Origin: Phytophthora colocasiae
Lineage: Eukaryota; Oomycota; Peronosporomycetes; Peronosporales; Peronosporaceae
Direction: 5' to 3'
NCBI GenBank assembly: GCA_018806915.1
Contig: JAGKQI010000020.1
Location: 558,001 to 622,000 of the forward strand
Length of the DNA: 64,000 bases
Part shown: piece after piece, positions 1 through 64,000 of the stretch
How positions within the stretch are numbered: the stretch's first letter is position 1
Layout: every line of letters begins with the position of its first letter
Translations under genes and position numbers: made by a program
Notes under the pieces: model-generated
The model's database searches: none
What the model saw: the letters and a program-made list of their open reading frames with translations, nothing else
What the model was told of the DNA's origin: nothing

Positions 1-435
1 GCCGCCCTGTGGTTTTTAACACAGAACGTTGGAGCACTGTGCGGGGACTTCGATTCCCGCACTTGACCTGCAAGACGACGACTTTCAAAGAAGTCGTCGA
101 TCGCTTGCACTTGTTCACGCGGCAGTGGCCACTGCCGTGTAACACAGTACTTCGTGCCCGGCACGAGATCAATCTCGTGCTGTACGCCCTTATCCTTCGG
201 AAGCTCCGAAGGAATCTCGTCCGGGAGTACATCCTTGTACTCCCGCAGAACTTCGTAGTAGGGACTCGACCTCAACGAGTCCCAACTCTGCTCTTCGAAG
301 TGCTGCTTCTTAGTCTTCGCACTGAGGGAGTCATCTGACACGTTGCTAATTACGATTTTTCGAGTGGATATGGACGTTTCGCTGTGATGTGATTGGACAT
401 ATAATGGATTGTGGGAGAAAGGGAGATGTGGGACG
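1..435 (-). pseudogene. Gypsy reverse transcriptase, N-terminal fragment
   Basis: The minus strand from about 430 down to 1 translates without stops. It shows the usual entry into a Gypsy RT: an EYKDVLPDEIP segment, then KGVQHEIDLVPGT, RQWPLPREQ and SPHSAPTFCVK. These match the stretch just upstream of and into the RT fingers of oomycete Gypsy elements, as I recall them. Upstream, an in-frame stop at about 435 closes the frame, so the fragment is disconnected from the protease/linker. The catalytic YXDD motif would lie beyond the left edge. Six perfect hairpins with 7-9 bp stems lie in these 340 bases. Confidence 0.8.
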
Positions 436-2115
436 AGGTTATGTCCCGTGCGACAATAATGGATCTGTGGAAGAAAACTGCTTTATATATTAACCTTCAC
501 CTGTACTGCAAAGGGGCCCAAGAGATCAGAAGTGTTCCTCGGAAAAGTGCACAAACTCCGAGAGGCAATAACACTCAGTCTGATCACCGGACTTTCCCCG
601 ACGATGAGTGCCTAAAGGTTGGCAGAAAGTCTCTCAGAAGAATGTATCTCTGAGAGACCTCATCCCGTTGCCGTCCTGTGTGACGATGATGGTTCAAGGA
701 ATATAATTATACCCACAAGATACCAAGTATCGCGCACCGGACGTAGCGCACCCCGCGCATATCCCGATTGGACTTCGTGCGTTGTAGCATACGTGCTCCG
801 CTCCCTAAAAACGCTCATGGATTTCTGGTATCACGCATAGAAATTCTGATATCACACCATGAAGTCTGATGTACATGAAGTCCGACGTACATGAAGTCCG
901 ACGTACATGAAGTCCGACGTACATGAAGTCCGACGTACATGAAGTCCGACGTACATGAGTCTGACGAACATGATTCTGGTAAACAAGTCTGATGTGTCCG
1001 GCTTATACAAGCAATATTCCAGACATCACCAGTTTCCGATGAACAGACTCTGACGTACAAGACTCCGATGATCAGACCCAAGTGTCACGACTCTGGTATT
1101 TACGACTCTGATGTACATGATTCCGGGGTACATGGTTCCGATGAACATGTCTCCGACGTACATGATTCCAGACCCTGATGAACAGGATACCAGACTCTGA
1201 CACTCTGAAGTCCACCCCATACTGAAACCAAGTGTACCCAACACGACCTCACGCAATCAAGTGAAACGCAGCCTGCCCATCCCTGTAATGACATCATTAA
1301 GTGTCGACTCGACAAGATCTGCAGCATCGACTACCATAGTGAGCCCAAGTGAAGATTCCTGAGTTATACTGAGACCAAGTGTATATGAGAATATGGAAGA
1401 CAGAAGACAGAGAGATACGAGATAGATAACCAGAGTTCAATTTGATCGGTACCCCCGAGTTAAATTTGCGTTACAACCCCAAGGTCGATTCGTCGGTTCT
1501 TCGGAAGTGTAAGGCCACGACAAAGCTTTGAGTCGTGTGATCTCTCACCTATCAAGCCCCTTTAGGTGGAGATCAGCGTAACGTAGAGACCTGAGAGGAC
1601 CCACCTATTCCATTTACTAGTTGGGTCGTTTGTCTTGTCTCTAGCGGTAGCCCATTTCATATTGTACGTTTGGACAGGTTTTGGGAGCTAGACAGTCGCT
1701 CTCAAGACGCTCGGTAGACTGTTATATAACTGATAGTGTATTGGTTTATTTTCCCTCTATATATTAGAGGGTGGTGCGCGAAAGTTACGGGAATACCGGA
1801 CAGACCAGGTGTCTGGTGAACATTTCCCTAGTTGACCTGGAGAACTAGCCCACTGCTCAAGGGCCAGGAAAGAATAAGAGCAGCTACATATTTGTATATC
1901 GGAACTCTATATTGCGGTTATCTCGGAAGTCTAACTACTGGACTTCCCATTGTATTAATCTCTCTTTTGTTTTCAGAAATCTCTGGTGTACACAAGTGTT
2001 CACCGGAAAACATTCGACTCTCAAGCGCTCCTGTGAGGACCAGAAGGACATCCGACGGCCTACGCAAGGAACCCTCACTCTCATCAACACTCTCACGACC
2101 CCGGCGAGGGTCTCA
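436..2115. other. Non-coding interruption inside the Gypsy polyprotein, possibly LTR-derived
   Basis: No convincing coding sequence is present; short open frames here are low-complexity readings of tandem repeats. The segment separates the Gypsy linker (ends near 2116) from the RT fragment (starts near 435). It contains a 16-bp tandem repeat at 858-953, degenerate copies of that unit out to about 1200, an AT-rich TATA-like stretch near 1755-1775 and a few hairpins (for example 630-657). Nested LTR insertion or decayed Gypsy sequence are both possible. I could not find matching ends or a target-site duplication. Confidence 0.45.
858..953. repeat. 16-bp tandem repeat, six units, with decayed copies downstream
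   Basis: Six consecutive units of CATGAAGTCCGACGTA run from 858 to 953. The first has two C-to-T differences and the others are identical. From 954 to about 1200 the same motif continues as 13-16 base variants (CATGATTCCGGGGTA, CATGTCTCCGACGTA and similar). The unit is not a multiple of three, so it is not a protein repeat. There are no spacers, so it is not a CRISPR array. Confidence 0.9.
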
Positions 2116-4000
2116 TTACCAAGACAACGAACCTACGAGGACAGCACAAGGTAACACACGCCCACCTTGCTGTGCGACTCTGGTATTACTACCGGTAGTC
2201 ACACTTCCAGGTTCACTGTACGCCCCTGCACCGCGGTAAAAGTTGCACCGACTTCGCGACACATCACCCTCAGTGATCCCATCGACGACGAGCTGCTTCA
2301 GCTCTTCGGCCTCGCGCTCCACTCTCTCGATATCCGAGAGAATGCAAATTTGTTCGATGCGTCCATCGTACAAGTCTCGCGCGAAGCGCTTCCAACTCAT
2401 CGTTGGAAGTGCGGTCAACGCCGACGCACTCGTCGGCGGATTCTCCAACCGCATCCTCTGGTACTGTAACCCAGTACCAGTACGTGTCAAGACGTTCAAC
2501 GTCTCGACACTCGGTGTCTGCACTGCAGATACACCCGTCTCAGTCCCGGACTGAGACTCGCGCAGCTCCCTGAGCTTGCGCCGCGAAGATCTACCATGGA
2601 GCCCGGCTCCAGGTGCTCCACGTCCAAGGCATCGCACCATGGACGGGACGTTATCGCTATCGTCAGCGGATTCCTTCCGCTGACTCGCACTATCAAGCCC
2701 GGCTTGAGTGCCGCTCATCGCGTGCAGCGCTGCTGCACGTGAGCACGCAGGTTGTTCGGGTGCTGGGCGTTTGCAACCGCCAGCACCTCCTGCCGCGCAG
2801 TCGGTTCCCTGAACCGCTGCGCCTCCATCCGCTCCCGGAGCGGATGAAGCAACCGCATCGTCGACTCCCGGAGTCGACGTGCTCTCGCTAGCTTCCTGCG
2901 CTAGCGAGTGTTCGCTTGTACACATATCATCCGTTCCCAGAGCGGATGTACGATCGCTAGTTCCCGGAACTAGCAGCGACTGTTCGCCTATACACGTCTC
3001 ATCAGCTCCCGGAGCTGATGACCGATCGCTAGTTCCCGGAACTAGCAGCGAAGCGCCAGTGGCGTCAACTCCTAGAGCTGACGCACGCCTTTCGGTTCCC
3101 CGAATATTATTTACTTCGTCAACTCCCAGAGTTGACGCGACGTCGTCGGCGCGACCCTTGGGGGCTTGAAGTACCTCCAAGGATACCGGTAATACCGGTA
3201 TTTTACCTTCTCTCAGGTGAATGCGATTCACCTGACCATCACTCATGTGACAAACATCATTCAGATGTTTATGCGTCAGGTGATTCACATTCACCTGACC
3301 ATCACTCATGTGACCGCGACCCTTCGGCTCAGATTTCTGAGTCGACACACATTTTCTCCCAACGACTCCCTGAGTCGCTGGTGGTCGCCGGCGGCGATCG
3401 GAGGCAGCAGCGGACGCTGTTGCCTCAGCTGGGGAATCATATGCACCGCCTGGTGCATGTGCAGCACTGACAGGGCCATCGCTCTCTGTCGCGCATGCGT
3501 TGTTGAAGCGTACGAGCGTACGCTTCTCCCAGTTGATCACCGGGTCATGCCGTGCAAGCCACGGCATGCCTAATACCAAGTCGAACTTATCGTCTAGATC
3601 CAAGACGATAAGATCTTCTACAAACGTCCTTCGTTTGTAAGAGAAGCGCACACGGACTACGCGCTTCTCAGTCCTCACGGTGGCACCTGTTGCCAACCGC
3701 ACCGCTGCGAGGCGTGTCGGCTTCTTCGAAGTCAAACCTTCGAAGACTTCCCTGTCGAACAAAGTTGTTCGACGCGCCCGAGTCCACTAGGGCACGAAGA
3801 GAGTTCACTCTCTTCGACATCACGTTCAGGATGACAAGGTTTGGCTTGTCATCTTGCAGCTTACAGCGAGAAACCTTCTCGCTGGGGGCAGCAGTCCTCA
3901 TCGTCGCGTGTCCAAGCTCGACACGCGAGACTGCATCACCAGTAGGACGCCCCGCGCCTACTGGTCCTTGGCGTTTTTTGAACGCCCGCCCGCTGTGCAC
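2116..4000 (-). pseudogene. Gypsy aspartic protease plus repetitive linker, frameshifted
   Basis: The protease active site ALVDSGASNNFV is read at 4000-3668 in one frame. The rest of the protease (DKFDLVLGMPWLARHDP, then INWEKRTL) is read at 3762-2116 in another, the same frame as gag. A frame change within about 3700-3770 therefore splits the domain. After the protease comes a roughly 400-residue linker rich in Ala, Ser and Thr, with repeats around LVPGTSD and LGVD/PGVDD. It ends with a conserved-looking SWKRFARDLYDGRIEQICIL segment before coding similarity stops near 2240. The DNA of the linker is an array of palindromes. Confidence 0.75.
2826..3137. repeat. Array of near-perfect palindromes in the Gypsy linker
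   Basis: Perfect inverted repeats occur at 2826-2846 (10-bp arms), 2859-2879 (10), 2884-2908 (9), 2956-2974 (9), 3000-3020 (10), 3028-3046 (9) and 3117-3137 (9). Most have a single central C between CTCC/GGAG or TTCC/GGAA inner ends, so the arms are almost contiguous. The 2956-2974 and 3028-3046 copies are identical. The DNA encodes the repeated LVPGTSD-like protein motif on the minus strand. Confidence 0.9.
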
Positions 4001-4950
4001 TCGCGTGCATAGTGACCGATGTTACTACACTTGTACATGTAACATCGAACCTTGCTGTTCCTACGCTGCTGTTGACCAGCAGTCGTAGCACTCGAGAGGT
4101 CCATAGGTTCCGGACCTCCCGTCTTCACAACAGGACGCGCCGGCTTCGGCGCGTTCGCATGGAGTTTAGCTTGACGTCGGCTAAACTCCTCTTGCATCGC
4201 AAGGCTGATCGCCTCTTCGAGAGTATTCGGATACTCTCGGAAGAGATATGTTTTGACGGGACCATCTCTTAGTCCCTTCGTGAACGTGACGACCTTGGTC
4301 GCCTCGTCGATCGGGTTGGCCACTATGTTCGATACCAAGTATCGAGCACGCTGGGCAAAGGTGTGAACATCATCCTTGCCCTGCTGCAGATCGAGAAACT
4401 CCGCTCTCGATCTGAACTCGTTCTTCGGGGGCTCAAACGCAAGCTTGAGCTCCTCTTTGAACACCTCGTACGTGCCGAAGCACGTAGGATCCGAGAGTCG
4501 GCGCCCATAGGCCCAACTCCTCGCACGTCCGCCAAGACATGACATGGCGAACGCGACCTTCGACATCGGATCGACGATACGTCGAGCCGCAACGGTTGTG
4601 TCAAGTTCGACAAGCCAACGAAGGAGGGTCTCGTCCTCCTTCCCCGTGTAGGTACTCACGTGGAGTTTCAACGACTCCACGCGTGGCTTAGGGGAAGCCA
4701 CCGAGGCAGCAACATCTCGTTGCTCCTTAACAATGTACCCCAGAGCAACACCGTGTTGCTCTGTCGGCGATAGCGCACGAAGCATCGTCGCTACCGCTGC
4801 CTCTCCAATGACTTGTGAAAGTCTTTGGAGAGCTTCCCACTCTGGATCTGACAGGTGGGCACAGTCCGTGCGCGTCACGGACATGTGAGGGGCCCCAGCG
4901 GATCCCTCATCCATTGGGGAGTTCTCTACCCCGCGTTCGTATGACTCCAT
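3958..4950 (-). CDS. Gypsy Gag-like protein (330 aa)
   Basis: An intact 330-residue ORF encodes a retrotransposon Gag, which packages element RNA. The central part, with segments such as KVAFAMSCLGGRARSWAYG and FVSRAEFLDLQQGKDDVHTF-type residues (read as FRSRAEFLDLQQGKDDVHTF), matches the retrotransposon gag family of oomycete Gypsy elements. The C-terminus has a zinc-knuckle-like sequence, CYMYKCSNIGHYAREC. The last three ligands are normally spaced (C-X4-H-X4-C), but the first cysteine is displaced: the canonical position is Met and the nearest Cys gives C-X4-C. The ATG at 4950 is the first in frame. Five hairpins checked in 4620-4957 show that the coding sequence is unusually self-complementary. 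Confidence 0.8.
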   Translation of the reverse strand: MESYERGVENSPMDEGSAGAPHMSVTRTDCAHLSDPEWEALQRLSQVIGEAAVATMLRALSPTEQHGVALGYIVKEQRDVAASVASPKPRVESLKLHVSTYTGKEDETLLRWLVELDTTVAARRIVDPMSKVAFAMSCLGGRARSWAYGRRLSDPTCFGTYEVFKEELKLAFEPPKNEFRSRAEFLDLQQGKDDVHTFAQRARYLVSNIVANPIDEATKVVTFTKGLRDGPVKTYLFREYPNTLEEAISLAMQEEFSRRQAKLHANAPKPARPVVKTGGPEPMDLSSATTAGQQQRRNSKVRCYMYKCSNIGHYARECTAGGRSKNAKDQ

Positions 4951-5441
4951 ACGAACGAACAGCAGTCGGTCGTGGGACGGACTGGTGTAATGGGTCTACT
5001 TAGACCTATTAGGTGGCGTACACGTGCGCTTACGTGTATGAGGAAGCGTGCAATTAGAATAGACTTAATTTAAGTATACTTATTTAAATAAGTATAATTA
5101 AATCAAATATAACTAAATGAAACTGCAAAAATACCGTAAAATGAGAACTGTTATTGAATTTGGCATAAGCCAATTATGGACCTCCTAAAACTGTTTGTTA
5201 TCTATTTCTAAAGGGTCTGCCAACGTGTGGTTGGCAGAAACTCTGCTCAGTGATTGGTAGAAATCCGTTACTTTCTACCAATAATATGCACAAATGCACA
5301 CGAACCATCCAATAATGTGGTTCGCCCATGTATCCTTTGGTGTGTACAGCACACCAAGGTCTGAGGCCCATGTCCAACCTCTAACAGTTATCCTAACTGT
5401 TAGAGTTACAAGTGGTACAACCACTTGTACGTGTAACCCCG
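4951..5441. other. Gypsy 5' flank: AT-rich palindrome followed by hairpin array, no gene
   Basis: Upstream of gag on the minus strand lies non-coding DNA. 5040-5160 is AT-rich and contains a perfect 22-base palindrome at 5075-5096. From 5216 to the Copia junction the sequence is almost entirely hairpins. This position would normally hold the Gypsy leader or LTR, but no LTR end or primer-binding site could be assigned. Confidence 0.6.
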
Positions 5442-5447
5442 TTACAC
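5216..5447. repeat. Seven back-to-back perfect hairpins
   Basis: Perfect inverted repeats follow one another: 5216-5238 (9-bp arms), 5253-5282 (11), 5301-5324 (7), 5337-5357 (8), 5379-5405 (12), 5407-5429 (9) and 5431-5447 (7). Loops are 3-10 bases. The last one contains the stop codon and breakpoint of the adjoining Copia ORF. About 130 of 232 bases are in stems. Confidence 0.92.
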
Positions 5448-8400
5448 TCCAGCACTTCCACTTGGCAGTAGCTCTCCAGGTTCCTCACCATCGTGGTCGT
5501 CTCCGATTGGAGTTCTCACGGGGACTGCCTTATCCAGCTGGAACTTTACCAGCATATCCTCGATCACCTTTTCTTGATCCAATGTCCATCCGCTCTTGTC
5601 GTCGTAGTTGAACGAGACCCCCAGGAACTTCGATACCACTCCAAGGTCCTTCAAATCCACTACCTGCATGTCTGTGAAGAACTGGTCTACTTTAGCAACA
5701 CTCGTAGCCGTCACCAGGATATCATCCACGTAAATACCCACAAGTGTCATACCATCCTTCTCATCCTTGATGTACAAACAACTGTCCGAAAAGCACTGCA
5801 CGAAACCTAGCGAGACGAGAATCGAGTGTAGCAATTGGTTCCACAGTCTTCCAGACTGTTTTAACCCGTACAGTCCCTTTTCCAACATCAACGCTAACTC
5901 GTACTTGGTGAGCTGCTCGTCGGTAAATTCCATCCCCTTCGGAATAAGAAGCAAAATGACCAAATTTTTTTCTTTTTTCGCTTTGACGTTAGCGCTTGGT
6001 ACATCGCCGTGCCGAGCTGGAACATTCCAGATTCTTGACACCACCAGAATAACTCTTAAAGAAGTCAATTCGAGAACTGCTGAAAATGTGTACGTGTAAT
6101 CTACACCGTACTCCTGTTCATCGCCGCGAGCCACTAATCGTTCCTTGTACCTTTCCACCGTGCCGTCCGCATGAGTCTTCAGTTTGAACACCCACTTGGT
6201 GTGCAGAAGCTTGGCGTTCTCAGGTTTCCTCACTACTCGCCATGTTTCGTTCTGCTCGAGAGCTTCAATCTCCTCCCGAATTGCTTGTTTCCACTTGTTC
6301 GCTCGCGGATCTCGCATCGCTTGCCTATAGTTCTTGGGATCTTCTAGCACGACCGAGTTTACTCTGTCCACTGGCACATGTTTCGCTCCCATGTTGCGTG
6401 TTCTCATGCGTGTCACCGGTTCTTCTTCAGCTGGCAACTTCTCATCGTCAGCATTACCAGCTCCTTCCACTTCGTCAGCTTCTTCATGTCTTGAATCTTG
6501 GTTCTTATTCTTGTTCTTCTTCTTTCTGGATTTATCTTTCTTCGAGTTGGTCTTGTTTGTCGTCTTCTTTTGCTTGGTGACTTCTTCGCGATCTTCAACA
6601 GCTCTTTTCAACTCTGGATCCTCGCGTTCGAGCTGTAATTGCAGCTGCTCGTTCTGCTTGCTGTTCAAGGTCTCCACGTTCTTGATATGCTGAGTAGTTA
6701 TCACGATTCTGTCCTTGGGCAGGTAAACTTTGAAGCCTTTGGTTTCGTCATTCTTTCCCACGATCATCCCCACTTCAGCCCTTGGTTTCCACGACTTTTT
6801 GCCAGGATCTCTGTATGCAGTGCAGGAGCTGCCGAACACCACTATCTCTGACAAATTCGGGACATTTCCGGTTAATAACTCGATGGGAGACATTCGCTTT
6901 GAGTTAGCCCGACATGAGCTCCGATTCAGCACAAACGCCGCATATTCGACAGCATCACCCCAAAAGTAAAGAGGTAGTGCACTAGCAAACAGCATACACC
7001 TCGCAACATTCAGGATCGTCCGATGCATGCGCTCAGCTTTCCCGTTTGAGGCCTGGTTCTCTCGCTCGCTCACTTGCCGTCGGACGCCAGTCGCTTTGCA
7101 GAATGGATCCACATTTATATACTCCTTCCCGCCGTCGGTGCGGAGCACATGGATCTTGCAGTTAAATCGTTTCTCGAAATACACCAAGAATTGCTCGAAG
7201 TTCTCTGTAGCTTCCACCTTGTTCTTTGCTAGGGACACCCTCACGTAATTTGTAGAGTAGTCCACGAAATTAATCATGTATCTGTTTCCGCGTCTGTCTT
7301 TCGGAGTCATCAGGCCCTTGATATCACTCCCAATTACACCGCCAATCTTGTCGATCGGGGCATTCGTGCCGCTGTCCTTCTTACTCTGATTGTTCTTGCA
7401 TTGCTTACCCTGAGCACAGGTTAAACAATTGAGTCTAGCCCTGCTGGTCAGCTTGATTCCCGAGCCAACCGCATCTGCCATCTTCTCCACTGTGTCATAC
7501 GCGATATGTCCTAAGCGCTCGTGCAGTTCTAGCAGTGTAGTCTCGGTCACTGCAGTTTCCATTTCTTCACCTGCTTCTTCTACAGCCTGCATGACAGCAT
7601 CTGCACGCACCTCCACTCCCATTGGTACTTCGCCCATCGCGTTCACCCACAGCACCTTATTGCGTCTGAACACCTCGAAGACTTTCATCCCAGTGTCTTC
7701 TTTCACAGCATAACTTTTTCCGTTGGTGCGCTCTAGGAATACACCTTTCTCCTCCAATATACCATAGCTAATGATATTATCTGGCAGATTCTCTCCGTAA
7801 TGAACGTCCTTTAAGTCCACTACCACCTCGTTGCCGTCTACAATTGCCCGTAGCACGACAGTTCCTTTCTTGTTCACGCGAAAATGATTTCCACTCGCAG
7901 CAACGTATCGTTCGTCACAGTCAACTGCATCTCGCAGCAGCTTCTCATCTTTGACCAGATGCACACTGGAACCACTGTCCAAGATCCACCTGTTGTTTTC
8001 TTCAGCTGCACTGGTCTTCACTGCGAGTGAGACCTTGGTCTCCTTAGTGCCACCACCTTTCTCCAGGCAACACCAAGCCAAATGCTCAATTTCGCCACAG
8101 TTGTAGCACTTGCGAGTCTCTGTTGACGCAACTCGCGCGACAGACTCATTTGCTCGTCCACTCTGGCTACCTCGACCTCCTCCACTGGTCTGACCTCCTC
8201 GACCACGACTTCCACGTCCGCCTTGGCCGCGTATGTTGTCTTGTTTGTTCATTGTCTCTTCATACTCGATCGCAAAAGACACTAACTCGGTAGCTTGTTG
8301 CAGGTAGTCCACCCTCTGCGAGTTCAATCTGGTCAACATTGCGCTTTGTAAGTACGGAGGCGCCGACTTGCACAAGCTCTGCAAGACATGTAAATCCGAG

Positions 8401-9347
8401 CAGCCCGATCGTTCAGCCACGTACGTGATGTACTGATAGTGATCAGTCCAGGTCCTATTCTTATCTTTTTCTGCTGTCATCAGCTGCAGTCCTTTAGCAG
8501 CCGAAATAGTTGTCATGTAGGGTACAAGCATCCTATTCATGACGTGTTCCAGCGTCGGTGACTCCGTTGTCCACAATGGAACCATACGTTCGAAGTAAAC
8601 TAGCGCAGAACCATTGAGTTTCCCGTTTAGTGCCAAAATCCTGAATTCTTCAGGCCAGTCACCGCCGCTCATCTGTTGAGCTGCCCCCAGTCGTTGTAGG
8701 AACCGCAGTCCCCATGCTTTAAAGTCTGCACCAAGTCCAGGATAAACTTCTTTCCCTGAAAACCTTTCGAAGCCTGGCCAATCGAGGTCACGTAGTTTGG
8801 GAATTTTTACACCGAAGTTCGTCGGTGGCGAGTTCTCCCCGGGTAGTGATGCTCTCTTCTCTTGCTGCACTTGTGGTTGCTGAGGAGCAACTGGAGTTTC
8901 CACCGGCCGTGGCGTCACCGGAGGTGGTACTGCTGCAGGCACCGAGGGCATTGGATCGTCTAGAGATCCTACTCTCATCCGGCGATCCCTCGCCTTCAAG
9001 AAGTCGGTGAATGCGCTGGAGCCTGAGAACGTGTTCTCGAAGGGCGACGGATGCGGCACCTCAGTGCGATGCTGCATCTGTTGCTGGAGCTTGGCCTGGT
9101 CCTTGATGAACTGCATCTGCTGCTTGGCTAACTCTTCGATGAGACCTTCAAGTCTATCAAGACGCTCAGAGCTCTCGCTTGATTTCCGACTTCCCCTCCC
9201 AGGAGCACTAGATGCGCCAGAATCCGAGTGCGCCCCTTCAAACAACTCGAACGGGTCTGAAACCACGTTCGGTCCTGAATTGTCGGCATCGCGCTCGTTG
9301 CCAGGACATTGTCGTCGTGAAGCGTCATCAGATCCGCTTGGGCTCAT
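5442..9347 (-). CDS. Copia-type Gag-Pol polyprotein (1301 aa), truncated before RNase H
   Basis: A single ORF contains Gag with a CX2CX4HX4C knuckle (CYNCGEIEHLAWCC, about residues 410-425), a protease (WILDSGSSVHLV), GAG-pre-integrase (HERLGHIAYDTV with CLTCAQGKQ) and an integrase with D,D,E residues visible in GSDIKG, LRTDGGKEY and NGKAERMHRT. Reverse transcriptase follows, with the YVDDIL catalytic motif near residue 1190. The order protease-integrase-RT is diagnostic of Ty1/Copia. The protein stops about 65 residues after the YVDD block, at LLPSGSAGV, where related elements continue into connection and RNase H domains. The 3' LTR is also missing. The ATG at 9347 lies inside the primer-binding site. 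RT motif A reads GDVPSANVKA, with Asn where Tyr/Phe is usual. Confidence 0.9.
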   Translation of the reverse strand: MSPSGSDDASRRQCPGNERDADNSGPNVVSDPFELFEGAHSDSGASSAPGRGSRKSSESSERLDRLEGLIEELAKQQMQFIKDQAKLQQQMQHRTEVPHPSPFENTFSGSSAFTDFLKARDRRMRVGSLDDPMPSVPAAVPPPVTPRPVETPVAPQQPQVQQEKRASLPGENSPPTNFGVKIPKLRDLDWPGFERFSGKEVYPGLGADFKAWGLRFLQRLGAAQQMSGGDWPEEFRILALNGKLNGSALVYFERMVPLWTTESPTLEHVMNRMLVPYMTTISAAKGLQLMTAEKDKNRTWTDHYQYITYVAERSGCSDLHVLQSLCKSAPPYLQSAMLTRLNSQRVDYLQQATELVSFAIEYEETMNKQDNIRGQGGRGSRGRGGQTSGGGRGSQSGRANESVARVASTETRKCYNCGEIEHLAWCCLEKGGGTKETKVSLAVKTSAAEENNRWILDSGSSVHLVKDEKLLRDAVDCDERYVAASGNHFRVNKKGTVVLRAIVDGNEVVVDLKDVHYGENLPDNIISYGILEEKGVFLERTNGKSYAVKEDTGMKVFEVFRRNKVLWVNAMGEVPMGVEVRADAVMQAVEEAGEEMETAVTETTLLELHERLGHIAYDTVEKMADAVGSGIKLTSRARLNCLTCAQGKQCKNNQSKKDSGTNAPIDKIGGVIGSDIKGLMTPKDRRGNRYMINFVDYSTNYVRVSLAKNKVEATENFEQFLVYFEKRFNCKIHVLRTDGGKEYINVDPFCKATGVRRQVSERENQASNGKAERMHRTILNVARCMLFASALPLYFWGDAVEYAAFVLNRSSCRANSKRMSPIELLTGNVPNLSEIVVFGSSCTAYRDPGKKSWKPRAEVGMIVGKNDETKGFKVYLPKDRIVITTQHIKNVETLNSKQNEQLQLQLEREDPELKRAVEDREEVTKQKKTTNKTNSKKDKSRKKKNKNKNQDSRHEEADEVEGAGNADDEKLPAEEEPVTRMRTRNMGAKHVPVDRVNSVVLEDPKNYRQAMRDPRANKWKQAIREEIEALEQNETWRVVRKPENAKLLHTKWVFKLKTHADGTVERYKERLVARGDEQEYGVDYTYTFSAVLELTSLRVILVVSRIWNVPARHGDVPSANVKAKKEKNLVILLLIPKGMEFTDEQLTKYELALMLEKGLYGLKQSGRLWNQLLHSILVSLGFVQCFSDSCLYIKDEKDGMTLVGIYVDDILVTATSVAKVDQFFTDMQVVDLKDLGVVSKFLGVSFNYDDKSGWTLDQEKVIEDMLVKFQLDKAVPVRTPIGDDHDGEEPGELLPSGSAGV

Positions 9348-9351
9348 AACC
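9338..9351 (-). other. Copia primer-binding site, half-tRNA-iMet type
   Basis: On the minus strand GGTTATGAGCCCAA directly follows the LTR end (...ACAACA). It resembles the primer-binding site of Drosophila copia, which pairs with the anticodon stem-loop of initiator tRNA-Met rather than its 3' end. The ATG inside it is the gag-pol start. The same 14 bases sit at 25041-25054 beside a different LTR. Confidence 0.7.
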
Positions 9352-9760
9352 TGTTGTAAGTTTGACTTGAGCTAGACGAAGTAGATTGGAGACTGATGTA
9401 TTATGTAGTTAGATAAAAGGCCGAATGCCTATGTCAATATGCATGCCTCCTGTGAGGAGTTTCTCAACTTCCCGTACTCCTACGTCTCGTACGGAGATTC
9501 CTCACCTTCTCGTGTCCTGCGAAGATACACTTCATCTCAACAGCTTCTCAGGATCTCCTGACACCTGGATCTCCGCCATCTTCCGACACATGCACATGTA
9601 CGTGTTTTGACATGTACACACAGGCTACCGCAGTAACTCTCCGTGACGGAGAGTTAGTCTGTAGAACTTATACGTCACACGTACGCTGGAGTGGTTCCAT
9701 GCTTGTTGTTTGCGTACTGTTGTTCAAATAATGTCTGCACCGTGCAAGTTGTAACTTTAC
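9352..9760 (-). mobile_element. Copia 5' LTR, far end approximate
   Basis: The LTR begins, as written on the + strand, with TGTTGTAAG at 9352, immediately next to the primer-binding site. A TAGACGAAG...TTGGAGAC stretch near 9374-9393 resembles the LTR of the element at 21773-25333 (TAGACGAAGGATGGAGAC). The other end is unclear; 9760 (...TTTACA) or about 9541 (...CTCAACA) are candidates. A perfect 10-bp hairpin lies at 9634-9656. No second LTR copy exists in the window. The bases 9761-9879 before the next gene hold an A-tract and no recognised signal. Confidence 0.45.
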
Positions 9761-9879
9761 AAAAAAAAAACAGAAAGTAAAAAGTATTTTGCTAATCAAA
9801 TTATTTTAGATGAAGAAAAGTGTATTTATGTAGCAGTTTCCTTCATTCCCCGTATGTACGTGCGATCGTCACTTTTAGC

Positions 9880-12800
9880 ATGAAGGAGCTGTCCAAGCTG
9901 CTGCGGTACGCCGAAGAGGCTCAGCAGCAAACGCTGCATGCGGTAGGAGATGATCCGTCGCAAGTCGCTCGTCTGAAGGACCCAGTTCTGCTGCTTCTGG
10001 ACGTGCTGGGCCAGTGCGAGACGCCGGAGACGCGACACGAGACTCTCCAAGTCCTGCTTCGACTCTTTACAGCATGTTCTGCCCACTTCCACGACAGCCA
10101 GGCCTTCTTGGAGACCGCTGCAGACGCCACACCTCCCCATCTAGTGTCTAAGAGGGGAAATGCCGTGCTGAAGGCTCTTCTAGGTGCACTCCGAATGCTC
10201 AGTAGTGGAGAAGAAATGGACGAAGATATTCTTAGGACACTTGTGGACATGACACAACAACTGTGTACGCAGTCCATGAACGCCGCCGACGTTGTGGCTC
10301 TATTCGACTTTCTAAGGCTTGGTCGGCCGCCAGTCCGTTGCTGGGTGTTGCAGATGCAGAAGAAACTGGTAGAGTTGGACACGCTGCCGCGAGCAATCTT
10401 TACTATGAGAGGACCTCAAGCTGGGGTTATTGTGCGATCCGACCAGCAGTTATTTTCGAAGAGGGGCTTTAGTTGCAGCTTTGGAATTCATTTGGATGCA
10501 TGTGCAGCAGCTGTAGCTCTGTACAGTTTTCGAGGACAGAATGGGCATGGAGTATCGGCAATGCTGGATGGAAAGACGTTGGTAGTGAAGATGGTTGGTG
10601 GACAGGGAGTTGTGCAGCAAGTTGAAGTTCCCTTTGCGGATTATATTGACAAGATGGAGAAGGAATGGGTACACTTGTGCATTGTACATGCCAAGAAGAT
10701 GGTATTCAAGGACAAGTTGACGGTCTTTGTGGACGGTAGAAATGTGTTTAATGGGAATTTAGGATACCCCGATCCGTTGATGATGGTAGGTGGACGGAAT
10801 ACGATTGGAATTGAGCCTCTCGTGGAAGGTTTGAAAGGAAAACTGTGGAGTCCAACGCTATTCGGTGTGGCACTGTCCGAGGCTGAAGTGCAAAGGCTAC
10901 ATTGGCTAACCCACTGGAAGAACGATTTGAACTCGGTTGCAGCTGAAAATGCGGGGCTCACGGACAAATCCAAGATTTGCTTTAGTTATGATGCTCGAAG
11001 CTGTGACTTGAAGAAACGCATTTGTTATGATGTCAGCGGGAATGACTGTAACGGTACACTGGGGTCTGGAACGAGCGCGTACGTCACCCAAAGTTTCATT
11101 CATGCTCTCGATTCCGTTGGTGGTTGTACATGCTTTCTTCTGCTGCTACTGGATCAAATACCGGAAATGGCGGACTTTCACCCTGTTCATGAATTCAGGA
11201 TGGGTGAAATCTCTGATCTATTGGCTTTCGTGGGTGCTGGGCTTCGTCACAGTACTGTGTGTCGTTCCCACTTTGTCCGGCTTCAGGGCGTCAAGGTGGT
11301 GGAATTTATCCTACAGTCGATTTCGCCGAGTTATTTATCCGTGTCTCTGCTGGATGGCGTGGTTTCAATTCTAGAAGCTATGGCCAACTTCTTGGACTGT
11401 GATGAAGACATTGTGGAGTACATTTATCGCCTGCTTTTCTTCAACACAAGTTGGTTTCTTTCACCATTTGACACACAAACGAAACTGTTAGGGGAAGTAC
11501 TTCCAAAGTATCTGGAAATTCTTCAAAATGCGAGTTTACGAGAACAGGGTCGATTGCCTGACACCGGCTCACCTCCAAGTAGTACTGGGAAAATAGTTGT
11601 GTCACGAGCAGCCTCGTTGTCTGAATTCTCTCGCTCGTTGGATGCCAAAGACCAAGTAGATGTGGGATTCTTCTGTACTTTGATCCGTCAAGTGTACACG
11701 TCAGGTGCCCCCTCTGATAAAGAGGAGTTTGTAGCTGGTCAAATGGATGAGGGGCAGTTAGCACATTTGCGCGAGCTCGTTATTGAAAAGCTGATTGACA
11801 TCTTACTCTTCCCTTCAGTGCAAGATGCCGCAACAGATCAATGGCGGCAACTTGTAGCTTTCATTTTTCGGCAGTGTGAAGGAAGTGCAGCAGAACAATA
11901 TTGTGGTGATGAAAATACTGGCGTCGAGGAGATCTTACGCTACCTCACTCGGAATTTAGCGTCGACTGAGCCCCGAAAAGTGTCATTTGGCTTACCTACT
12001 CGCCAGCTGCAATTGTCATCGAATGTTTTGAAGCTGTCGAAAGGAACTGTACGCATTCTGTGGAAGCCCATGCTCTCAACAAATTATCATGTTCGCTTGG
12101 CTGCGCTTCGGCTGTTTGAGTTGTACACATCTGAGAAGGTGCTGCTACACAAAAGTGATATGTTAATGCTGTATTCGTCGCTTCAAGCTCACACACTCAC
12201 CGTTGATATAGCAGAACTCCTGTTGGATATTGTTATTGGTCGGAAACGCTTGGCGAAACCTTCCACAGAGGTGCGCTCTGGAAGCTATGCTCGTATGACT
12301 TTCATCCCTACGGTTTTGCTGGGGCTGATTCATAACGGAAACTTTGACGTTCAAGCAAAAATTCTCACGGAAATTCGAGTTCAATTTGCATCCCCTACTA
12401 TGGGGGATAGTATAAAGGAAGCTATTCGGTCGTGGCCGTCATGGATGAGTCGGTTGCGGTCACTCACTCTTGGAGCAGGAGCAGCAGCATCAGATATGGA
12501 CAATGAATTTACTTCAACACGGGAACGAAGTTTGACGCAGTCTGAGGAGCTTAATGAGGCGTGTAGTCTCCTAAGTGCTGAGACTACATCTGCATTCGCC
12601 AAACTTGAAGCGATTCAAGTAATTGCAGGCTCGGGGGATGTTTCAGGGTGTGATTTTGCGTTAAGTCTCATACAGAACCGCAGTGAAAACGAAGTTGTTA
12701 CAAGTGCCATTATAGCTATGGTGATTAAACATTTTCCACAGCGCTGGTGCGAACTCGTCCGCAAGCTTGCGAACCAAATAATTGTGGACATTGTGGTCTA

Positions 12801-15800
12801 TTGCATCCTCCACGTAAGAAATGGGTGGATGCATTTTCTGGAATTTTATTTCTGCCATTGCTGTACGCCATCCGATCTTTGCAGCCTGACAGCAGTGATT
12901 TGTGAACATGCTATGCGCCAAGTAGGCCAAAAGCACTCGACGCCTCAGTCTGAGATCATTTGGGAGAATCTCTGCCAAGTTGCCGCGATTGTCTCTCAGA
13001 GTCCAAGAGTGGCCGTAAAAATGAGTGAAACGCTAGGTATTAAGGACGCTATCCTCTCATCGGGTCAACAAGTCATCATCTATCGCAAGGCGTTTGAACT
13101 GTGGCAAGTTGTACTGCCTCATTTGAAACGAATCAATTGGGACGGCCTTATGGCAAATCTGGTTCAAAATGCTGACTACGGACCAGGAGTGACACCTGGA
13201 GAAGTAGCAATTTTCTCACATCTTGTGGCTTCACGATCACGATCAATGGTCTTAGCTTTACAAACGGCTATTCAGCACGTGACGCTAGCTCAAGCCAATG
13301 GCACAAATGATGTGGAACTTATCCAAAAGTTCCGAAATGTTTTAGAACTCTTGAAGCTGATTGCCCCATTACCAGTAGTTGCAGCCTCTCGACGACCCAG
13401 TGGATCATTGTCGCCACTATCGGGATCATTTTCTTCTGGAATGTCCCCACCGGTGTCTGGATCAGTACTTCCCGATATGGTGCTATCACTGCCAGTGTCT
13501 GGCATAACCGACTCTTCTCAATTATTCAGTGCACCACAGAAGCCAACCACCCCACCCGACAGAGAATTGGCTCACATGTATATACTGGATGCGTGTTTCA
13601 CTCTTCTGGAGGTGTCTGTGGAGGGAAGTGACATCGAGACGGTCCGCTTGCTTGTCAAGATGATGGTATTAATCGCCAATACAGCCTTACACTTGCGTGA
13701 TTCTGACTCAAGACCGGAGTTAACGAAGACGTTGCAGATCATGTCTTCCACGGAGCTGACTTTCTTCAGTGAGCTGTCTCAATTTCGCGAGCTTTGTATC
13801 CTTTGGAAACTTCATCGCGAAAAGCATCAAACCTGCTGCGAGTCGGCAGTTTTCCGGAGCTTTGCGGATGAACTAGACGGTGACTTTATGCAGCGTTGGA
13901 TGTACACGATGGAGCAACACAGCCTAGAATTCAACCCATTCCTGGTTCAACAGCATGCCAGCTCACAGGCAGAGGCGCTAGGCCATGAGCTTCAGCACTG
14001 TGAATTCTTATGGAAGGAAATTTCTGATGAAAACGAGGCGGCTGAAGTTGCTCGCACTAACGAACAAGATTTGATAAGCGAGTCACGTATTGTACAGCTG
14101 AAACATAGTACTGAAAAGTTTGCGAGCAGCGTACACAAGCTCCTCGCCCATTCAAGTTATGAAGTTGTGCCACCGTCGTTGTTTGGGGAAGGAGGTGCAT
14201 CCACTTCTTTAGGGGAAGAACAAAAGTCTCCAGTATCTGTATCCGATAGACAGACTGGTGGCGATGGTATTATTCTCAAAATTGACTCCAGAGAGAACAA
14301 CTTTCGCATGCGCTTGCGTTTGAAAAAGGTGACGGAAGAGTACCGCGCTAGGAACTTAAGTTGCGAATATCCTCCATCGTCTCTCACCGATACTGAGAGC
14401 AAAGAGAGTGGGCGAAGGCTTACACGGCGATTTCGTGGGTCAATGGAAGGAAACATGGCTGATTTGGAAAATAGCTGGCGCAGTGATGCAGGGTCAGACT
14501 ACAGCGACTTCCTCGCGGATGCTCAGATGCGAGCTGCGATAATTCGGTCTCTATCCAATCCAGAAGAATATGAAAGTGCGTATAGTGGCGCCTCCGATGA
14601 TGATGATCTAGACGCTGAAGAAATGGACTTTTACGATGCTGAAGAAGATAATGACGTGTCTCATCCCGGCAAAATGAAGATGGAAGCGTCAACTTTCGGA
14701 AGCTCGGTACAAGTGACACCGTCAGCCCAGATGAAAAATAAAGCTGCAGATGCAGCGCCAATTCCGATTTCTGGGGAGGTGGAAACGCCAACTGTCGCTT
14801 TATCTCCATCCTCACTGTCATCTGTGGCACCACTAAATGCTGCGTCACCTGTGACCTCATTTTCGCTAGGAGCTTCGGTTATGACTGTGGTGGGTGGAGT
14901 GGCGGATTACTTCCAGAAATCGGTGAAAGATGCTAAGGACGCTGTCGAATATAGTGTCGATACCCTCTATACGACGAAAGACACAGTTTCAGAAGAAGCA
15001 CAAGCACTGATGCGAGAGGTTTCGACGTATATCGACAGCACTGCAGAAAACCAAGTAATTGTCGCTGAGACCGTATTACCAGATATTCCTTCGTTAGAAC
15101 TGACTCCATCGTCGCTGAAGATGATGGAGTCAAACCTTGCTTCTGGAAAAATGGATAACGGACTTTCAGAGCTAAGTCTTCCTTTGTCAAGCGCTCGAAG
15201 TGGCCAGCAAATTCACGAGGGAGGAACAAAGAGGGTTAGTGCTAGATCGAAGGTGGACTTGCTGGTTAATGCGCAGCTTGTGCGTCATTTACACGTCGTT
15301 GAGGGCAAATTAATCCTGTCCAGTTCTTCTCTTCGATTTGTAGCGGAACGAGTTGTTGATGAGCACGAAACAGTGGTCGTCGAGAAGAAAGCGGGTGTAC
15401 CTGTAGATCCAGCGTGGAGATTTCTATTCAAACGACGCCGATGGAAGATTGATGACGTTGTGGCTATGTACCGACGAAGGTACTTGCTGAAGCCGACAGC
15501 GCTGGAACTATTTATTCATTCCACTAGAAAAAACTATTTCTTTAACTTGTCGTCGGGGGATGTGGTGCTGTTCCACGAGGCACTTATGCTGCGAAGGCCC
15601 CTTTTGCTGAAGAGAGATCCGAGTATCCGAAGACTGCGTCATCCTAGCAGTTTATTTCGCAATTCTTCCCTGAGTACCCGTTGGGTTCAGCACGAAATCT
15701 CCACTTTTGAGTACATTATGTGGCTGAATACGATTGCTGGACGAACGTATAACGATCTCACACAATACCCAGTTTTCCCGTGGATCATTTCCGATTATGA

Positions 15801-17829
15801 GTCCGCAACTTTGGATCTCAGTCGAAGAGGAACTTACCGGGACTTGTCCAAGCCGATGGGAGCTTTGGAGCCTAGTCGGCTCAAGTTTTTTGTGGACCGC
15901 TACAACGCCTTTGAAGACCCGGACATCCCGAAGTTTATGTGAGTGTGAATTACAATCTCCAAACTATTTTTTTACTTCGAAGTACTAATATTTTGTTACG
16001 TAGGTATGGAACACACTACTCCAACATCGGTGCAGTGCTGTATTACCTTATCCGTCTGGAACCTTTTACGTCTTATGGCTTAAGCATTCAAGGAGGCAAG
16101 TTTGACCACGCCGACCGCTTGTTTCATTCGGTTGCAGAGACTTGGAACAACTGCCTTACTGATTACACCGACTTGAAGGAGCTAACACCCGAGTGGTTTT
16201 ACCTTCCGGAATTTTTGGTGAACTGCAATAAGCTGGAGTTGGGTACGCGACAAAACGGAGCGGATGTCAGCGACGTTATTCTCCCTCCTTGGGCACACTC
16301 GCCGGAGGACTTTGTGATGAAAAATCTTGTGGTACGTGCATTCTCATTTTATTTGGTAGATTATGTCGATGTCCGATCTCAATTCTTAACTTTATTAGGC
16401 CCTGGAAAGTGAGTATGTATCTGCCAACATTCATCACTGGATCGACTTGGTTTTTGGCTGTAAACAACGCGGGGCAGCGGCTGTGGAGGCGAACAACGTG
16501 TTCTTCTACCTCACATACGAGGGCATGGTTGATGTCGACTCCATAACGGATCCGATTGTCAAGTCTTCCATGCAGTCTCAGATTGCTCACTTCGGACAAA
16601 CCCCTACCCAAGTGCTTCGTGAACCACATCCCCAACGGCGTCCTCTTTTAATAACAGGAGGGTTCCCGCCATTGTCGCCACCATCATCTGAGCTAAATCG
16701 CACAGTACTAAGCGTTCCTCATGAGGCTCCCATTGTGCTGGTGAAGATCATCCCAGGCTCTTCCGTTCTCATCTGTCTGGACAGCAATGGCATGCTTTCT
16801 TCGCATCGCTCTGGATCGAAACTAGCAAAGCAACATCAGCACCAACCTTCTAGCAAGCCAAAAGGAGCGGTTTCCGGTTCGAGCCCCAGTGGTGATCAAT
16901 TCAGCGAATTGATCGAGCTTCAAGACCGCAAAAGCCGAAAGGTGCTTGGTGAAAAGCGTTTCTTGTCGAGCCAAGTGAATGTATCCAACTTGGTTGCGTT
17001 TCTGCATGGGGGAATGGTGCTTTGCACTGTGGGGTATCATGATTTCTCGGCTCGTTTCCATTCCGCGACGGACGGCGCTCTACTGTATCGACTGTTACAA
17101 CACCAATCTGTAGTGACCTGCGTAAACACCAGCGACTTGGGAACGATGTTAGCGCTGGGCTGTACGGATGGAACGATCTCCGTGTGGAAAGTAGCAAATA
17201 TGAATTCGACGTTGTTGGACTCGCTGAAGATTTTCCGAGGATCAAAGGCAAGCTCCAAACCAGTCCATGCGAACGATTACTCGGCAGATCAAGTTTTGCT
17301 GGGTCACAACGCACTGATTAACTGCGTGAAGGTGTCGGACGAATTAGGGGTCTGTGTTAGTGGTTCTGCGTCCAATGAATGCTTGGTACATGACCTGGAA
17401 GACGGATCAATTCTCCACTCGTGCGCAATACCTGGTCATCTCGAGCCAGGAGTGATTTCGCTAGCTTTGTCCAATGTTGGTCATGTGGTGCTTCAGTCTA
17501 TGGGTACAGGGACGCCGGTGCTGTATTCTTTCCATTTCAATGGCACGATGATGGCTAAATTGTCTTTGGGTGAACATCCCATGACGTCAATAGCTATCTC
17601 TGCGCGCTATTCGAAAGTGATTGTCAGTAACTGCGAGAGGGCACTGGTCATGACTGCGCACACGCTTGATGACCAGCAAGTGCTCCTTGAACAAGAAACC
17701 TATGGGGAGATTTCATCTCAAGGCCTGGCACCTGATGAGATGCACGTCGTGTTCGGCGTTGGCAGTGGCAAGATCGTGTGTCTCCCGTTCTTACCACCGC
17801 AATTGCCACTGCATCGCACAGAGATGTAG
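9880..17829 (+). CDS. BEACH domain protein with ConA-like, PH-BEACH and WD40 domains (2605 aa)
   Basis: Proposed exons are 9880-15938, 16004-16331 and 16399-17829. Both introns are 65-67 bp GT-AG and rejoin the conserved KFM/YGTHYSN and V/ALESEYVSAN segments in frame. The N-terminal region holds a concanavalin-like lectin domain (about residues 190-350), followed by helical repeats. An acidic and Ser-rich stretch comes next (about 1500-1620), then PH-BEACH (about 1790-1920) and BEACH (from about 1930: FPWIISDYES, HWIDLVFGCKQRG, ANNVFFYLTYEG). WD40 repeats end the protein. Members of this family (LRBA, neurobeachin, LvsA/B) act as scaffolds in vesicle traffic, lysosome function and signalling. 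An in-frame ATG at 9820 adds 20 residues; 9880 was chosen because MKELSKLL begins the conserved-looking helical part. Which BEACH subclass it belongs to is not clear. Confidence 0.9.
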
Positions 17830-17890
17830 GGAGGTATATCAAACATATATTGTCTTTTGAAATCTATGGTGGTGCACTTCCGTGTCCAGC

Positions 17891-18901
17891 TCATTCCTCC
17901 ATCTCCACGTCTTGCTCGCCTACTGTCTCTGCATCAGCACTTTCCTCTTCACTTTCGCTCTCCTGATCAAGCTCAGGAGGGCGGTTGGCAATTGAAGTCT
18001 TTAGCTCATCGATAGTTTCGTTGACGCTCTCGAGCTGGTCTTGCAGATAGAAATCGTCCTGCAGCTCCTTCTTGAGCTTCTTGAGCATCGTCCGGCACTT
18101 CTCGAAGAACTCAAGCGCGTTTGGGAGGTCGTCCATCGCCCGATAGCACGTTCCCACCAAAAACCAGAGCTCAGCATTCTCGTCGTCCTCCTGCATCACA
18201 CCTTCCAGCACGTCGCAAGCTTCTTCATAACGCTCCACCTCAATCAGCATTTTACCCGTAGCCGTCCGGAACTCTAGCGATGGTATGCTGTTCTCATCAC
18301 AATTCTCATTGAGACGGCGATATGTCTCCTCCAAGAGGTTGTCAGCCGCCTCCTTGTTCTGCTGTACAAGCCGCAAGTTGGCTAGCGCCTGCGTGGGTTC
18401 AGGCAGGCCAACGTCGAACTTCATGGCCTCTTGGAAATAGTTCTCGCAGCGATTCTCTGCCTCCTCGTGGTCGCACAGATCCGTCATGTAGAGCTCTCCT
18501 AGCGAACAGAAGGCGTCACAGATCTGCTTCTTAATCGTAAGTGCGTCGGGTGTGCTGGGGTCCACGTGCTTCTGCAATTCCTGCTGAAGGAATGTGATTC
18601 CCTGTGTCGTGTAGCGCTCAGCCTCTTCACCCGAGACCAGCTGTGACAGATAAAAGTACTTGGCTGGGTTATGGGCTGGTGCTAGCTGCACACTGTGCTG
18701 GAAGGCCGACAAAGCACGCTCCGGGTTGTCCAGTTCCGTGCTCAGTTCGCCAATCGAGTCTAGCAGTGACGTGTTGGCTGGCTCCTGCTGCAGCGCCTTC
18801 TCGAAGAACTGCACAGCCAACTCCGGCTGACATTGATCCACTAGCGCTTCTGCCTTGGCCACCAGCTCAGCCACTGAGTATTGCGCGTTGCCCCTGGCCA
18901 T
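17891..18901 (-). CDS. TPR protein resembling ribosomal-protein uL4 chaperone Acl4 (336 aa)
   Basis: The protein is single-exon. Several TPR motifs start at residue 10 (AEALVDQCQPELAVQFFEKA, then LDNPERALSAFQHSVQLAP and later YEEACDVLEGVMQEDDENAE). A strongly acidic tail follows (EESESEEESADAE-like, ending QDVEMEE). This arrangement and length match Acl4, the dedicated chaperone that binds newly made ribosomal protein uL4/Rpl4 and escorts it to the nucleus. The identification is from architecture and remembered similarity. A general TPR co-chaperone is the alternative. It converges on the BEACH gene with only 61 bp between stops. Confidence 0.65.
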   Translation of the reverse strand: MARGNAQYSVAELVAKAEALVDQCQPELAVQFFEKALQQEPANTSLLDSIGELSTELDNPERALSAFQHSVQLAPAHNPAKYFYLSQLVSGEEAERYTTQGITFLQQELQKHVDPSTPDALTIKKQICDAFCSLGELYMTDLCDHEEAENRCENYFQEAMKFDVGLPEPTQALANLRLVQQNKEAADNLLEETYRRLNENCDENSIPSLEFRTATGKMLIEVERYEEACDVLEGVMQEDDENAELWFLVGTCYRAMDDLPNALEFFEKCRTMLKKLKKELQDDFYLQDQLESVNETIDELKTSIANRPPELDQESESEEESADAETVGEQDVEMEE

Positions 18902-19109
18902 GTCTATCTACAGAGCGAGGAATGAGATGGCTTCGGTCGTCAAGTGCCAACAATTATCTGCCAGCAGCTCCAGTGATGCACATGGTACCTATTATTTGGT
19001 ACATTTTCATTTGGCAACAGGTACATGTGCTTCAACGTGCAAAATTTAATGCATGTAACTCGAATTGACCTTTTGAAGAAATTCGGTTTATAATGCGCTG
19101 TCTAAGATG

Positions 19110-20267
19110 TTATCTATCTCTCCTGGTAGCATATTTGTCACGACGAGCTCTGCGCTGTTGTGACGGTCCTCTTTGACTTTGTTGGCGTTGTTGTGAAGGC
19201 TGGTATTGTAGTGAAGGTTGTCTGGGGTATTTCCTGCTGGAATTGGTCTTGTGTTCTTCTATTGAGTCCTGCTCGAACAGTACGACGGGCGTTGTTCCTC
19301 TCCGATGACGACCTCGCTCTGAAATGTCGTCAAGGGGAGGAGTTACATTACCACGACGGCTTCGCTGCGTGTTGTCTCGAGGACGAGGACCATCGTCACG
19401 GCGCCCTCGCCTAGTATTCGGTCCGAATGGGTACGCGTCGACTGTGAGTCGGTGGTGCGACGGAGTCGTATTGTTGTCCGAGAGGATTGCTGTGCCATTT
19501 AACGAGTTCTGCAACCCACTCACGTTGGGCGAGTACTGGCACTGGCCTTCGACCCACAAGTCCGGTGTCATGTCAGTGTCCAGCATGCTCAACTGTGGTG
19601 CGGGTTGGTGGGGTAATGAACCTACGATGAAAGGCTCGTCCGGGTCGCTCTGGTCCTCGGAGAATGCTCGTCGTCGGTTTCTCCGTCCGTACATGACTAC
19701 AGCAAATACCGCAGCGATGGCAATCACAGCCAGAATTGAAGCTACGATCACTAGTGTTGTCGGACTTGTTCCTGTTCCTACTACCCCATCGCTGTCTCCA
19801 GAGCTGCTATCGCCACTTGAACTAGTCGGGAGGCTGTCAACTGGACTAACCGTACCGCTTCCTGACGTCGAGTCGCTCCCTGATGAACCGGTGGAAGACG
19901 CGTCCGTCGATCCTGATGTGGTCTCGTTCACGGGGAAGATGAGAATCTCCTTGTTGGAACCAGAACCTTCGTAGACAATATGCACAGTTGTGTCGTTGCG
20001 CAAAATCTCAGACCAGTCCATGCTGTCGTTCACTTTGACATGGCCCACGCCGCTACCGTCGACAAAGCTGGTAACGTTCGAGATAAAAGACATGTCCACC
20101 GTCTTGAGTGGCCCCGAGCCATCGCGAGCCTCGTCGTCGCCGTCATAGATTTCCTGTGTTCCTCGCAGCACAGCAGTGCTCTTCCGAGTTGCCATGGAGA
20201 TCGGCCAGCGGGGGCGTGGAATATAACGAGGAGAAGAACCAGAGAGCCACAATGCAGATCGATCCAA
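19110..20267 (-). CDS. Single-pass membrane protein with Ser/Thr/Gly-rich ectodomain (385 aa as read)
   Basis: I do not recognise a family. Residues 55-120 carry several N-glycosylation sequons (NVT, NDS, NDT, NET). A 50-residue Ser/Gly/Thr-rich mucin-like stretch follows, then one clear transmembrane helix (TLVIVASILAVIAIAAVFAV, about 170-190) with a basic stop (RRNRRR). The roughly 190-residue cytosolic tail ends in Gln- and Arg-rich sequence (QPSQQRQQSQRGPSQQRR). The layout suggests a type I surface receptor or wall sensor. The 5' end is doubtful: neither MDRSALW (20267) nor MATRKST (20195) is a signal peptide. Hydrophobic stretches lie in the other two frames at 20200-20300, so an upstream exon or a sequence error is likely. 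Confidence 0.55.
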   Translation of the reverse strand: MDRSALWLSGSSPRYIPRPRWPISMATRKSTAVLRGTQEIYDGDDEARDGSGPLKTVDMSFISNVTSFVDGSGVGHVKVNDSMDWSEILRNDTTVHIVYEGSGSNKEILIFPVNETTSGSTDASSTGSSGSDSTSGSGTVSPVDSLPTSSSGDSSSGDSDGVVGTGTSPTTLVIVASILAVIAIAAVFAVVMYGRRNRRRAFSEDQSDPDEPFIVGSLPHQPAPQLSMLDTDMTPDLWVEGQCQYSPNVSGLQNSLNGTAILSDNNTTPSHHRLTVDAYPFGPNTRRGRRDDGPRPRDNTQRSRRGNVTPPLDDISERGRHRRGTTPVVLFEQDSIEEHKTNSSRKYPRQPSLQYQPSQQRQQSQRGPSQQRRARRDKYATRRDR

Positions 20268-21767
20268 TGATCAAGAATGGGGTGTTGCCATCGAGGCAGT
20301 TCGTCTGATGACCGATCGGGGATTACGAAGGAGCAAGCCACCGCCCGTGAGGTACAAAAGCCAGCTCCTCAGGCTTCCTCGCTCCGTCCTTACCATTACA
20401 GATGTAGGGAAGAGCTAGTGCAAGATCTGCCCAATACCAAACAAAAAAAACATTTTGGAAACACTGCTATCGATTATGATGGCTAGTTTCACTCTTGCTG
20501 GGTTTTGCCTGCATGCAGTACGTCGTGAATTATACAGACGAGATACCGGTTGTGTTGTACATGTAGAACAGAATTTGAAATCCTGGAAGCTGGCCAAGGC
20601 CGCCAAGAACAGTTCATTGGTCTAAGCTACGTCACTCCGTGTTCAGTCTTGAACGAAACAGGCCCACGTCCTTTACAGTCGAAGGTCTCGCCGAAACAAG
20701 TTATCAATGTCGAGTTAATGACGACTCGCAGACCTTGCGAATCGCGCCAGTAACTCACGTAAAAGATTATATACCTACGGAACCAGCACCTATGTGCTCG
20801 TTCGAGCTCGAAATAGGCTGGGTTACACGTACATACTGTACATTTTCTCACCATTATGTGCACCACCCATTTCAGCCGTTAATAGAGCGAATAAGAGAGA
20901 CTTTGAATTTTGAGTTTGAAGCCAAAAAGTACAATAAAAAGTGCGTGCGAACTTAGCCAGGCGCGTCGGTTACATTTTGAACTGCAAAATCCCAAATTGC
21001 TGCAGTGCAAAGTACGGATTCGATTCATTCATTTTGACGCAAAATGCAGCCGGAAAGGGCGGGAAAAGGCGCGTCACCGCGGCGCGTCACACGGGGTGAG
21101 TGCGGAATGAATGTTTTTGAGGCGTCCACGCTCAACAAGCTATCTGTCAAGTCCACGGAACGCATCAACGACATACGTCCGATAAGGCAGCGTCTGCAGT
21201 ACGGATGCTGTTAGCGGGCTACAGAACGAACGATATATGTATCTATAGGACTGCTATCGAGCAGGAAGCCCCGCGCACGCCTTGTCTGGAGCAATTCCGT
21301 TTTGCTCAAGGTATGTAGAGTGTTTGTAGGACATTAAATTCAAATTCAATTTGCTCTTATCGCGCTTCCATTTTGAACTGCAATTTGGGTGCGAACCTTG
21401 AGTCTACCGAGAAAAGTCACCGCCCCCGGAAAGGCGCGAGTAAAGTGCGATTCAAAACTGCCTTCAAATTCAGGACTCAACTCTCTCTTATTCGCTGTAA
21501 TCTAAGAATCTTAATGCTTATACCGGTAATTCGCTCTCGTGCGCGGCACTCGCGCATTTTAGTGGTGAGTTAAATCTAGCGGTGAGTGCCACATTGCGCA
21601 CTCATCGAGCCTGCAGACTCGTACTAAGTAGCGCGCAACAGCCAACTATACTGCTGAAAAATTATGCTAAACAGGTACAGCAGGTGGTGCCGGCCGCCCG
21701 CTCAGGCTCGGAACCTTAGCAAATCGTATACGCGTGAAAGTATTCATTATCACAGTGAAGGATGTTC
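20268..21767. other. Intergenic, no gene recognised
   Basis: About 1.5 kb without a supported gene. Two stretches, 20970-21060 and 21365-21440, share the phrase ATTTTGAACTGCAA and neighbouring CG-rich words (GGAAAGG, GGCGCG), suggesting fragments of one decayed repeat. The part before 20340 may hold the missing 5' end of the membrane-protein gene. The target-site duplication of the adjoining LTR element begins at 21768. Confidence 0.5.
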
Positions 21768-21772
21768 CTGAG
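21768..21772. other. Target-site duplication CTGAG (left)
   Basis: CTGAG directly precedes the left LTR and recurs at 25334-25338 directly after the right LTR, the expected 5-bp footprint of integrase. Confidence 0.9.
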
Positions 21773-22051
21773 TGTTGAAGTAATGATTTGCGCAGAGTTG
21801 TTAGGTAGACGAAGGATGGAGACGAATAAAATAGTGCATAGAATATTGGAGAGGAAGTCTTGAGTGTAGATGAAGAATGGGCTTGTGTGGTGAAGATGGT
21901 AAAAGAAGAATTGATGAATTAGAGAGTCTGGTGTTCTGGAGGGGAGTTATTCTCCACCACCAGTCCAGTTAGGTACGATTTCTCTATATGGAACTGCACA
22001 ATTTAATACCCCTAGATAGGTGTCATCACTGCAGAGATGGTAACTTCAACA
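21773..22051 (-). repeat. LTR, 3' copy of the non-autonomous element
   Basis: 279 bp, identical by eye to 25055-25333. Terminal inverted bases are TGTTGAAGT/ACTTCAACA. A TATA-like TCTCTATATGG occurs near 21981-21991 as written. Confidence 0.93.
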
Positions 22052-22261
22052 GCCTCCCACATCGATGAATGTGTATGACGCTCTATCTGTCGAGTAAAAT
22101 TTAATGCTCCACAGGTGGCTGTTATAACAGTCCTGTGCAAACATGAATATTTACAAGAGGTAGCTTTTGTTTTGATATAGATGACCTTTTTTCTTTGACC
22201 ATTGTCAGATTTGTCATTTTTTGTTGTGCAATTTTTTTCTTGTTTCATTGTTATTTTGGCT

Positions 22262-22431
22262 ACTCAGGAAAACCTTAAAGAAGGATTAAACCTGTTCACC
22301 GTAGTGGAATGTTGTTATTAACGCTTTTGTTGTACGTGTTTTGAGAAAAGATACTCAGGAAAACCTTTAAGGATCAAAACCTGTTTAGTGTATCGTTGAC
22401 TACTCAGGAAACCTTTGAGGATACACCTGTT
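22262..22431. repeat. Three related ACTCAGGAAA...CCTGTT units
   Basis: Units at 22262-22296, 22352-22385 and 22402-22431 each run from ACTCAGGAAA through ACCTT and GGAT to ACCTGTT. Lengths are 35, 34 and 30 bases. CAGG and CCTG at the ends could pair. They lie near the 3' end of the element when it is read on its own strand. Confidence 0.8.
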
Positions 22432-23204
22432 CGCCTTGTTGAAATTTTTAAATGCTGTGTAAGTCGTTATTTACATTGCATGTTTTGTTCTCGTTCATGC
22501 TTTGGACGTTTCTTCACATATTTTGTTTGTGTTTTGGTTTTATATTTCTTTGGCTAAGGACTTATAGAGAATTTTTGCCTCCCAGTTTCTTAAAACTGGT
22601 TCATAGTCGATGTTGGTGTTCGTTTTCAAATTTGTTTTTACTAATTTTGTTGAGAGTTTATATCTTTCAAGTTTTTGAAGAAAGGCTACAGCTTTAAAGC
22701 ATAAATAATCCCAAACAGTGTCATAAGTAGTGTACTCATCGTGTTTGCAGTTAGTGTGCAGGCTCTCATCGTTGGGACTAATTTCTCCCTAGAGGCTGAT
22801 CGAGTAGTTTCTCGTTTAGGAAGTGATAGATTTGTAACTATGAATCTAATGTAGAAGGGATTCGTGTACCGGAACTGTAGTTTGCTTTCTATTGACAGAG
22901 GCTTTTGTTGGCTTGTCACGTAAATGTATGGTGCTTTAAGAACTACTTCGAAGTACATTAGAAGTAGATTTAATTCTTTTAATTCTTTTTGTTGGGGAAA
23001 TGTTTGAAATTCTTGCCAGGGACTGAATGTAGTTTGGCGAATGAATGACTACGTTGGTGCCTCCCAGTTTCATACATTTCGTTAAGTATTTCTCAACTTT
23101 GTTTCAGACAAATGTCTGTACAGTGCATATCGCTTTACATTTCTTTTTGAGATTTTGTTTTCACAGAGCCCGAAATTAATCTGGGTTATTGTATTTAACA
23201 TATT

Positions 23205-23332
23205 ACAAGCTGTAGTTCTACCTGAGTAGTTCGCTACAGCTTGGCATAAAGCCAACAAATTTGTTTTAATATTTGTGATACAACAAGCCGTAGTTCTACT
23301 ACCGTAGTTCGCTACAGCTTGGCATCAAGCCA
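23205..23332. repeat. Duplicated 50-bp hairpin unit
   Basis: 23205-23254 and 23283-23332 are both 50 bases and differ at only a few positions, mostly in the central loop. AAGCTGTAG and CTACAGCTT form a perfect 9-bp stem in the first copy. The second copy has one substitution in the left arm (AAGCCGTAG), which still allows G-U pairing. TTGGCAT.AAGCCA makes a second small stem. Confidence 0.85.
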
Positions 23333-25040
23333 GCGAATTGTGGTTGTACGACTGGGATTCTACTACGTAGTACAGAGGGACATTATGACAATACTACTGT
23401 AGTAAAGCAGATGTTTTTTTTTGTTTTTTTTATCTCTTCGTAATCCTGCAGCAATGCTGCGTGGCAGACGGAATTTCCTTCGCCTCAGTTTGTAAGAGCA
23501 TGTATGTTTGAGTTGTATGAGCAGATATTATACTGTATCTCATAATTTGTAAATGCTTCTTGAATGTGTTTGTATCTTTACTTTGGTAGTGACGTGAATC
23601 TTTTTCAGTTTTGATTTTTATGAGGTATTTTCATTTTTCTTTGCATGAAGTTTTTTCAATGTCATTGTGTTCTTTATCTGAAGTAGACATCTTGCTAGTT
23701 TTACATTAGTTTTTCGCATTTACTGGTGATATTGAGCATACCGTAAGATGCTCTATCTGATGCACCACAGGTGGCTGTGTAGGACAGTCCTGCGCATACA
23801 TGAATAAAGAGATTTTTTAGAACTCTTTTGTTTTAGAAAGCGACATTCTTTTGTAGCGTCAAGTTTTTCGCCACTTTGGCAAGGTAAATGCTGTTTTGGA
23901 TTTTCAGATTTCATAGTAATCGTTTTGTTGCATGATTTTGTGATATTTTGTGTTAAGAATGACAGCACAAAGAACTATCAGATCGATATCAGTTTGGTCA
24001 TGCTGTCATAGGCACTGTCAATGATGCGTTACAGATATATTTGTCTGATTGGGTTCTGGTTTAACTTTTTGTAAAGTGCCATTTATTAGAGGCTTGTAGC
24101 TTGCATAAATATTTTGATGCAATGGTATCGGTAGCCTTCGATACAACTACAGCATCGCCACAATGCAAACTGTAGGTACACATATCTTGCTGGAAAATAC
24201 ATGATAAACATGCATAGAATTTCATATATTCCATGCGATTGTCCGAGGATTTTTGTTCTCTCGTTGTTTGTAAGTGTTGCGTGCAGCACTAGTAGCAAGT
24301 ATGTGGACTACCGCTTCCAATAAGCGATGGTATTCGTGTAGTAAGGAGCTAGTAAATACCTTATAAACTCAACGATCATTTTACAGAGGCATCTGTGCGT
24401 GTCTTTTGGTAGTTCGTTCATTCTCGTTTTCATTTTCGTTCTCAATTGTTTCTTCTCTTTGTTTTCGTCTTGTTCTTTTCGTTAGAGATAGGTATCGACG
24501 GAATTCGGTACTCGTCACCTTAATTAAACTACTACAGTAGTAAATGCAAGTTTGTCTTGCAGTTCGGAGAGCTCCAATGTTTTGGTAACGTCTCGTAGAT
24601 ATGCTATACATGTATGTATGCGATATAAACTTGCCTGCCTCATGGGCGGTCTTACAGCAGTAGTTGGCACAACCTGTGGCTGGCAATGATTGAAGTCGGT
24701 CCAGAGCTCTTGGCCTACTGGAATAAGGACATAGCGTGGCAGACGTCCTGCTCACGCAGCGCAACAGCATGGGATGCTGGCGCAGTGGGCAGCATCGCCT
24801 CACAGCTCGGCAATAGCCGGTAGCACGGAATGTTTTACTCGTGCAGCGCTTCAGTTCAGTGACTGGCGCTGAGGCATCGTGGCCTCCCAGCATGGCGACA
24901 GCACATGCGGCACTACAGCGTCATGGCTGGTGCTTACAGTAGTAGGCTTCACGGCTTCAGGTCTACACTTGATAGTCGTCGTCCAGGCCGTCTCTATTCA
25001 ACCACTTCCACGCTGGTGAAGCGTTAGGGTCCATACCCCG

Positions 25041-25054
25041 TTGGGCTCATAACC
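25041..25054 (-). other. Primer-binding site of the non-autonomous element
   Basis: GGTTATGAGCCCAA on the minus strand, directly beside the 5' LTR. It is identical to the Copia site at 9338-9351. It is followed by a nine-codon-scale frame starting ATGAGCCC and ending TAA, a relic or mimic of the Copia gag start. Confidence 0.8.
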
Positions 25055-25333
25055 TGTTGAAGTAATGATTTGCGCAGAGTTGTTAGGTAGACGAAGGATG
25101 GAGACGAATAAAATAGTGCATAGAATATTGGAGAGGAAGTCTTGAGTGTAGATGAAGAATGGGCTTGTGTGGTGAAGATGGTAAAAGAAGAATTGATGAA
25201 TTAGAGAGTCTGGTGTTCTGGAGGGGAGTTATTCTCCACCACCAGTCCAGTTAGGTACGATTTCTCTATATGGAACTGCACAATTTAATACCCCTAGATA
25301 GGTGTCATCACTGCAGAGATGGTAACTTCAACA
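25055..25333 (-). repeat. LTR, 5' copy of the non-autonomous element
   Basis: 279 bp and identical to 21773-22051. It adjoins the primer-binding site on one side and the CTGAG duplication (25334-25338) on the other. Confidence 0.93.
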
Positions 25334-25338
25334 CTGAG

Positions 25339-25870
25339 GAACAGGTGCTGCTCACTCGATCAGAAAACTGTCAAGGGCCGCTAAAATTTAGGGTTTAGCC
25401 TAAATTACCCGTGCTAATACACAGTGTCCCGTACAGACTCGCTGTCAGCAACTGTCCGAACTACTGTACTCGTATGCGCTAGACTGCAATGTGCATGCAG
25501 AATGCTGTGCCCTTTTCGGTCTCTACTGTAGAGGTACAGGATACACAGCGGTGCTGCAGACTGGTGCATGAATTGTATGACGGCTTCAAATTGCCGACCG
25601 AAATTCGTGAACATACCAGCCAAAGTTGGATAAACCAACACCACAGGCAATACATTTGCACGTGCATGTACATTCGTGCAGATGCGGATTCATCCAAGTT
25701 GTGCATTACCATTTTACTGCACAATTTTTTCAGGAACCGAAAAAGCCACATGCTACAATTCAGTTTTGTGTGGTCCACTAAACCCTGATTTAAATTTCAA
25801 AACCACCATCATTCTTCAGCGCGAATTGGAAGCTCCAACCAAGAAGAACTTGATCGCCTTCACCTTCACG
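25339..25870. other. Intergenic region upstream of NDC80
   Basis: No gene is supported here. The LTR element landed 533 bp upstream of the NDC80 start codon, so the promoter of NDC80 lies within this stretch. An open frame continues upstream of the NDC80 ATG to 25676 but lacks family similarity. Confidence 0.5.
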
Positions 25871-28138
25871 ATGCGGCGCACGACGCTCGGCCCCGTGTCT
25901 TCCTCGCAGCTCAACACTCGCTCCTCTGTGTTACACCATCCCTCCACCCGCGTGTCTGTCCCCAACAAGAGCACAGCATCGATGGAGCGCCAGTCGATCG
26001 GCGTTATGTCCCGCCGAGTCTCCACCGCTCGACGACCCCCAACAGGAGCGCGAGCTTCAGTGAATCCGCGCCAATCATCAGTGGGCACAAATCGACGCAA
26101 TAGCACCTACAGCTCTAGAGCCTCTGTGTCCGGCCGTGGAGGCGGACGTGTACTGGATCCACGACCTGTGGGCGATCGATCATTCCTCAATAGCTGTGTT
26201 GCGACTCTAGTGGAGTATCTGAGCGATCACATGTACGACCAGACGTTGTCTCCTACGCTACTGAGGCGTGGGCCGTCGAAGAAGGATTTCAGCAACATGA
26301 TTTTGTTCCTGTTCAAGCAGGTGGATCCCACCTTCACGTTCGGAGTCAAATTTGAAGAGGATGTTGTGCTCCAATTCCGCAACCTGCGGTACCCCATTCC
26401 TATCAGTAAGACGTCACTTGCTGCTGTTGGCACGCCACATACGTGGCCTACTCTGCTGCTGTCCATCTCGTGGCTGATTGAGCTACTCAGTGTGAGTAAA
26501 AGATGATACATAGCTGGATATTTTGTATGATGCTTACAATTATCATGTTTGATTTATAGTATGATGAAGCTATTCAGGCGAACGAAGCGGAGCAGAACGA
26601 TGAGAATGACGATGAGAATGGAGACAAGCCGTTCTTCAAGTACTTGGTTGCGTCTTATCGCGTGTTCTTAGCCGCTGAAGATGACAAATTCGAAATGTTG
26701 ACAAGCCAAGAGCGAGAGAAATTGAGTATGAATGATTGCACTTGGTAGCAACGACTTGTTCAGATTGACACTGACATATGACTGTCATGTTCTTGAAGTT
26801 TCCCGGAACGAGGCGATAAAGCAAGAAACAACCACGTTGGAGCAGAAGCGCGAAGAATTGAAGAGGCGTATTGAGAAGGCCAAACGAGACAAGGTATAGC
26901 GGTTTGCATCTTCCTGGTCATTCACTCGTTACTTGCCGTGACATCCTATCATGTTACAGAATGCACTGTTGGAGCTGAACGAGAAGAAACAACATTGCCT
27001 AGGTGATCTTGATAAATTTCGCAAGATGATCGCAAAATATGAAACCAACATCCCAAGACTAGCTAAGAAGATGCAGACTTATGCCAAAACTCTACAGACT
27101 TACGGTACGTATTTTACTGGTTATTTTGAATTTTGAAACAAAAAAAACAGCTACTAACGTCGAGCTATCGCAGAGGAAGAGCTAGCTACCCACGAGGAGG
27201 AAATCGAAAGATTGGAGACACGTATTAAAAACCAGGAACTTTCTGCATACGATATCGAGCAAATTGCCCAAGAGAGAGCACGACTAACAGAACAACTTCG
27301 TCAAGTTCAAGCTGATCAAGACGTGCTCCAGAAGCTAATCAAAAACGACGAAAATCGTGCTGCCCAAATTCGGGACTCTGTACGTAATGCTAAGTTAGCA
27401 GAGAAGCTCTTGTTTCTAACATTTGTGTGTTGTTTTGGCCAGCTCGACGTTCAGATTCATGAATACACAACAACTTGTAAGCAAATGAAGATCATTCCTG
27501 TCACCGCGAAAAACTCGCTCGGGTTTGATTTTATGCTTGAATTGGATCCTGCGCTGCACGAGCTCGACGGAGTTCAACAGCTTGCGCACCACCTCAAGAA
27601 TGAAGTACGCCAAGCCCAACATGCGCTAAAGCAAAACCGCATCACGCGTGCAAATGCTGGTTTGGACGAGGCCCTTGTGTTGGATGAAGAGCTGCGTCAA
27701 CATGAGCGCAATCTCGACCTTGAAATTGAATTGGAGAAGAGGTGGGAGGCGGACGCGGAAAAGTTTGCTGAGCAAATGCACATTGAGCGTGAAAAGAGAG
27801 AAGATAGTTTGCGTCGGAAGACAGCAGCAATCAAAGAAGTCGAGGCCACGATCACGAAAATTGCTAATGCGGATAACCTCACCGAAGAAGAGTCAAACAG
27901 CCTTCAACATCTCTCCGACGTGAAAAAAGAGTAAGTTCTGTAAAGTACTGTTGTCACCATTGCCATAAATACTAACGTGCGCTTCACTTACAGAGAAAAG
28001 GAACTAAACGCAGCCTATCGAGCATTGCTTGATAAGAACCGACATGCTGTCGCAAACGTTCTCGTGGCATGCACTGACTACAAGGCCATGATCGACCGAG
28101 CCATTACGTCCCTCGAAGATGAAGTCGGCAAGGCTTAG
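25871..28138 (+). CDS. NDC80: Kinetochore protein NDC80/HEC1 (621 aa)
   Basis: Seven exons: 25871-26491, 26560-26725, 26799-26893, 26960-27104, 27174-27379, 27443-27930 and 27994-28138. All introns are GT-AG, 62-72 bp, and the total is a multiple of three. Branch-like CTACTAAC (before 27174) and ACTAAC (before 27994) are visible. The N-terminus is a basic Ser/Arg-rich tail with RRVS/RRNS-type sites, typical of the Aurora-regulated Ndc80 tail. A calponin-homology head follows (about 95-215: DRSFLNSC, FLFKQVDPTF, LRYPIPISKTSLAAVGTPHTWP), then a long coiled coil. The protein couples kinetochores to spindle microtubules with Nuf2, Spc24 and Spc25. The length is close to human NDC80 (642 aa). Confidence 0.93.
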
Positions 28139-28361
28139 CTTTGAAATGATTTTGTCCATACAAACGCAGAGACTTTTTCCCTCTGGAAGCTTACGCGCCA
28201 TGCACATGTAGCAGTAGGAGTAAAGGAGAATATGATGTTATCATGCAGGCTCTGGTTTCTTTCTCACAACTGAATATCGTCTCAACACTTAAAGCCGCCG
28301 ACGTTATGCATCACAACCGAGCCTCTGCCTTGTGAATTACTCAGTTCTGCACAAACACGCT

Positions 28362-30135
28362 CTACCCATCCAGCGATGTTGCCCGCAACACAAACTGATC
28401 GAAGCGTTCCTGCAATTTCTGTCGCTGTGCCATACGTCGTCTGATAAGACTCGAGCGATTTTGCTTCCAAAAACGAATTTCGTCTTCAGGAATGCCATGA
28501 TTCTCGTCGTCCGTGTCCACATCGAGCTCTAGCAAGGAGGATGTAAACTGGTTGGACGCGTCCCAGCCCATCGACGATAGCAGTTGCCACTCCATACGCT
28601 CATCATACGTCAAATTCCCTCGCAAGCAAGGCTCATCACACGTTGAGTCGCACTGATGCGGTCCCATGGGATCCATTGAGCTGGAAATGCTGAGATCGTC
28701 ATCGTCACATTGGCTACTGATCGAGTTGGTCGAGGATTGAGATGTGACAGGCTTGCTACTATCAGATTGCTTGCGAGTCTTCGTCTGCTTGATTTTTTGC
28801 TTTTCAACTTGTGAACTCTTTTCTGATTCCGAGCGGTCTGCTTGTTTCTGTTTCGATGCTGTTTTGCGTTTTTTCTTCTTCTCCTTTCGCTTCTCCTTCT
28901 TCTTAGCCAACCTCCGAGATTCATCATCTTCCTCTGCCAGTAATTGCTCCATCATCTCTTCGCCATGCAAAGCCTCCACAGCCACGTCGAAGTTTCGACG
29001 CAGTGTAGATACGGCGCAATGAACTAACAACTCTTCTGATCGCTTTTCTGACCGAGACTTCGTCCACAAACTCTGCATCTTATCCCAGATAACCATGCCC
29101 AAGCATATAAGAACTTCGTCTTGAGCCTCTGCAATTGTTCGTGCATGTCGGTCACCCCAGTCGCCAACTACCTCTTGGTCTGCCCGCGACATCAGCTGGG
29201 ACATAAACTCAATATTACATGGCACGATAATCAGGTTTGTGGCGCGCGAGAATGCGAGTTCGTCGAACAAGTACGATGTGTAGTGCAGATCGTCGCCGTA
29301 ATCGCTGTGTTCGTGGTGTTTTTCGGAGCACTCAAAGCCTCCGCAATCCTCGCAGTCGTCCTCGCTACAGCTCGACCCGATGAGTAGATCATACGCTTCT
29401 AATACCTTCTCCTTGCACCGACAGCAAAACCGATGACGACGCAGATAACTCTCTAGATCGGTTAAAAACTGGTCTGAATCGATATGAGAAAGATGTCGCT
29501 GGTGATCCTCTGGAAGCTTATGCCACAGCGCCTCAAACGCAGCAGGACGTGGACGGCCCCGCACTCGCTGCGAATGAAGTGGACACCTAGCTCGCGAAGT
29601 TCCTGCTTTGCTGTTTGGCTTGGTCGGCTTGGCCAGAGTTGTAGTCGCCCATTGCTCTTGGTGGTAGAAAAGCGAGAACGACGTATCAGGGCTGTTCAGA
29701 TACGACTCGTTAAGTCGAAAGTGGTTGTCCTTATCGAAGCAAAGTCCCGACCGACTGACAATCTGTGGGACACGGATAATACCGTCCACCAGCTTGTAAA
29801 ACAGCGCTTCCGCACTGTTCCGACATCCTGGACACGGCAGCAGATCGTTGGCTGTCTGTAGAAACTGGTTTACATCTCCTTTAAGCGCTGCAACACGTTC
29901 TCGGTCCGTCAGTAGCGTCCATCGCTGTCACATTTACAGCAGTACAAGCACGTCGTTGTTAGCTTCAACTGCCTCGTGATGACCATCTCCGCGTCTTCTG
30001 GGTGGTGCTCACCTTGCGGAACTCGCGCGTTTCCGCAGCGCTAGGCTGGCACTGGCAATTAGCATTAGGTCCACACTTAATACTGAGCTGTTTCGAGTCT
30101 GCATCTGGACTCGGCTCGCGGCCGCTCCCCGCCAT
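28362..30135 (-). CDS. Gametogenetin-binding protein 2 (GGNBP2/ZNF403)-like protein (561 aa)
   Basis: Two exons, 30135-30013 and 29924-28362, joined across an 88-bp GT-AG intron (EFRK/RWTLLTDRERV), total in frame. Family hallmarks: DVNQFLQTANDLLPCPGCR, CRCKEKVLEAYDLLIG, and a run equivalent to RHARTIAEAQDEVLICLG. Paired Cys motifs suggest metal binding. A Lys-rich basic stretch (KKKEKRKEKKKKRK) may be a nuclear signal. After a Ser/acidic linker, a C-terminal helical segment follows (PEDEIRFWKQNRSSLIRRRM). In animals GGNBP2 is a putative zinc-finger protein and tumour suppressor; its biochemical role is not settled. It converges with NDC80 (223 bp between stops). Confidence 0.8.
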
Positions 30136-30530
30136 GGCTATCAACTCTGACACGTTTCTAATCTGGTGGGCAAAATCATTCATAGAAAAAAATGTTAAAA
30201 AGAAATTTAAAAACATGAAGACGTGTATGAAGTCTTTGAAGTGCACCTTGACTGGGACGTTCTGGACCGCCTGGTCGTGTGGCTACTCACTTACTGGGCG
30301 CTTCTCCCGGAGCTCTGAGCTTGCCGGCGGCGGGTGCTTTTGTATGAGGCCAGCTCTCTCGCTCTCTAACTCACAAGGGAAGGGCTTGATGGTCTTTTAA
30401 CCAATGATGTAAATAGTGAAAGCAGATGTGTGATTGGAGAAAATCCATTCTTTGATAAACAACTGCAATATGGCTCTACCTGGAAAGTATGTTTTTCTCC
30501 TTGTACCATACTGCTCCTCAGCTAAATAGT
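30136..30530. other. Intergenic between SET gene 3' end and GGNBP2-like start
   Basis: 395 bp holding the 3' end of the SET gene transcript and the promoter of the GGNBP2-like gene. No further signal recognised. Confidence 0.5.
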
Positions 30531-32249
30531 TTATTGCTCTTGCTTCTGCTGGGATTGCAATGACTCAGTGATGTCACGTAGTCGAGCGACTTTGTCCTCC
30601 TTACTCCGTCGTCGCACTTTTTTCGGGAAATTGGGCAAGTCTCTCCAATTGAAAAAGTCTGGTACATGCTTGAACTCCGGTGCATGTTTCATCACAGACG
30701 ACTGCTTGGTAACGAAGTACGGCTGCAGTGCCAAGTGTTCAAAGTCGTTTTCCATGTGCCACGTCAAGTTTCGCTCCAGCATCACGTGTGACCGACGTAG
30801 AGATCGGATGTCGGTGTGGCTCAGCACACGCTGCCGTGCCATCCGCTGCATCAGAGCATCAGCTTTCTGCAATCAAACGATAAACAAGGCTACGAGTTAG
30901 CTTATTTGATCACTACAAAAAAAATCAGCAACCAACCTTTGCTCCTTGAACTGGCCGTGACTTAAGGCCGATGACAGGATCCAGCAACTTTGGTCCTGTG
31001 TCAGGAATCGCTACCTCCTCCTTAGTCTTCTGAGTCTTCGTTAACTTCCTCACATGATTGTTCATTCCGATCACTTTCCGGCAATTTGGTGCTCCACAAA
31101 GGCATTCCGTGATCTCCTGGTAAAGGAAATAATACGTTAGCCATCGCCTCCAAGCCAGATGAAGCTGTTCAACTTACAGCTTTGCTGAACGATTCGAACT
31201 TGTAGTCAAATGTGAGCTCTTCGCCAGCAATAATATCGCGCAGAGCGAAAATGGCGCAACGTTCTTCGCCATTTACGTCCCACTTTTCTACTCCGCAGTT
31301 TGGGTCGCAGCTGTGGTTGATGAAGCGTGCCCACCCGCCCATGCGCGTAGCATCAATCACCTCACCGCCACTTAACACCATCATGTAGCGGTGCTTTTCA
31401 TTATGGTAAAGCTGCGTGTTGCAACAACAACAACATTATTTAAATCTGCATAAAAAACATAGTAAAAAGAGGTAAACAAACACTCACCACTCGTCGCATG
31501 TAGTACTCTTGTTCTGTAACGATCTCTCCCATGTACTCGGCAACAAATGAGCCGGTCTTTATGTCTTCCAGGAGCCTCATTCCAATGCCTTTCCTTCCGC
31601 ATTCGATGAGTTTTGTAGCGGGCATGACACCACGTTGTATCCTCATATTATCACATCGATCTCCACATTTGCAGAATCCTTGTATGCACTCCACTAAAGC
31701 CTGAATATTTCCACACAGTGCATCAATAAAAAAATGCCGCAGCGTCTCTCCAAATACTCGGTACTAACCACACGGTTCAGACAGTCATCAAGACATCCCA
31801 TCTCATTTTTGTCCCTTGGCGGCTTGCAAGAGCAAATGGATACCTCATCCTAACAATGACATTGCACCAAAAACGACATTAACTTGCCGATAAAAACTAG
31901 TATCCATTCCGCCCAACAGGTACCTCAGGCATTGATCGCTCTTTCCGCTGCACATACACATTGTGCGTAATGATCTGGATCTCCCCCAGAGCCACTTTAA
32001 TGGAGCGCGCCCCTGTTACGCGGCTGTCACGGAACGCTTTCTCCTGGTCAATATCCCTAAAATTCAATCGAGCACAGTTCAGCTAACACGACATTGTATT
32101 TGCCCAAACAGCTATCACTAGATAGGTATTTATCTGTACTATATTATTAGTAGAAAATAATTTCGTCATACGTACGGTGAGAGCGAAGATAAGTCATCGA
32201 CCGCGTCCTCCGCTTTCGGGGGCGTCTCCTCTTTCTTGACCTCCTCCAT
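30531..32249 (-). CDS. SET2-type histone H3-K36 methyltransferase, short form (416 aa)
   Basis: Seven exons: 32249-32176, 32056-31924, 31849-31769, 31700-31488, 31411-31178, 31116-30937 and 30866-30531. All splice sites are GT-AG and the sum is a multiple of three. An AWS domain (CSCKPP, CLDDCLNRV, CKCGDRCDN) precedes SET (GIGMRLLEDIKTGSFVAEY, RFINHSCDPNC, GEELTFDYKF) and a post-SET zinc site (CLCGAPNCRK). RFINHSC and the FDY tyrosine are the SAM-binding and catalytic landmarks. AWS-SET-postSET places it in the SETD2/NSD/ASH1 group that methylates H3K36. It lacks the WW and SRI domains of Set2/SETD2, so coupling to elongating polymerase by SRI is not supported. It is divergent from the WDR27-like gene, 125 bp apart. 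Confidence 0.88.
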
Positions 32250-32374
32250 CAAGCAAATGGTTTGTGATTTATGTGGTCGACACCTCTAAATTTATTGGAT
32301 AAAATACGTTATTTTAAATCTCAAACCGAGCCAATCAGAACCATCCATCTGCGATCTTAAGGCGCAACAGCAAG
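32250..32374. promoter_or_regulatory. Bidirectional promoter interval, SET gene / WDR27-like gene
   Basis: Only 125 bp separate the two start codons on opposite strands, so both promoters and 5' leaders must share this stretch. It contains CCAATC (32330-32335), a possible CCAAT box. No core element can be assigned with confidence. Confidence 0.5.
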
Positions 32375-35300
32375 ATGATGGAGCTGCTCGCTGACGCGGC
32401 CTGGCAATGGCGTCCAAAGGCGACACTTACCGCAGCAGACACGTGTAAGCGGTGTACTGTATTTGCTCTACAGTATAGCGATTGTGCTGTGCTCCGAGTA
32501 CGGTGGAACTCTAGTTTATCAGAGCCTCAGACAGACTTGGAGCCCGGAGAGCGCGATTTGGAACTGCACGGCCACGCAGAGCGCATAGTCTGTGTTAAGT
32601 TGTATGATAACGATCCGTTGGTGCTACTTGTATGTTCAGCCTCTCGAGATTGGTAAGTAGTTGTGTTGATTGAAACATATTTGGATGGATATTGACAGAC
32701 CTGAAGTGTCTTGGTATGGCGAATTACAGGCAGGTCCCAAGTAAAACAATCCATTTTGGTTGAGAATTTACCAGCAGAACCCGGGTGGGTAACGTTTGAT
32801 GCAACGGGGACATTGGTGGCAGCAGCAAGTGAACGAGATGTTAAAGTCTTCATTATTGAGCGAAAAGAAGTGCTTGTCGCACTGGAAGGACACTTGGCAC
32901 GAGTACGTGGGGGTCTTGTTGAGGGTATCTTAGTTGCGGACCGTTAAATCTCATGAATATGTGACGATGATGCAGGTTACGAGAGGCGAATTTCACCCGA
33001 TCCATCACCATTTGCTGGTAACAGCCTCAGAAGATCGTACGTTCAAGGTGTAATATTTCAAATTGCTATACGCAATTTGGTTGTTTTCTCTAAACCAGGC
33101 TGCTGTGTGAACAGATTTGGGACCTAGCAGCCAGAACACTGTGGTTTCAGTCTGCAGTGCTATCGGCATTTGCAATTCTCTCAATCTCACTCAACCCAGT
33201 CAACGGGGACGCTGCATTTGGCTTTGCGGATGGATCAATTAAGGTGTTTGCATGCTTAGATGGATATGCAAAAGAAATCACTGTGTTCAACGTCGAGAAC
33301 TACGTGCAAAAGGTGTTACGAAAACAACAGGTACGAATGCTTGCGATGCTTGGAACTACATAGGGTACAACTTTTACTGACTCGGTTTATTCGAAGGAAG
33401 AGGGGAGAGAAGCTCGACGAGAGAAATCAAACGTCATTAGTTCGCTTCCACCATGGGCGCGAAGTGCAAAGGCCCAAAGAACAGGAACAAGTTTTGGCAC
33501 AACTGGGAACTATGAATCACTTGAGAGTACTGGCGATTTTGATCAAAGCGGTGAAGACGAGATTAATGTGGATGTATCCTGTCCAGTACTGTCGATGAAG
33601 TACGTCTGTGTGGATCGAACTCTTTCCGGGCAATTGACATTCAAGAGAGAACTCCAATTCAGTAGCAATTATGATCGTGAGCTTCTTGACGACAAGCAGT
33701 TCCTCGCTGTTGGGACCCCTGGATATCTGCTTTGCGTGAATGCGTACTCATTCAAAATCGGAACTGTTCACACTTTTCAGCGATCTCTGGATACCGAACG
33801 ACAGCCGCTTGACCCGATTTGCGTCGCGAAAGATTTCTGCTTTCACCACTCGCCATGGTCTGCAAGTCTTCGCTGTGGTGTAATTAGTGCTTTTCAACCC
33901 TGTTTTACAATGCTGAATGTCATCATTCCATTAAGTGATCCAAGAGGAGGAAATCAAGCCGAGATAAGTGCCAACCAGATTCCAGATCGCACTGCTCCCG
34001 ATGACAACAACAATGAACGAGTGTCAGTCATTCCTCGAGGCCCCCCGCCGCAGGATAGCGTGTTGAATTTGCCGCCGCTGTCTGCGAAGAAAATGCCTCC
34101 GAAAGGTGCTAAAAGCTTGGATAAACCGGTGACATTTCACACACGAATTAAGTCCTCCGGGTATGGTGGTTCTCCAGGTCCGTTTGGTGTTAGGCAGACT
34201 GCACGCAAATCTCTCACCGACAGTCGAACGAAAAGTTCGAATTTATCTACATCTGTCGGCGAGTACTCAAAGGAGTATCCGACGAACTGTGGATTGCTCC
34301 AACATTACCAGCCGAAGCACGAGCTGCCGCCAAAAACTCTGCATCAAGGTGCAATTTTACACATTGAGTACTCGAGTGACGCTAAGTGGCTTGCGACGAG
34401 CGGCAACGACCGGATAGCACAGGCGTGCAAGTTACCATTTAGTCGTTTTGGTGGGGACGGGAGCGTATTTGTCGGACATGATCAAACGGTGCGTGCAATT
34501 CACTGGAGTCACAACGACAGAATGGTTGTGACTGTCGGAGGTGACAAGACAAGTCGCCTGTGGACAGTTGAAAGCGACGCCCCTTTGCTCACACTTGAGG
34601 GAATTGCTCCGCCTTCGAACATTGCAGTAGCTGCCGCTGCAATGGGGTCCATGTCCAGTGCGAAACGAAACACTAGACAAGATATCGTAGAGGCTCGATT
34701 TTTCTACATGGACAAGTTTCTGTTGTCTGCCTGTGGGAATCTTGCACGACTGCATCAGTTCGAGTTGGACGAGGTGTATGCACGTGCAGTAGGCAACAAA
34801 GCAAACCCAAGCAAGAAGAAGAACGACGTCGAAGTGCTTGAGAATCAAAGTCGAAAGAAACGGGTTGCACAATGGAGTTTCGTTGAAATGCAAAGCGTGA
34901 CAAGTCTCACTTGCGTGAACGGAGCCTTCTTGTCGTCTGTGGCGGTAATTGCGGGGTCGGATCGCTCCCTACGGGTCTTGGATGTTGGTGCCGGTGGTGG
35001 AGGACGCATTGTTCGCGTGGTGCGCGATGCACACAGCCGTGCCGCGCATACAGTTGCACTACCTCGACCAACCTGCTACACTAGCCATCCCAGCAACTTC
35101 TACGACCTGTTACTGAGCAGCGCACCAGACAACACGACGCATTTATGGGATATTCGAGCTGATAACTGCGTCATGCGCTTCGGCGAGCACGTGAACCGAG
35201 TGCACACTCTGGGTGTTACGTTTAGTCCTTGCATGCGCTACGTAGCTACGGGGTCGGAAGACCGAGCAGCCTACATCTATGATATCCGTACAGGCCGAAG

Positions 35301-35427
35301 ACTTGTCAAGCTGAAGGGCCACACTGACGTGGTCACCAGTGTGGCCTTTAATCCTCTGCACCCCCAGCTTGCTACTGCTTCTTGTGATGGCACTGTTCGG
35401 TTCTACAGAAGTGTATCATTGGATTGA
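32375..35427 (+). CDS. WD-repeat protein, WDR27-like (930 aa)
   Basis: Five exons: 32375-32652, 32707-32902, 32976-33047, 33115-33330 and 33397-35427. The joins give continuous WD repeats (SASRD/CVLVWRI, HLAR/VTRGEFHP, DRTFK/IWDLAARTLWF). The last acceptor at 33397 is the least certain. The first repeats sit in exons 1-4. A disordered Pro/Ser/Lys-rich middle (about 400-540) is followed by a second set of WD repeats ending HTDVVTSVAFNPLHPQLATA. The C-terminal block (GVTFSPCMRYVATGSEDRAA, YIYDIRTGR) is closest to WDR27 as I remember it. WDR27 is a scaffold of unknown biochemical role, linked to cilia and the cell cycle in animals. Another two-propeller WD protein is the alternative. Confidence 0.75.
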
Positions 35428-35650
35428 CAAGTGAAAGAGAGATGAAAACTGCGCGAATATATTTCAACACAAAATGCATAAGAACCATGCGCATTACAAT
35501 GCCTGTGGGCAACGCAGACATCTCGAGGCAGGCAGAAGCCGGCAAGGAAGCCAGCTATAGCCACAACTCATGTCTCCCAGTTCAAAATCTACGGTCGAAT
35601 TCTGCACTCGTCCTCGAGAAGCCAACCACTTAGTCGAAATGCAGCTAGGT

Positions 35651-36964
35651 TTACACGCGCACGGCGGGGGAGTTCACGAACGAGCCCTCTTCCATGTCAG
35701 GGTCGTCGCTCTTGGCCTTGGAGCTGTCCATAAGACCCTTGCGCTCCTTGGTAGGCTTCTCGTCGTTTTCGGTCTGGATGTCTTCATCCTCAACAGCGTG
35801 CTCGGCCTTGGCGCCGGCAATGGTGCGCTCCAGATCCTTCTGTGCCTTACGCTTACGTATGACGAAGACGACCAGTACGACAATTACAGCAATGAGAGCA
35901 ACTGTAGCAGAGCCAGCAATTGCAACTTCCTCCGTGTCGAAATCTTCCAACCGGGACAAGAAGTCAGTCTGAACAGCCTCAGTATCGGAAGTGGTACCGT
36001 TGCTGGCGTGAATGTGCTTCATGGGTTGAGTCAGGAATTTCTTACGCTGTGAAGGAGTCATGCACTCCGGCACTTCCTCCTGGATACGAAGCCAGTTGAC
36101 AATTTCACCTTCCTCACGGTGACCACACTCGGTCAGCAGAAGACGCTTGCCCTCCGGGATAAAGTTCAAAATGAAGCGGCCTTGGGTCTCGTCCTCGCCA
36201 TCCTTAGTGCAGTTAATGTAGGTCACAACGTGGTATGAGAAGCGTCCGTTCTCCTCCGCCTTCTGCTCCACAGCGTTCATGGTCATGTTAAAGGTGTCGC
36301 ACACTTCTGTGTCGTTGTACGAGATGAAAGCGTACAGAGAAGCCTTAATGACGAGCAGCGGAGGGTCGTCGTACACGCTCACCCAGCCGTCCTCATTGCG
36401 CAGGTCGATCTTGTCAATTTCAGCACTTCCTTCAGACGAACCATCAATGACACCCTCGTTCTTGTTACCCTTGATCTTCTTGTCGTTGACATTGTTCGAC
36501 GAGCCTTCAGCCTCAGCCGCCTCCTCTTCGTCCGTAGTCGAAGTAGTGGTAGTTGTGGTTGTGGTGGCCTTGGCCTTCTTCTTCGGAGCTTCCGTCTCCT
36601 CCTCAGCAGCAGCCGGAGCCGGAGTGGCAGCAGCCTTTTTCTTCTTCTTGGCAGGGGCCTTGGTGGCCTCCGCCTCTTCAGCAGCCTCCTCCTCGCTAGC
36701 AGAAGCCTTGGGCGCCTGGGTCGATTTTTTCTTTTTTTTCTTGGGTGCCTTCGTTGCTTCCTCCTCCTCTTCTTCCTCGGCGGCGGGGGAAGCAGCCAGG
36801 ATACGCGTCTCGATCGATGGGTGGATCATAGAGGCGTCAAACGCCGCCACGTTGTTCTCGCTGCTCAAGACCAGCGTGTTGGCCTCAGTAGAAGCAGGAA
36901 GCGAGAAGGCTGTAATGGCAGCAGCAGCTAGCAACGCCGTACGGAACACTGCCGAGATGCGCAT
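35651..36964 (-). CDS. Secreted/type I membrane protein with Glu/Lys tracts (437 aa)
   Basis: Not a family I recognise. MRISAVFRTALLAAAAITAFSL is a good signal peptide, so the ATG at 36964 was preferred to 36973. Residues 60-150 alternate poly-Glu and poly-Lys blocks with a repeated TKAP/TQAP phrase. A folded-looking domain follows (about 180-320) with paired cysteines (VCDTF, INCTK, TECGH, PECMT) and sequons NDT, NMT, NCT and NGT. One transmembrane helix (VALIAVIVVLVVFVI) precedes an acidic cytoplasmic tail ending in SFVNSPAVRV. The fold may be luminal or extracellular. The Lys/Glu tracts are simple-sequence DNA and may vary in length. Confidence 0.75.
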   Translation of the reverse strand: MRISAVFRTALLAAAAITAFSLPASTEANTLVLSSENNVAAFDASMIHPSIETRILAASPAAEEEEEEEATKAPKKKKKKSTQAPKASASEEEAAEEAEATKAPAKKKKKAAATPAPAAAEEETEAPKKKAKATTTTTTTTSTTDEEEAAEAEGSSNNVNDKKIKGNKNEGVIDGSSEGSAEIDKIDLRNEDGWVSVYDDPPLLVIKASLYAFISYNDTEVCDTFNMTMNAVEQKAEENGRFSYHVVTYINCTKDGEDETQGRFILNFIPEGKRLLLTECGHREEGEIVNWLRIQEEVPECMTPSQRKKFLTQPMKHIHASNGTTSDTEAVQTDFLSRLEDFDTEEVAIAGSATVALIAVIVVLVVFVIRKRKAQKDLERTIAGAKAEHAVEDEDIQTENDEKPTKERKGLMDSSKAKSDDPDMEEGSFVNSPAVRV

Positions 36965-36973
36965 GGTCAGCAA

Positions 36974-37825
36974 GGAGATCTCTGGGCTTTAAGGGCTTCT
37001 GAAGCGCGGGTCCTGCTGGGCTCGAGGGAAATTCGAGTTTGATGGGGACGGCAACGTGGGCGGCTGCGAGCCAAAGCTCCACGTACGCACTTGCCTCCTC
37101 TCCTCGAACTGAATTCAGAGGTATGGATTGATACAGGCTGTTGTGGATAGTCAAGACGTTATCAGATGATTCGGATTGTGAAGGGATACTGGATATTACA
37201 GGTCGTACTTAGATTTGTGCGCGCCGTCCTCCATACAAATACCAAGTGGTTTGGGAGAGGACCACGAGAACGAATAGGGGTACAGGATGTGTACAACGGG
37301 ACGCTCTTTGCCTGAGCTTTGCTCTGATGTTGCTTTGGTGATCTTGATCTTGTCTTGCTTGCGGGGAAAGCTATACCGGAAGACTAAGCAGCAGGCAGTG
37401 CGGCCCAGCGGTATGGGCCAGCGCCAGCAGTGGCGATTCACGCGGTCGCTTATCAGCGCTATGCAGCTGGTCACGACGCTTCATCAAGTCAAGCAGATTA
37501 ACATGCCGGCTATCAATCGATCAGGTGGTGCAGTGCCGCTGTAGTCAACCGCGATGGACCGCTATCAGGCACCTTGGGCCTTGAGTCAAGGGCCTTGACT
37601 CAAGGGTATTGAAGTGCGGACGCTGGGTCTGAAAGTCCAGCACGCGAGGAGGACACGAGCGTTATTGCATGAAGAGCTCCGCTGAAGACCGAGGCCTGCC
37701 AGCCAAGCTTCTACGAGCGGCGACCGGACTTTACCACATCAGATCGCCCCGCCACATCACAATGCCACGACCAATCAGCGATCGTTGCGTGGCAAAAAGC
37801 TCTCGTACTTAGTCGGGGTGAAGCC
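36974..37825. other. Divergent intergenic region with one strong palindrome
   Basis: About 850 bp between divergently transcribed genes, so it holds two promoters. No coding sequence is supported. A perfect 11-bp-arm inverted repeat with 5-base loop lies at 37579-37605 (CCTTGAGTCAA/TTGACTCAAGG). A possible CCAAT box (CCAATC) occurs at about 37771-37776. Confidence 0.5.
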
Positions 37826-39025
37826 ATGATGATGTTGCTAGATTTGCGCAAAAGACGCCCAATGCCAAGAGCACAAGTGCAAGAACAGAGCGGGAGCGAA
37901 GGCAGCGATAGCGACGGCAGTGGCAGTAACTACTCTGACAGCAGCAGCGAAGATGACAGCAATAACAGCGAAAGTACTGGAGATGAAGAGGAGGAGGAGG
38001 AGGAGGAGGAGGAGGAGGAGGCCGACGCTGAGGTCAAGAAGCAGCGTGTCCGCGCGGACATCGACGAGATGCGGCGCATGATGGCTGACATGGACACGAT
38101 CAAAGCGAGATTGCAACAGCGCTTTGCTTCCGAGCGCCAGGCTCGGGCTGAGGAAACTGCACGCGAAGATCGGAAGCGTGAGGCGAAGGACGCAGCACGA
38201 CGCAAAGCCGAAGAGGAGGCTCAAGGGCGACAGGTTGATGCGGGTATGCAGACTGAACCCCAAGACTTGCAACAGCAGATAAACGTGTCGCATCAAATGT
38301 CATATCGATCACATGGCAACGAAGCTGTTGGTGATGCTAAAGTTTTGGCTTTGCCTGCGGTTGATGGAGGCGCAGGGTTCATTGATGCGATCCCAAATAA
38401 ACCAAGACCAGCTGGGTTAAGCTTGTACGATCTGGTGAAGGCGCCTGAATTTGGCTTGTCACGGAAGATGCACCCCCCTGTTCACCAAGCAGAGTCGTCG
38501 GAGGAGTTACCTATGCGCCCTTCCAAAGAGAACAATCGAGTCTCGATTCGTGAATCTCCAGAAATGCAGCACCAAGGGCAAGATACAATAATGATTGAGC
38601 GAAGCTGGAGGCATGACGATCAAGACAGTGTTGTGGACAGTAGTGTCCAGGATAGTGTTGTGGGCAGTGGTGGGGATGATAGCGAAAGTGACATTTGCAT
38701 TTGCCCCACTCCGCCCAACGCGTCCAGCCTCAGCCCAGTGCATCATCGCCCAAGGCAGCCTAAACAACAGCAGCCCCTACAGTTTTCGGGTCATTTCGAC
38801 GAGAACTCGGCTTCCGTGAGCAACAGCCTCGTCTCCTCCATCGCTGACAACCAGTCCGCGGTGTTTTCAGATCCGAGTCAACAACAGAAGCACAAGTTTA
38901 ACGCGGCCGCACTGATCAGCACCGAGAAGCGTCCACCACCGTCCACGACAAAAGAGGACGACAGTGTCAAGACCGATGAACAGCGGGAGATGGAGGCCAT
39001 CCAGTGTCTGCTCTTCAACCGGTGA
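37826..39025 (+). CDS. Acidic, Ser-rich coiled-coil protein of unknown function (399 aa)
   Basis: Single exon, no recognised family. The N-terminus is Ser/Asp/Glu-rich and includes a run of 12 Glu encoded by a GAG/GAA repeat (37986-38023). A charged alpha-helical coiled coil follows (about 75-135: MRRMMADMDTIKARLQQRFA and an RKREAKDAARRKAEEEA stretch). The rest looks disordered, with Gln and Ser clusters and a VVDSSVQDSVV repeat. It ends in a short hydrophobic EAIQCLLFNR. The ATG at 37826 is followed by two more in-frame ATGs, so the true start could be any of them. A nuclear or cytoskeletal scaffold would fit, but that is a guess. Confidence 0.6.
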   Translation: MMMLLDLRKRRPMPRAQVQEQSGSEGSDSDGSGSNYSDSSSEDDSNNSESTGDEEEEEEEEEEEEADAEVKKQRVRADIDEMRRMMADMDTIKARLQQRFASERQARAEETAREDRKREAKDAARRKAEEEAQGRQVDAGMQTEPQDLQQQINVSHQMSYRSHGNEAVGDAKVLALPAVDGGAGFIDAIPNKPRPAGLSLYDLVKAPEFGLSRKMHPPVHQAESSEELPMRPSKENNRVSIRESPEMQHQGQDTIMIERSWRHDDQDSVVDSSVQDSVVGSGGDDSESDICICPTPPNASSLSPVHHRPRQPKQQQPLQFSGHFDENSASVSNSLVSSIADNQSAVFSDPSQQQKHKFNAAALISTEKRPPPSTTKEDDSVKTDEQREMEAIQCLLFNR

Positions 39026-39450
39026 AGCTAGTAGCTACGCGCTAGATCTTTGGCCGTTAATGCATTGCACAAGCAAAGGATCGCGTTTCTGAGACCACAC
39101 GTTATGATGTTGTTGATGTTGTTAATCAGAGACTCTTCACTGGAGCAGCAGCAGCAGCAGCATCATCGAGAGAATTCTGCAGTGAAGTCCCAGGTGCACA
39201 GTTTCTCGTTCTCCACTGGAGACGGCTAAGCCAAACTATCCTCACTTCTGGACCCCATAAGCGTCACCCCACATCAAGTTCGACGACCAAGCATCTCCGG
39301 CGCTGCCGGCGGTGACGCTGCGTCTACGGCGGTGTTTCCGGACCCACGTCCCGAGAGGCGACACGACGGCATGCTCCATCTGGTCAGCATGCTGTCGGCC
39401 CACTACAACAACGTGCTTCTGCTGCCAATTCAGACGACGGCAGACGCGTA
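39026..39450. other. Intergenic, with a short CAG/CAT repeat
   Basis: About 425 bp with no gene. A small GCAGCAGCAGCAGCAGCATCAT tract, quoted here only in part, lies at about 39145-39166. The rest shows no recognised signal. Confidence 0.5.
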
Positions 39451-40539
39451 GTGGATGGAGGTACAGATTTGGACGGAAAGATGCGACGGACACTAAACAG
39501 CGACACATTAGGTTTTTTAAAAAGGCAGTATACAAATTTTATATCCAATGAAATCACTGCGCAGGCAAACCCTCTCAAGCCACTCAAAATTAGAATCGAA
39601 ATGGAGACCACAGACGCTACCCGCTTGCGAACGTGGGGAATGTGTGACGATAGCACAGTTGGGAGCGACTCAAGCGAGGAGGACAATGACATAGATGATG
39701 AGTGCATGATCCATCGGGACCGTCGGAATGCCTATTCCAACGCACTTAAACTTAAAGTGCTAGAAGATATCAATGCTGGCATTAAATTACCCATGCCGCG
39801 AGGCTACACGGTATCAAGTCGAGGACAGCGGTGCATCGATGGACAAAGCAAGAAGCTGAAATAAGGGAGGCGTGCAGCAACAATAGACGATCTAAGTGTA
39901 CGTTGGGGGGGCAGGGAAGAAACAATTTGTTTCCTCATTGCGACGAGCTCGTACAGTGGATCAAAGCCATGCGAAGAGATGACTTTCCGCTAAAAACCTC
40001 TCATGTACTGGCGTTTCTTCGAGAAGAATACGGTACCTTCACAAGAGAATACCTAAAACAAAATTATGAGGCTGCTCTGCTTCAAGGTCTATTGTCGACA
40101 AGATAGACTTGGAAGGGCGTCTAAATGAAAAGCCCCGCTGCCGAACGATCCGCCGAATCATCTGCTCCTAAGCTCTCCTGGCCCTCTTGCGCTCTACGTC
40201 GACAATCTTAAGTGTCACGTTAGTATGGAGGCCCAGGAGGCGCTGGCTGCTTGGGGCACCGAGGTCGTCCCACTACCGAAAAACACGACTTCTGTTCTCC
40301 AGCCTCTTGATGTTGGAGTTATGGGGCCCTTTAAGCAGAAGCTACGCGCCCTAACACTATCCTACGAGCTTACCATGATTGGATCAAGGAGCAATCTGCC
40401 ACTCCGTGAACGTCTTCTAAAGCTTCAGCGTCTTTCAGCTCCCGAGAAACGAAAGCTCCTCGTTGAGCGAGTGATTGCCGCATGGGACGCCGTCAGTGAA
40501 AGTAGCATAAAGAGAGCTTGGCATAAAGCTGGATTGTAG
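39451..40539 (+). pseudogene. Decayed pogo/CENPB-type (Tc1/mariner superfamily) transposase
   Basis: Three pieces in different frames resemble one transposase. 39700-39863 has a helix-turn-helix start (YSNALKLKVLEDINAGIKLP). 39840-40106 contains a CENPB-type DNA-binding helix (ELVQWIKAMRRDDFPLKTSH). 40225-40539 is the end of a DDE_1 catalytic domain (PLPKNTTSVLQPLDVGVMGP) with a C-terminal tail. The middle of the DDE domain, including the first catalytic Asp, is essentially absent between 40106 and 40190. There are several frameshifts, so the copy is dead. Terminal inverted repeats were not found. Confidence 0.75.
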
Positions 40540-41321
40540 ACCAATTAGGACAGGGGACGTCAACAGTCTGTTGCCTTGGAACCCTGGCACCAAGGTCACT
40601 CGTCAGTGATTAACTTTACCATTTTGGCCATGGGGGGAATTGAACCCTCGTCACTTTATCAAAAATAGAAGTCACTACCGGTTGAGCTATTATGCGACTA
40701 TTTATTTGCCCCAAGGTTCATTTTATTGTGCATGTCTCGATTATATTTGACGTAATCGGATTGGCTATATATCTAAAATGGCTACAAGCGTCACACATTT
40801 GTGTCCGTACCCATCGCTATACAAAAGAAAAACCTAACGCGTCACATCTTTCCGTCCAAATCTGTAGCATCAGACGCTACCCCCGAGTCTACCCCGGATG
40901 AAGACCCAAGTCCTGTCCAAGAAGAGGAAGACTCGCAGCCGAGACGTGAACGCTGCCAACGAACTCATTTACCGGCGAAGCCTTCGTCGCGGAGACCTGT
41001 CCACCTCTGGTGGATGTTAAAGGCCCAAGAGTATCTGCTAGCTGTAGCTATAGCTGTAGCTGTAAGACAGGTAGAGGTGGTGAAGCTAACATCTACTCTA
41101 TTGATAGCTCCGATTGGTGGACCATCGTCCAACTTCAATATACCTGTGTTAATACATAATCATGATTCCGTTTCTTTGCGTCATCAAGCGGTCACAATAG
41201 AAAATAGACCTGTAATATCACATACTTTGTTGTGATTCGACAAAACTAGACGCACTGCCCAGGAATTAGCAACCAGGAATTGGCGGTAGTTCTGTAAGCG
41301 TCGACGCTTGAGTTCGTCACC
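40540..41321. other. Intergenic remains with SINE-like sequence and short AGCTGT repeat
   Basis: Apart from the tRNA-like segment at 40636-40690, no gene is supported. An open frame at 40801-41235 has an acidic Pro/Ser stretch but no family, and is probably a transposon remnant. A run of AGCTGT/AGCTAT units lies at about 41039-41063. Confidence 0.45.
40636..40690 (-). repeat. tRNA-derived sequence, probable SINE head
   Basis: On the minus strand TAGCTCAACCGG (A-box-like) is followed 32 bases later by GGTTCAATTCC (B-box-like). This is the arrangement of an RNA polymerase III internal promoter. The flanking bases do not form an acceptor stem, so it is not a working tRNA gene. tRNA-related SINEs are known in Phytophthora, and this is the likeliest explanation. 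The tail of the element was not delimited. Confidence 0.5.
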
Positions 41322-44300
41322 ATGGCTGAGTTCGTTGAGATGATCCTCGCCCAGGTATACCTCCATCTTCTTCTCTAACTATTGCTTCATTGCAGCACGT
41401 CATACACGTTGCTAACTCTGGTTTTCCTTGTCATCGTTTACCCCATTCAGCTGATTGGCAATATCTCGACAGCGTTAATCCTCGTTCTGATCTACTTCAA
41501 TTTCCTACTGTTCGAGAACTATCTGCGGCTTATTGTGTGGGCAATACTATGCAGCCAGGCTCTGCGTCAGGCCAAAAACAATGTTGTTTCGGTGCTGAAA
41601 TACCTTAGCGACGACGCAGATGTAGATCGCTACGTACGGACGCCAGATACAAGGAGAGAATTGTTGAGAGACTGATTATACCTTTCGTTGTGATGCTATA
41701 GGGCTTTTTGACGTGCGTATTCTCCAAGTCGGCAGAGATCTTCATCAGCCACCCACACGACGGTTCCCGCCGAACGGCCAAAGAGTTATTTCTTAACTAC
41801 GGAATCTTCCTGTTCTCGCTCGTTGGGGCAGTGTCAATCTGGATGCGGATGTACTCTTGGGTTTCCTTTCTAAACGTCATCATCGGCTTCTGGATCGCGG
41901 CGCTGAGTCTGATTAAGATCTTGGATCGCCGTATCTTTTACTATCGCTACTTCTTCTCGGATGAAGTACTCGTGTCAGTGTTGTTGATCCTCGGTTTTTT
42001 CATCACGGTAAGACTGGCAGCCTACAATTGACATTGTAGAGGTGGCTGAAAGTGTTGCTATTCTGTTTAGGGTGCATTCGTCATTCTCTTTTTGGGTAGC
42101 GAAAGTTACTTGGAAGGAAGTCGCGCTGCTACGGATTTGTCGGGTTGGGTGCAAGTGAATTTTATAAATGATGAACGCACACGAGAGATGTGGAGTGAAC
42201 AAGTTGAGAATAGTCGCGCGATGATTTCTCAGGCCATCAGTGGGGTGGAAAACAACTACAATGACACGATGTGGTGGCCACCGCTTAAAAGTTTGGTAAA
42301 GACTTACTACCTGGACGCCAAGTCCAGTGACGGGAACGTCACCTCACACGCGTCTTTATTCTCCAGACTGAGACTACCTGAAAACATGACAATCGTGCAA
42401 GCAGTAACTTTTGCCTATTCAAAAGTGGACGCGGTTAACCTGACATCGGTTCAACTAACCGACTGGACGTCCAAGGGCTTGGAAGTGAGCAGCATTGCCG
42501 TGGGGTCGGTGGCACAATTGGTGTTTTTAGTATTCACGCTGTTGATTGCATTTGTGAGTCTCGGCATCCGTTCATTCTTCTTCATTTCTTCCCTGTTTTA
42601 CCTGCTGTGTACGAACTGGGATCCAATCGAGAGGTTTGTTCAAGATCTGCTACCGATACAAGTTGACAAAAGGCCAGCAGTCGTCCGATCTTTGAGGAAG
42701 GTGATCGAGGGTGTTTTCTTTCTGCCGCTAAAGATGGCGAGCATCCATGCTATCGTGACTATGGTCTCCTTCACAATAGTGGTTCGTACGCTCGTCATTG
42801 TATGCTATTTCCTGTGTATAACTAATGCCTTGGTATATAATGCAGAATGCTGACTTCATGTACCTCGCCACAACCTTCACCTTCTTCATCTCAATCGTGC
42901 CGATAATCCCTCCGTATTTAGTGTGCGTTCCATGGGTTATCTCGATCGGGCTCACGTCATCTGTTGTGAAAGCGCTCGCTCTGTTCGCGGTTCAATACGT
43001 GGCGTTTACTGTGTTGGATGAGATGCTCTATGAGAAGAGCATCGTCGCTCTAAACTCCTACGTATCCGCGCTGAGTGTGGTGTTCGGCGTCTATGTGTTC
43101 GGCTTTGAGGTGCGTTACAAGTTTGATATCCCCATCCGGCGTTGCAGCATACTGAGATCCAATTTTCTCACAACTGTAGGGAGTCATTTTTGGTCCGTTA
43201 ATTGTGTGCGGAGTCACATTCGCTTACGACGTGTCCAACCATGGCATTCAAGCAGCTCAAGACGACGGAAAATCTGAAGAAACAAGGCAATACACTGTTC
43301 TGGATGGAAGCGACGGAGAAGAATCCCACAGCGCAGCTTCCTCTGTTGATGGCGATAATCACGATAAGGAAAAGGCATCTAGTACACAGTCGGAAGAGGA
43401 TGCTGACCAAGGGATGAACACCAACATCTTTTCCAACGCGATGTATCGAGTTATTTCAGGCCCGCTAGTGGATCGTGTTCGGCGGCGCCTATCGATTGAT
43501 ATCGCGACAGAAGGATCTGTATGTGTGACCTTGATTGTCGAGGGTTTGAAAACAACTCGGAAAGTTCGCTTTGTTGTGAACAAGTCGTGGTCGCAAAAGA
43601 CGCTGCTCGAAAATATCCGCCGAATGCTTCATGTCCACAGCGTTGAAGGTAAACGGCCATATGCCAAGCTGGCGACAGTACTACCGACTAACGTTTGACT
43701 TTTGATATTTCGCGCCTTGTGTAGGTATCAGCAGCGCGGAAGGAGTCGAAGTGCTGTCTCCTCTCCATATTATGGCTGATGAAGTTCTGCACGTTAAGGC
43801 TCGATCAAAACACCGGTTGCACGTTTACCCGGACTCTTACTCGGATGCTCATACACGAGTATCGTTCCCTGCTCGCACTTTATCTCACGGGGTTCGAAGC
43901 AGCATAAATTCGCTTTCTCAACGCGATGGAATGCCAACGAGAAGCACAGGAGCATCGCCCCCTTTAGCGAAGCTAAAACGTACAGGGTCTTTGAGCCCCA
44001 CCGTCAGCCTCACACATGGCTCCACCGCAGCGCAGCGTCAAGCACATGAACGCCTGCAGCGGAAAAGTGCGGTCCACTATGAAGGAAGACTCAAAAGGAG
44101 AGGCAGTTATGGTGGCGTGACCGTGGCAAGTAGTGGCTTAAACCTACCTTCATCTATCCGAAGGTCGTCTAGCAACTCATCTCCGCGTGAAGACATTTCA
44201 ATCCCGTCGGCCACGAAGGTCTTGGCTTCATCAACATCTTCACTAGCACAAGATTACGAGTTCTTGTCTCCTGATGGGCCCTTTTACACGGCAGGAAAAG

Positions 44301-44698
44301 AGGAAATGTCTTCAGGTGATGGTGGAAATGGTGATAGCAAACCCGCGAGCAGTGATATGGATCCGCCGTCGCCCGCAAGTGTAGAATCTACGAAGAAACG
44401 GAAGCCCAAGCTTAATTTTGTGGATCTGAGCGACTCGGGCAGCTTTACGACCTCTCCAGTCTCTTGTGACGCCCGAGAACCCTTTGCTAGTACGGATGAT
44501 GACAACGACAAAGTGGAAGACACTACAGCAAATGATGCAACACAAGAAGTGGAAACTCTTGCAAAAGGCAAACGCAGGATATCTCACAAGACGCGCAAAG
44601 GTTCCAAACTGATCTTTTCGCCGCTTGCAGTTGACACAAAGTTGCCAGCAAGAAGTTTTTCTGATGGGGCTGGTGACATTGACGACGAGAAGGAATAA
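41322..44698 (+). CDS. TMEM245-like multi-pass membrane protein, AI-2E transporter family (979 aa)
   Basis: Seven exons: 41322-41354, 41451-41633, 41702-42007, 42071-42781, 42846-43109, 43180-43648 and 43725-44698. All are GT-AG and the sum is in frame. The first two joins and the 42781 donor (GTTCGT) are the least certain. At least eight hydrophobic helices are visible. The segment from FFLPLKMASIHAIV through VPIIPPYLVCVPW to GVYVFGFEGVIFGPLIVCGV follows the conserved core of TMEM245 and the bacterial AI-2E/UPF0118 exporters. The C-terminal 450 residues are cytosolic, Ser-rich and phospho-site-rich, with a small folded-looking part (about 560-650: GSVCVTLIVEGLKTTRKVRF). The family's substrate in eukaryotes is unknown. 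Confidence 0.75.
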
Positions 44699-44823
44699 TT
44701 GTAGAGCATCTCTTCTTAGTTCCTTTGATTCATGCATACGCTTAGACTTTAATTTCCTAAATGTACTAACGAAAAGGTAAACCCTTTACAAACCTACGTC
44801 AGTTCTGGAGTACATGTAGCGGC

Positions 44824-46455
44824 TCAGCCCAACAAGCTTGCAAGTCGCTGTTGCTTCTTCTTGAGGACTGCAATCTCTTCTTCGATCTCGTTGATAATCT
44901 CGATGGTTGTCTCGCTTGCCTTTTCTCGATAAAGTGCGCGAAGGCGATCACAAACTGATGTCCAGTCCTCCATATCCATTCGTTGTTTCTCACGCAGTAC
45001 TCGCTCCTTTTCCCACTCTGCTTGCTCGGCTTCTCTCTGTTCGCGTTGCCGTAAGAGTTCCAGCTCTCGACTGGCGATCTCCTTGCGCATTGACTCGCTA
45101 TTTGAATTGCGTTGGTCTGCTACTCCATCGTGCTTCCGCCGTTTCACAATTTGTTCAATACCGAGCGATTGAGGAGAGCTCATTGGCCAAGCTGTTGTTG
45201 ACTCACTTGCCACATTTTGCTGCTCCACGTTTTCTTTGTTCCGTGTCTCGATGTGTGGCAAGGCAACAGGCTGCTCATCGCAGGTTTGTGAGGTTTTGGC
45301 TTCAGGTGTGTGTGGTGAGGAGACATTAGAATCGCTTTCAGAACGTGGACGTTTCTCTTGGCTGTCATGAAGATCGATCTCGGTTTGTATGGAACGGGCT
45401 TCGAGCACTTCTTCAGGCACAGGTTTATTATCCTGTCTCCAGTTGACCAGCTGTCTAAACTTGATCTTGATCCCCGACGGATATCTCTGCGCGCGGTTGT
45501 TTGGGATAGCGTAGTTCACACGGTATAACTGCAAAACGTGCTCCCAACTGGTAGGGCCCCACGGCAAAACCTGCCGAATACACTCAAGAAGCGCTCTCGT
45601 GTCCGATTTCGTGTAACCTTCCGATCCTACCGCGCGTCCACCACGTCTACGCTCCGTGACAGGAGTTTTGTCTTCATTTTCACTGCTCGTGGCACTCTGA
45701 TCATAACCGTTCGCTTCTCCTGTCGTTGTCGGGAGAACAGCAGCTTCAGGTTCATTTACACGTCGCTCGTCCACGTCTTCAGTCGAACAGTTCGCAACCC
45801 GTTCATGCTCCAGCGATGTAACAGTTTTCGCAATTTCTCCTATCTTGGTATTGATTTCCGCTAGAATAGCTACTGCTTCACCCACTTCCGATCGCGACAT
45901 AGCGTCGTTGTCGTCCTTGAGCCAGTTGCGGAACTTGTTTTTAAGCGATGTTCCATCGCGGCTGATCCGGTCGTTGGGCACTGCATACTCTCTACAATAC
46001 TCCTCTGCAACCTGCTCCCAATCCGACCGGCCTACCGGTAGAAACTTCCGAACAATCGTCAAAATAGTCTGAGAATCAGCAGTCGAAAACCCTTCGGCTC
46101 CTCTTGCTCTACCACCTCTCCGTTTCAGAGTCTTTCCGTCCGCCATTTTGGATGCAATTAAGTCCATAATGTTTGAAGCTTCCTGCAGCTCTAGACGACC
46201 TTCCACATCGGGTTTATAGCTCCTCGCCAATTGTTTAAACTTGACTTTTAGCGAATTTGAATCGCGTTGCGCACGCGTGTTGGGGGTTGCGTGTGTCTGG
46301 CGGTACTCGTCCAGCACCAAATCCCAGTCCTCCGGAGCCACGGGTACAACATTGCGCACGCACTTAAGTAACGCCAAGACGTCTTCTCTGTGGTAACCTT
46401 CGGCACCTCGTACACGTCCGCCGCGGCGTGGAATACATGTATGCTGCTCGCTCAT
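44824..46455 (-). CDS. Protein with three tandem DUF6818 (SANT/Myb-like) domains (543 aa)
   Basis: Single exon. Three copies of one domain are obvious. Each begins RRGGRxxGxEGY/F and continues through a helix with DW/SW before a conserved tyrosine (DWDLVLDEYRQTHATPNTRA, DWEQVAEEYCREYAVPNDRI, SWEHVLQLYRVNYAIPNNRA). Each ends in SLK/IK-x-KFRxL. They start at about residues 10, 111 and 272. A basic RRKH stretch and a C-terminal coiled coil rich in Arg/Glu follow (about 430-540). DUF6818 is related to Myb/SANT DNA-binding folds and is common in oomycetes, usually as one copy as far as I recall. DNA binding and dimerisation are inferred, not shown. Confidence 0.75.
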   Translation of the reverse strand: MSEQHTCIPRRGGRVRGAEGYHREDVLALLKCVRNVVPVAPEDWDLVLDEYRQTHATPNTRAQRDSNSLKVKFKQLARSYKPDVEGRLELQEASNIMDLIASKMADGKTLKRRGGRARGAEGFSTADSQTILTIVRKFLPVGRSDWEQVAEEYCREYAVPNDRISRDGTSLKNKFRNWLKDDNDAMSRSEVGEAVAILAEINTKIGEIAKTVTSLEHERVANCSTEDVDERRVNEPEAAVLPTTTGEANGYDQSATSSENEDKTPVTERRRGGRAVGSEGYTKSDTRALLECIRQVLPWGPTSWEHVLQLYRVNYAIPNNRAQRYPSGIKIKFRQLVNWRQDNKPVPEEVLEARSIQTEIDLHDSQEKRPRSESDSNVSSPHTPEAKTSQTCDEQPVALPHIETRNKENVEQQNVASESTTAWPMSSPQSLGIEQIVKRRKHDGVADQRNSNSESMRKEIASRELELLRQREQREAEQAEWEKERVLREKQRMDMEDWTSVCDRLRALYREKASETTIEIINEIEEEIAVLKKKQQRLASLLG

Positions 46456-46581
46456 ACTCTGGGACTTTCAGATTGTGCTCCTTCTATGGAACAACCTCCC
46501 CCTTTATTTTCACTTGGTTCCTTTGAATGCTTCTAGATTTTAAACGATTTGTAAATTGAGTGTTTCAAATCGTAAAAAAAT
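46456..46581. promoter_or_regulatory. Bidirectional promoter interval, DUF6818 gene / NTAN1
   Basis: 126 bp between divergent start codons. The sequence is AT-rich near NTAN1 and contains TCAAATCG and TTTAAACG words. No core element can be assigned safely. Confidence 0.45.
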
Positions 46582-47493
46582 ATGGTGTTGCTTGGGTACG
46601 AAGAGCTGGCAGATGCAGCGACGGCTATGGAGGCGTTGGGAGCAAGCAAAGCGCTGGCGGAACGTCGACAAGTGCTACTGGACGAACCGGTCATGGTTGT
46701 GACGGCTGAGAGCGGACAGAGAAGTGTTCACGTTTTGGCGGAGGAAATGGCGTTCGTTGCTCCAACAGTGCATGGAGTGGACTTAGTGGCCTCGGACGAC
46801 GCCACCACTTGCTCCATCGTGCTGCTAATTAGCAGAGATATTGTGGGCATAGCTCACTTAGATTCCACAAACCAAATGGCGTTCTTTTTGAAGAAATGGG
46901 AGAGTTTAGGCGACGCAGAGACGACTCAAGTGGCCATTATCGGAGGCTACGACGATGAGCGAGAAATCGCTCGTCCGATCTCTATGGACATTTTGCAGAC
47001 CCTCATGGACAGTGAGAACGCTTATGAATTGCAACAGTATGTCACTGGGAGATGGAACACGTACCAGATGGACAATGGGGTAATGATGCCTCGTAGTAGA
47101 GGAATCGGCTACTTCCCTGCAGAAGAGAAATTCCGACAAGTAGAATTTGAGTCCGATGCCCGATTACCGCTCGTGTCTTTGAGATTCGCTGGAGTGTCGC
47201 TTCATCCGCTTCATACGTTGATGAGGTGTGTTGAGAAGGGCAAGTCACTTGAAGTTACAGTTGGGCCATATCACGGTGTTCTGCTTTCACCCGATGTGTG
47301 TGCCTACATGTTGGATTTAGACGATGACGAATTGCTACCGAGAATTTCAACCTCACCGTTTGCAGAAGGCCCTAAATTCCTTCGAGACATGAGAGAAATG
47401 CTCGACTTCATTATCAACTGCTCGCTTCGCAGCCTCGGCAATACAGTGGTGTTGACGCTGCCTTCAAGGCAGCAAAACATGAGAGCGGAGTAG
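46582..47493 (+). CDS. NTAN1: Protein N-terminal asparagine amidohydrolase (303 aa)
   Basis: Single exon. The enzyme deamidates N-terminal asparagine to aspartate, feeding proteins into the Arg/N-degron degradation pathway. The catalytic segment ASDDATTCSIVLL contains the expected nucleophile Cys77 in the same context as the human SDDATTC motif. A GIAHLDSTNQ segment follows, as does IGGYDDERE, equivalent to the family's GGFSDDR. Length is close to human NTAN1 (310 aa). The ATG at 46582 follows an A-rich leader and is the first in frame. The stop is 63 bp before the next gene on the same strand. Confidence 0.88.
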   Translation: MVLLGYEELADAATAMEALGASKALAERRQVLLDEPVMVVTAESGQRSVHVLAEEMAFVAPTVHGVDLVASDDATTCSIVLLISRDIVGIAHLDSTNQMAFFLKKWESLGDAETTQVAIIGGYDDEREIARPISMDILQTLMDSENAYELQQYVTGRWNTYQMDNGVMMPRSRGIGYFPAEEKFRQVEFESDARLPLVSLRFAGVSLHPLHTLMRCVEKGKSLEVTVGPYHGVLLSPDVCAYMLDLDDDELLPRISTSPFAEGPKFLRDMREMLDFIINCSLRSLGNTVVLTLPSRQQNMRAE

Positions 47494-47556
47494 CGACACC
47501 CTTGCTGCATACGTACTAATTTTAGGATTATTTACCGGCGGACTTCCTGAGCGTCA

Positions 47557-49569
47557 ATGGAGCCAAGTTTCGTGGTGAATCCTTACGTCCAAGCATCTGC
47601 GCCTTCAAGCAGTAAAATTCGGGAAATCTTGGACCGTGAGGAAGCGTCGTATGAATCTTGGAGAAAGTCACGGAAACCTGTCCGTTTACCTCACGCCAGT
47701 CTGAAACTCAACAATCCACTTAAGGCGGTGGTTAATTCTCAGCGTGATTTGAATCGGTCCAGGTCTACGAAGGCGCTCCTAGCTTCGCCAAAGTCCTCTG
47801 GAACTGGTCTATCGAGCTCAGATATTGCTGGACAAAACAGCAACGCATCGAACAGATTTGTGAAACGCAAAGGTGCATTAATTTCTGGAGGCTTAGCTCG
47901 ATCACTGGAAGCGCTTCCTAGTCTGCTTGATGAGCACGCTGTTCGTCAGAAGCAATTGCAATCCAGTCAAGGTTGTGATACTTCAAACAGAAAGCCGGAA
48001 GACCCGAGTTTCCGTGTTGCTGAGCTTCGCAAGGCAACACGAAAGAAATTCCAGCAGTACTTGTACGACTTTCACTCACGCCAGGTCTTCTCTTTCGCAA
48101 AGAGCGAAGCTGAAGACTTGGAAGAAGCAAAGAAGCAGGAGAATACTGAACAAAAATTGAGAAGTGCTGATGAAAACAGTGGAGTTTCGATTCGAGAAGA
48201 CAATTCTTCCAATAAGCAGAGCTATTTTGTTGAAAACGAGGTTGAAGACGAATCATTGGATGGTCAGAACAAGTATTTGCTACGTGGCTTGGGTTTCTTG
48301 TCTGGAGCTGGCTATGACACAGTTTTTGAGATTCACTGGAGATCAAGTGAAGCAGAGAAGATTGTGCGGGACGCTGTGGATCGAAAACGAACTCGGGAAA
48401 TCTTGAGGAAAGCCTATCGAATGCTGCTCTGGTTCTTTCGTTACTATGCTGGAAAAGCAGCTTATGCCGCTGCAACGGAGCGTCTGAATGGAACTGGTGC
48501 AGTAACAGCTCTAGGTGAGGGGTTGTTTGAGATACCAAGTCGCCTCCGTTTGCTGGAGGACTTAAATGTACAATGTGTTGATTCAACAAGATTCGGTATT
48601 ATCGAAACCGCGTTGAAACGGGAGAGCCTGATCGATTTCCTCATTAACGTCGCGCGAATGATGTGTACGCATTCGTCCAATCCAAACCGTTTGAAGATGG
48701 CCATTAACGACGGCGTGGAAATGTCCGAAACCGTGAAAACTCTCGTACATGAGCACTTCGGTGTATTTGCACAAGTTCAAGACGTGGATCATTTCCGGAC
48801 TATTTTCCTGAGCAAATCCGGTGGCGGTGGGGTCCATCGTAGACTCCACGCTATCCTAAATGTACACAAAACCAATCTGGCCAATTTTTTTGACGAGTTG
48901 ATTAGCGTTGGGGCTAATGTACGCAGTGGTGGGCATATCAAGGGTCAACAGCGACAGCGGACGAACGGTATCGTTTGCACGCAGTTCCTGTCCACATTGC
49001 GAGCAATTAACCTCATTCCGACGAGAGGGTCTGCAACTTTGTCGAGCACTGACGGTGAAGGATCCACTGGCCCTGCGGGTGTTGACGAAGTTCGGGCAGT
49101 GCGTATTTTTTTGTCGTGTCTTCCTATGACAATGATCGAAGGTACAAGTTCTACAGCTGCCACCACTATTTCCAACTCAACAACTAGCACTGAACCCCGT
49201 GAGCTGACGCTGTCTCAGTTCATTGAGGCGCTACTGCGTGTGGCTTTCACTTGGAAAGAGCTTCAGATTTGTCATGGTGGCTTTGACGTTTGCCCTGACC
49301 AAATGACATCGGAACGTTGTCGATGCACCGTTGACCCAACTCGCTATGCGTTCGATGTGTTTGATAATGCGGTCGACGAAATATTCGATCGAATTCACAC
49401 CTACCGACGAAAGCGAGCGCAGCACAGGACGGGTATGATCATGAAAACGGTTGGCTTTAAGTCGCACCGCTCGTTGCACTCGATCGTTGCGATTGCAACA
49501 CTGCAGAAAGCCCCCAGACGTTTGCTACCAATAGATTTGGATCCTATCAACGACGATGCCGAAAGTTGA
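47557..49569 (+). CDS. Large protein of unknown function (670 aa)
   Basis: Single exon; I recognise no family. Residues 1-130 are Ser/Arg-rich and look disordered. About 150-210 is a charged helix (FQQYLYDFHSRQVFSFAKSE). A helical core spans about 255-450, with aromatic-rich segments (AYRMLLWFFRYYAGKAAYAA, ESLIDFLINVARMMCTHSSN). A second helical part follows (about 450-650) with conserved-looking TQFLSTLRAINLIP and LSQFIEALLRVAFTWK. The last two resemble EF-hand or tubulin-binding cofactor-type helices but no calcium loop is complete. The gene may share a transcript boundary with NTAN1, 63 bp upstream. A flagellar or cytoskeletal role is possible in a zoosporic organism but unproven. Confidence 0.65.
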   Translation: MEPSFVVNPYVQASAPSSSKIREILDREEASYESWRKSRKPVRLPHASLKLNNPLKAVVNSQRDLNRSRSTKALLASPKSSGTGLSSSDIAGQNSNASNRFVKRKGALISGGLARSLEALPSLLDEHAVRQKQLQSSQGCDTSNRKPEDPSFRVAELRKATRKKFQQYLYDFHSRQVFSFAKSEAEDLEEAKKQENTEQKLRSADENSGVSIREDNSSNKQSYFVENEVEDESLDGQNKYLLRGLGFLSGAGYDTVFEIHWRSSEAEKIVRDAVDRKRTREILRKAYRMLLWFFRYYAGKAAYAAATERLNGTGAVTALGEGLFEIPSRLRLLEDLNVQCVDSTRFGIIETALKRESLIDFLINVARMMCTHSSNPNRLKMAINDGVEMSETVKTLVHEHFGVFAQVQDVDHFRTIFLSKSGGGGVHRRLHAILNVHKTNLANFFDELISVGANVRSGGHIKGQQRQRTNGIVCTQFLSTLRAINLIPTRGSATLSSTDGEGSTGPAGVDEVRAVRIFLSCLPMTMIEGTSSTAATTISNSTTSTEPRELTLSQFIEALLRVAFTWKELQICHGGFDVCPDQMTSERCRCTVDPTRYAFDVFDNAVDEIFDRIHTYRRKRAQHRTGMIMKTVGFKSHRSLHSIVAIATLQKAPRRLLPIDLDPINDDAES

Positions 49570-49644
49570 TAGACAGTTCCCTATTTTTACGAGGAGCTGT
49601 TCTCGAAACGAAGCGTCGCTACACATTAGCAAGTACCCCCAGCC

Positions 49645-50358
49645 ATGGCACCAGCACCGAAGTTTGAGATCCCTGATGTGGATACGAATCCGTTCAAGAT
49701 GGCTGCAGTGGGGAACTTGCAGCTGTTAAAGACACTCGTCGAACCTGAGGAGAACGGGGAAGGCAAGACGCCTGTGCCCTTAAACGTGAATGCGAAAGAC
49801 CCGTATGGCTGCACCCCTCTCATTTGGGCAGCTCGGAATGGCTACCTGGAAGTTATGGATTACCTTGCGACTCATGGTGCAGATCTTGAGGTTGCCAGTT
49901 TTGGAGGTCTTCGTGCTCTGCATCATGCCGTCAACCACTCACGTCTACCTATTGTCGAGCGCTTGATTCAACTTGGCGTGAGTGTCGATCCGAAGGACGA
50001 AGCTGGCAATACTCCGCTGCACTTTGCTGCGTCTCGCGGTATCCTGAATCCGATTTTACTCCTCCTGAATGCTGGAGCTAAGGTCAGCGTCACCACAGCA
50101 CAAGAAGTGTCACCACTGATGAAAGCTGTAGCGGCAGGGCATATAACTGCGGTCGAGAAGCTCCTGGACAACGAGGCGAACCTCAACCACGTCAATGTCG
50201 AAGGCAACACAGCTCTCCACCTCGCAGCACGAGGTGGCTTCAACTCCATCGTCAAAGCACTACTGGACGCTGGAGCCACCCCAACAATGAGAAATAAAGC
50301 TGGTAAGACACCGGCGGAGCTTGCCACGTCGTCCAGCATTGCCAAAATGCTAGGATAA
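49645..50358 (+). CDS. Ankyrin-repeat protein (237 aa)
   Basis: Single exon made almost entirely of ankyrin repeats. Five clear units start at about residues 50, 84, 117, 150 and 183, each with a T/SPLHxAAxxG-type core: GCTPLIWAARNGYLEVMDYL, LRALHHAVNHSRLPIVERLI, NTPLHFAASRGI, EVSPLMKAVAAGH and NTALHLAARGGFNSIVKALL. A capping repeat ends the protein. Such proteins serve as binding scaffolds; nothing identifies the partner. No signal peptide or membrane segment is visible. Confidence 0.88.
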   Translation: MAPAPKFEIPDVDTNPFKMAAVGNLQLLKTLVEPEENGEGKTPVPLNVNAKDPYGCTPLIWAARNGYLEVMDYLATHGADLEVASFGGLRALHHAVNHSRLPIVERLIQLGVSVDPKDEAGNTPLHFAASRGILNPILLLLNAGAKVSVTTAQEVSPLMKAVAAGHITAVEKLLDNEANLNHVNVEGNTALHLAARGGFNSIVKALLDAGATPTMRNKAGKTPAELATSSSIAKMLG

Positions 50359-50364
50359 AAAGGA

Positions 50365-50404
50365 ATCAATACCGATGACGACGATCGTCCTCATCGGTAT
50401 TGAT
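50365..50404. terminator. Perfect 14-bp hairpin just after the ankyrin gene stop
   Basis: ATCAATACCGATGA (50365-50378) and TCATCGGTATTGAT (50391-50404) are perfectly complementary around a 12-base loop, itself containing the palindrome ACGATCGT. It begins seven bases after the stop codon, so it lies in the 3' UTR. It might stabilise or end the transcript, or be a MITE-like remnant. Called a terminator only tentatively. Confidence 0.4.
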
Positions 50405-50518
50405 GCGCAATGTAACATGCACAGAACCCATAATCATGTACCCATTTTCAAAATGCGACGCCCATACAAAAATGCAGTGTAAAAATGCTGTGTAATACTG
50501 TACCGGTAGCATACCGAT

Positions 50519-51664
50519 ATGCAGCCTCGCTGTTCTCATTTGCGGAAATCACTTAGGATGACGGCACCGCTAGGACTCGAGACCAAGGCCCAGCGGGGCA
50601 TTTTTGTCACGTACATGGGGCTATGGGTGAGCTATGGACTGCTAAACGAGCTGGCCAAGCGCCAGAGTGTGCGCTTCAACTCCGCCTGCGCTGTTGTGCT
50701 TCAATCGCTGCTCAAGTTGCTGATAGCCAGCTACATGTACCTGACATCGGACACCCAGACAACAGAACCACTGGCCATGCGTCTCCGCTTCATGCTGACA
50801 CAAGCCCAAGAGCACCGCAGCCTTCTGCTTCTCTACTTCATCCCGTCTGGGCTTTATGTGGTCTACGACGTGCTGTCCTACATCAATCTGCGCGCCTTTG
50901 ATGCCGCCACGTACTTCCTGCTGCTTCAGTTCCGCCTCGTGGTGACGGGTGTCCTGCATCAGATGATGTTCTCGAAGAAACTAAACAGGAATCAGTGGGT
51001 CTCTCTGGCAGTGACGACGGTGGGGTGTGCTATCAAGACACTCGGCTCACGGGATCCCAGTTCTGCCAAGCTGGGAGTCCATGGCAACAATCCCACACTA
51101 ATGGCCTACGGACTTCTGATGGTGCAAATGCTCAGCAGCACGTTTGCCGGTGTGTACAACGAAGTGCTTCTCAAGAAGCAGACATCGATCCCTGTGAACC
51201 TGCAGAACGTTTTCATGTATATCGACTCGATTATCTGCACGATGGGGATGCTGGCTCTGGGACTGACAGGTCAGACAGCTCAGGAAGCGCTCACGATGGC
51301 CAACTTCAGTGTTCTCTTCTCACCTTATGTACTACCAATGGTGCTCATCATGTCATTCATTGGCGTGGTCACGAGTCTCTTTCTCAAGCAACTGGATTCG
51401 ATCCGCAAGGCCATCGCCAGTGCGCTGGAGCTGGTCTTCCTTCCCCTGCTTAGTACTGTGTTTTTCGGTCAACCGATCACACTCTACACGGTTGCAGCAG
51501 TGTGCTTCGTTGGATTTGGAGTCTACATTTACTCGCTTCCGGTTGAGGCTACAGGTTTACCACAGTACGCTAAGGTGGCGTCGGATAGTATTCAAGACGA
51601 GAGCAACAGCGCAGATACAACGACGGCTGTCAGTGAGTCCACCTCCACTAGTAAGGTTGCTTAG
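50519..51664 (+). CDS. Nucleotide-sugar transporter, SLC35A family (381 aa)
   Basis: Single exon with about ten hydrophobic helices. Family landmarks are the helix pair YVVYDVLSYINLRAFDAATY and FLLLQFRLVVTGVLHQMMF, followed by LNRNQWVSLAVTTVGC. These correspond to the conserved core of Golgi nucleotide-sugar antiporters. A second conserved element is the GVYNEVLLKK helix end. The protein would exchange a nucleotide sugar for the nucleoside monophosphate in the Golgi or ER; the substrate cannot be read from sequence. The second in-frame ATG (50558, MTAPLGLETKAQRG) may be the real start, because the first 13 residues are basic and poorly typical. The Ser/Thr-rich tail is cytosolic. Confidence 0.85.
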   Translation: MQPRCSHLRKSLRMTAPLGLETKAQRGIFVTYMGLWVSYGLLNELAKRQSVRFNSACAVVLQSLLKLLIASYMYLTSDTQTTEPLAMRLRFMLTQAQEHRSLLLLYFIPSGLYVVYDVLSYINLRAFDAATYFLLLQFRLVVTGVLHQMMFSKKLNRNQWVSLAVTTVGCAIKTLGSRDPSSAKLGVHGNNPTLMAYGLLMVQMLSSTFAGVYNEVLLKKQTSIPVNLQNVFMYIDSIICTMGMLALGLTGQTAQEALTMANFSVLFSPYVLPMVLIMSFIGVVTSLFLKQLDSIRKAIASALELVFLPLLSTVFFGQPITLYTVAAVCFVGFGVYIYSLPVEATGLPQYAKVASDSIQDESNSADTTTAVSESTSTSKVA

Positions 51665-51699
51665 AATAAATTGCATGCATTTGCACTACATTCCCATTA

Positions 51700-52130
51700 T
51701 CAATCGCGTTTTTTTCGTCTGGGCATGTACTCGTAAAAGAAGGTCGGCAGCTTTTGGTAGATTGAAAACTCGTCCGCAACGTCATGCACCTTGACGTCTG
51801 CAGCAACAAAAGGAGTCAGACACAGTTACACAGGAAATGGGAAATTCGCGTAATACCTCCAGTGTTTTCACCCTGAGCTGTCGTTCCCATGGGTGAAGTG
51901 TAAAGCTCTCCAATCTCCTTGCCGTAGCGATCCCAAAGCACCATGATGAGGAACAAAAGGAAGAGGAACAAAACTACCAACGCACTCAGAATTTTGAGCT
52001 CCAGAGGGATATTCATGCGCGAAGAAGACCCTAGAAGCTCCTTCACATGCCCAGAGATATCCGTGTGCACGCGGGGAGATACCGCCGCCGCCGCACTCGC
52101 CGCGGGCGTCACTACTTCCATTGCCGGCAT
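51700..52130 (-). CDS. Small single-pass membrane protein (123 aa)
   Basis: Two exons, 52130-51857 and 51797-51700, joined over a 59-bp GT-AG intron. The splice gives a coherent end (GENTGDVKVHDVADEF, then LPTFFYEYMPRRKKRD), whereas reading through the intron gives an unconvincing tail. Ala-rich N-terminus, then one transmembrane helix (LSALVVLFLFLLFLIMVLW, about 48-67) followed by a basic/acidic cytosolic part ending in RRKKRD. The dibasic C-terminus could be an ER-retrieval or sorting signal. No family recognised. Its stop is 36 bp from that of the convergent transporter gene. Confidence 0.7.
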
Positions 52131-52460
52131 TTGACTAAATTGCTTGAGGTTAACTCTTGAAACTATACGTATACATCAACTACACCTGGCAGAGGTCACC
52201 AGCACTTTACATTGTAAGTGGTTCCACTCGGTATTATAGCTGTGCACTGCATTATGCAGCCCATGGGGTTGCTTAGACTGTATACTTTGAAACAATTGGA
52301 TTCTGGTTTGAACTACCTGCTTTCAGCTAGCTTTGCCTCTCGGTCTCGTGCCAGTCGCCGTTCAACAAGTGTCTTTTGCAATTTACTCACTGGTGTCATG
52401 TCCGTGAGGTGCAACGTCTCTCGAGCTGCAAGGTGATCTCGGAATATGCTCACTTGAGCG
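52131..52460. other. Intergenic, nothing recognised
   Basis: 330 bp upstream of the small membrane-protein gene and downstream of D-LDH copy 1; it should hold the promoter of the former. No repeats or open frames of note. Confidence 0.4.
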
Positions 52461-54237
52461 TCAACCCTGTGTTTTTCCGTAAAATAATTTGCCAGGGTTC
52501 ATGATGTCCTTCGGATCGAGCGCTTTCTTGATGGTATGCATCACATCCACACTGTCGCGATGTTCTACTGAGAGGTAGTTCATCTTTCCAAGACCGACGC
52601 CGTGTTCTCCCGTGCAAGTCCCTTCGTATGCCAATGCTCGTTCCACCAGGCGGTTCGAAAAGCTCTTGACCTTGGTCATGAGCTCTGGTTTGTCCTGGTA
52701 GAACGGGATCATCACGTGGAAGTTTCCATCACCAACGTGGCCGACAATTGCGCCAAACAATCCGGTCTCCTTGAGATCATCCTGTGTCTCCACAATAACG
52801 TCCGCCAGCTTTGAAGGTGGCACTGCAAAGTCGGTCACGAGCCCACGGCTTCCAGGCATTTGGCTCTACACAGCATTAGCAAGTTAGTATCTCCTTACAA
52901 TGAGCTCTTTCAATGAGTACAGCTTACCAGTGTGGCCCACCAAGCAGTGTGACGTCCACTCCATAGCTTCTTGCGCTCCTCAGCACTCGTAGCCAATTCA
53001 ATATCCTTCGCTTCGTAATCATTGGCGATTTCTACGACAATGGAACTCTGCTCCTCCACCTCGCCAGAAGAACCGTGGTGCTCGATGATCAACGACGGAC
53101 GAATGGGATTGTCCAGCTTCGAGTACTTATTGATCGCCTCCACTGCATTTTCGTCCATCAGCTCCATTCGGGCCACGGGGATGCCCATTTGCATGACAGC
53201 TGCACACGTGTCCACGGCATCTTTCATCGTATTAAACGAGCAGATCATTGTCTTCTCAGCCTCTGGGTTACCAAACAGTCGAAGTTCCGCCTGGACATCG
53301 ATCGCCTCATTTTAGAACTGTTCACGTATTACTTCATTACACGCACTTACCTCAGTCACAACAGCGAGAGTACCTTCCGAGCCGATGATCAAGCGGGTGA
53401 GATCGTACCCCGCTGAGGATTTCCTTGTCTTTGAACCAGTCTTGATAATACTTCCGTCAGCCATAACAGCAGTAAGGGCCATCACGTTCGTCTTCATGTT
53501 GCCATAGCTACAGTAAAACTTTAGCAGCAGCTCGAAGCTAGCCACAGTTAAATCAAATGTTCACGTACCGGACTGTGGTTGTACCCGATGCATTGGTATT
53601 GATCATTCCCCCGATACTGGCATTGGCACCAGGGTCCACAGGGAAAAACAGCCCTGTAGCTCGTAGATCTGTGTTCAGCAGCTCTCGTGTAACGCCAGCC
53701 TGCACTCGGCAGCTCATATTCTCCGGCTCAACCTAGACGAAGACACGAAATCGGTTTAATTAGGGCGATAACTCGGAGAATGGCAAGAGCCCAGCCCTCT
53801 CACCTTGAGAATTTTGTTCATCCCGCTTAGATCAATAGAGACACCTCCATATGTCGCGGAAATGTGTCCTTCCAGTGACGACCCAGCGCCAAACGGGATG
53901 ACTGGAGTGCCAGCAGAAGCACAAATCTTGATCACTTGTGATACCTCCTCAGTCGACTCCACAAACGCAACCGCATCGGGGGGAGTGACCTTGTGGTAGG
54001 ACTCGTCCGTTCCGTGTTGCTACATTTAAAACTTGTGTCAGTCATGATTTCAACTTGTCCACCAACAGGACAGACCTCGAGCACAGAGCGAGAGGTGGAC
54101 AGACGATCTCCCAGTAGCTCCTTCAAATTCGAGATGGTCTCTGGTGACGCAGTTCGACGTGAGCTTAGCGACCGAATCGGAGCAGCAGACACAGCGATAG
54201 AGCGACGTGAAGCAGAGGAGAGCAGTTGACGCCACAT
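52461..54237 (-). CDS. LDHD: Mitochondrial D-lactate dehydrogenase (cytochrome), copy 1 (488 aa)
   Basis: Six exons: 54237-54076, 54019-53804, 53732-53569, 53507-53351, 53290-52928 and 52865-52461. All are GT-AG and the sum is in frame. The Arg/Ser-rich N-terminus ([20 protein letters not shown]) is a mitochondrial presequence. The FAD-binding PCMH domain contains [19 protein letters not shown] and [20 protein letters not shown]. The C-terminal FAD-oxidase domain has [32 protein letters not shown] and [14 protein letters not shown]. The enzyme oxidises D-lactate to pyruvate, passing electrons to cytochrome c, and removes D-lactate from methylglyoxal detoxification. It is the downstream end of a same-strand tandem array of three. 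Confidence 0.92.
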
Positions 54238-54384
54238 TGCGACTTGACTCCAACAGCTCCAGGAATGAAATGACCAAGAGGTGATGCGCAGACTTGGCAA
54301 TGGTACTTGGCCGCCCGTGATCCGTATACATGTATGTGTGTACAGGCTGTATAGCTGCTATAATAGCAACTTCAACTGGGATTA

Positions 54385-56228
54385 TCATAGCCTTAGCCTT
54401 CCTGTAGAAAATCTCCCAGGGTTCAGGATATCAAGTGGATCCAGCGCCTTATTAATGGTGTACATGAAGTCGACAGCTTCTCCATGCTCCATCAGCAAAT
54501 AGTTCATTTTTCCAATGCCAATACCATGCTCTCCAGTGCAAGTACCACCACACGCCAGCGCTCTTGTCACCAACCGATGTGAGAACTCCTTCATTCTACC
54601 CAAGTGCTCCTTGTTGTCGTCGGTGAACGGGATCAGGACGTGGAAGTTGCCGTCGCCAACGTGTCTGCCGTGCACAATGTGTTAGCAAGTACACAATTCG
54701 AAATACCCAGCACACGTACCCGACAATAGTCCCGATGAGACCAGAGTCTTTCATGTCCTGCTGGGTCTCAACTACAGCGTCCGCAAGCTTCGAGAACGGC
54801 ACTGCGACGTCAGCTGAGAATCCACGGCTATTCGGAACTTGACTCTGGCAACAGTGATGAGAGAAGATTAGCAGCTTCCAGAACTTGACTCTGCAACGGT
54901 GATGTGATAAATTACCAGAACTGCGTGCCACACAGAGTGTCTGCCACTCCAAAGACGCTTTCGGTCTTCAGCGCTTGAAGCAACCTCAATATCCATAGCA
55001 CCAAAGTCTCGCGCAATCTCCTGAACGACACGGTTTTGTTGCTCCACTTCGTCTGCAGAGCCATGGTGCTCAATTATCAGCGAAGGACGTAGAGGGTTGT
55101 TTAGCTTCGAGTACTTGTTAACTGCATCAACAACATTCTCGTCCATCATTTCCATTCGAGCCACGGGGATCCCCATCTGCATGACTGTAGTGCACGTATC
55201 GATGGCGTCCTTCATCTTGTCGAATGAACAGATCATTGCTTTCTCGGATTCGGGAACGCCACTAAGTCGAAGTTCGACCTACGGTCACAAATTGAGATAG
55301 TTAGATCCAAGAAATATTAAACGAAATACATGTATCGCAGCATGTGAATGGATGGATACCTCAGTCACTACAGCCAAGGTACCTTCAGAGCCAATCAAGA
55401 GCCTCGTGAGATCATATCCAGCAGAAGACTTTCTCGCTCTGTAAAAGTGCACTCAATGGTAAGGTGCAAGTTGACGACTGCATTTCAAATACCTCATACG
55501 TGTACGTACTTGGATCCAGTCTTGATAATACGCCCGTTGGCCATGACTGCAGTTAAAGACAGCACGTTCGTCTTCATATTGCCATACCTGCGTTGAACAC
55601 GCGCTATAAGTTTTGCTTTGTTATTTGTTCGTAGTTTACTTACTTGACCGTCGTCGTTCCAGAAGCATTGGTAGCAACCATTCCACCAATTGTGGCGTTA
55701 GCTCCTGGATCCACAGGAAACATAAGTCCTGTAGCCCGCAGGTCGGCATTTAACTGTTCTCGCGTGACCCCAGCTTCCACTTTAACGCTCATGTTCTCCT
55801 TATCAAGCTGGGCAAAAGCATACGTAAGACCTCCCCTTTTGAACTCTGTTGCAAGGTGGCAACAGCGGAGATATGACCCTCGATCGACGTCCCAGCGCCA
55901 AATGGGATAATTGGCGTGCCATTAGCAGCACAAATCTTGACCACGTCCACCACTTCGTTAGTGGATTGCACGAACACCACAGCATCAGGAGGCGTGACGT
56001 CATGATAGGATTCATCTGTACCATGTTGCTGTAGCACGACAATGCGTTAGATATCGTAGAGAGATCACGTTTTTCAAACGCTACCTCAAGGACAGAAGGA
56101 GATGTGGATAGCCGGTCGCCCAGTAAACCTCTCAACGCTGCAACTGTTTGGCGGGTGCTGACAGAGCGACGACACTCCTCGATAGCCCGAAGTCGCAATG
56201 CTGTGGAGGACACACGACGATGCCACAT
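54385..56228 (-). pseudogene. LDHD: D-lactate dehydrogenase, copy 2, frameshifted
   Basis: The exons recognisable by splice sites and homology are 56228-56085, 56028-55644, 55587-55510, 55438-55360, 55278-54916, 54844-54720 and 54664-54385. The second exon corresponds to exons 2 and 3 of copy 1 fused, but is 5 nt longer (385 versus 216+164). It reads [13 protein letters not shown] in one frame and [20 protein letters not shown] in another, so the FAD-binding domain is broken near 55840-55870. The rest keeps family motifs ([29 protein letters not shown]), but the C-terminus is divergent (GRFSTGRLRL). It has an extra intron before HVGDGN. Either a recent pseudogene or a sequence error in a diverged paralogue. 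Confidence 0.7.
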
Positions 56229-56460
56229 CGCGAATACGGTGCGATTCTGAGACTGATCTGGTGTGGTTGAAGTCCTTTCCGACGATGAGCCAGCAGGATT
56301 TTGCGCAAACGCGACACGGTGAGCCAGGAACGATCAACTACACATAAGGTGTGTCTTGTCGAAACAAGCTGGTTGGTGACAATCACTACGTTAGAATTAT
56401 TTACCGTAGAGCCCTAGCGCTCTCAACTTACGATGCCGAAGCATTTCAAATCAAGAGGCC

Positions 56461-58007
56461 TTAGTGCTTCGCGTCGCCGTAGAAAATTTTGCCAGGGTTC
56501 ATGATGTTCTTGGGGTCCAGCGCCTTCTTAATCGTGTGCATTACCTCCACACTGTCGCCGTGTTCCTTCGACAGGTAACCCATTTTACCATTGCCGATAC
56601 CGTGCTCGCCCGTGCACGTGCCCTCGTACTCGATAGCGCGGTTCACGAGACGGTCGGAGAAGTCGCGCACCTTCTGCATGAGCTCAGCGTCGTCCTGGAA
56701 GAACGGCAGCATTACGTGGAAGTTGCCATCGCCAACGTGTCCGACGATGGTGCCGAACAGGCCAGATTCCTTCAGATCTGCCTGGGTCTCGACAATCACG
56801 TCCGTCAATCGGGAGAATGGTACGGCCACATCCGTGGACAGACCACGGCTGCCAGGCATCTGGCTCATGGTGGCATACCATGCAGCGTGACGACCGCTCC
56901 AGAGCTTCTTGCGCTCTTCAGCGCTCGTAGCCAACTCAATGTCCTTAGCTTCAAAGTCGTTGGCAATCTCCACTACAACAGCGCTTTGCTCCTCCACTTC
57001 GCCCGGCGAACCGTGGTGCTCAATAATCAGCGACGGCCGCACAGGGGTCTCCAACTTCGAGTACTTGTTAATGGCTGCCACGGCGTTCTCATCCATCAGC
57101 TCCATACGGGCCACGGGGATACCCATCTGCATGACAGCAGCGCACGTATCAACAGCATTCTGGATCGAGTCAAACTGACAGATCATGGTCTTCTCGGCCT
57201 CAGGGATACCGAACAGACGCAACTCAGCCTCCGTGACGATACCGAGCGTGCCCTCCGAGCCGATCAGCAGACGAGTAAGATCATAGCCAGCCGAAGACTT
57301 ACGGGTCTTCGATCCCGTCTTGATAATGCGTCCGTCAGGCATGACAGCCGTCAGGGACATGACGTTCGTCTTCATGTTACCGTAGCGCACGGTAGTGGTG
57401 CCCGAAGCGTTCGTAGAGATCATACCACCAAGAGTGGCATTGGCGCCAGGGTCCACAGGGAACATGAGTCCAGTGGCGCGGAGGTCCACATTGAGCTGCT
57501 CGCGAGTGACACCAGCCTGCACCTTGCAGCTCATGTTCTCAGGTTCAACGGCCATAATGTTGTTCATGCCCGTAAGGTCGATCGACACGCCGCCCTCAGT
57601 GGCAGAAATGTGTCCTTCAAGCGAGGAACCAGCACCAAAGGGAATCACGGGCGTGCCGGCAGCAGCACAGATCTTGACGACCTCAGCCACTTCCTCCGTG
57701 GATTCCACAAAGGCGACAGCGTCGGGCGGGGCCACAGCATGGTAGGATTCATCCGTTCCGTGTTGCTGCAGAGATGATAAAGATGCATTAGCATTGGCAG
57801 TTAAGGTATTAAGGACAAAACACTGAAACTAACCTCCAGAACGGATGCGGCAGTTGAAAGACGGTCGCCCAGAAGCGCTTTTAGAGCCGAAAGAGTCTCA
57901 TCCGAAGGCACACGACGTGTGCTCATGAAGCGACCCTGCTGACTCAGCAAAAGAGACGAGCGCGCAGCACTGAGGCGCGCAGAATTGGCAACGAGGCGGC
58001 TCCACAT
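56461..58007 (-). CDS. LDHD: Mitochondrial D-lactate dehydrogenase (cytochrome), copy 3, one intron (492 aa)
   Basis: Two exons, 58007-57834 and 57765-56461, with a 68-bp intron at exactly the position of intron 1 of the other copies ([13 protein letters not shown]). The later introns are all absent. The presequence (MWSRLVANSARLSAARSSLL) is mitochondrial; the frame also opens upstream to 58115, but MWSR matches the starts of copies 1 and 2. The full motif set is present: [71 protein letters not shown] and DPKNIMNPGKIFYG. Codon use is more C/G-ended than in copies 1 and 2, suggesting higher expression. It is divergent from TRAP1. Confidence 0.94.
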
Positions 58008-58778
58008 CTTGAGGTTTATCTGCTGTGGATGAAGTCGAGGAATGAGCTTACGCTCCAGGCCCTGACGCACGCGACGACCTTCGTCCCCCAAGCAGAAACC
58101 GGTCTTTTTCCCCATGCGATAAGTTGGAAAACCTGTTATATTAGATAAAATAAATTGAGTTGCGCAGGTACAAGGATAGATGTCATGACATTTTAGATTA
58201 TTGATTGCAGTACAATATTCTTCTTATTTTCAAAACTCACCCCGTCCCCCCATCTTGCGACAGAAAAAAGAAACGCGCCATAATCCGCCGGGCCAGCAAT
58301 CCACATTTACACGGTCGGACAAGTTGCAGGTTTTACAGTATTGGGTGGAGAGTGCCAGCAATGACCAGCGCGTGGGCTTGTATTGATCAACCAATCCATC
58401 CTCATTGCGCAATTGGACATGTATGGTTGAGGAGGTCCATTGAATTTGTTGGGTATGGAATCGGAATCGATGTGAAGCTGTCGCACGATGATTCCGGCCT
58501 TGCTCAGCTTCACCTTTTGGTGGTGGGCAAGCTGGCAGTCGTTAATACCGGCGGTGGTGCTCGCGGTTTGACATTGCGCGTCAAGTGGATCAGTTGAAGT
58601 GACCTTTGATCTACGCTCAATTTTAGCGTTAAAACGTTAAAACACCACAAATGGTTGACATTTTGTGTGATGGCAATACATTTATGACACAACTTGATGT
58701 CCCTCACACCATAAATTACTGTACCAGTAGTCAAGCAAGCTGGTCAGAGTTTGTGGCTGAAAACCAAGACCTTCCGAT
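58008..58778. other. Divergent intergenic region between D-LDH copy 3 and TRAP1
   Basis: About 770 bp with promoters of two mitochondrial-protein genes on opposite strands. No coding sequence is supported. CCAATCC-type words occur at about 58390. No other signal recognised. Confidence 0.45.
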
Positions 58779-61269
58779 ATGATGATGCGATCTGCTGTAC
58801 AGCGTGTTGCTCGCCGCGCAGGCGCTACCGCTGCGACTTGTGGACGTCGCGCCGTGCAGCGCACGAATCTCCTTCATGGAGCCGCCCCCAGCTCGCGTTT
58901 GATTCAGCGTGGAGCGAAGCTCGCGCCATCCGTCCAACAGCTTAGTGCCTGTTTCAGCACCGCCGCGGATGACAAAGGTTCGTACTTGGCTCTTTGCAAT
59001 GCAGTACTTGCCATTCCGCATCATATTTACTGGCTTGGTTAATTACTCCAGCGGACCGCCGTGAGTTCCAGGCCGAAACACGTCAGCTCCTGGACATCGT
59101 GACGCACTCCATCTACACGGACAAGGAAGTGTTCATCCGTGAGCTCATCTCCAATGCATCTGACGCGCTCGAGAAGCTTCGTCACCTGGAGTCGACCGGA
59201 GAGTCCATCCAGTACGCCGAGCTGGAGCCTAAGATCGTGATCACCACGGACGAGAAGGCCGGTACGCTGACCATTGCGGATACCGGTGTTGGTATGTCCA
59301 AGGACGAGCTGATTGAGAATCTGGGTACGATTGCGCGCTCGGGATCGAAGGCGTTTCTGGAGCAGCTGAAGGAGAGTTCGTCCGGTGAGTCCGGTGATGC
59401 GCTCAGTGGCATCATCGGCAAGTTCGGTGTAGGCTTTTACTCAGCGTTCATGGTTGCCGACAAGGTGGAGGTATTCTCGCAGTCGGCAGTTTCTGGCCGC
59501 CAGAGTAACGTGTGGCGTTCGGATGGTAGTGGATCGTACGAGGTTGCTGAGGCGAACGATGTGACGCGCGGCAGCAAGATCGTCATCCACTTGAAGGACA
59601 CCTGCAAGGATTTCGGCACGAAGGCGAAGGTGGAATCTATCATTCGTCGCTACTCGAACTTTGTGTCATTCCCGATTGTCCTGGATGGAGACACCGTGAA
59701 CACGGTGCAGGCCCTTTGGACAAAGAGCGAGAGCGAAGTCACAGACGAAGAGTACACAGAGTTCTACAAGTTCATTGCGAATGCGTTTGATGAGCCTGCG
59801 TACCGCATCATTTTCAAGGCTGATGCCCCGATCGAGCTGAAGACACTTTTTTTTATCGGATCTTCGCACACCGAGAAGTTCGGCTATGCGCGTCTGGAGC
59901 CTGGTGTCAGTCTGTACTCGCGCAAGGTTCTTATTGAACGCAACTCCCCCGACATCCTCCCGGACTGGATGCGCTTCGTGCGTGGCGTTGTCGACAGTGA
60001 GGACCTACCGCTCAGTCTTTCCCGTGAAAAGATGCAGGACAGCCGCCTGATCCACAAGATCCGTGATGTTCTGACGAGAAGGATTATCCGCTTCCTCGAA
60101 CGTGAGGTACGGTGTAAATGTGCTACAGTAGTTGTTTGAGCTACTTGATGTGACTAACATTGCATCCGTGTAATTGTGATCCTAGTCTACTAAGGAGCCT
60201 GAGAAGTTCGAGAAGTTCTTCACGGAGTTCGGTCAGTTCATCAAGGAAGGAATTTGCACAGATTTCGCCAACAAGGACTCCCTGGCGAAGCTTTTGCGCT
60301 ACGAGTCGAGCCAGGTGGATGAGGGCAAGCTGACAACCCTCGATGAGTACGTCTCACGCTGCCCGCCGGACCAGAATGAGATCTACTACCTGTGCGCGCC
60401 CACCCGGGCCATTGCCGAGTCGTCGCCGTACTTTGAGGCTTTCAAGTAAGTCTTGTCGAAATGCTTGTTTGATGTATGCGACTAATGTGCTACTTTTTCG
60501 TCACAGGAAAATGAACAAGGAGGTGCTGTTCGTCTACAGTCCCATCGACGACTTTGTCATGACGAACGTGGCCGAGTTCAACGGCCGCAAGGTGATTTCG
60601 GCGGAGCACGCCAAGGTGGACGTGGAGAGCGACGATAGCACCTCTGGAAAGAAGCTGTCGAAGGACCAGCAGGATCTCTTCGGAGCTTGGCTGAAACTTA
60701 CGCTGGAGGACAACGTTAAGGAAGTCAAGGTGTGTATTCGAAGCCATTCTGGTTAACGAGCGAGCACTGAATTGTTTGTGTTCCTGTAGTTCACTTCCCG
60801 TCTGACCGACTCACCTGCTATCATCGTGGACCACGAGTCGGCCTCAATTCGCAAGTACGTACAGTAGAATCTCGTCCAATGCGTTGGAGCAGCATGCACT
60901 GACAGTATTTGCTTGCTTGTGACAACAGGATGATGCAGATGGTGAACGACCGTGCTGGCCAGGACATGAGTGGACTCTCGAAGAATGTGATGGAGATTAA
61001 TCCGAACCACAGCATCATCGTGGACCTCAATGCGCTGCGTGAAGTCAATGATGCCCTCGCCAAGAAGGTGGCTCGCCAGGTTTGTCTTCCTCTGTTGTAT
61101 TCAAAGACTTGCGTTGCAACGAACTAATCAGCTTATTCTGACAACATAACAGATCTACACGAACGCGACGGTGGCTGCTGGTCTTGTGGAGGATGGTCGT
61201 ACCATTCTCGGTGGCTTGAACGAGATTCTCGCCGAGCTTCTCGAGCAGAGTCTGCACCAGAAGGAGTAA
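58779..61269 (+). CDS. TRAP1: TRAP1, mitochondrial HSP90 chaperone (689 aa)
   Basis: Seven exons: 58779-58977, 59052-60106, 60186-60445, 60507-60729, 60790-60854, 60929-61079 and 61153-61269. All splice sites are GT-AG and the sum is in frame. The N-terminus (MMMRSAVQRVARRAGATAAT) is a mitochondrial presequence. The GHKL ATPase domain shows SNASDALEKLR, DTGVGMSKDEL, IARSGSKAF and IGKFGVGFYSAFMVADK. The middle domain includes LYSRKVLIERNSPDILPDWM and RGVVDSEDLPLSLSRE. The C-terminal dimerisation domain ends HQKE without MEEVD, as expected of TRAP1 rather than cytosolic HSP90. Length is near human TRAP1 (704 aa). It folds mitochondrial clients and buffers stress. Three ATGs in a row open the ORF. 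Confidence 0.95.
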
Positions 61270-61613
61270 CTCAACATGAAGCTAGCGAATGCTATAGCTA
61301 CTGCAGCCAAACAGGGATATAGATAACTACTGCCCACAACTGGGAGCAATGAGCAATGCATGAGCGAGCACACGTGCACCTCGTATCGCATACATATTGC
61401 AGTACCGTCACTATTACAAGGTCGTTTTTAAAACAGATTTATCGATGTTCGTAACAGAATACTACTTAAAGTCAGGTATAATAATACCAACACCTCGTTT
61501 TAGCCACCTGATGTTTCTGGCCCCGGCACCATTCATCATCCGACACTCGCAATAAGTCGCGTTGTAGCGAGCAAGTCTCTCTGTGACGAGAACGTCCCCA
61601 CCTAATTCGTAGT
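61270..61613. other. Intergenic between TRAP1 and the PRPP synthetase gene
   Basis: 344 bp holding the TRAP1 3' UTR and the promoter of the downstream same-strand gene. A possible polyadenylation-like TTTTTAAAACAG lies at about 61425. No gene recognised. Confidence 0.45.
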
Positions 61614-62971
61614 ATGGTGTTCGCCTTCCGCTCTGCCGCTGCGCGACTGACTCCGGCCCTCGCTGTATTCCTGGGCGGTGCAACTCTGGGTACGATGCAT
61701 TCGGGCGTAGCCCATGCCGAGGACAAGCGCGACCTGCGTGATTTGGAATTCGGTGTGCCACACGACCGCAAGCGCGTGGATCCTTTCTCTCCTTTCTTCC
61801 CGTCAGACAAACACCCGTGCACACATGCAGGCATGTTCATCCCTGGCTGCCACGAGCTCAAGATCTTCTCCGGCTCGTCGCATTTCGAGCTGGCTGATGA
61901 CATCGCGCGGCGTCTGGGAACGCGCGTGGGTAAGATTAAGCTCGGTCGCTTCGCTGACGGAGAGGTACAGGTGCAGGTAGGCGAGAGTGTACGTGGCAAG
62001 GATGTGTACCTGGTTCAGAGTCTGGCGAGCCCCGTGAACGACAACATCATCGAGTTGCTGCTCATGGTCAGTACCATGCGTCGTGCCAGTGCCAAGAAGG
62101 TGACCGTCGTGCTGCCGTAAGTGACATGCATTTTCTTAAGATCTAGATAGCTCTAGAGTGAGTGCTTACGGTTCTTCTTTGGAACTAATTGACCAGATAC
62201 TACGCGTACAAGCACCACCGACGCGCCAACCCGGCGGCGACTAGTCTGAACTCCAAGTTCATTCAAAGCCCTGCTGCTGATATTGCTAAGATGCTGGAGG
62301 TCATGGGCGTTGATCGTGTTATTGCTGTCGACCTGCAGTTTCGCGTGGAGGGCCACGAAGCCTGCTTCTTCAGCTCGGACATCCCCGTGGAGACCATTGA
62401 GACCATCATGGCTGGAGTTGAGTACTTTGCTACCCAGGTATACCTCCGCCGCCCACTTGTAGTGATGGCTCCCAACCCAGAGTGTTTGCGTCGCGCTCGT
62501 ATCTTCCAGACGGGATTGAACAAGTGGCTTCCAGACTCGCCTGCGCAGTTCGCTGTCTTCTTCCACGGTACCGGAAAGAAGGGATCCGGCGAACAGACCC
62601 CTGCTGATATTGTGGGCGACGTCAAGGGAGCTGATGTGATTGTTGTGGACGATCTGATCGACACGAGCGAGACGCTATCGAAGCTCACGAACCTTGCTCT
62701 GAGCAAGGGCGCTCGTAAGGTATATTGCTTCGCCTCGCACCCTCTGCTGAACGGTGACGCCGAGCGCTTGATCGAGGACTCGAACGTATCCCAGGTGGTC
62801 GTCATGGACACGATTCCGGCGGACCCGAAGGCTTTCCACACCGACAAGCTTAAGCGTCTGTCCGTTGCGCCGATGTTAGCAGAGCTGATTCAGGCCGAGC
62901 ACTTCAAGGCGCACTCGTACATCGACAAGGTGAACTCACGCGAGGACTTCAAGTACGTGCACCACTATTAA
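61614..62971 (+). CDS. Ribose-phosphate pyrophosphokinase, divergent, with N-terminal targeting region (425 aa)
   Basis: Two exons, 61614-62116 and 62197-62971, joined over an 80-bp GT-AG intron (VTVVLP/YYAYKHH), in frame. The protein has the PRPP-synthetase layout: RFADGEVQVQVGESVRGKDV, VNDNIIELLLMV, and the PRPP-binding loop VIVVDDLIDTSETL near residue 345. The first 40 residues (MVFAFRSAAARLTPALAVFL...) form a mitochondrial or membrane-targeting extension. Two positions conserved in class I enzymes differ: the ATP-binding ARQDKK segment reads YKHHRR, and the catalytic-loop DLHASQ reads DLQFRV. It should make PRPP from ribose 5-phosphate and ATP, but could be a regulatory subunit or a class with altered kinetics. 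Confidence 0.82.
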
Positions 62972-63167
62972 GCTGTACGCAAGTCAATTAGCGCCACGTA
63001 AGTGGAGCAAACGAGGAGGATAGGTAGACGCGGAAGAAAAGGTGGCAGCAAGTGATGTCGATCTGGTCCGGTGGTGCATGACACTCTGTTGACGAGTGTT
63101 TGAAGCCCATCAATGCATAATAGCATACTCATGCAAAACTCATTATGTATTATTTCATTGATTCAAT

Positions 63168-63767
63168 TCACTCTTCACTCGCCGCCTGCTTCGTTTTGCC
63201 ACTGATGCTTCTCTTCCTCCTCTTCCTCGGCGTGTCAGGTGACGCCAGCGCCTTGATCGCCAAACAGATCTGCTTGAACTCGTCACTCTTCTGGATGGCT
63301 ACGACCTGATCAGCAATAGTCTGTCCCCAAGCCCTGATAAAGGAGGAGAATGCGCTCTCGGCTGCCTCCTGCGCTTCCTGCAGTTTGCGATCCACAAATG
63401 GCTCCTTCTCCTTCAGGAAGGGACACAGCAACTTGTCATACACGATCGTTGCTCCCTGTCAATTCAGTACTACGTTGTGAATATGCTACTATGAACCTCC
63501 ATAACAAATTTCCACACATACCTGCGTCTGTGGAGCCATCATCCAGATGAGGAACAGAGTCTTCGTGAAGTTATATCCAGGTACAAGGCACATAATTGGC
63601 GACGCCACTGTTTCCACGGACGTCGAGGCGCCATAGACGACCCAGTACGTGAGCCACTGCTTCTCGTCGTGACCACTTTCCGGGCGTTCCAGTGCCTTAA
63701 AGCTCGCGTACGCAGGGTACGCCACGCCCACGCCCAGACACAAGCATCGCGAGAACGAGGCACCCAT
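63168..63767 (-). CDS. REEP/Yop1/HVA22 family ER-shaping membrane protein (177 aa)
   Basis: Two exons, 63767-63522 and 63455-63168, 66-bp GT-AG intron joining PQTQ/GATIVYDKLLCPFL, in frame. The family signature is clear: YPAYASFKALE, WLTYWVVYGASTSVE, and YNFTKTLFLIWMMAPQTQ. Paired hydrophobic hairpins in this TB2/DP1/HVA22 domain insert into and curve the tubular ER. The C-terminus is a charged helix ending in RKRRKRSISGKTK. Length suits a Yop1/REEP5-6-type member. The ATG at 63767 begins MGASFSRCL, a possible N-myristoylation site (MGxxxS). Confidence 0.9.
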
Positions 63768-64000
63768 GCTGCTTGGTTGCTGTACACTGTGCTGTATACA
63801 CTCCGCGACAAATTAATCCGGCCACCCCTACTTTTAGCCGCTACTCAGTCAATTTTTATGGTATCGGGTTGCTGTTTGAGTATGATCTGTCTGATGTACG
63901 ACAGAGCCCAGGACTTGTGTTAACAACCGCAGTTTTGCGGTTTGAAGCATACCTCACATCTCAACACAGTAGGCTAGTCTCTACCCTCTAGGCTAGTGCC
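63768..64000. other. Upstream flank of the REEP gene to the window edge
   Basis: 233 bp that should contain the REEP-gene promoter. A CAGTTTTGCGG word and pyrimidine runs are present; nothing diagnostic. Confidence 0.4.

Follow-up and report, generated by a model that had tools for sequence, protein, structure and literature searches.

Short perfect hairpins extend from LTR to LTR in an oomycete Ty3/Gypsy retrotransposon family and are probably under selection

Introduction

Ordered RNA structure on the scale of whole genomes may, it has been suggested, hide RNA from detection by the host (PMC9784701). Among retrotransposons, the palindromes in the LTRs of maize Sireviruses have been linked to small RNAs (Bousios et al. 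2016, as cited in PMC10760457), and Retand-type plant Gypsy elements carry an antisense coding region between pol and the 3' LTR (PMC11963269). In the Retand paper the terms hairpin and inverted repeat are absent, and palindrom occurs in the references only. Here we analyse a 64,000-nucleotide stretch of Phytophthora colocasiae DNA (contig JAGKQI010000020.1, positions 558,001 to 622,000; hereafter the window), in which a preliminary description had noted that the coding DNA of a Gypsy element at positions 1–5447 is saturated with short perfect inverted repeats (IRs).

Results

We counted perfect IRs with arms of at least 7 bp and loops of at most 12 nt. Positions 1–5447 contain 67 of them (complete count; 12.3 per kb), far beyond chance, as had been claimed: 100 dinucleotide shuffles gave 3.5 ± 1.95 (maximum 9). 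The rest of the window, split into three blocks, has 0.5–1.2 per kb. Also as described earlier, neither the Copia ORF (1 IR; 2.0 expected) nor the BEACH region (5 IRs; 5.7 expected) shows an excess. Twenty of the 21 examples listed in the preliminary description are perfect IRs at their given coordinates, with arms of 7–10 bp and loops of 0–7 nt; the IR at 194–212 continues for one further pair on its outer side. The exception, 4801–4832, pairs over 8 bp, and its loop of 16 nt exceeds the description's own loop limit.

The stretch had been read as one Gypsy element, and for most of its length this holds (Table 1). However, a solo LTR that lacks the feature is nested at positions 336–2261, flanked by the duplication CATC (332–335 and 2262–2265) and containing only 3 IRs (1.6 per kb; 1.5 expected for 340–2261 by dinucleotide shuffling). 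IR density across 1–5447 is uneven because this LTR was inserted later, and the solo LTR is an internal negative control for the hairpin excess. The IRs had also been described as a property of coding DNA that runs through gag, protease and RT codons. They are present in gag and in the protease part of pol, but the 5' LTR carries them too, and nearly all of the RT domain falls outside the window, to its left, the RT match extending in only to position 18. The partner LTR of this element is outside the window, at about L009:5225–5685.

Table 1. Features of the hairpin-bearing element and its nested insertion, in window coordinates
Feature	Position	Strand	Basis
Part of Gypsy pol immediately upstream of the RT domain; perfect IRs, 8 (23.9/kb)	1..335	-	IR count; RT match
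Nested solo LTR (TG...CA), no IR enrichment	336..2261	.	Ends and CATC duplication
Hairpin array; 56 perfect IRs (17.6/kb), arm 7-12, loop 0-11	2262..5447	.	IR count
Protease/linker part of Gypsy pol ORF; 28 IRs (18.7/kb)	2262..3762	-	Domains named from copy L015
gag ORF; 12 IRs (12.1/kb)	3958..4950	-	Domains named from copy L015
5' LTR of Gypsy element; 9 IRs (19.4/kb)	4985..5447	-	Outer end 5446 or 5447

The element belongs to a Ty3/Gypsy LTR retrotransposon family (gag–pol–chromodomain) of an oomycete. The genome has at least 113 RT places, and related elements are found at the protein level in other Phytophthora species and in Aphanomyces. Copy L015 encodes gag (Retrotrans_gag, Ty3_capsid and a zinc knuckle) and a pol ordered protease–RT–RNase H–integrase, plus a chromodomain; its three ORFs match PF03732, PF08284, PF00078, PF17917, PF17921, PF00665, PF24626 and PF00385 above the Pfam cut-off. 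Copy L011 has paired LTRs (421–879 and 8225–8686) that are 99.1% identical. The sense LTR starts with TGTAAC and ends with CATTACA (TG...CA), the extracted piece being one base longer. Such a chromodomain element is probably chromovirus-like. A conserved antisense ORF is located between pol and the 3' LTR of the element, partly overlapping pol. Its protein has no Pfam family above the cut-off, and its pol-overlapping part shows no codon-position signal (shared variants, 1/4/3 of 163).

The array spans LTR to LTR in all ten family copies examined, and the excess ends at the element's limits. A full-length copy contains 148 IRs, against 5.6 ± 2.2 in shuffles, and one 8.3-kb copy has 141 non-overlapping hairpins with a commonest stem of 9 bp, a median total length of 23 nt and a median centre spacing of 46 nt. 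Synonymous shuffles of pol gave 4.7 ± 2.2 IRs against 77 in the real sequence, an excess beyond codon constraint, and the gag and pol ORFs keep both IRs and protein coding, as the preliminary description had held. The excess was not found in 30 of 30 other RT loci (0–1.3 per kb) or in 6 of 6 arbitrary genome pieces; of the loci examined, only those of the present Gypsy lineage have the feature. A G+C content of 54% is all that speaks for an origin in chance, codon usage or base composition, and the dinucleotide and synonymous shuffles, which fall far lower, reject such an origin; the 30 other RT loci also count against this reading, and we consider it vanishingly improbable.

Two related families (RT 65–70% identical) also have hairpin arrays, weaker than that of the window's family (family A). 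This is a correction to the preliminary reading, which as a whole is partly supported. Stem length is family-specific, with an excess at about 5, 6 and 9 bp across the three families. Sister-family hairpins lie mostly at positions that differ from those of family A, and conservation of position is poor (4 of 45 hairpins at least 80% paired). The compensatory changes in arms that had been proposed as a check showed no clear excess between families, with 24 both-changed pairs in register versus 22–34 when slid.

Shared variants among copies are depleted in stems (0.0045 versus 0.0236 per site outside), none of 1,173 circular shifts gave a value as low, and stems are less variable than the remainder even at four-fold sites. 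The depletion of shared variants supports one of the causes suggested earlier, selection for folding, and we conclude that selection probably acts on local hairpins. Singletons are also rarer in stems (0.041 versus 0.064 outside), an observation equally compatible with stems having a lower net rate of errors. LTR stems are not less variable than the LTR outside them (0.0187 versus 0.0176). Overall, loops are more variable than the remainder, so a loop-binding protein need not be assumed; in RT–RH–IN, variability in loops does not exceed that outside (0.0163 versus 0.0227). The free variation of loops and the turnover of hairpin positions from one family to another suggest that structure rather than sequence is selected.

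Another suggested cause was mutational: template switching by reverse transcriptase in nascent strands could perfect imperfect palindromes, with no function needed. Consistent with this possibility, mismatches in family A are strand-symmetric, stems are perfect, loops are mostly 10 nt or less, positions differ between families, only one of the RT lineages examined has the array, and on the A branch the changes that hit one side show a mild imbalance (28 left arm, 42 right arm). However, the per-hairpin arm difference on this branch sums to 34 over 40 hairpins (null 37.8 ± 4.9), indicating no one-arm concentration, and A-derived divergence is not higher in stems (0.144) than in the remainder (0.164). 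Stems with two differences were hit in both arms in 77 cells and in a single arm in 39, and we did not find arms converted by clustered changes into the complement of their partner, the mark of template-switch (quasi-palindrome) mutation. Mutual arm copying also predicts compensated pairs in large number, against the 5 seen, and the low variability of stems at four-fold sites is a further point against it. Thus, with changes shared about equally between the arms and no higher divergence in stems, template switching is disfavoured, to the point of being improbable, and selection is favoured.

The sense strand of L011 folds strongly (z −4.84; 28 of 28 sampled 150-nt windows below z −2, relative to shuffled sequences). 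Strong sense folding would be expected if the genomic sense RNA alone were selected for a tight, GORS-like fold, serving packing into the particle, stability or translation control, with the antisense structure as a by-product. Imperfect stems of family C agree with this, since they favour G-U over A-C (12 versus 1, arm at least 10); a second family C copy, which at 97.9% identity is not an independent repeat, gave 10 versus 1. Selection on sense RNA alone should yield a G-U preference, but family A, the strongest case, has none (G-U versus A-C: fixed, 10 versus 11; arm at least 10, 15 versus 30). By z, antisense folding in family A is at least as strong as sense folding, with 27 of 28 sampled antisense windows of L011 below −2. 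Packaging alone also leaves unexplained why other Gypsy families in the genome do without hairpins, and we regard sense-only selection as unlikely.

The lean towards A-C in the sense strand of family A (P about 0.04, a binomial estimate with stems taken as independent) is a lean towards G-T in the minus strand. Together with the hairpins in the LTRs, it would suit a role at the DNA level, either in single-stranded minus-strand cDNA (protection or strand transfer) or as cruciforms in integrated DNA. Family C leans the opposite way, however, and 9-bp palindromes are too short for ready extrusion from duplex DNA, which counts against cruciforms. We give a DNA-level role little credence.

Discussion

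We propose, as a reading with an even chance of being right, that the whole element sequence has been shaped by selection, LTR to LTR, into local short perfect hairpins with a role in silencing. That the hairpins serve against RNA silencing is possible, if doubtful. They would keep sense and antisense RNA from annealing into long dsRNA and would hinder guide RNAs of 21 and 25 nt from pairing with either RNA, and individual stems would be too short for cutting as dsRNA. Guide RNAs could still bind, however, because hairpins cover 38% of the element with a median gap of 23.5 nt. It also counts against a silencing role that in maize transposons structure accompanies more small RNAs, not fewer (PMC10760457).

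More speculatively, this retrotransposon clade might carry anti-silencing armour in its own coding sequence, in the form of self-contained hairpins tiled on both RNA strands. Each hairpin would be about one guide RNA long, with stems just below dsRNA recognition, and stems would have lengthened stepwise among families (to about 5, 6 and 9 bp), in the fashion of an arms race. If true, this armour would add to transposon counter-defences a new class that acts purely in cis. If silencing is the driving force, a transposon would have a cis-acting means to remain active, and the idea is open to comparison, since a single genome holds related families whose stems measure 5, 6 and 9 bp. A protein-coding mobile element under a second, structural code also offers a measure of how far coding bends to RNA folding, and annotation and alignment of such elements will have to reckon with constraints beyond codons.

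The array resembles genome-scale ordered RNA structure, as presented in PMC9784701, in extending over a whole coding genome and in its low folding energy. Unlike that structure, it consists of discrete short perfect hairpins with family-specific stems on both strands, LTRs included, and its carrier is an integrated LTR retrotransposon rather than an RNA virus genome. Maize Sireviruses likewise have retrotransposon palindromes, but these are clustered in an LTR cis-region (Bousios et al. 2016, cited in PMC10760457), whereas here unrelated sequences across LTRs, gag, pol and the antisense gene are involved. The position of the antisense gene is that of Retand-type elements, which are non-chromoviral and carry TRP28 (PMC11963269); the present element has a chromodomain, and TRP28 was not found up to E 0.1 in its antisense ORF or in 19 aligned homologues. 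With other chromodomain Ty3/Gypsy elements the family shares gag, RVP, RT, RNase H, integrase, SH3 and the chromodomain itself, and to these it adds the hairpin array and the antisense gene.

An array of inverted repeats in a Gypsy family

The carrier of the array is a Ty3/Gypsy element on the minus strand that continues left beyond the window, to about C94:553225; in one copy (L015), gag, protease, RT, RNase H, integrase, SH3 and chromodomain were recognised. Its RT-RNase H protein matched at least 113 genome places at 89-100% identity (a lower bound, with 113 of 4323 candidates scored), and its best named protein relatives were from Phytophthora (P. idaei and P. cactorum, 89%; P. rubi, 92% over 94% of the query), which makes a host of that genus most likely. 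Seven other copies of this family (family A) align with window 1-335 and 2262-5447 without the interval between. Near-identical relatives of that interval occur at about 40 other places, and many of them form pairs separated by about 15.6 kb (11.7-15.7 kb among the neighbours compared). Together with its ends and flanking duplication (Table), this suggests a solo LTR, derived from a different and large LTR element, that inserted into the Gypsy element. A minisatellite with a 16-bp unit lies within it at window 858-973.

Features of the hairpin-carrying families and the nested LTR
Feature	Location	Strand	Description
Solo LTR	window 336-2261		1,926 bp; TG start, CA end; CATC duplication flanking both sides
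Family A antisense ORF	L011:870-2525	+ (antisense to element)	between integrase and 3' LTR; 552 aa stop to stop
Family C antisense ORF	L056+L059 3444-5015	-	between integrase and 3' LTR; 524 aa

A preliminary description had claimed that window 1-5447 holds far more short perfect inverted repeats (IRs) than chance allows. Counting maximal perfect IRs with arms of at least 7 and loops of at most 12, we found 67 there, compared with 3.5±1.95 in 100 dinucleotide shuffles (maximum 9), which bears out the claim; 20 of its 21 listed examples fit this definition, whereas 4801-4832 has a 16-nt loop. The other 58.5 kb of the window contained 48 IRs, and the solo LTR, an internal control, had 3, the chance level. 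A full-length copy (L011:421-8686) carried 148 IRs (17.9 per kb; 5.6±2.2 expected in shuffles), from which greedy selection gave 141 non-overlapping hairpins with a median length of 23 nt and a median centre spacing of 46 nt, covering 38% of the element and placing 30% of it in stems. Seven further copies had 83-94 IRs per ~4.75 kb each, and pieces that include flanks (L009, L011 and L013-L017) had 5-14 IRs per 500 nt inside the element and 0-4 outside. Arm lengths peaked at 9 bp, with 48 arms of exactly 9 compared with 0.2 in shuffles.

The Gypsy linker contains two 72-bp tandem copies (window 2903-3046; 85% identical), both ending in the identical palindrome GCTAGTTCCCGGAACTAGC. Near L011 element sense position 1993, at least one family A copy has a loopless 21-bp perfect palindrome, far longer than the usual stems.

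Hairpins are superimposed on coding sequence

Codon shuffles yielding similar hairpin numbers had been named as evidence against the claim. Shuffles that preserved protein and codon usage (200 per ORF) yielded far fewer, and the claim stood: gag had 12 IRs versus 1.0±1.0, pol 77 versus 4.7±2.2 (maximum 14) and integrase 36 versus 2.5±1.4. The proposed contrast with the Copia ORF and the BEACH gene also held, neither showing an IR excess over synonymous shuffles (1 versus 2.3 and 4 versus 3.5). Stems in pol use the three codon-relative pairing registers almost equally (28, 23 and 26), from which we infer that amino-acid positions, besides wobble positions, are drawn into pairing. The array is a real, strong and family-specific second code in a retrotransposon.

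Sister families have weaker arrays with their own stem lengths

None of 30 other RT loci, the top-ranking ones of 150 scored, carried an array (0-1.3 IRs per kb); 24 of them match the family A RT at 30-36% identity, and 6 gave no match at E 1e-10. Six arbitrary 6-kb pieces of the genome all lacked an array as well (0.5-1.7 IRs per kb). A degenerate RT pattern barring family A's own codon found 403 genome places, which we took as related families; the three sequences examined, two of family C and one of family B, have RTs 65-70% identical to that of A. Family C had 9.2 IRs per kb in one copy (L056) and 41 in 4.0 kb in the second, and family B (L057) had 3.0 per kb. The C array, too, does not run past its element: 60 IRs lie in 7 kb, and the last 1 kb has none. 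Relative to synonymous shuffles, arm lengths peaked at 5 bp in B (105 versus 39.7±6.7), at 6 bp in C (13 versus 2.6, 8 versus 2.5 and 11 versus 2.7 in three ORFs) and at 9 bp and more in A (50 versus 0.6±0.6); five other RT loci, Copia and BEACH had no comparable peak. Because only 4 of 45 A hairpins mapped onto C were at least 80% paired, the property conserved over the long term seems to be hairpin density and stem length, not individual hairpins. Mapped A stem pairs were 49.6% Watson-Crick in C at 62% identity, slightly over a rough unconstrained expectation of 43-46%.

Separately, six family B RT-pattern matches on the + strand of G000:C19:873639-909474 are ~7.16 kb apart, which probably reflects copies of an LTR element arranged in tandem.

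Stems are depleted of variation among copies

With stems defined in one copy and differences scored between two others (10 copies, several partial), differences per site were 0.0123 in stems, 0.0234 outside and 0.0337 in loops. Variants common to at least two copies (columns with at least 8 copies) were rarer still in stems (0.0045, versus 0.0236 outside and 0.0367 in loops), these stems being perfect in L011, which censors some L011-borne breaking alleles. Circular shifts of the hairpin map gave 0.0189±0.0026, and 0 of 1,173 were as low as stems. In pol, shared variants numbered 0/253 in stems, 8/414 outside and 4/53 in loops at four-fold sites, and 1/890, 18/1598 and 4/209 at codon positions 1-2. 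Stem depletion was present in gag, linker, RT-IN and the 3' part, but not in the LTRs (0.0187 versus 0.0176 outside). Loops were more variable than outside in all regions but RT-IN (0.0163 versus 0.0227). Two family C copies differed at 2/574 stem, 59/3074 outside and 6/214 loop sites, the stem figure being an underestimate, by as much as about half, since stems were defined in one of the copies compared. At five stem pairs, the copies carried two alternative Watson-Crick states; of these five, two lie in the tandem-repeat region and one lacks a partner position in L011. We read these patterns as purifying selection on stems with loops free, in line with the suggestion of selection for folding in the preliminary description; selection for local hairpins is well supported, its purpose conjectural. 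Counting any variant, loops had 0.112, versus 0.076 in shifted maps (5 of 1,173 as high).

Another of the proposed causes, template switching by reverse transcriptase, fared poorly. If one arm overwrote the other, changes should fall in one arm, yet changes on the A branch (from alignment with B and C) were not so concentrated in the 40 ungapped hairpins, gapped ones being dropped (34 versus a null of 37.8±4.9); in all, 28 one-sided changes fell in left arms and 42 in right arms. Among stems with arms of at least 8 and two differing sites among copies, both arms differed in 77 cells and one arm in 39, with copies counted repeatedly, which again does not match overwriting. A-branch changes per site were 0.144 in stems and 0.164 outside.

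Strand of the structure

Folding z-scores (20 shuffles, one 150-nt window per 300 nt) were similar on the two strands in A (-4.84 and -5.09) and in C (-3.5 and -4.2), and weaker in B (-1.4 and -2.3); values near zero came from the solo LTR, from Copia and from a further Gypsy locus. Fixed single mismatches in A stems comprised 10 G-U, 11 A-C and 9 others. Stems of at least 10 with an internal wobble included 15 G-U and 30 A-C in A (shuffles 2.4 and 2.1), 12 and 1 in C (shuffles 1.9 and 1.1), and 10 and 1 in the second C copy. By these mismatch counts, which are small and come partly from non-independent copies of the same family, C behaves like a selected sense RNA and A does not.

An antisense gene and possible defence

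Both families carry an antisense ORF (Table). For the A ORF, 493 of the candidates scored were homologues at E <= 0.001 (84% in P. citrophthora and ~50% in P. sojae); for the C ORF, of which 338 aa were searched, there were 141 (53% in P. lilii and 50% in Aphanomyces stellatus); the two proteins showed no detectable kinship when compared, and no Pfam family scored above cut-off. In the non-pol part of the A ORF, shared variants by antisense codon position numbered 2, 2 and 19 (282 sites each), a pattern that marks a predicted protein under selection, whereas the pol-overlapping part gave no codon-position signal (1, 4 and 3 of 163).

The element is therefore probably ambisense, in which case sense and antisense RNAs would co-occur and could pair, making two-strand hairpins plausible as a defence. 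We propose, as a suggestion of our own, that hairpins might block small-RNA production from paired transcripts. Phytophthora species have 21- and 25-nt small RNAs, the latter mainly transposable-element-derived (PMC3804510); in another study, however, 21-nt reads from P. infestans LTR elements outnumbered 25/26-nt reads two to one, and reads lay in both orientations along two Gypsy elements (PMC3522703). Against such blocking, strong structure in maize goes with greater numbers of small RNAs (PMC10760457). Plant Retand elements also have antisense ORFs (PMC11963269).
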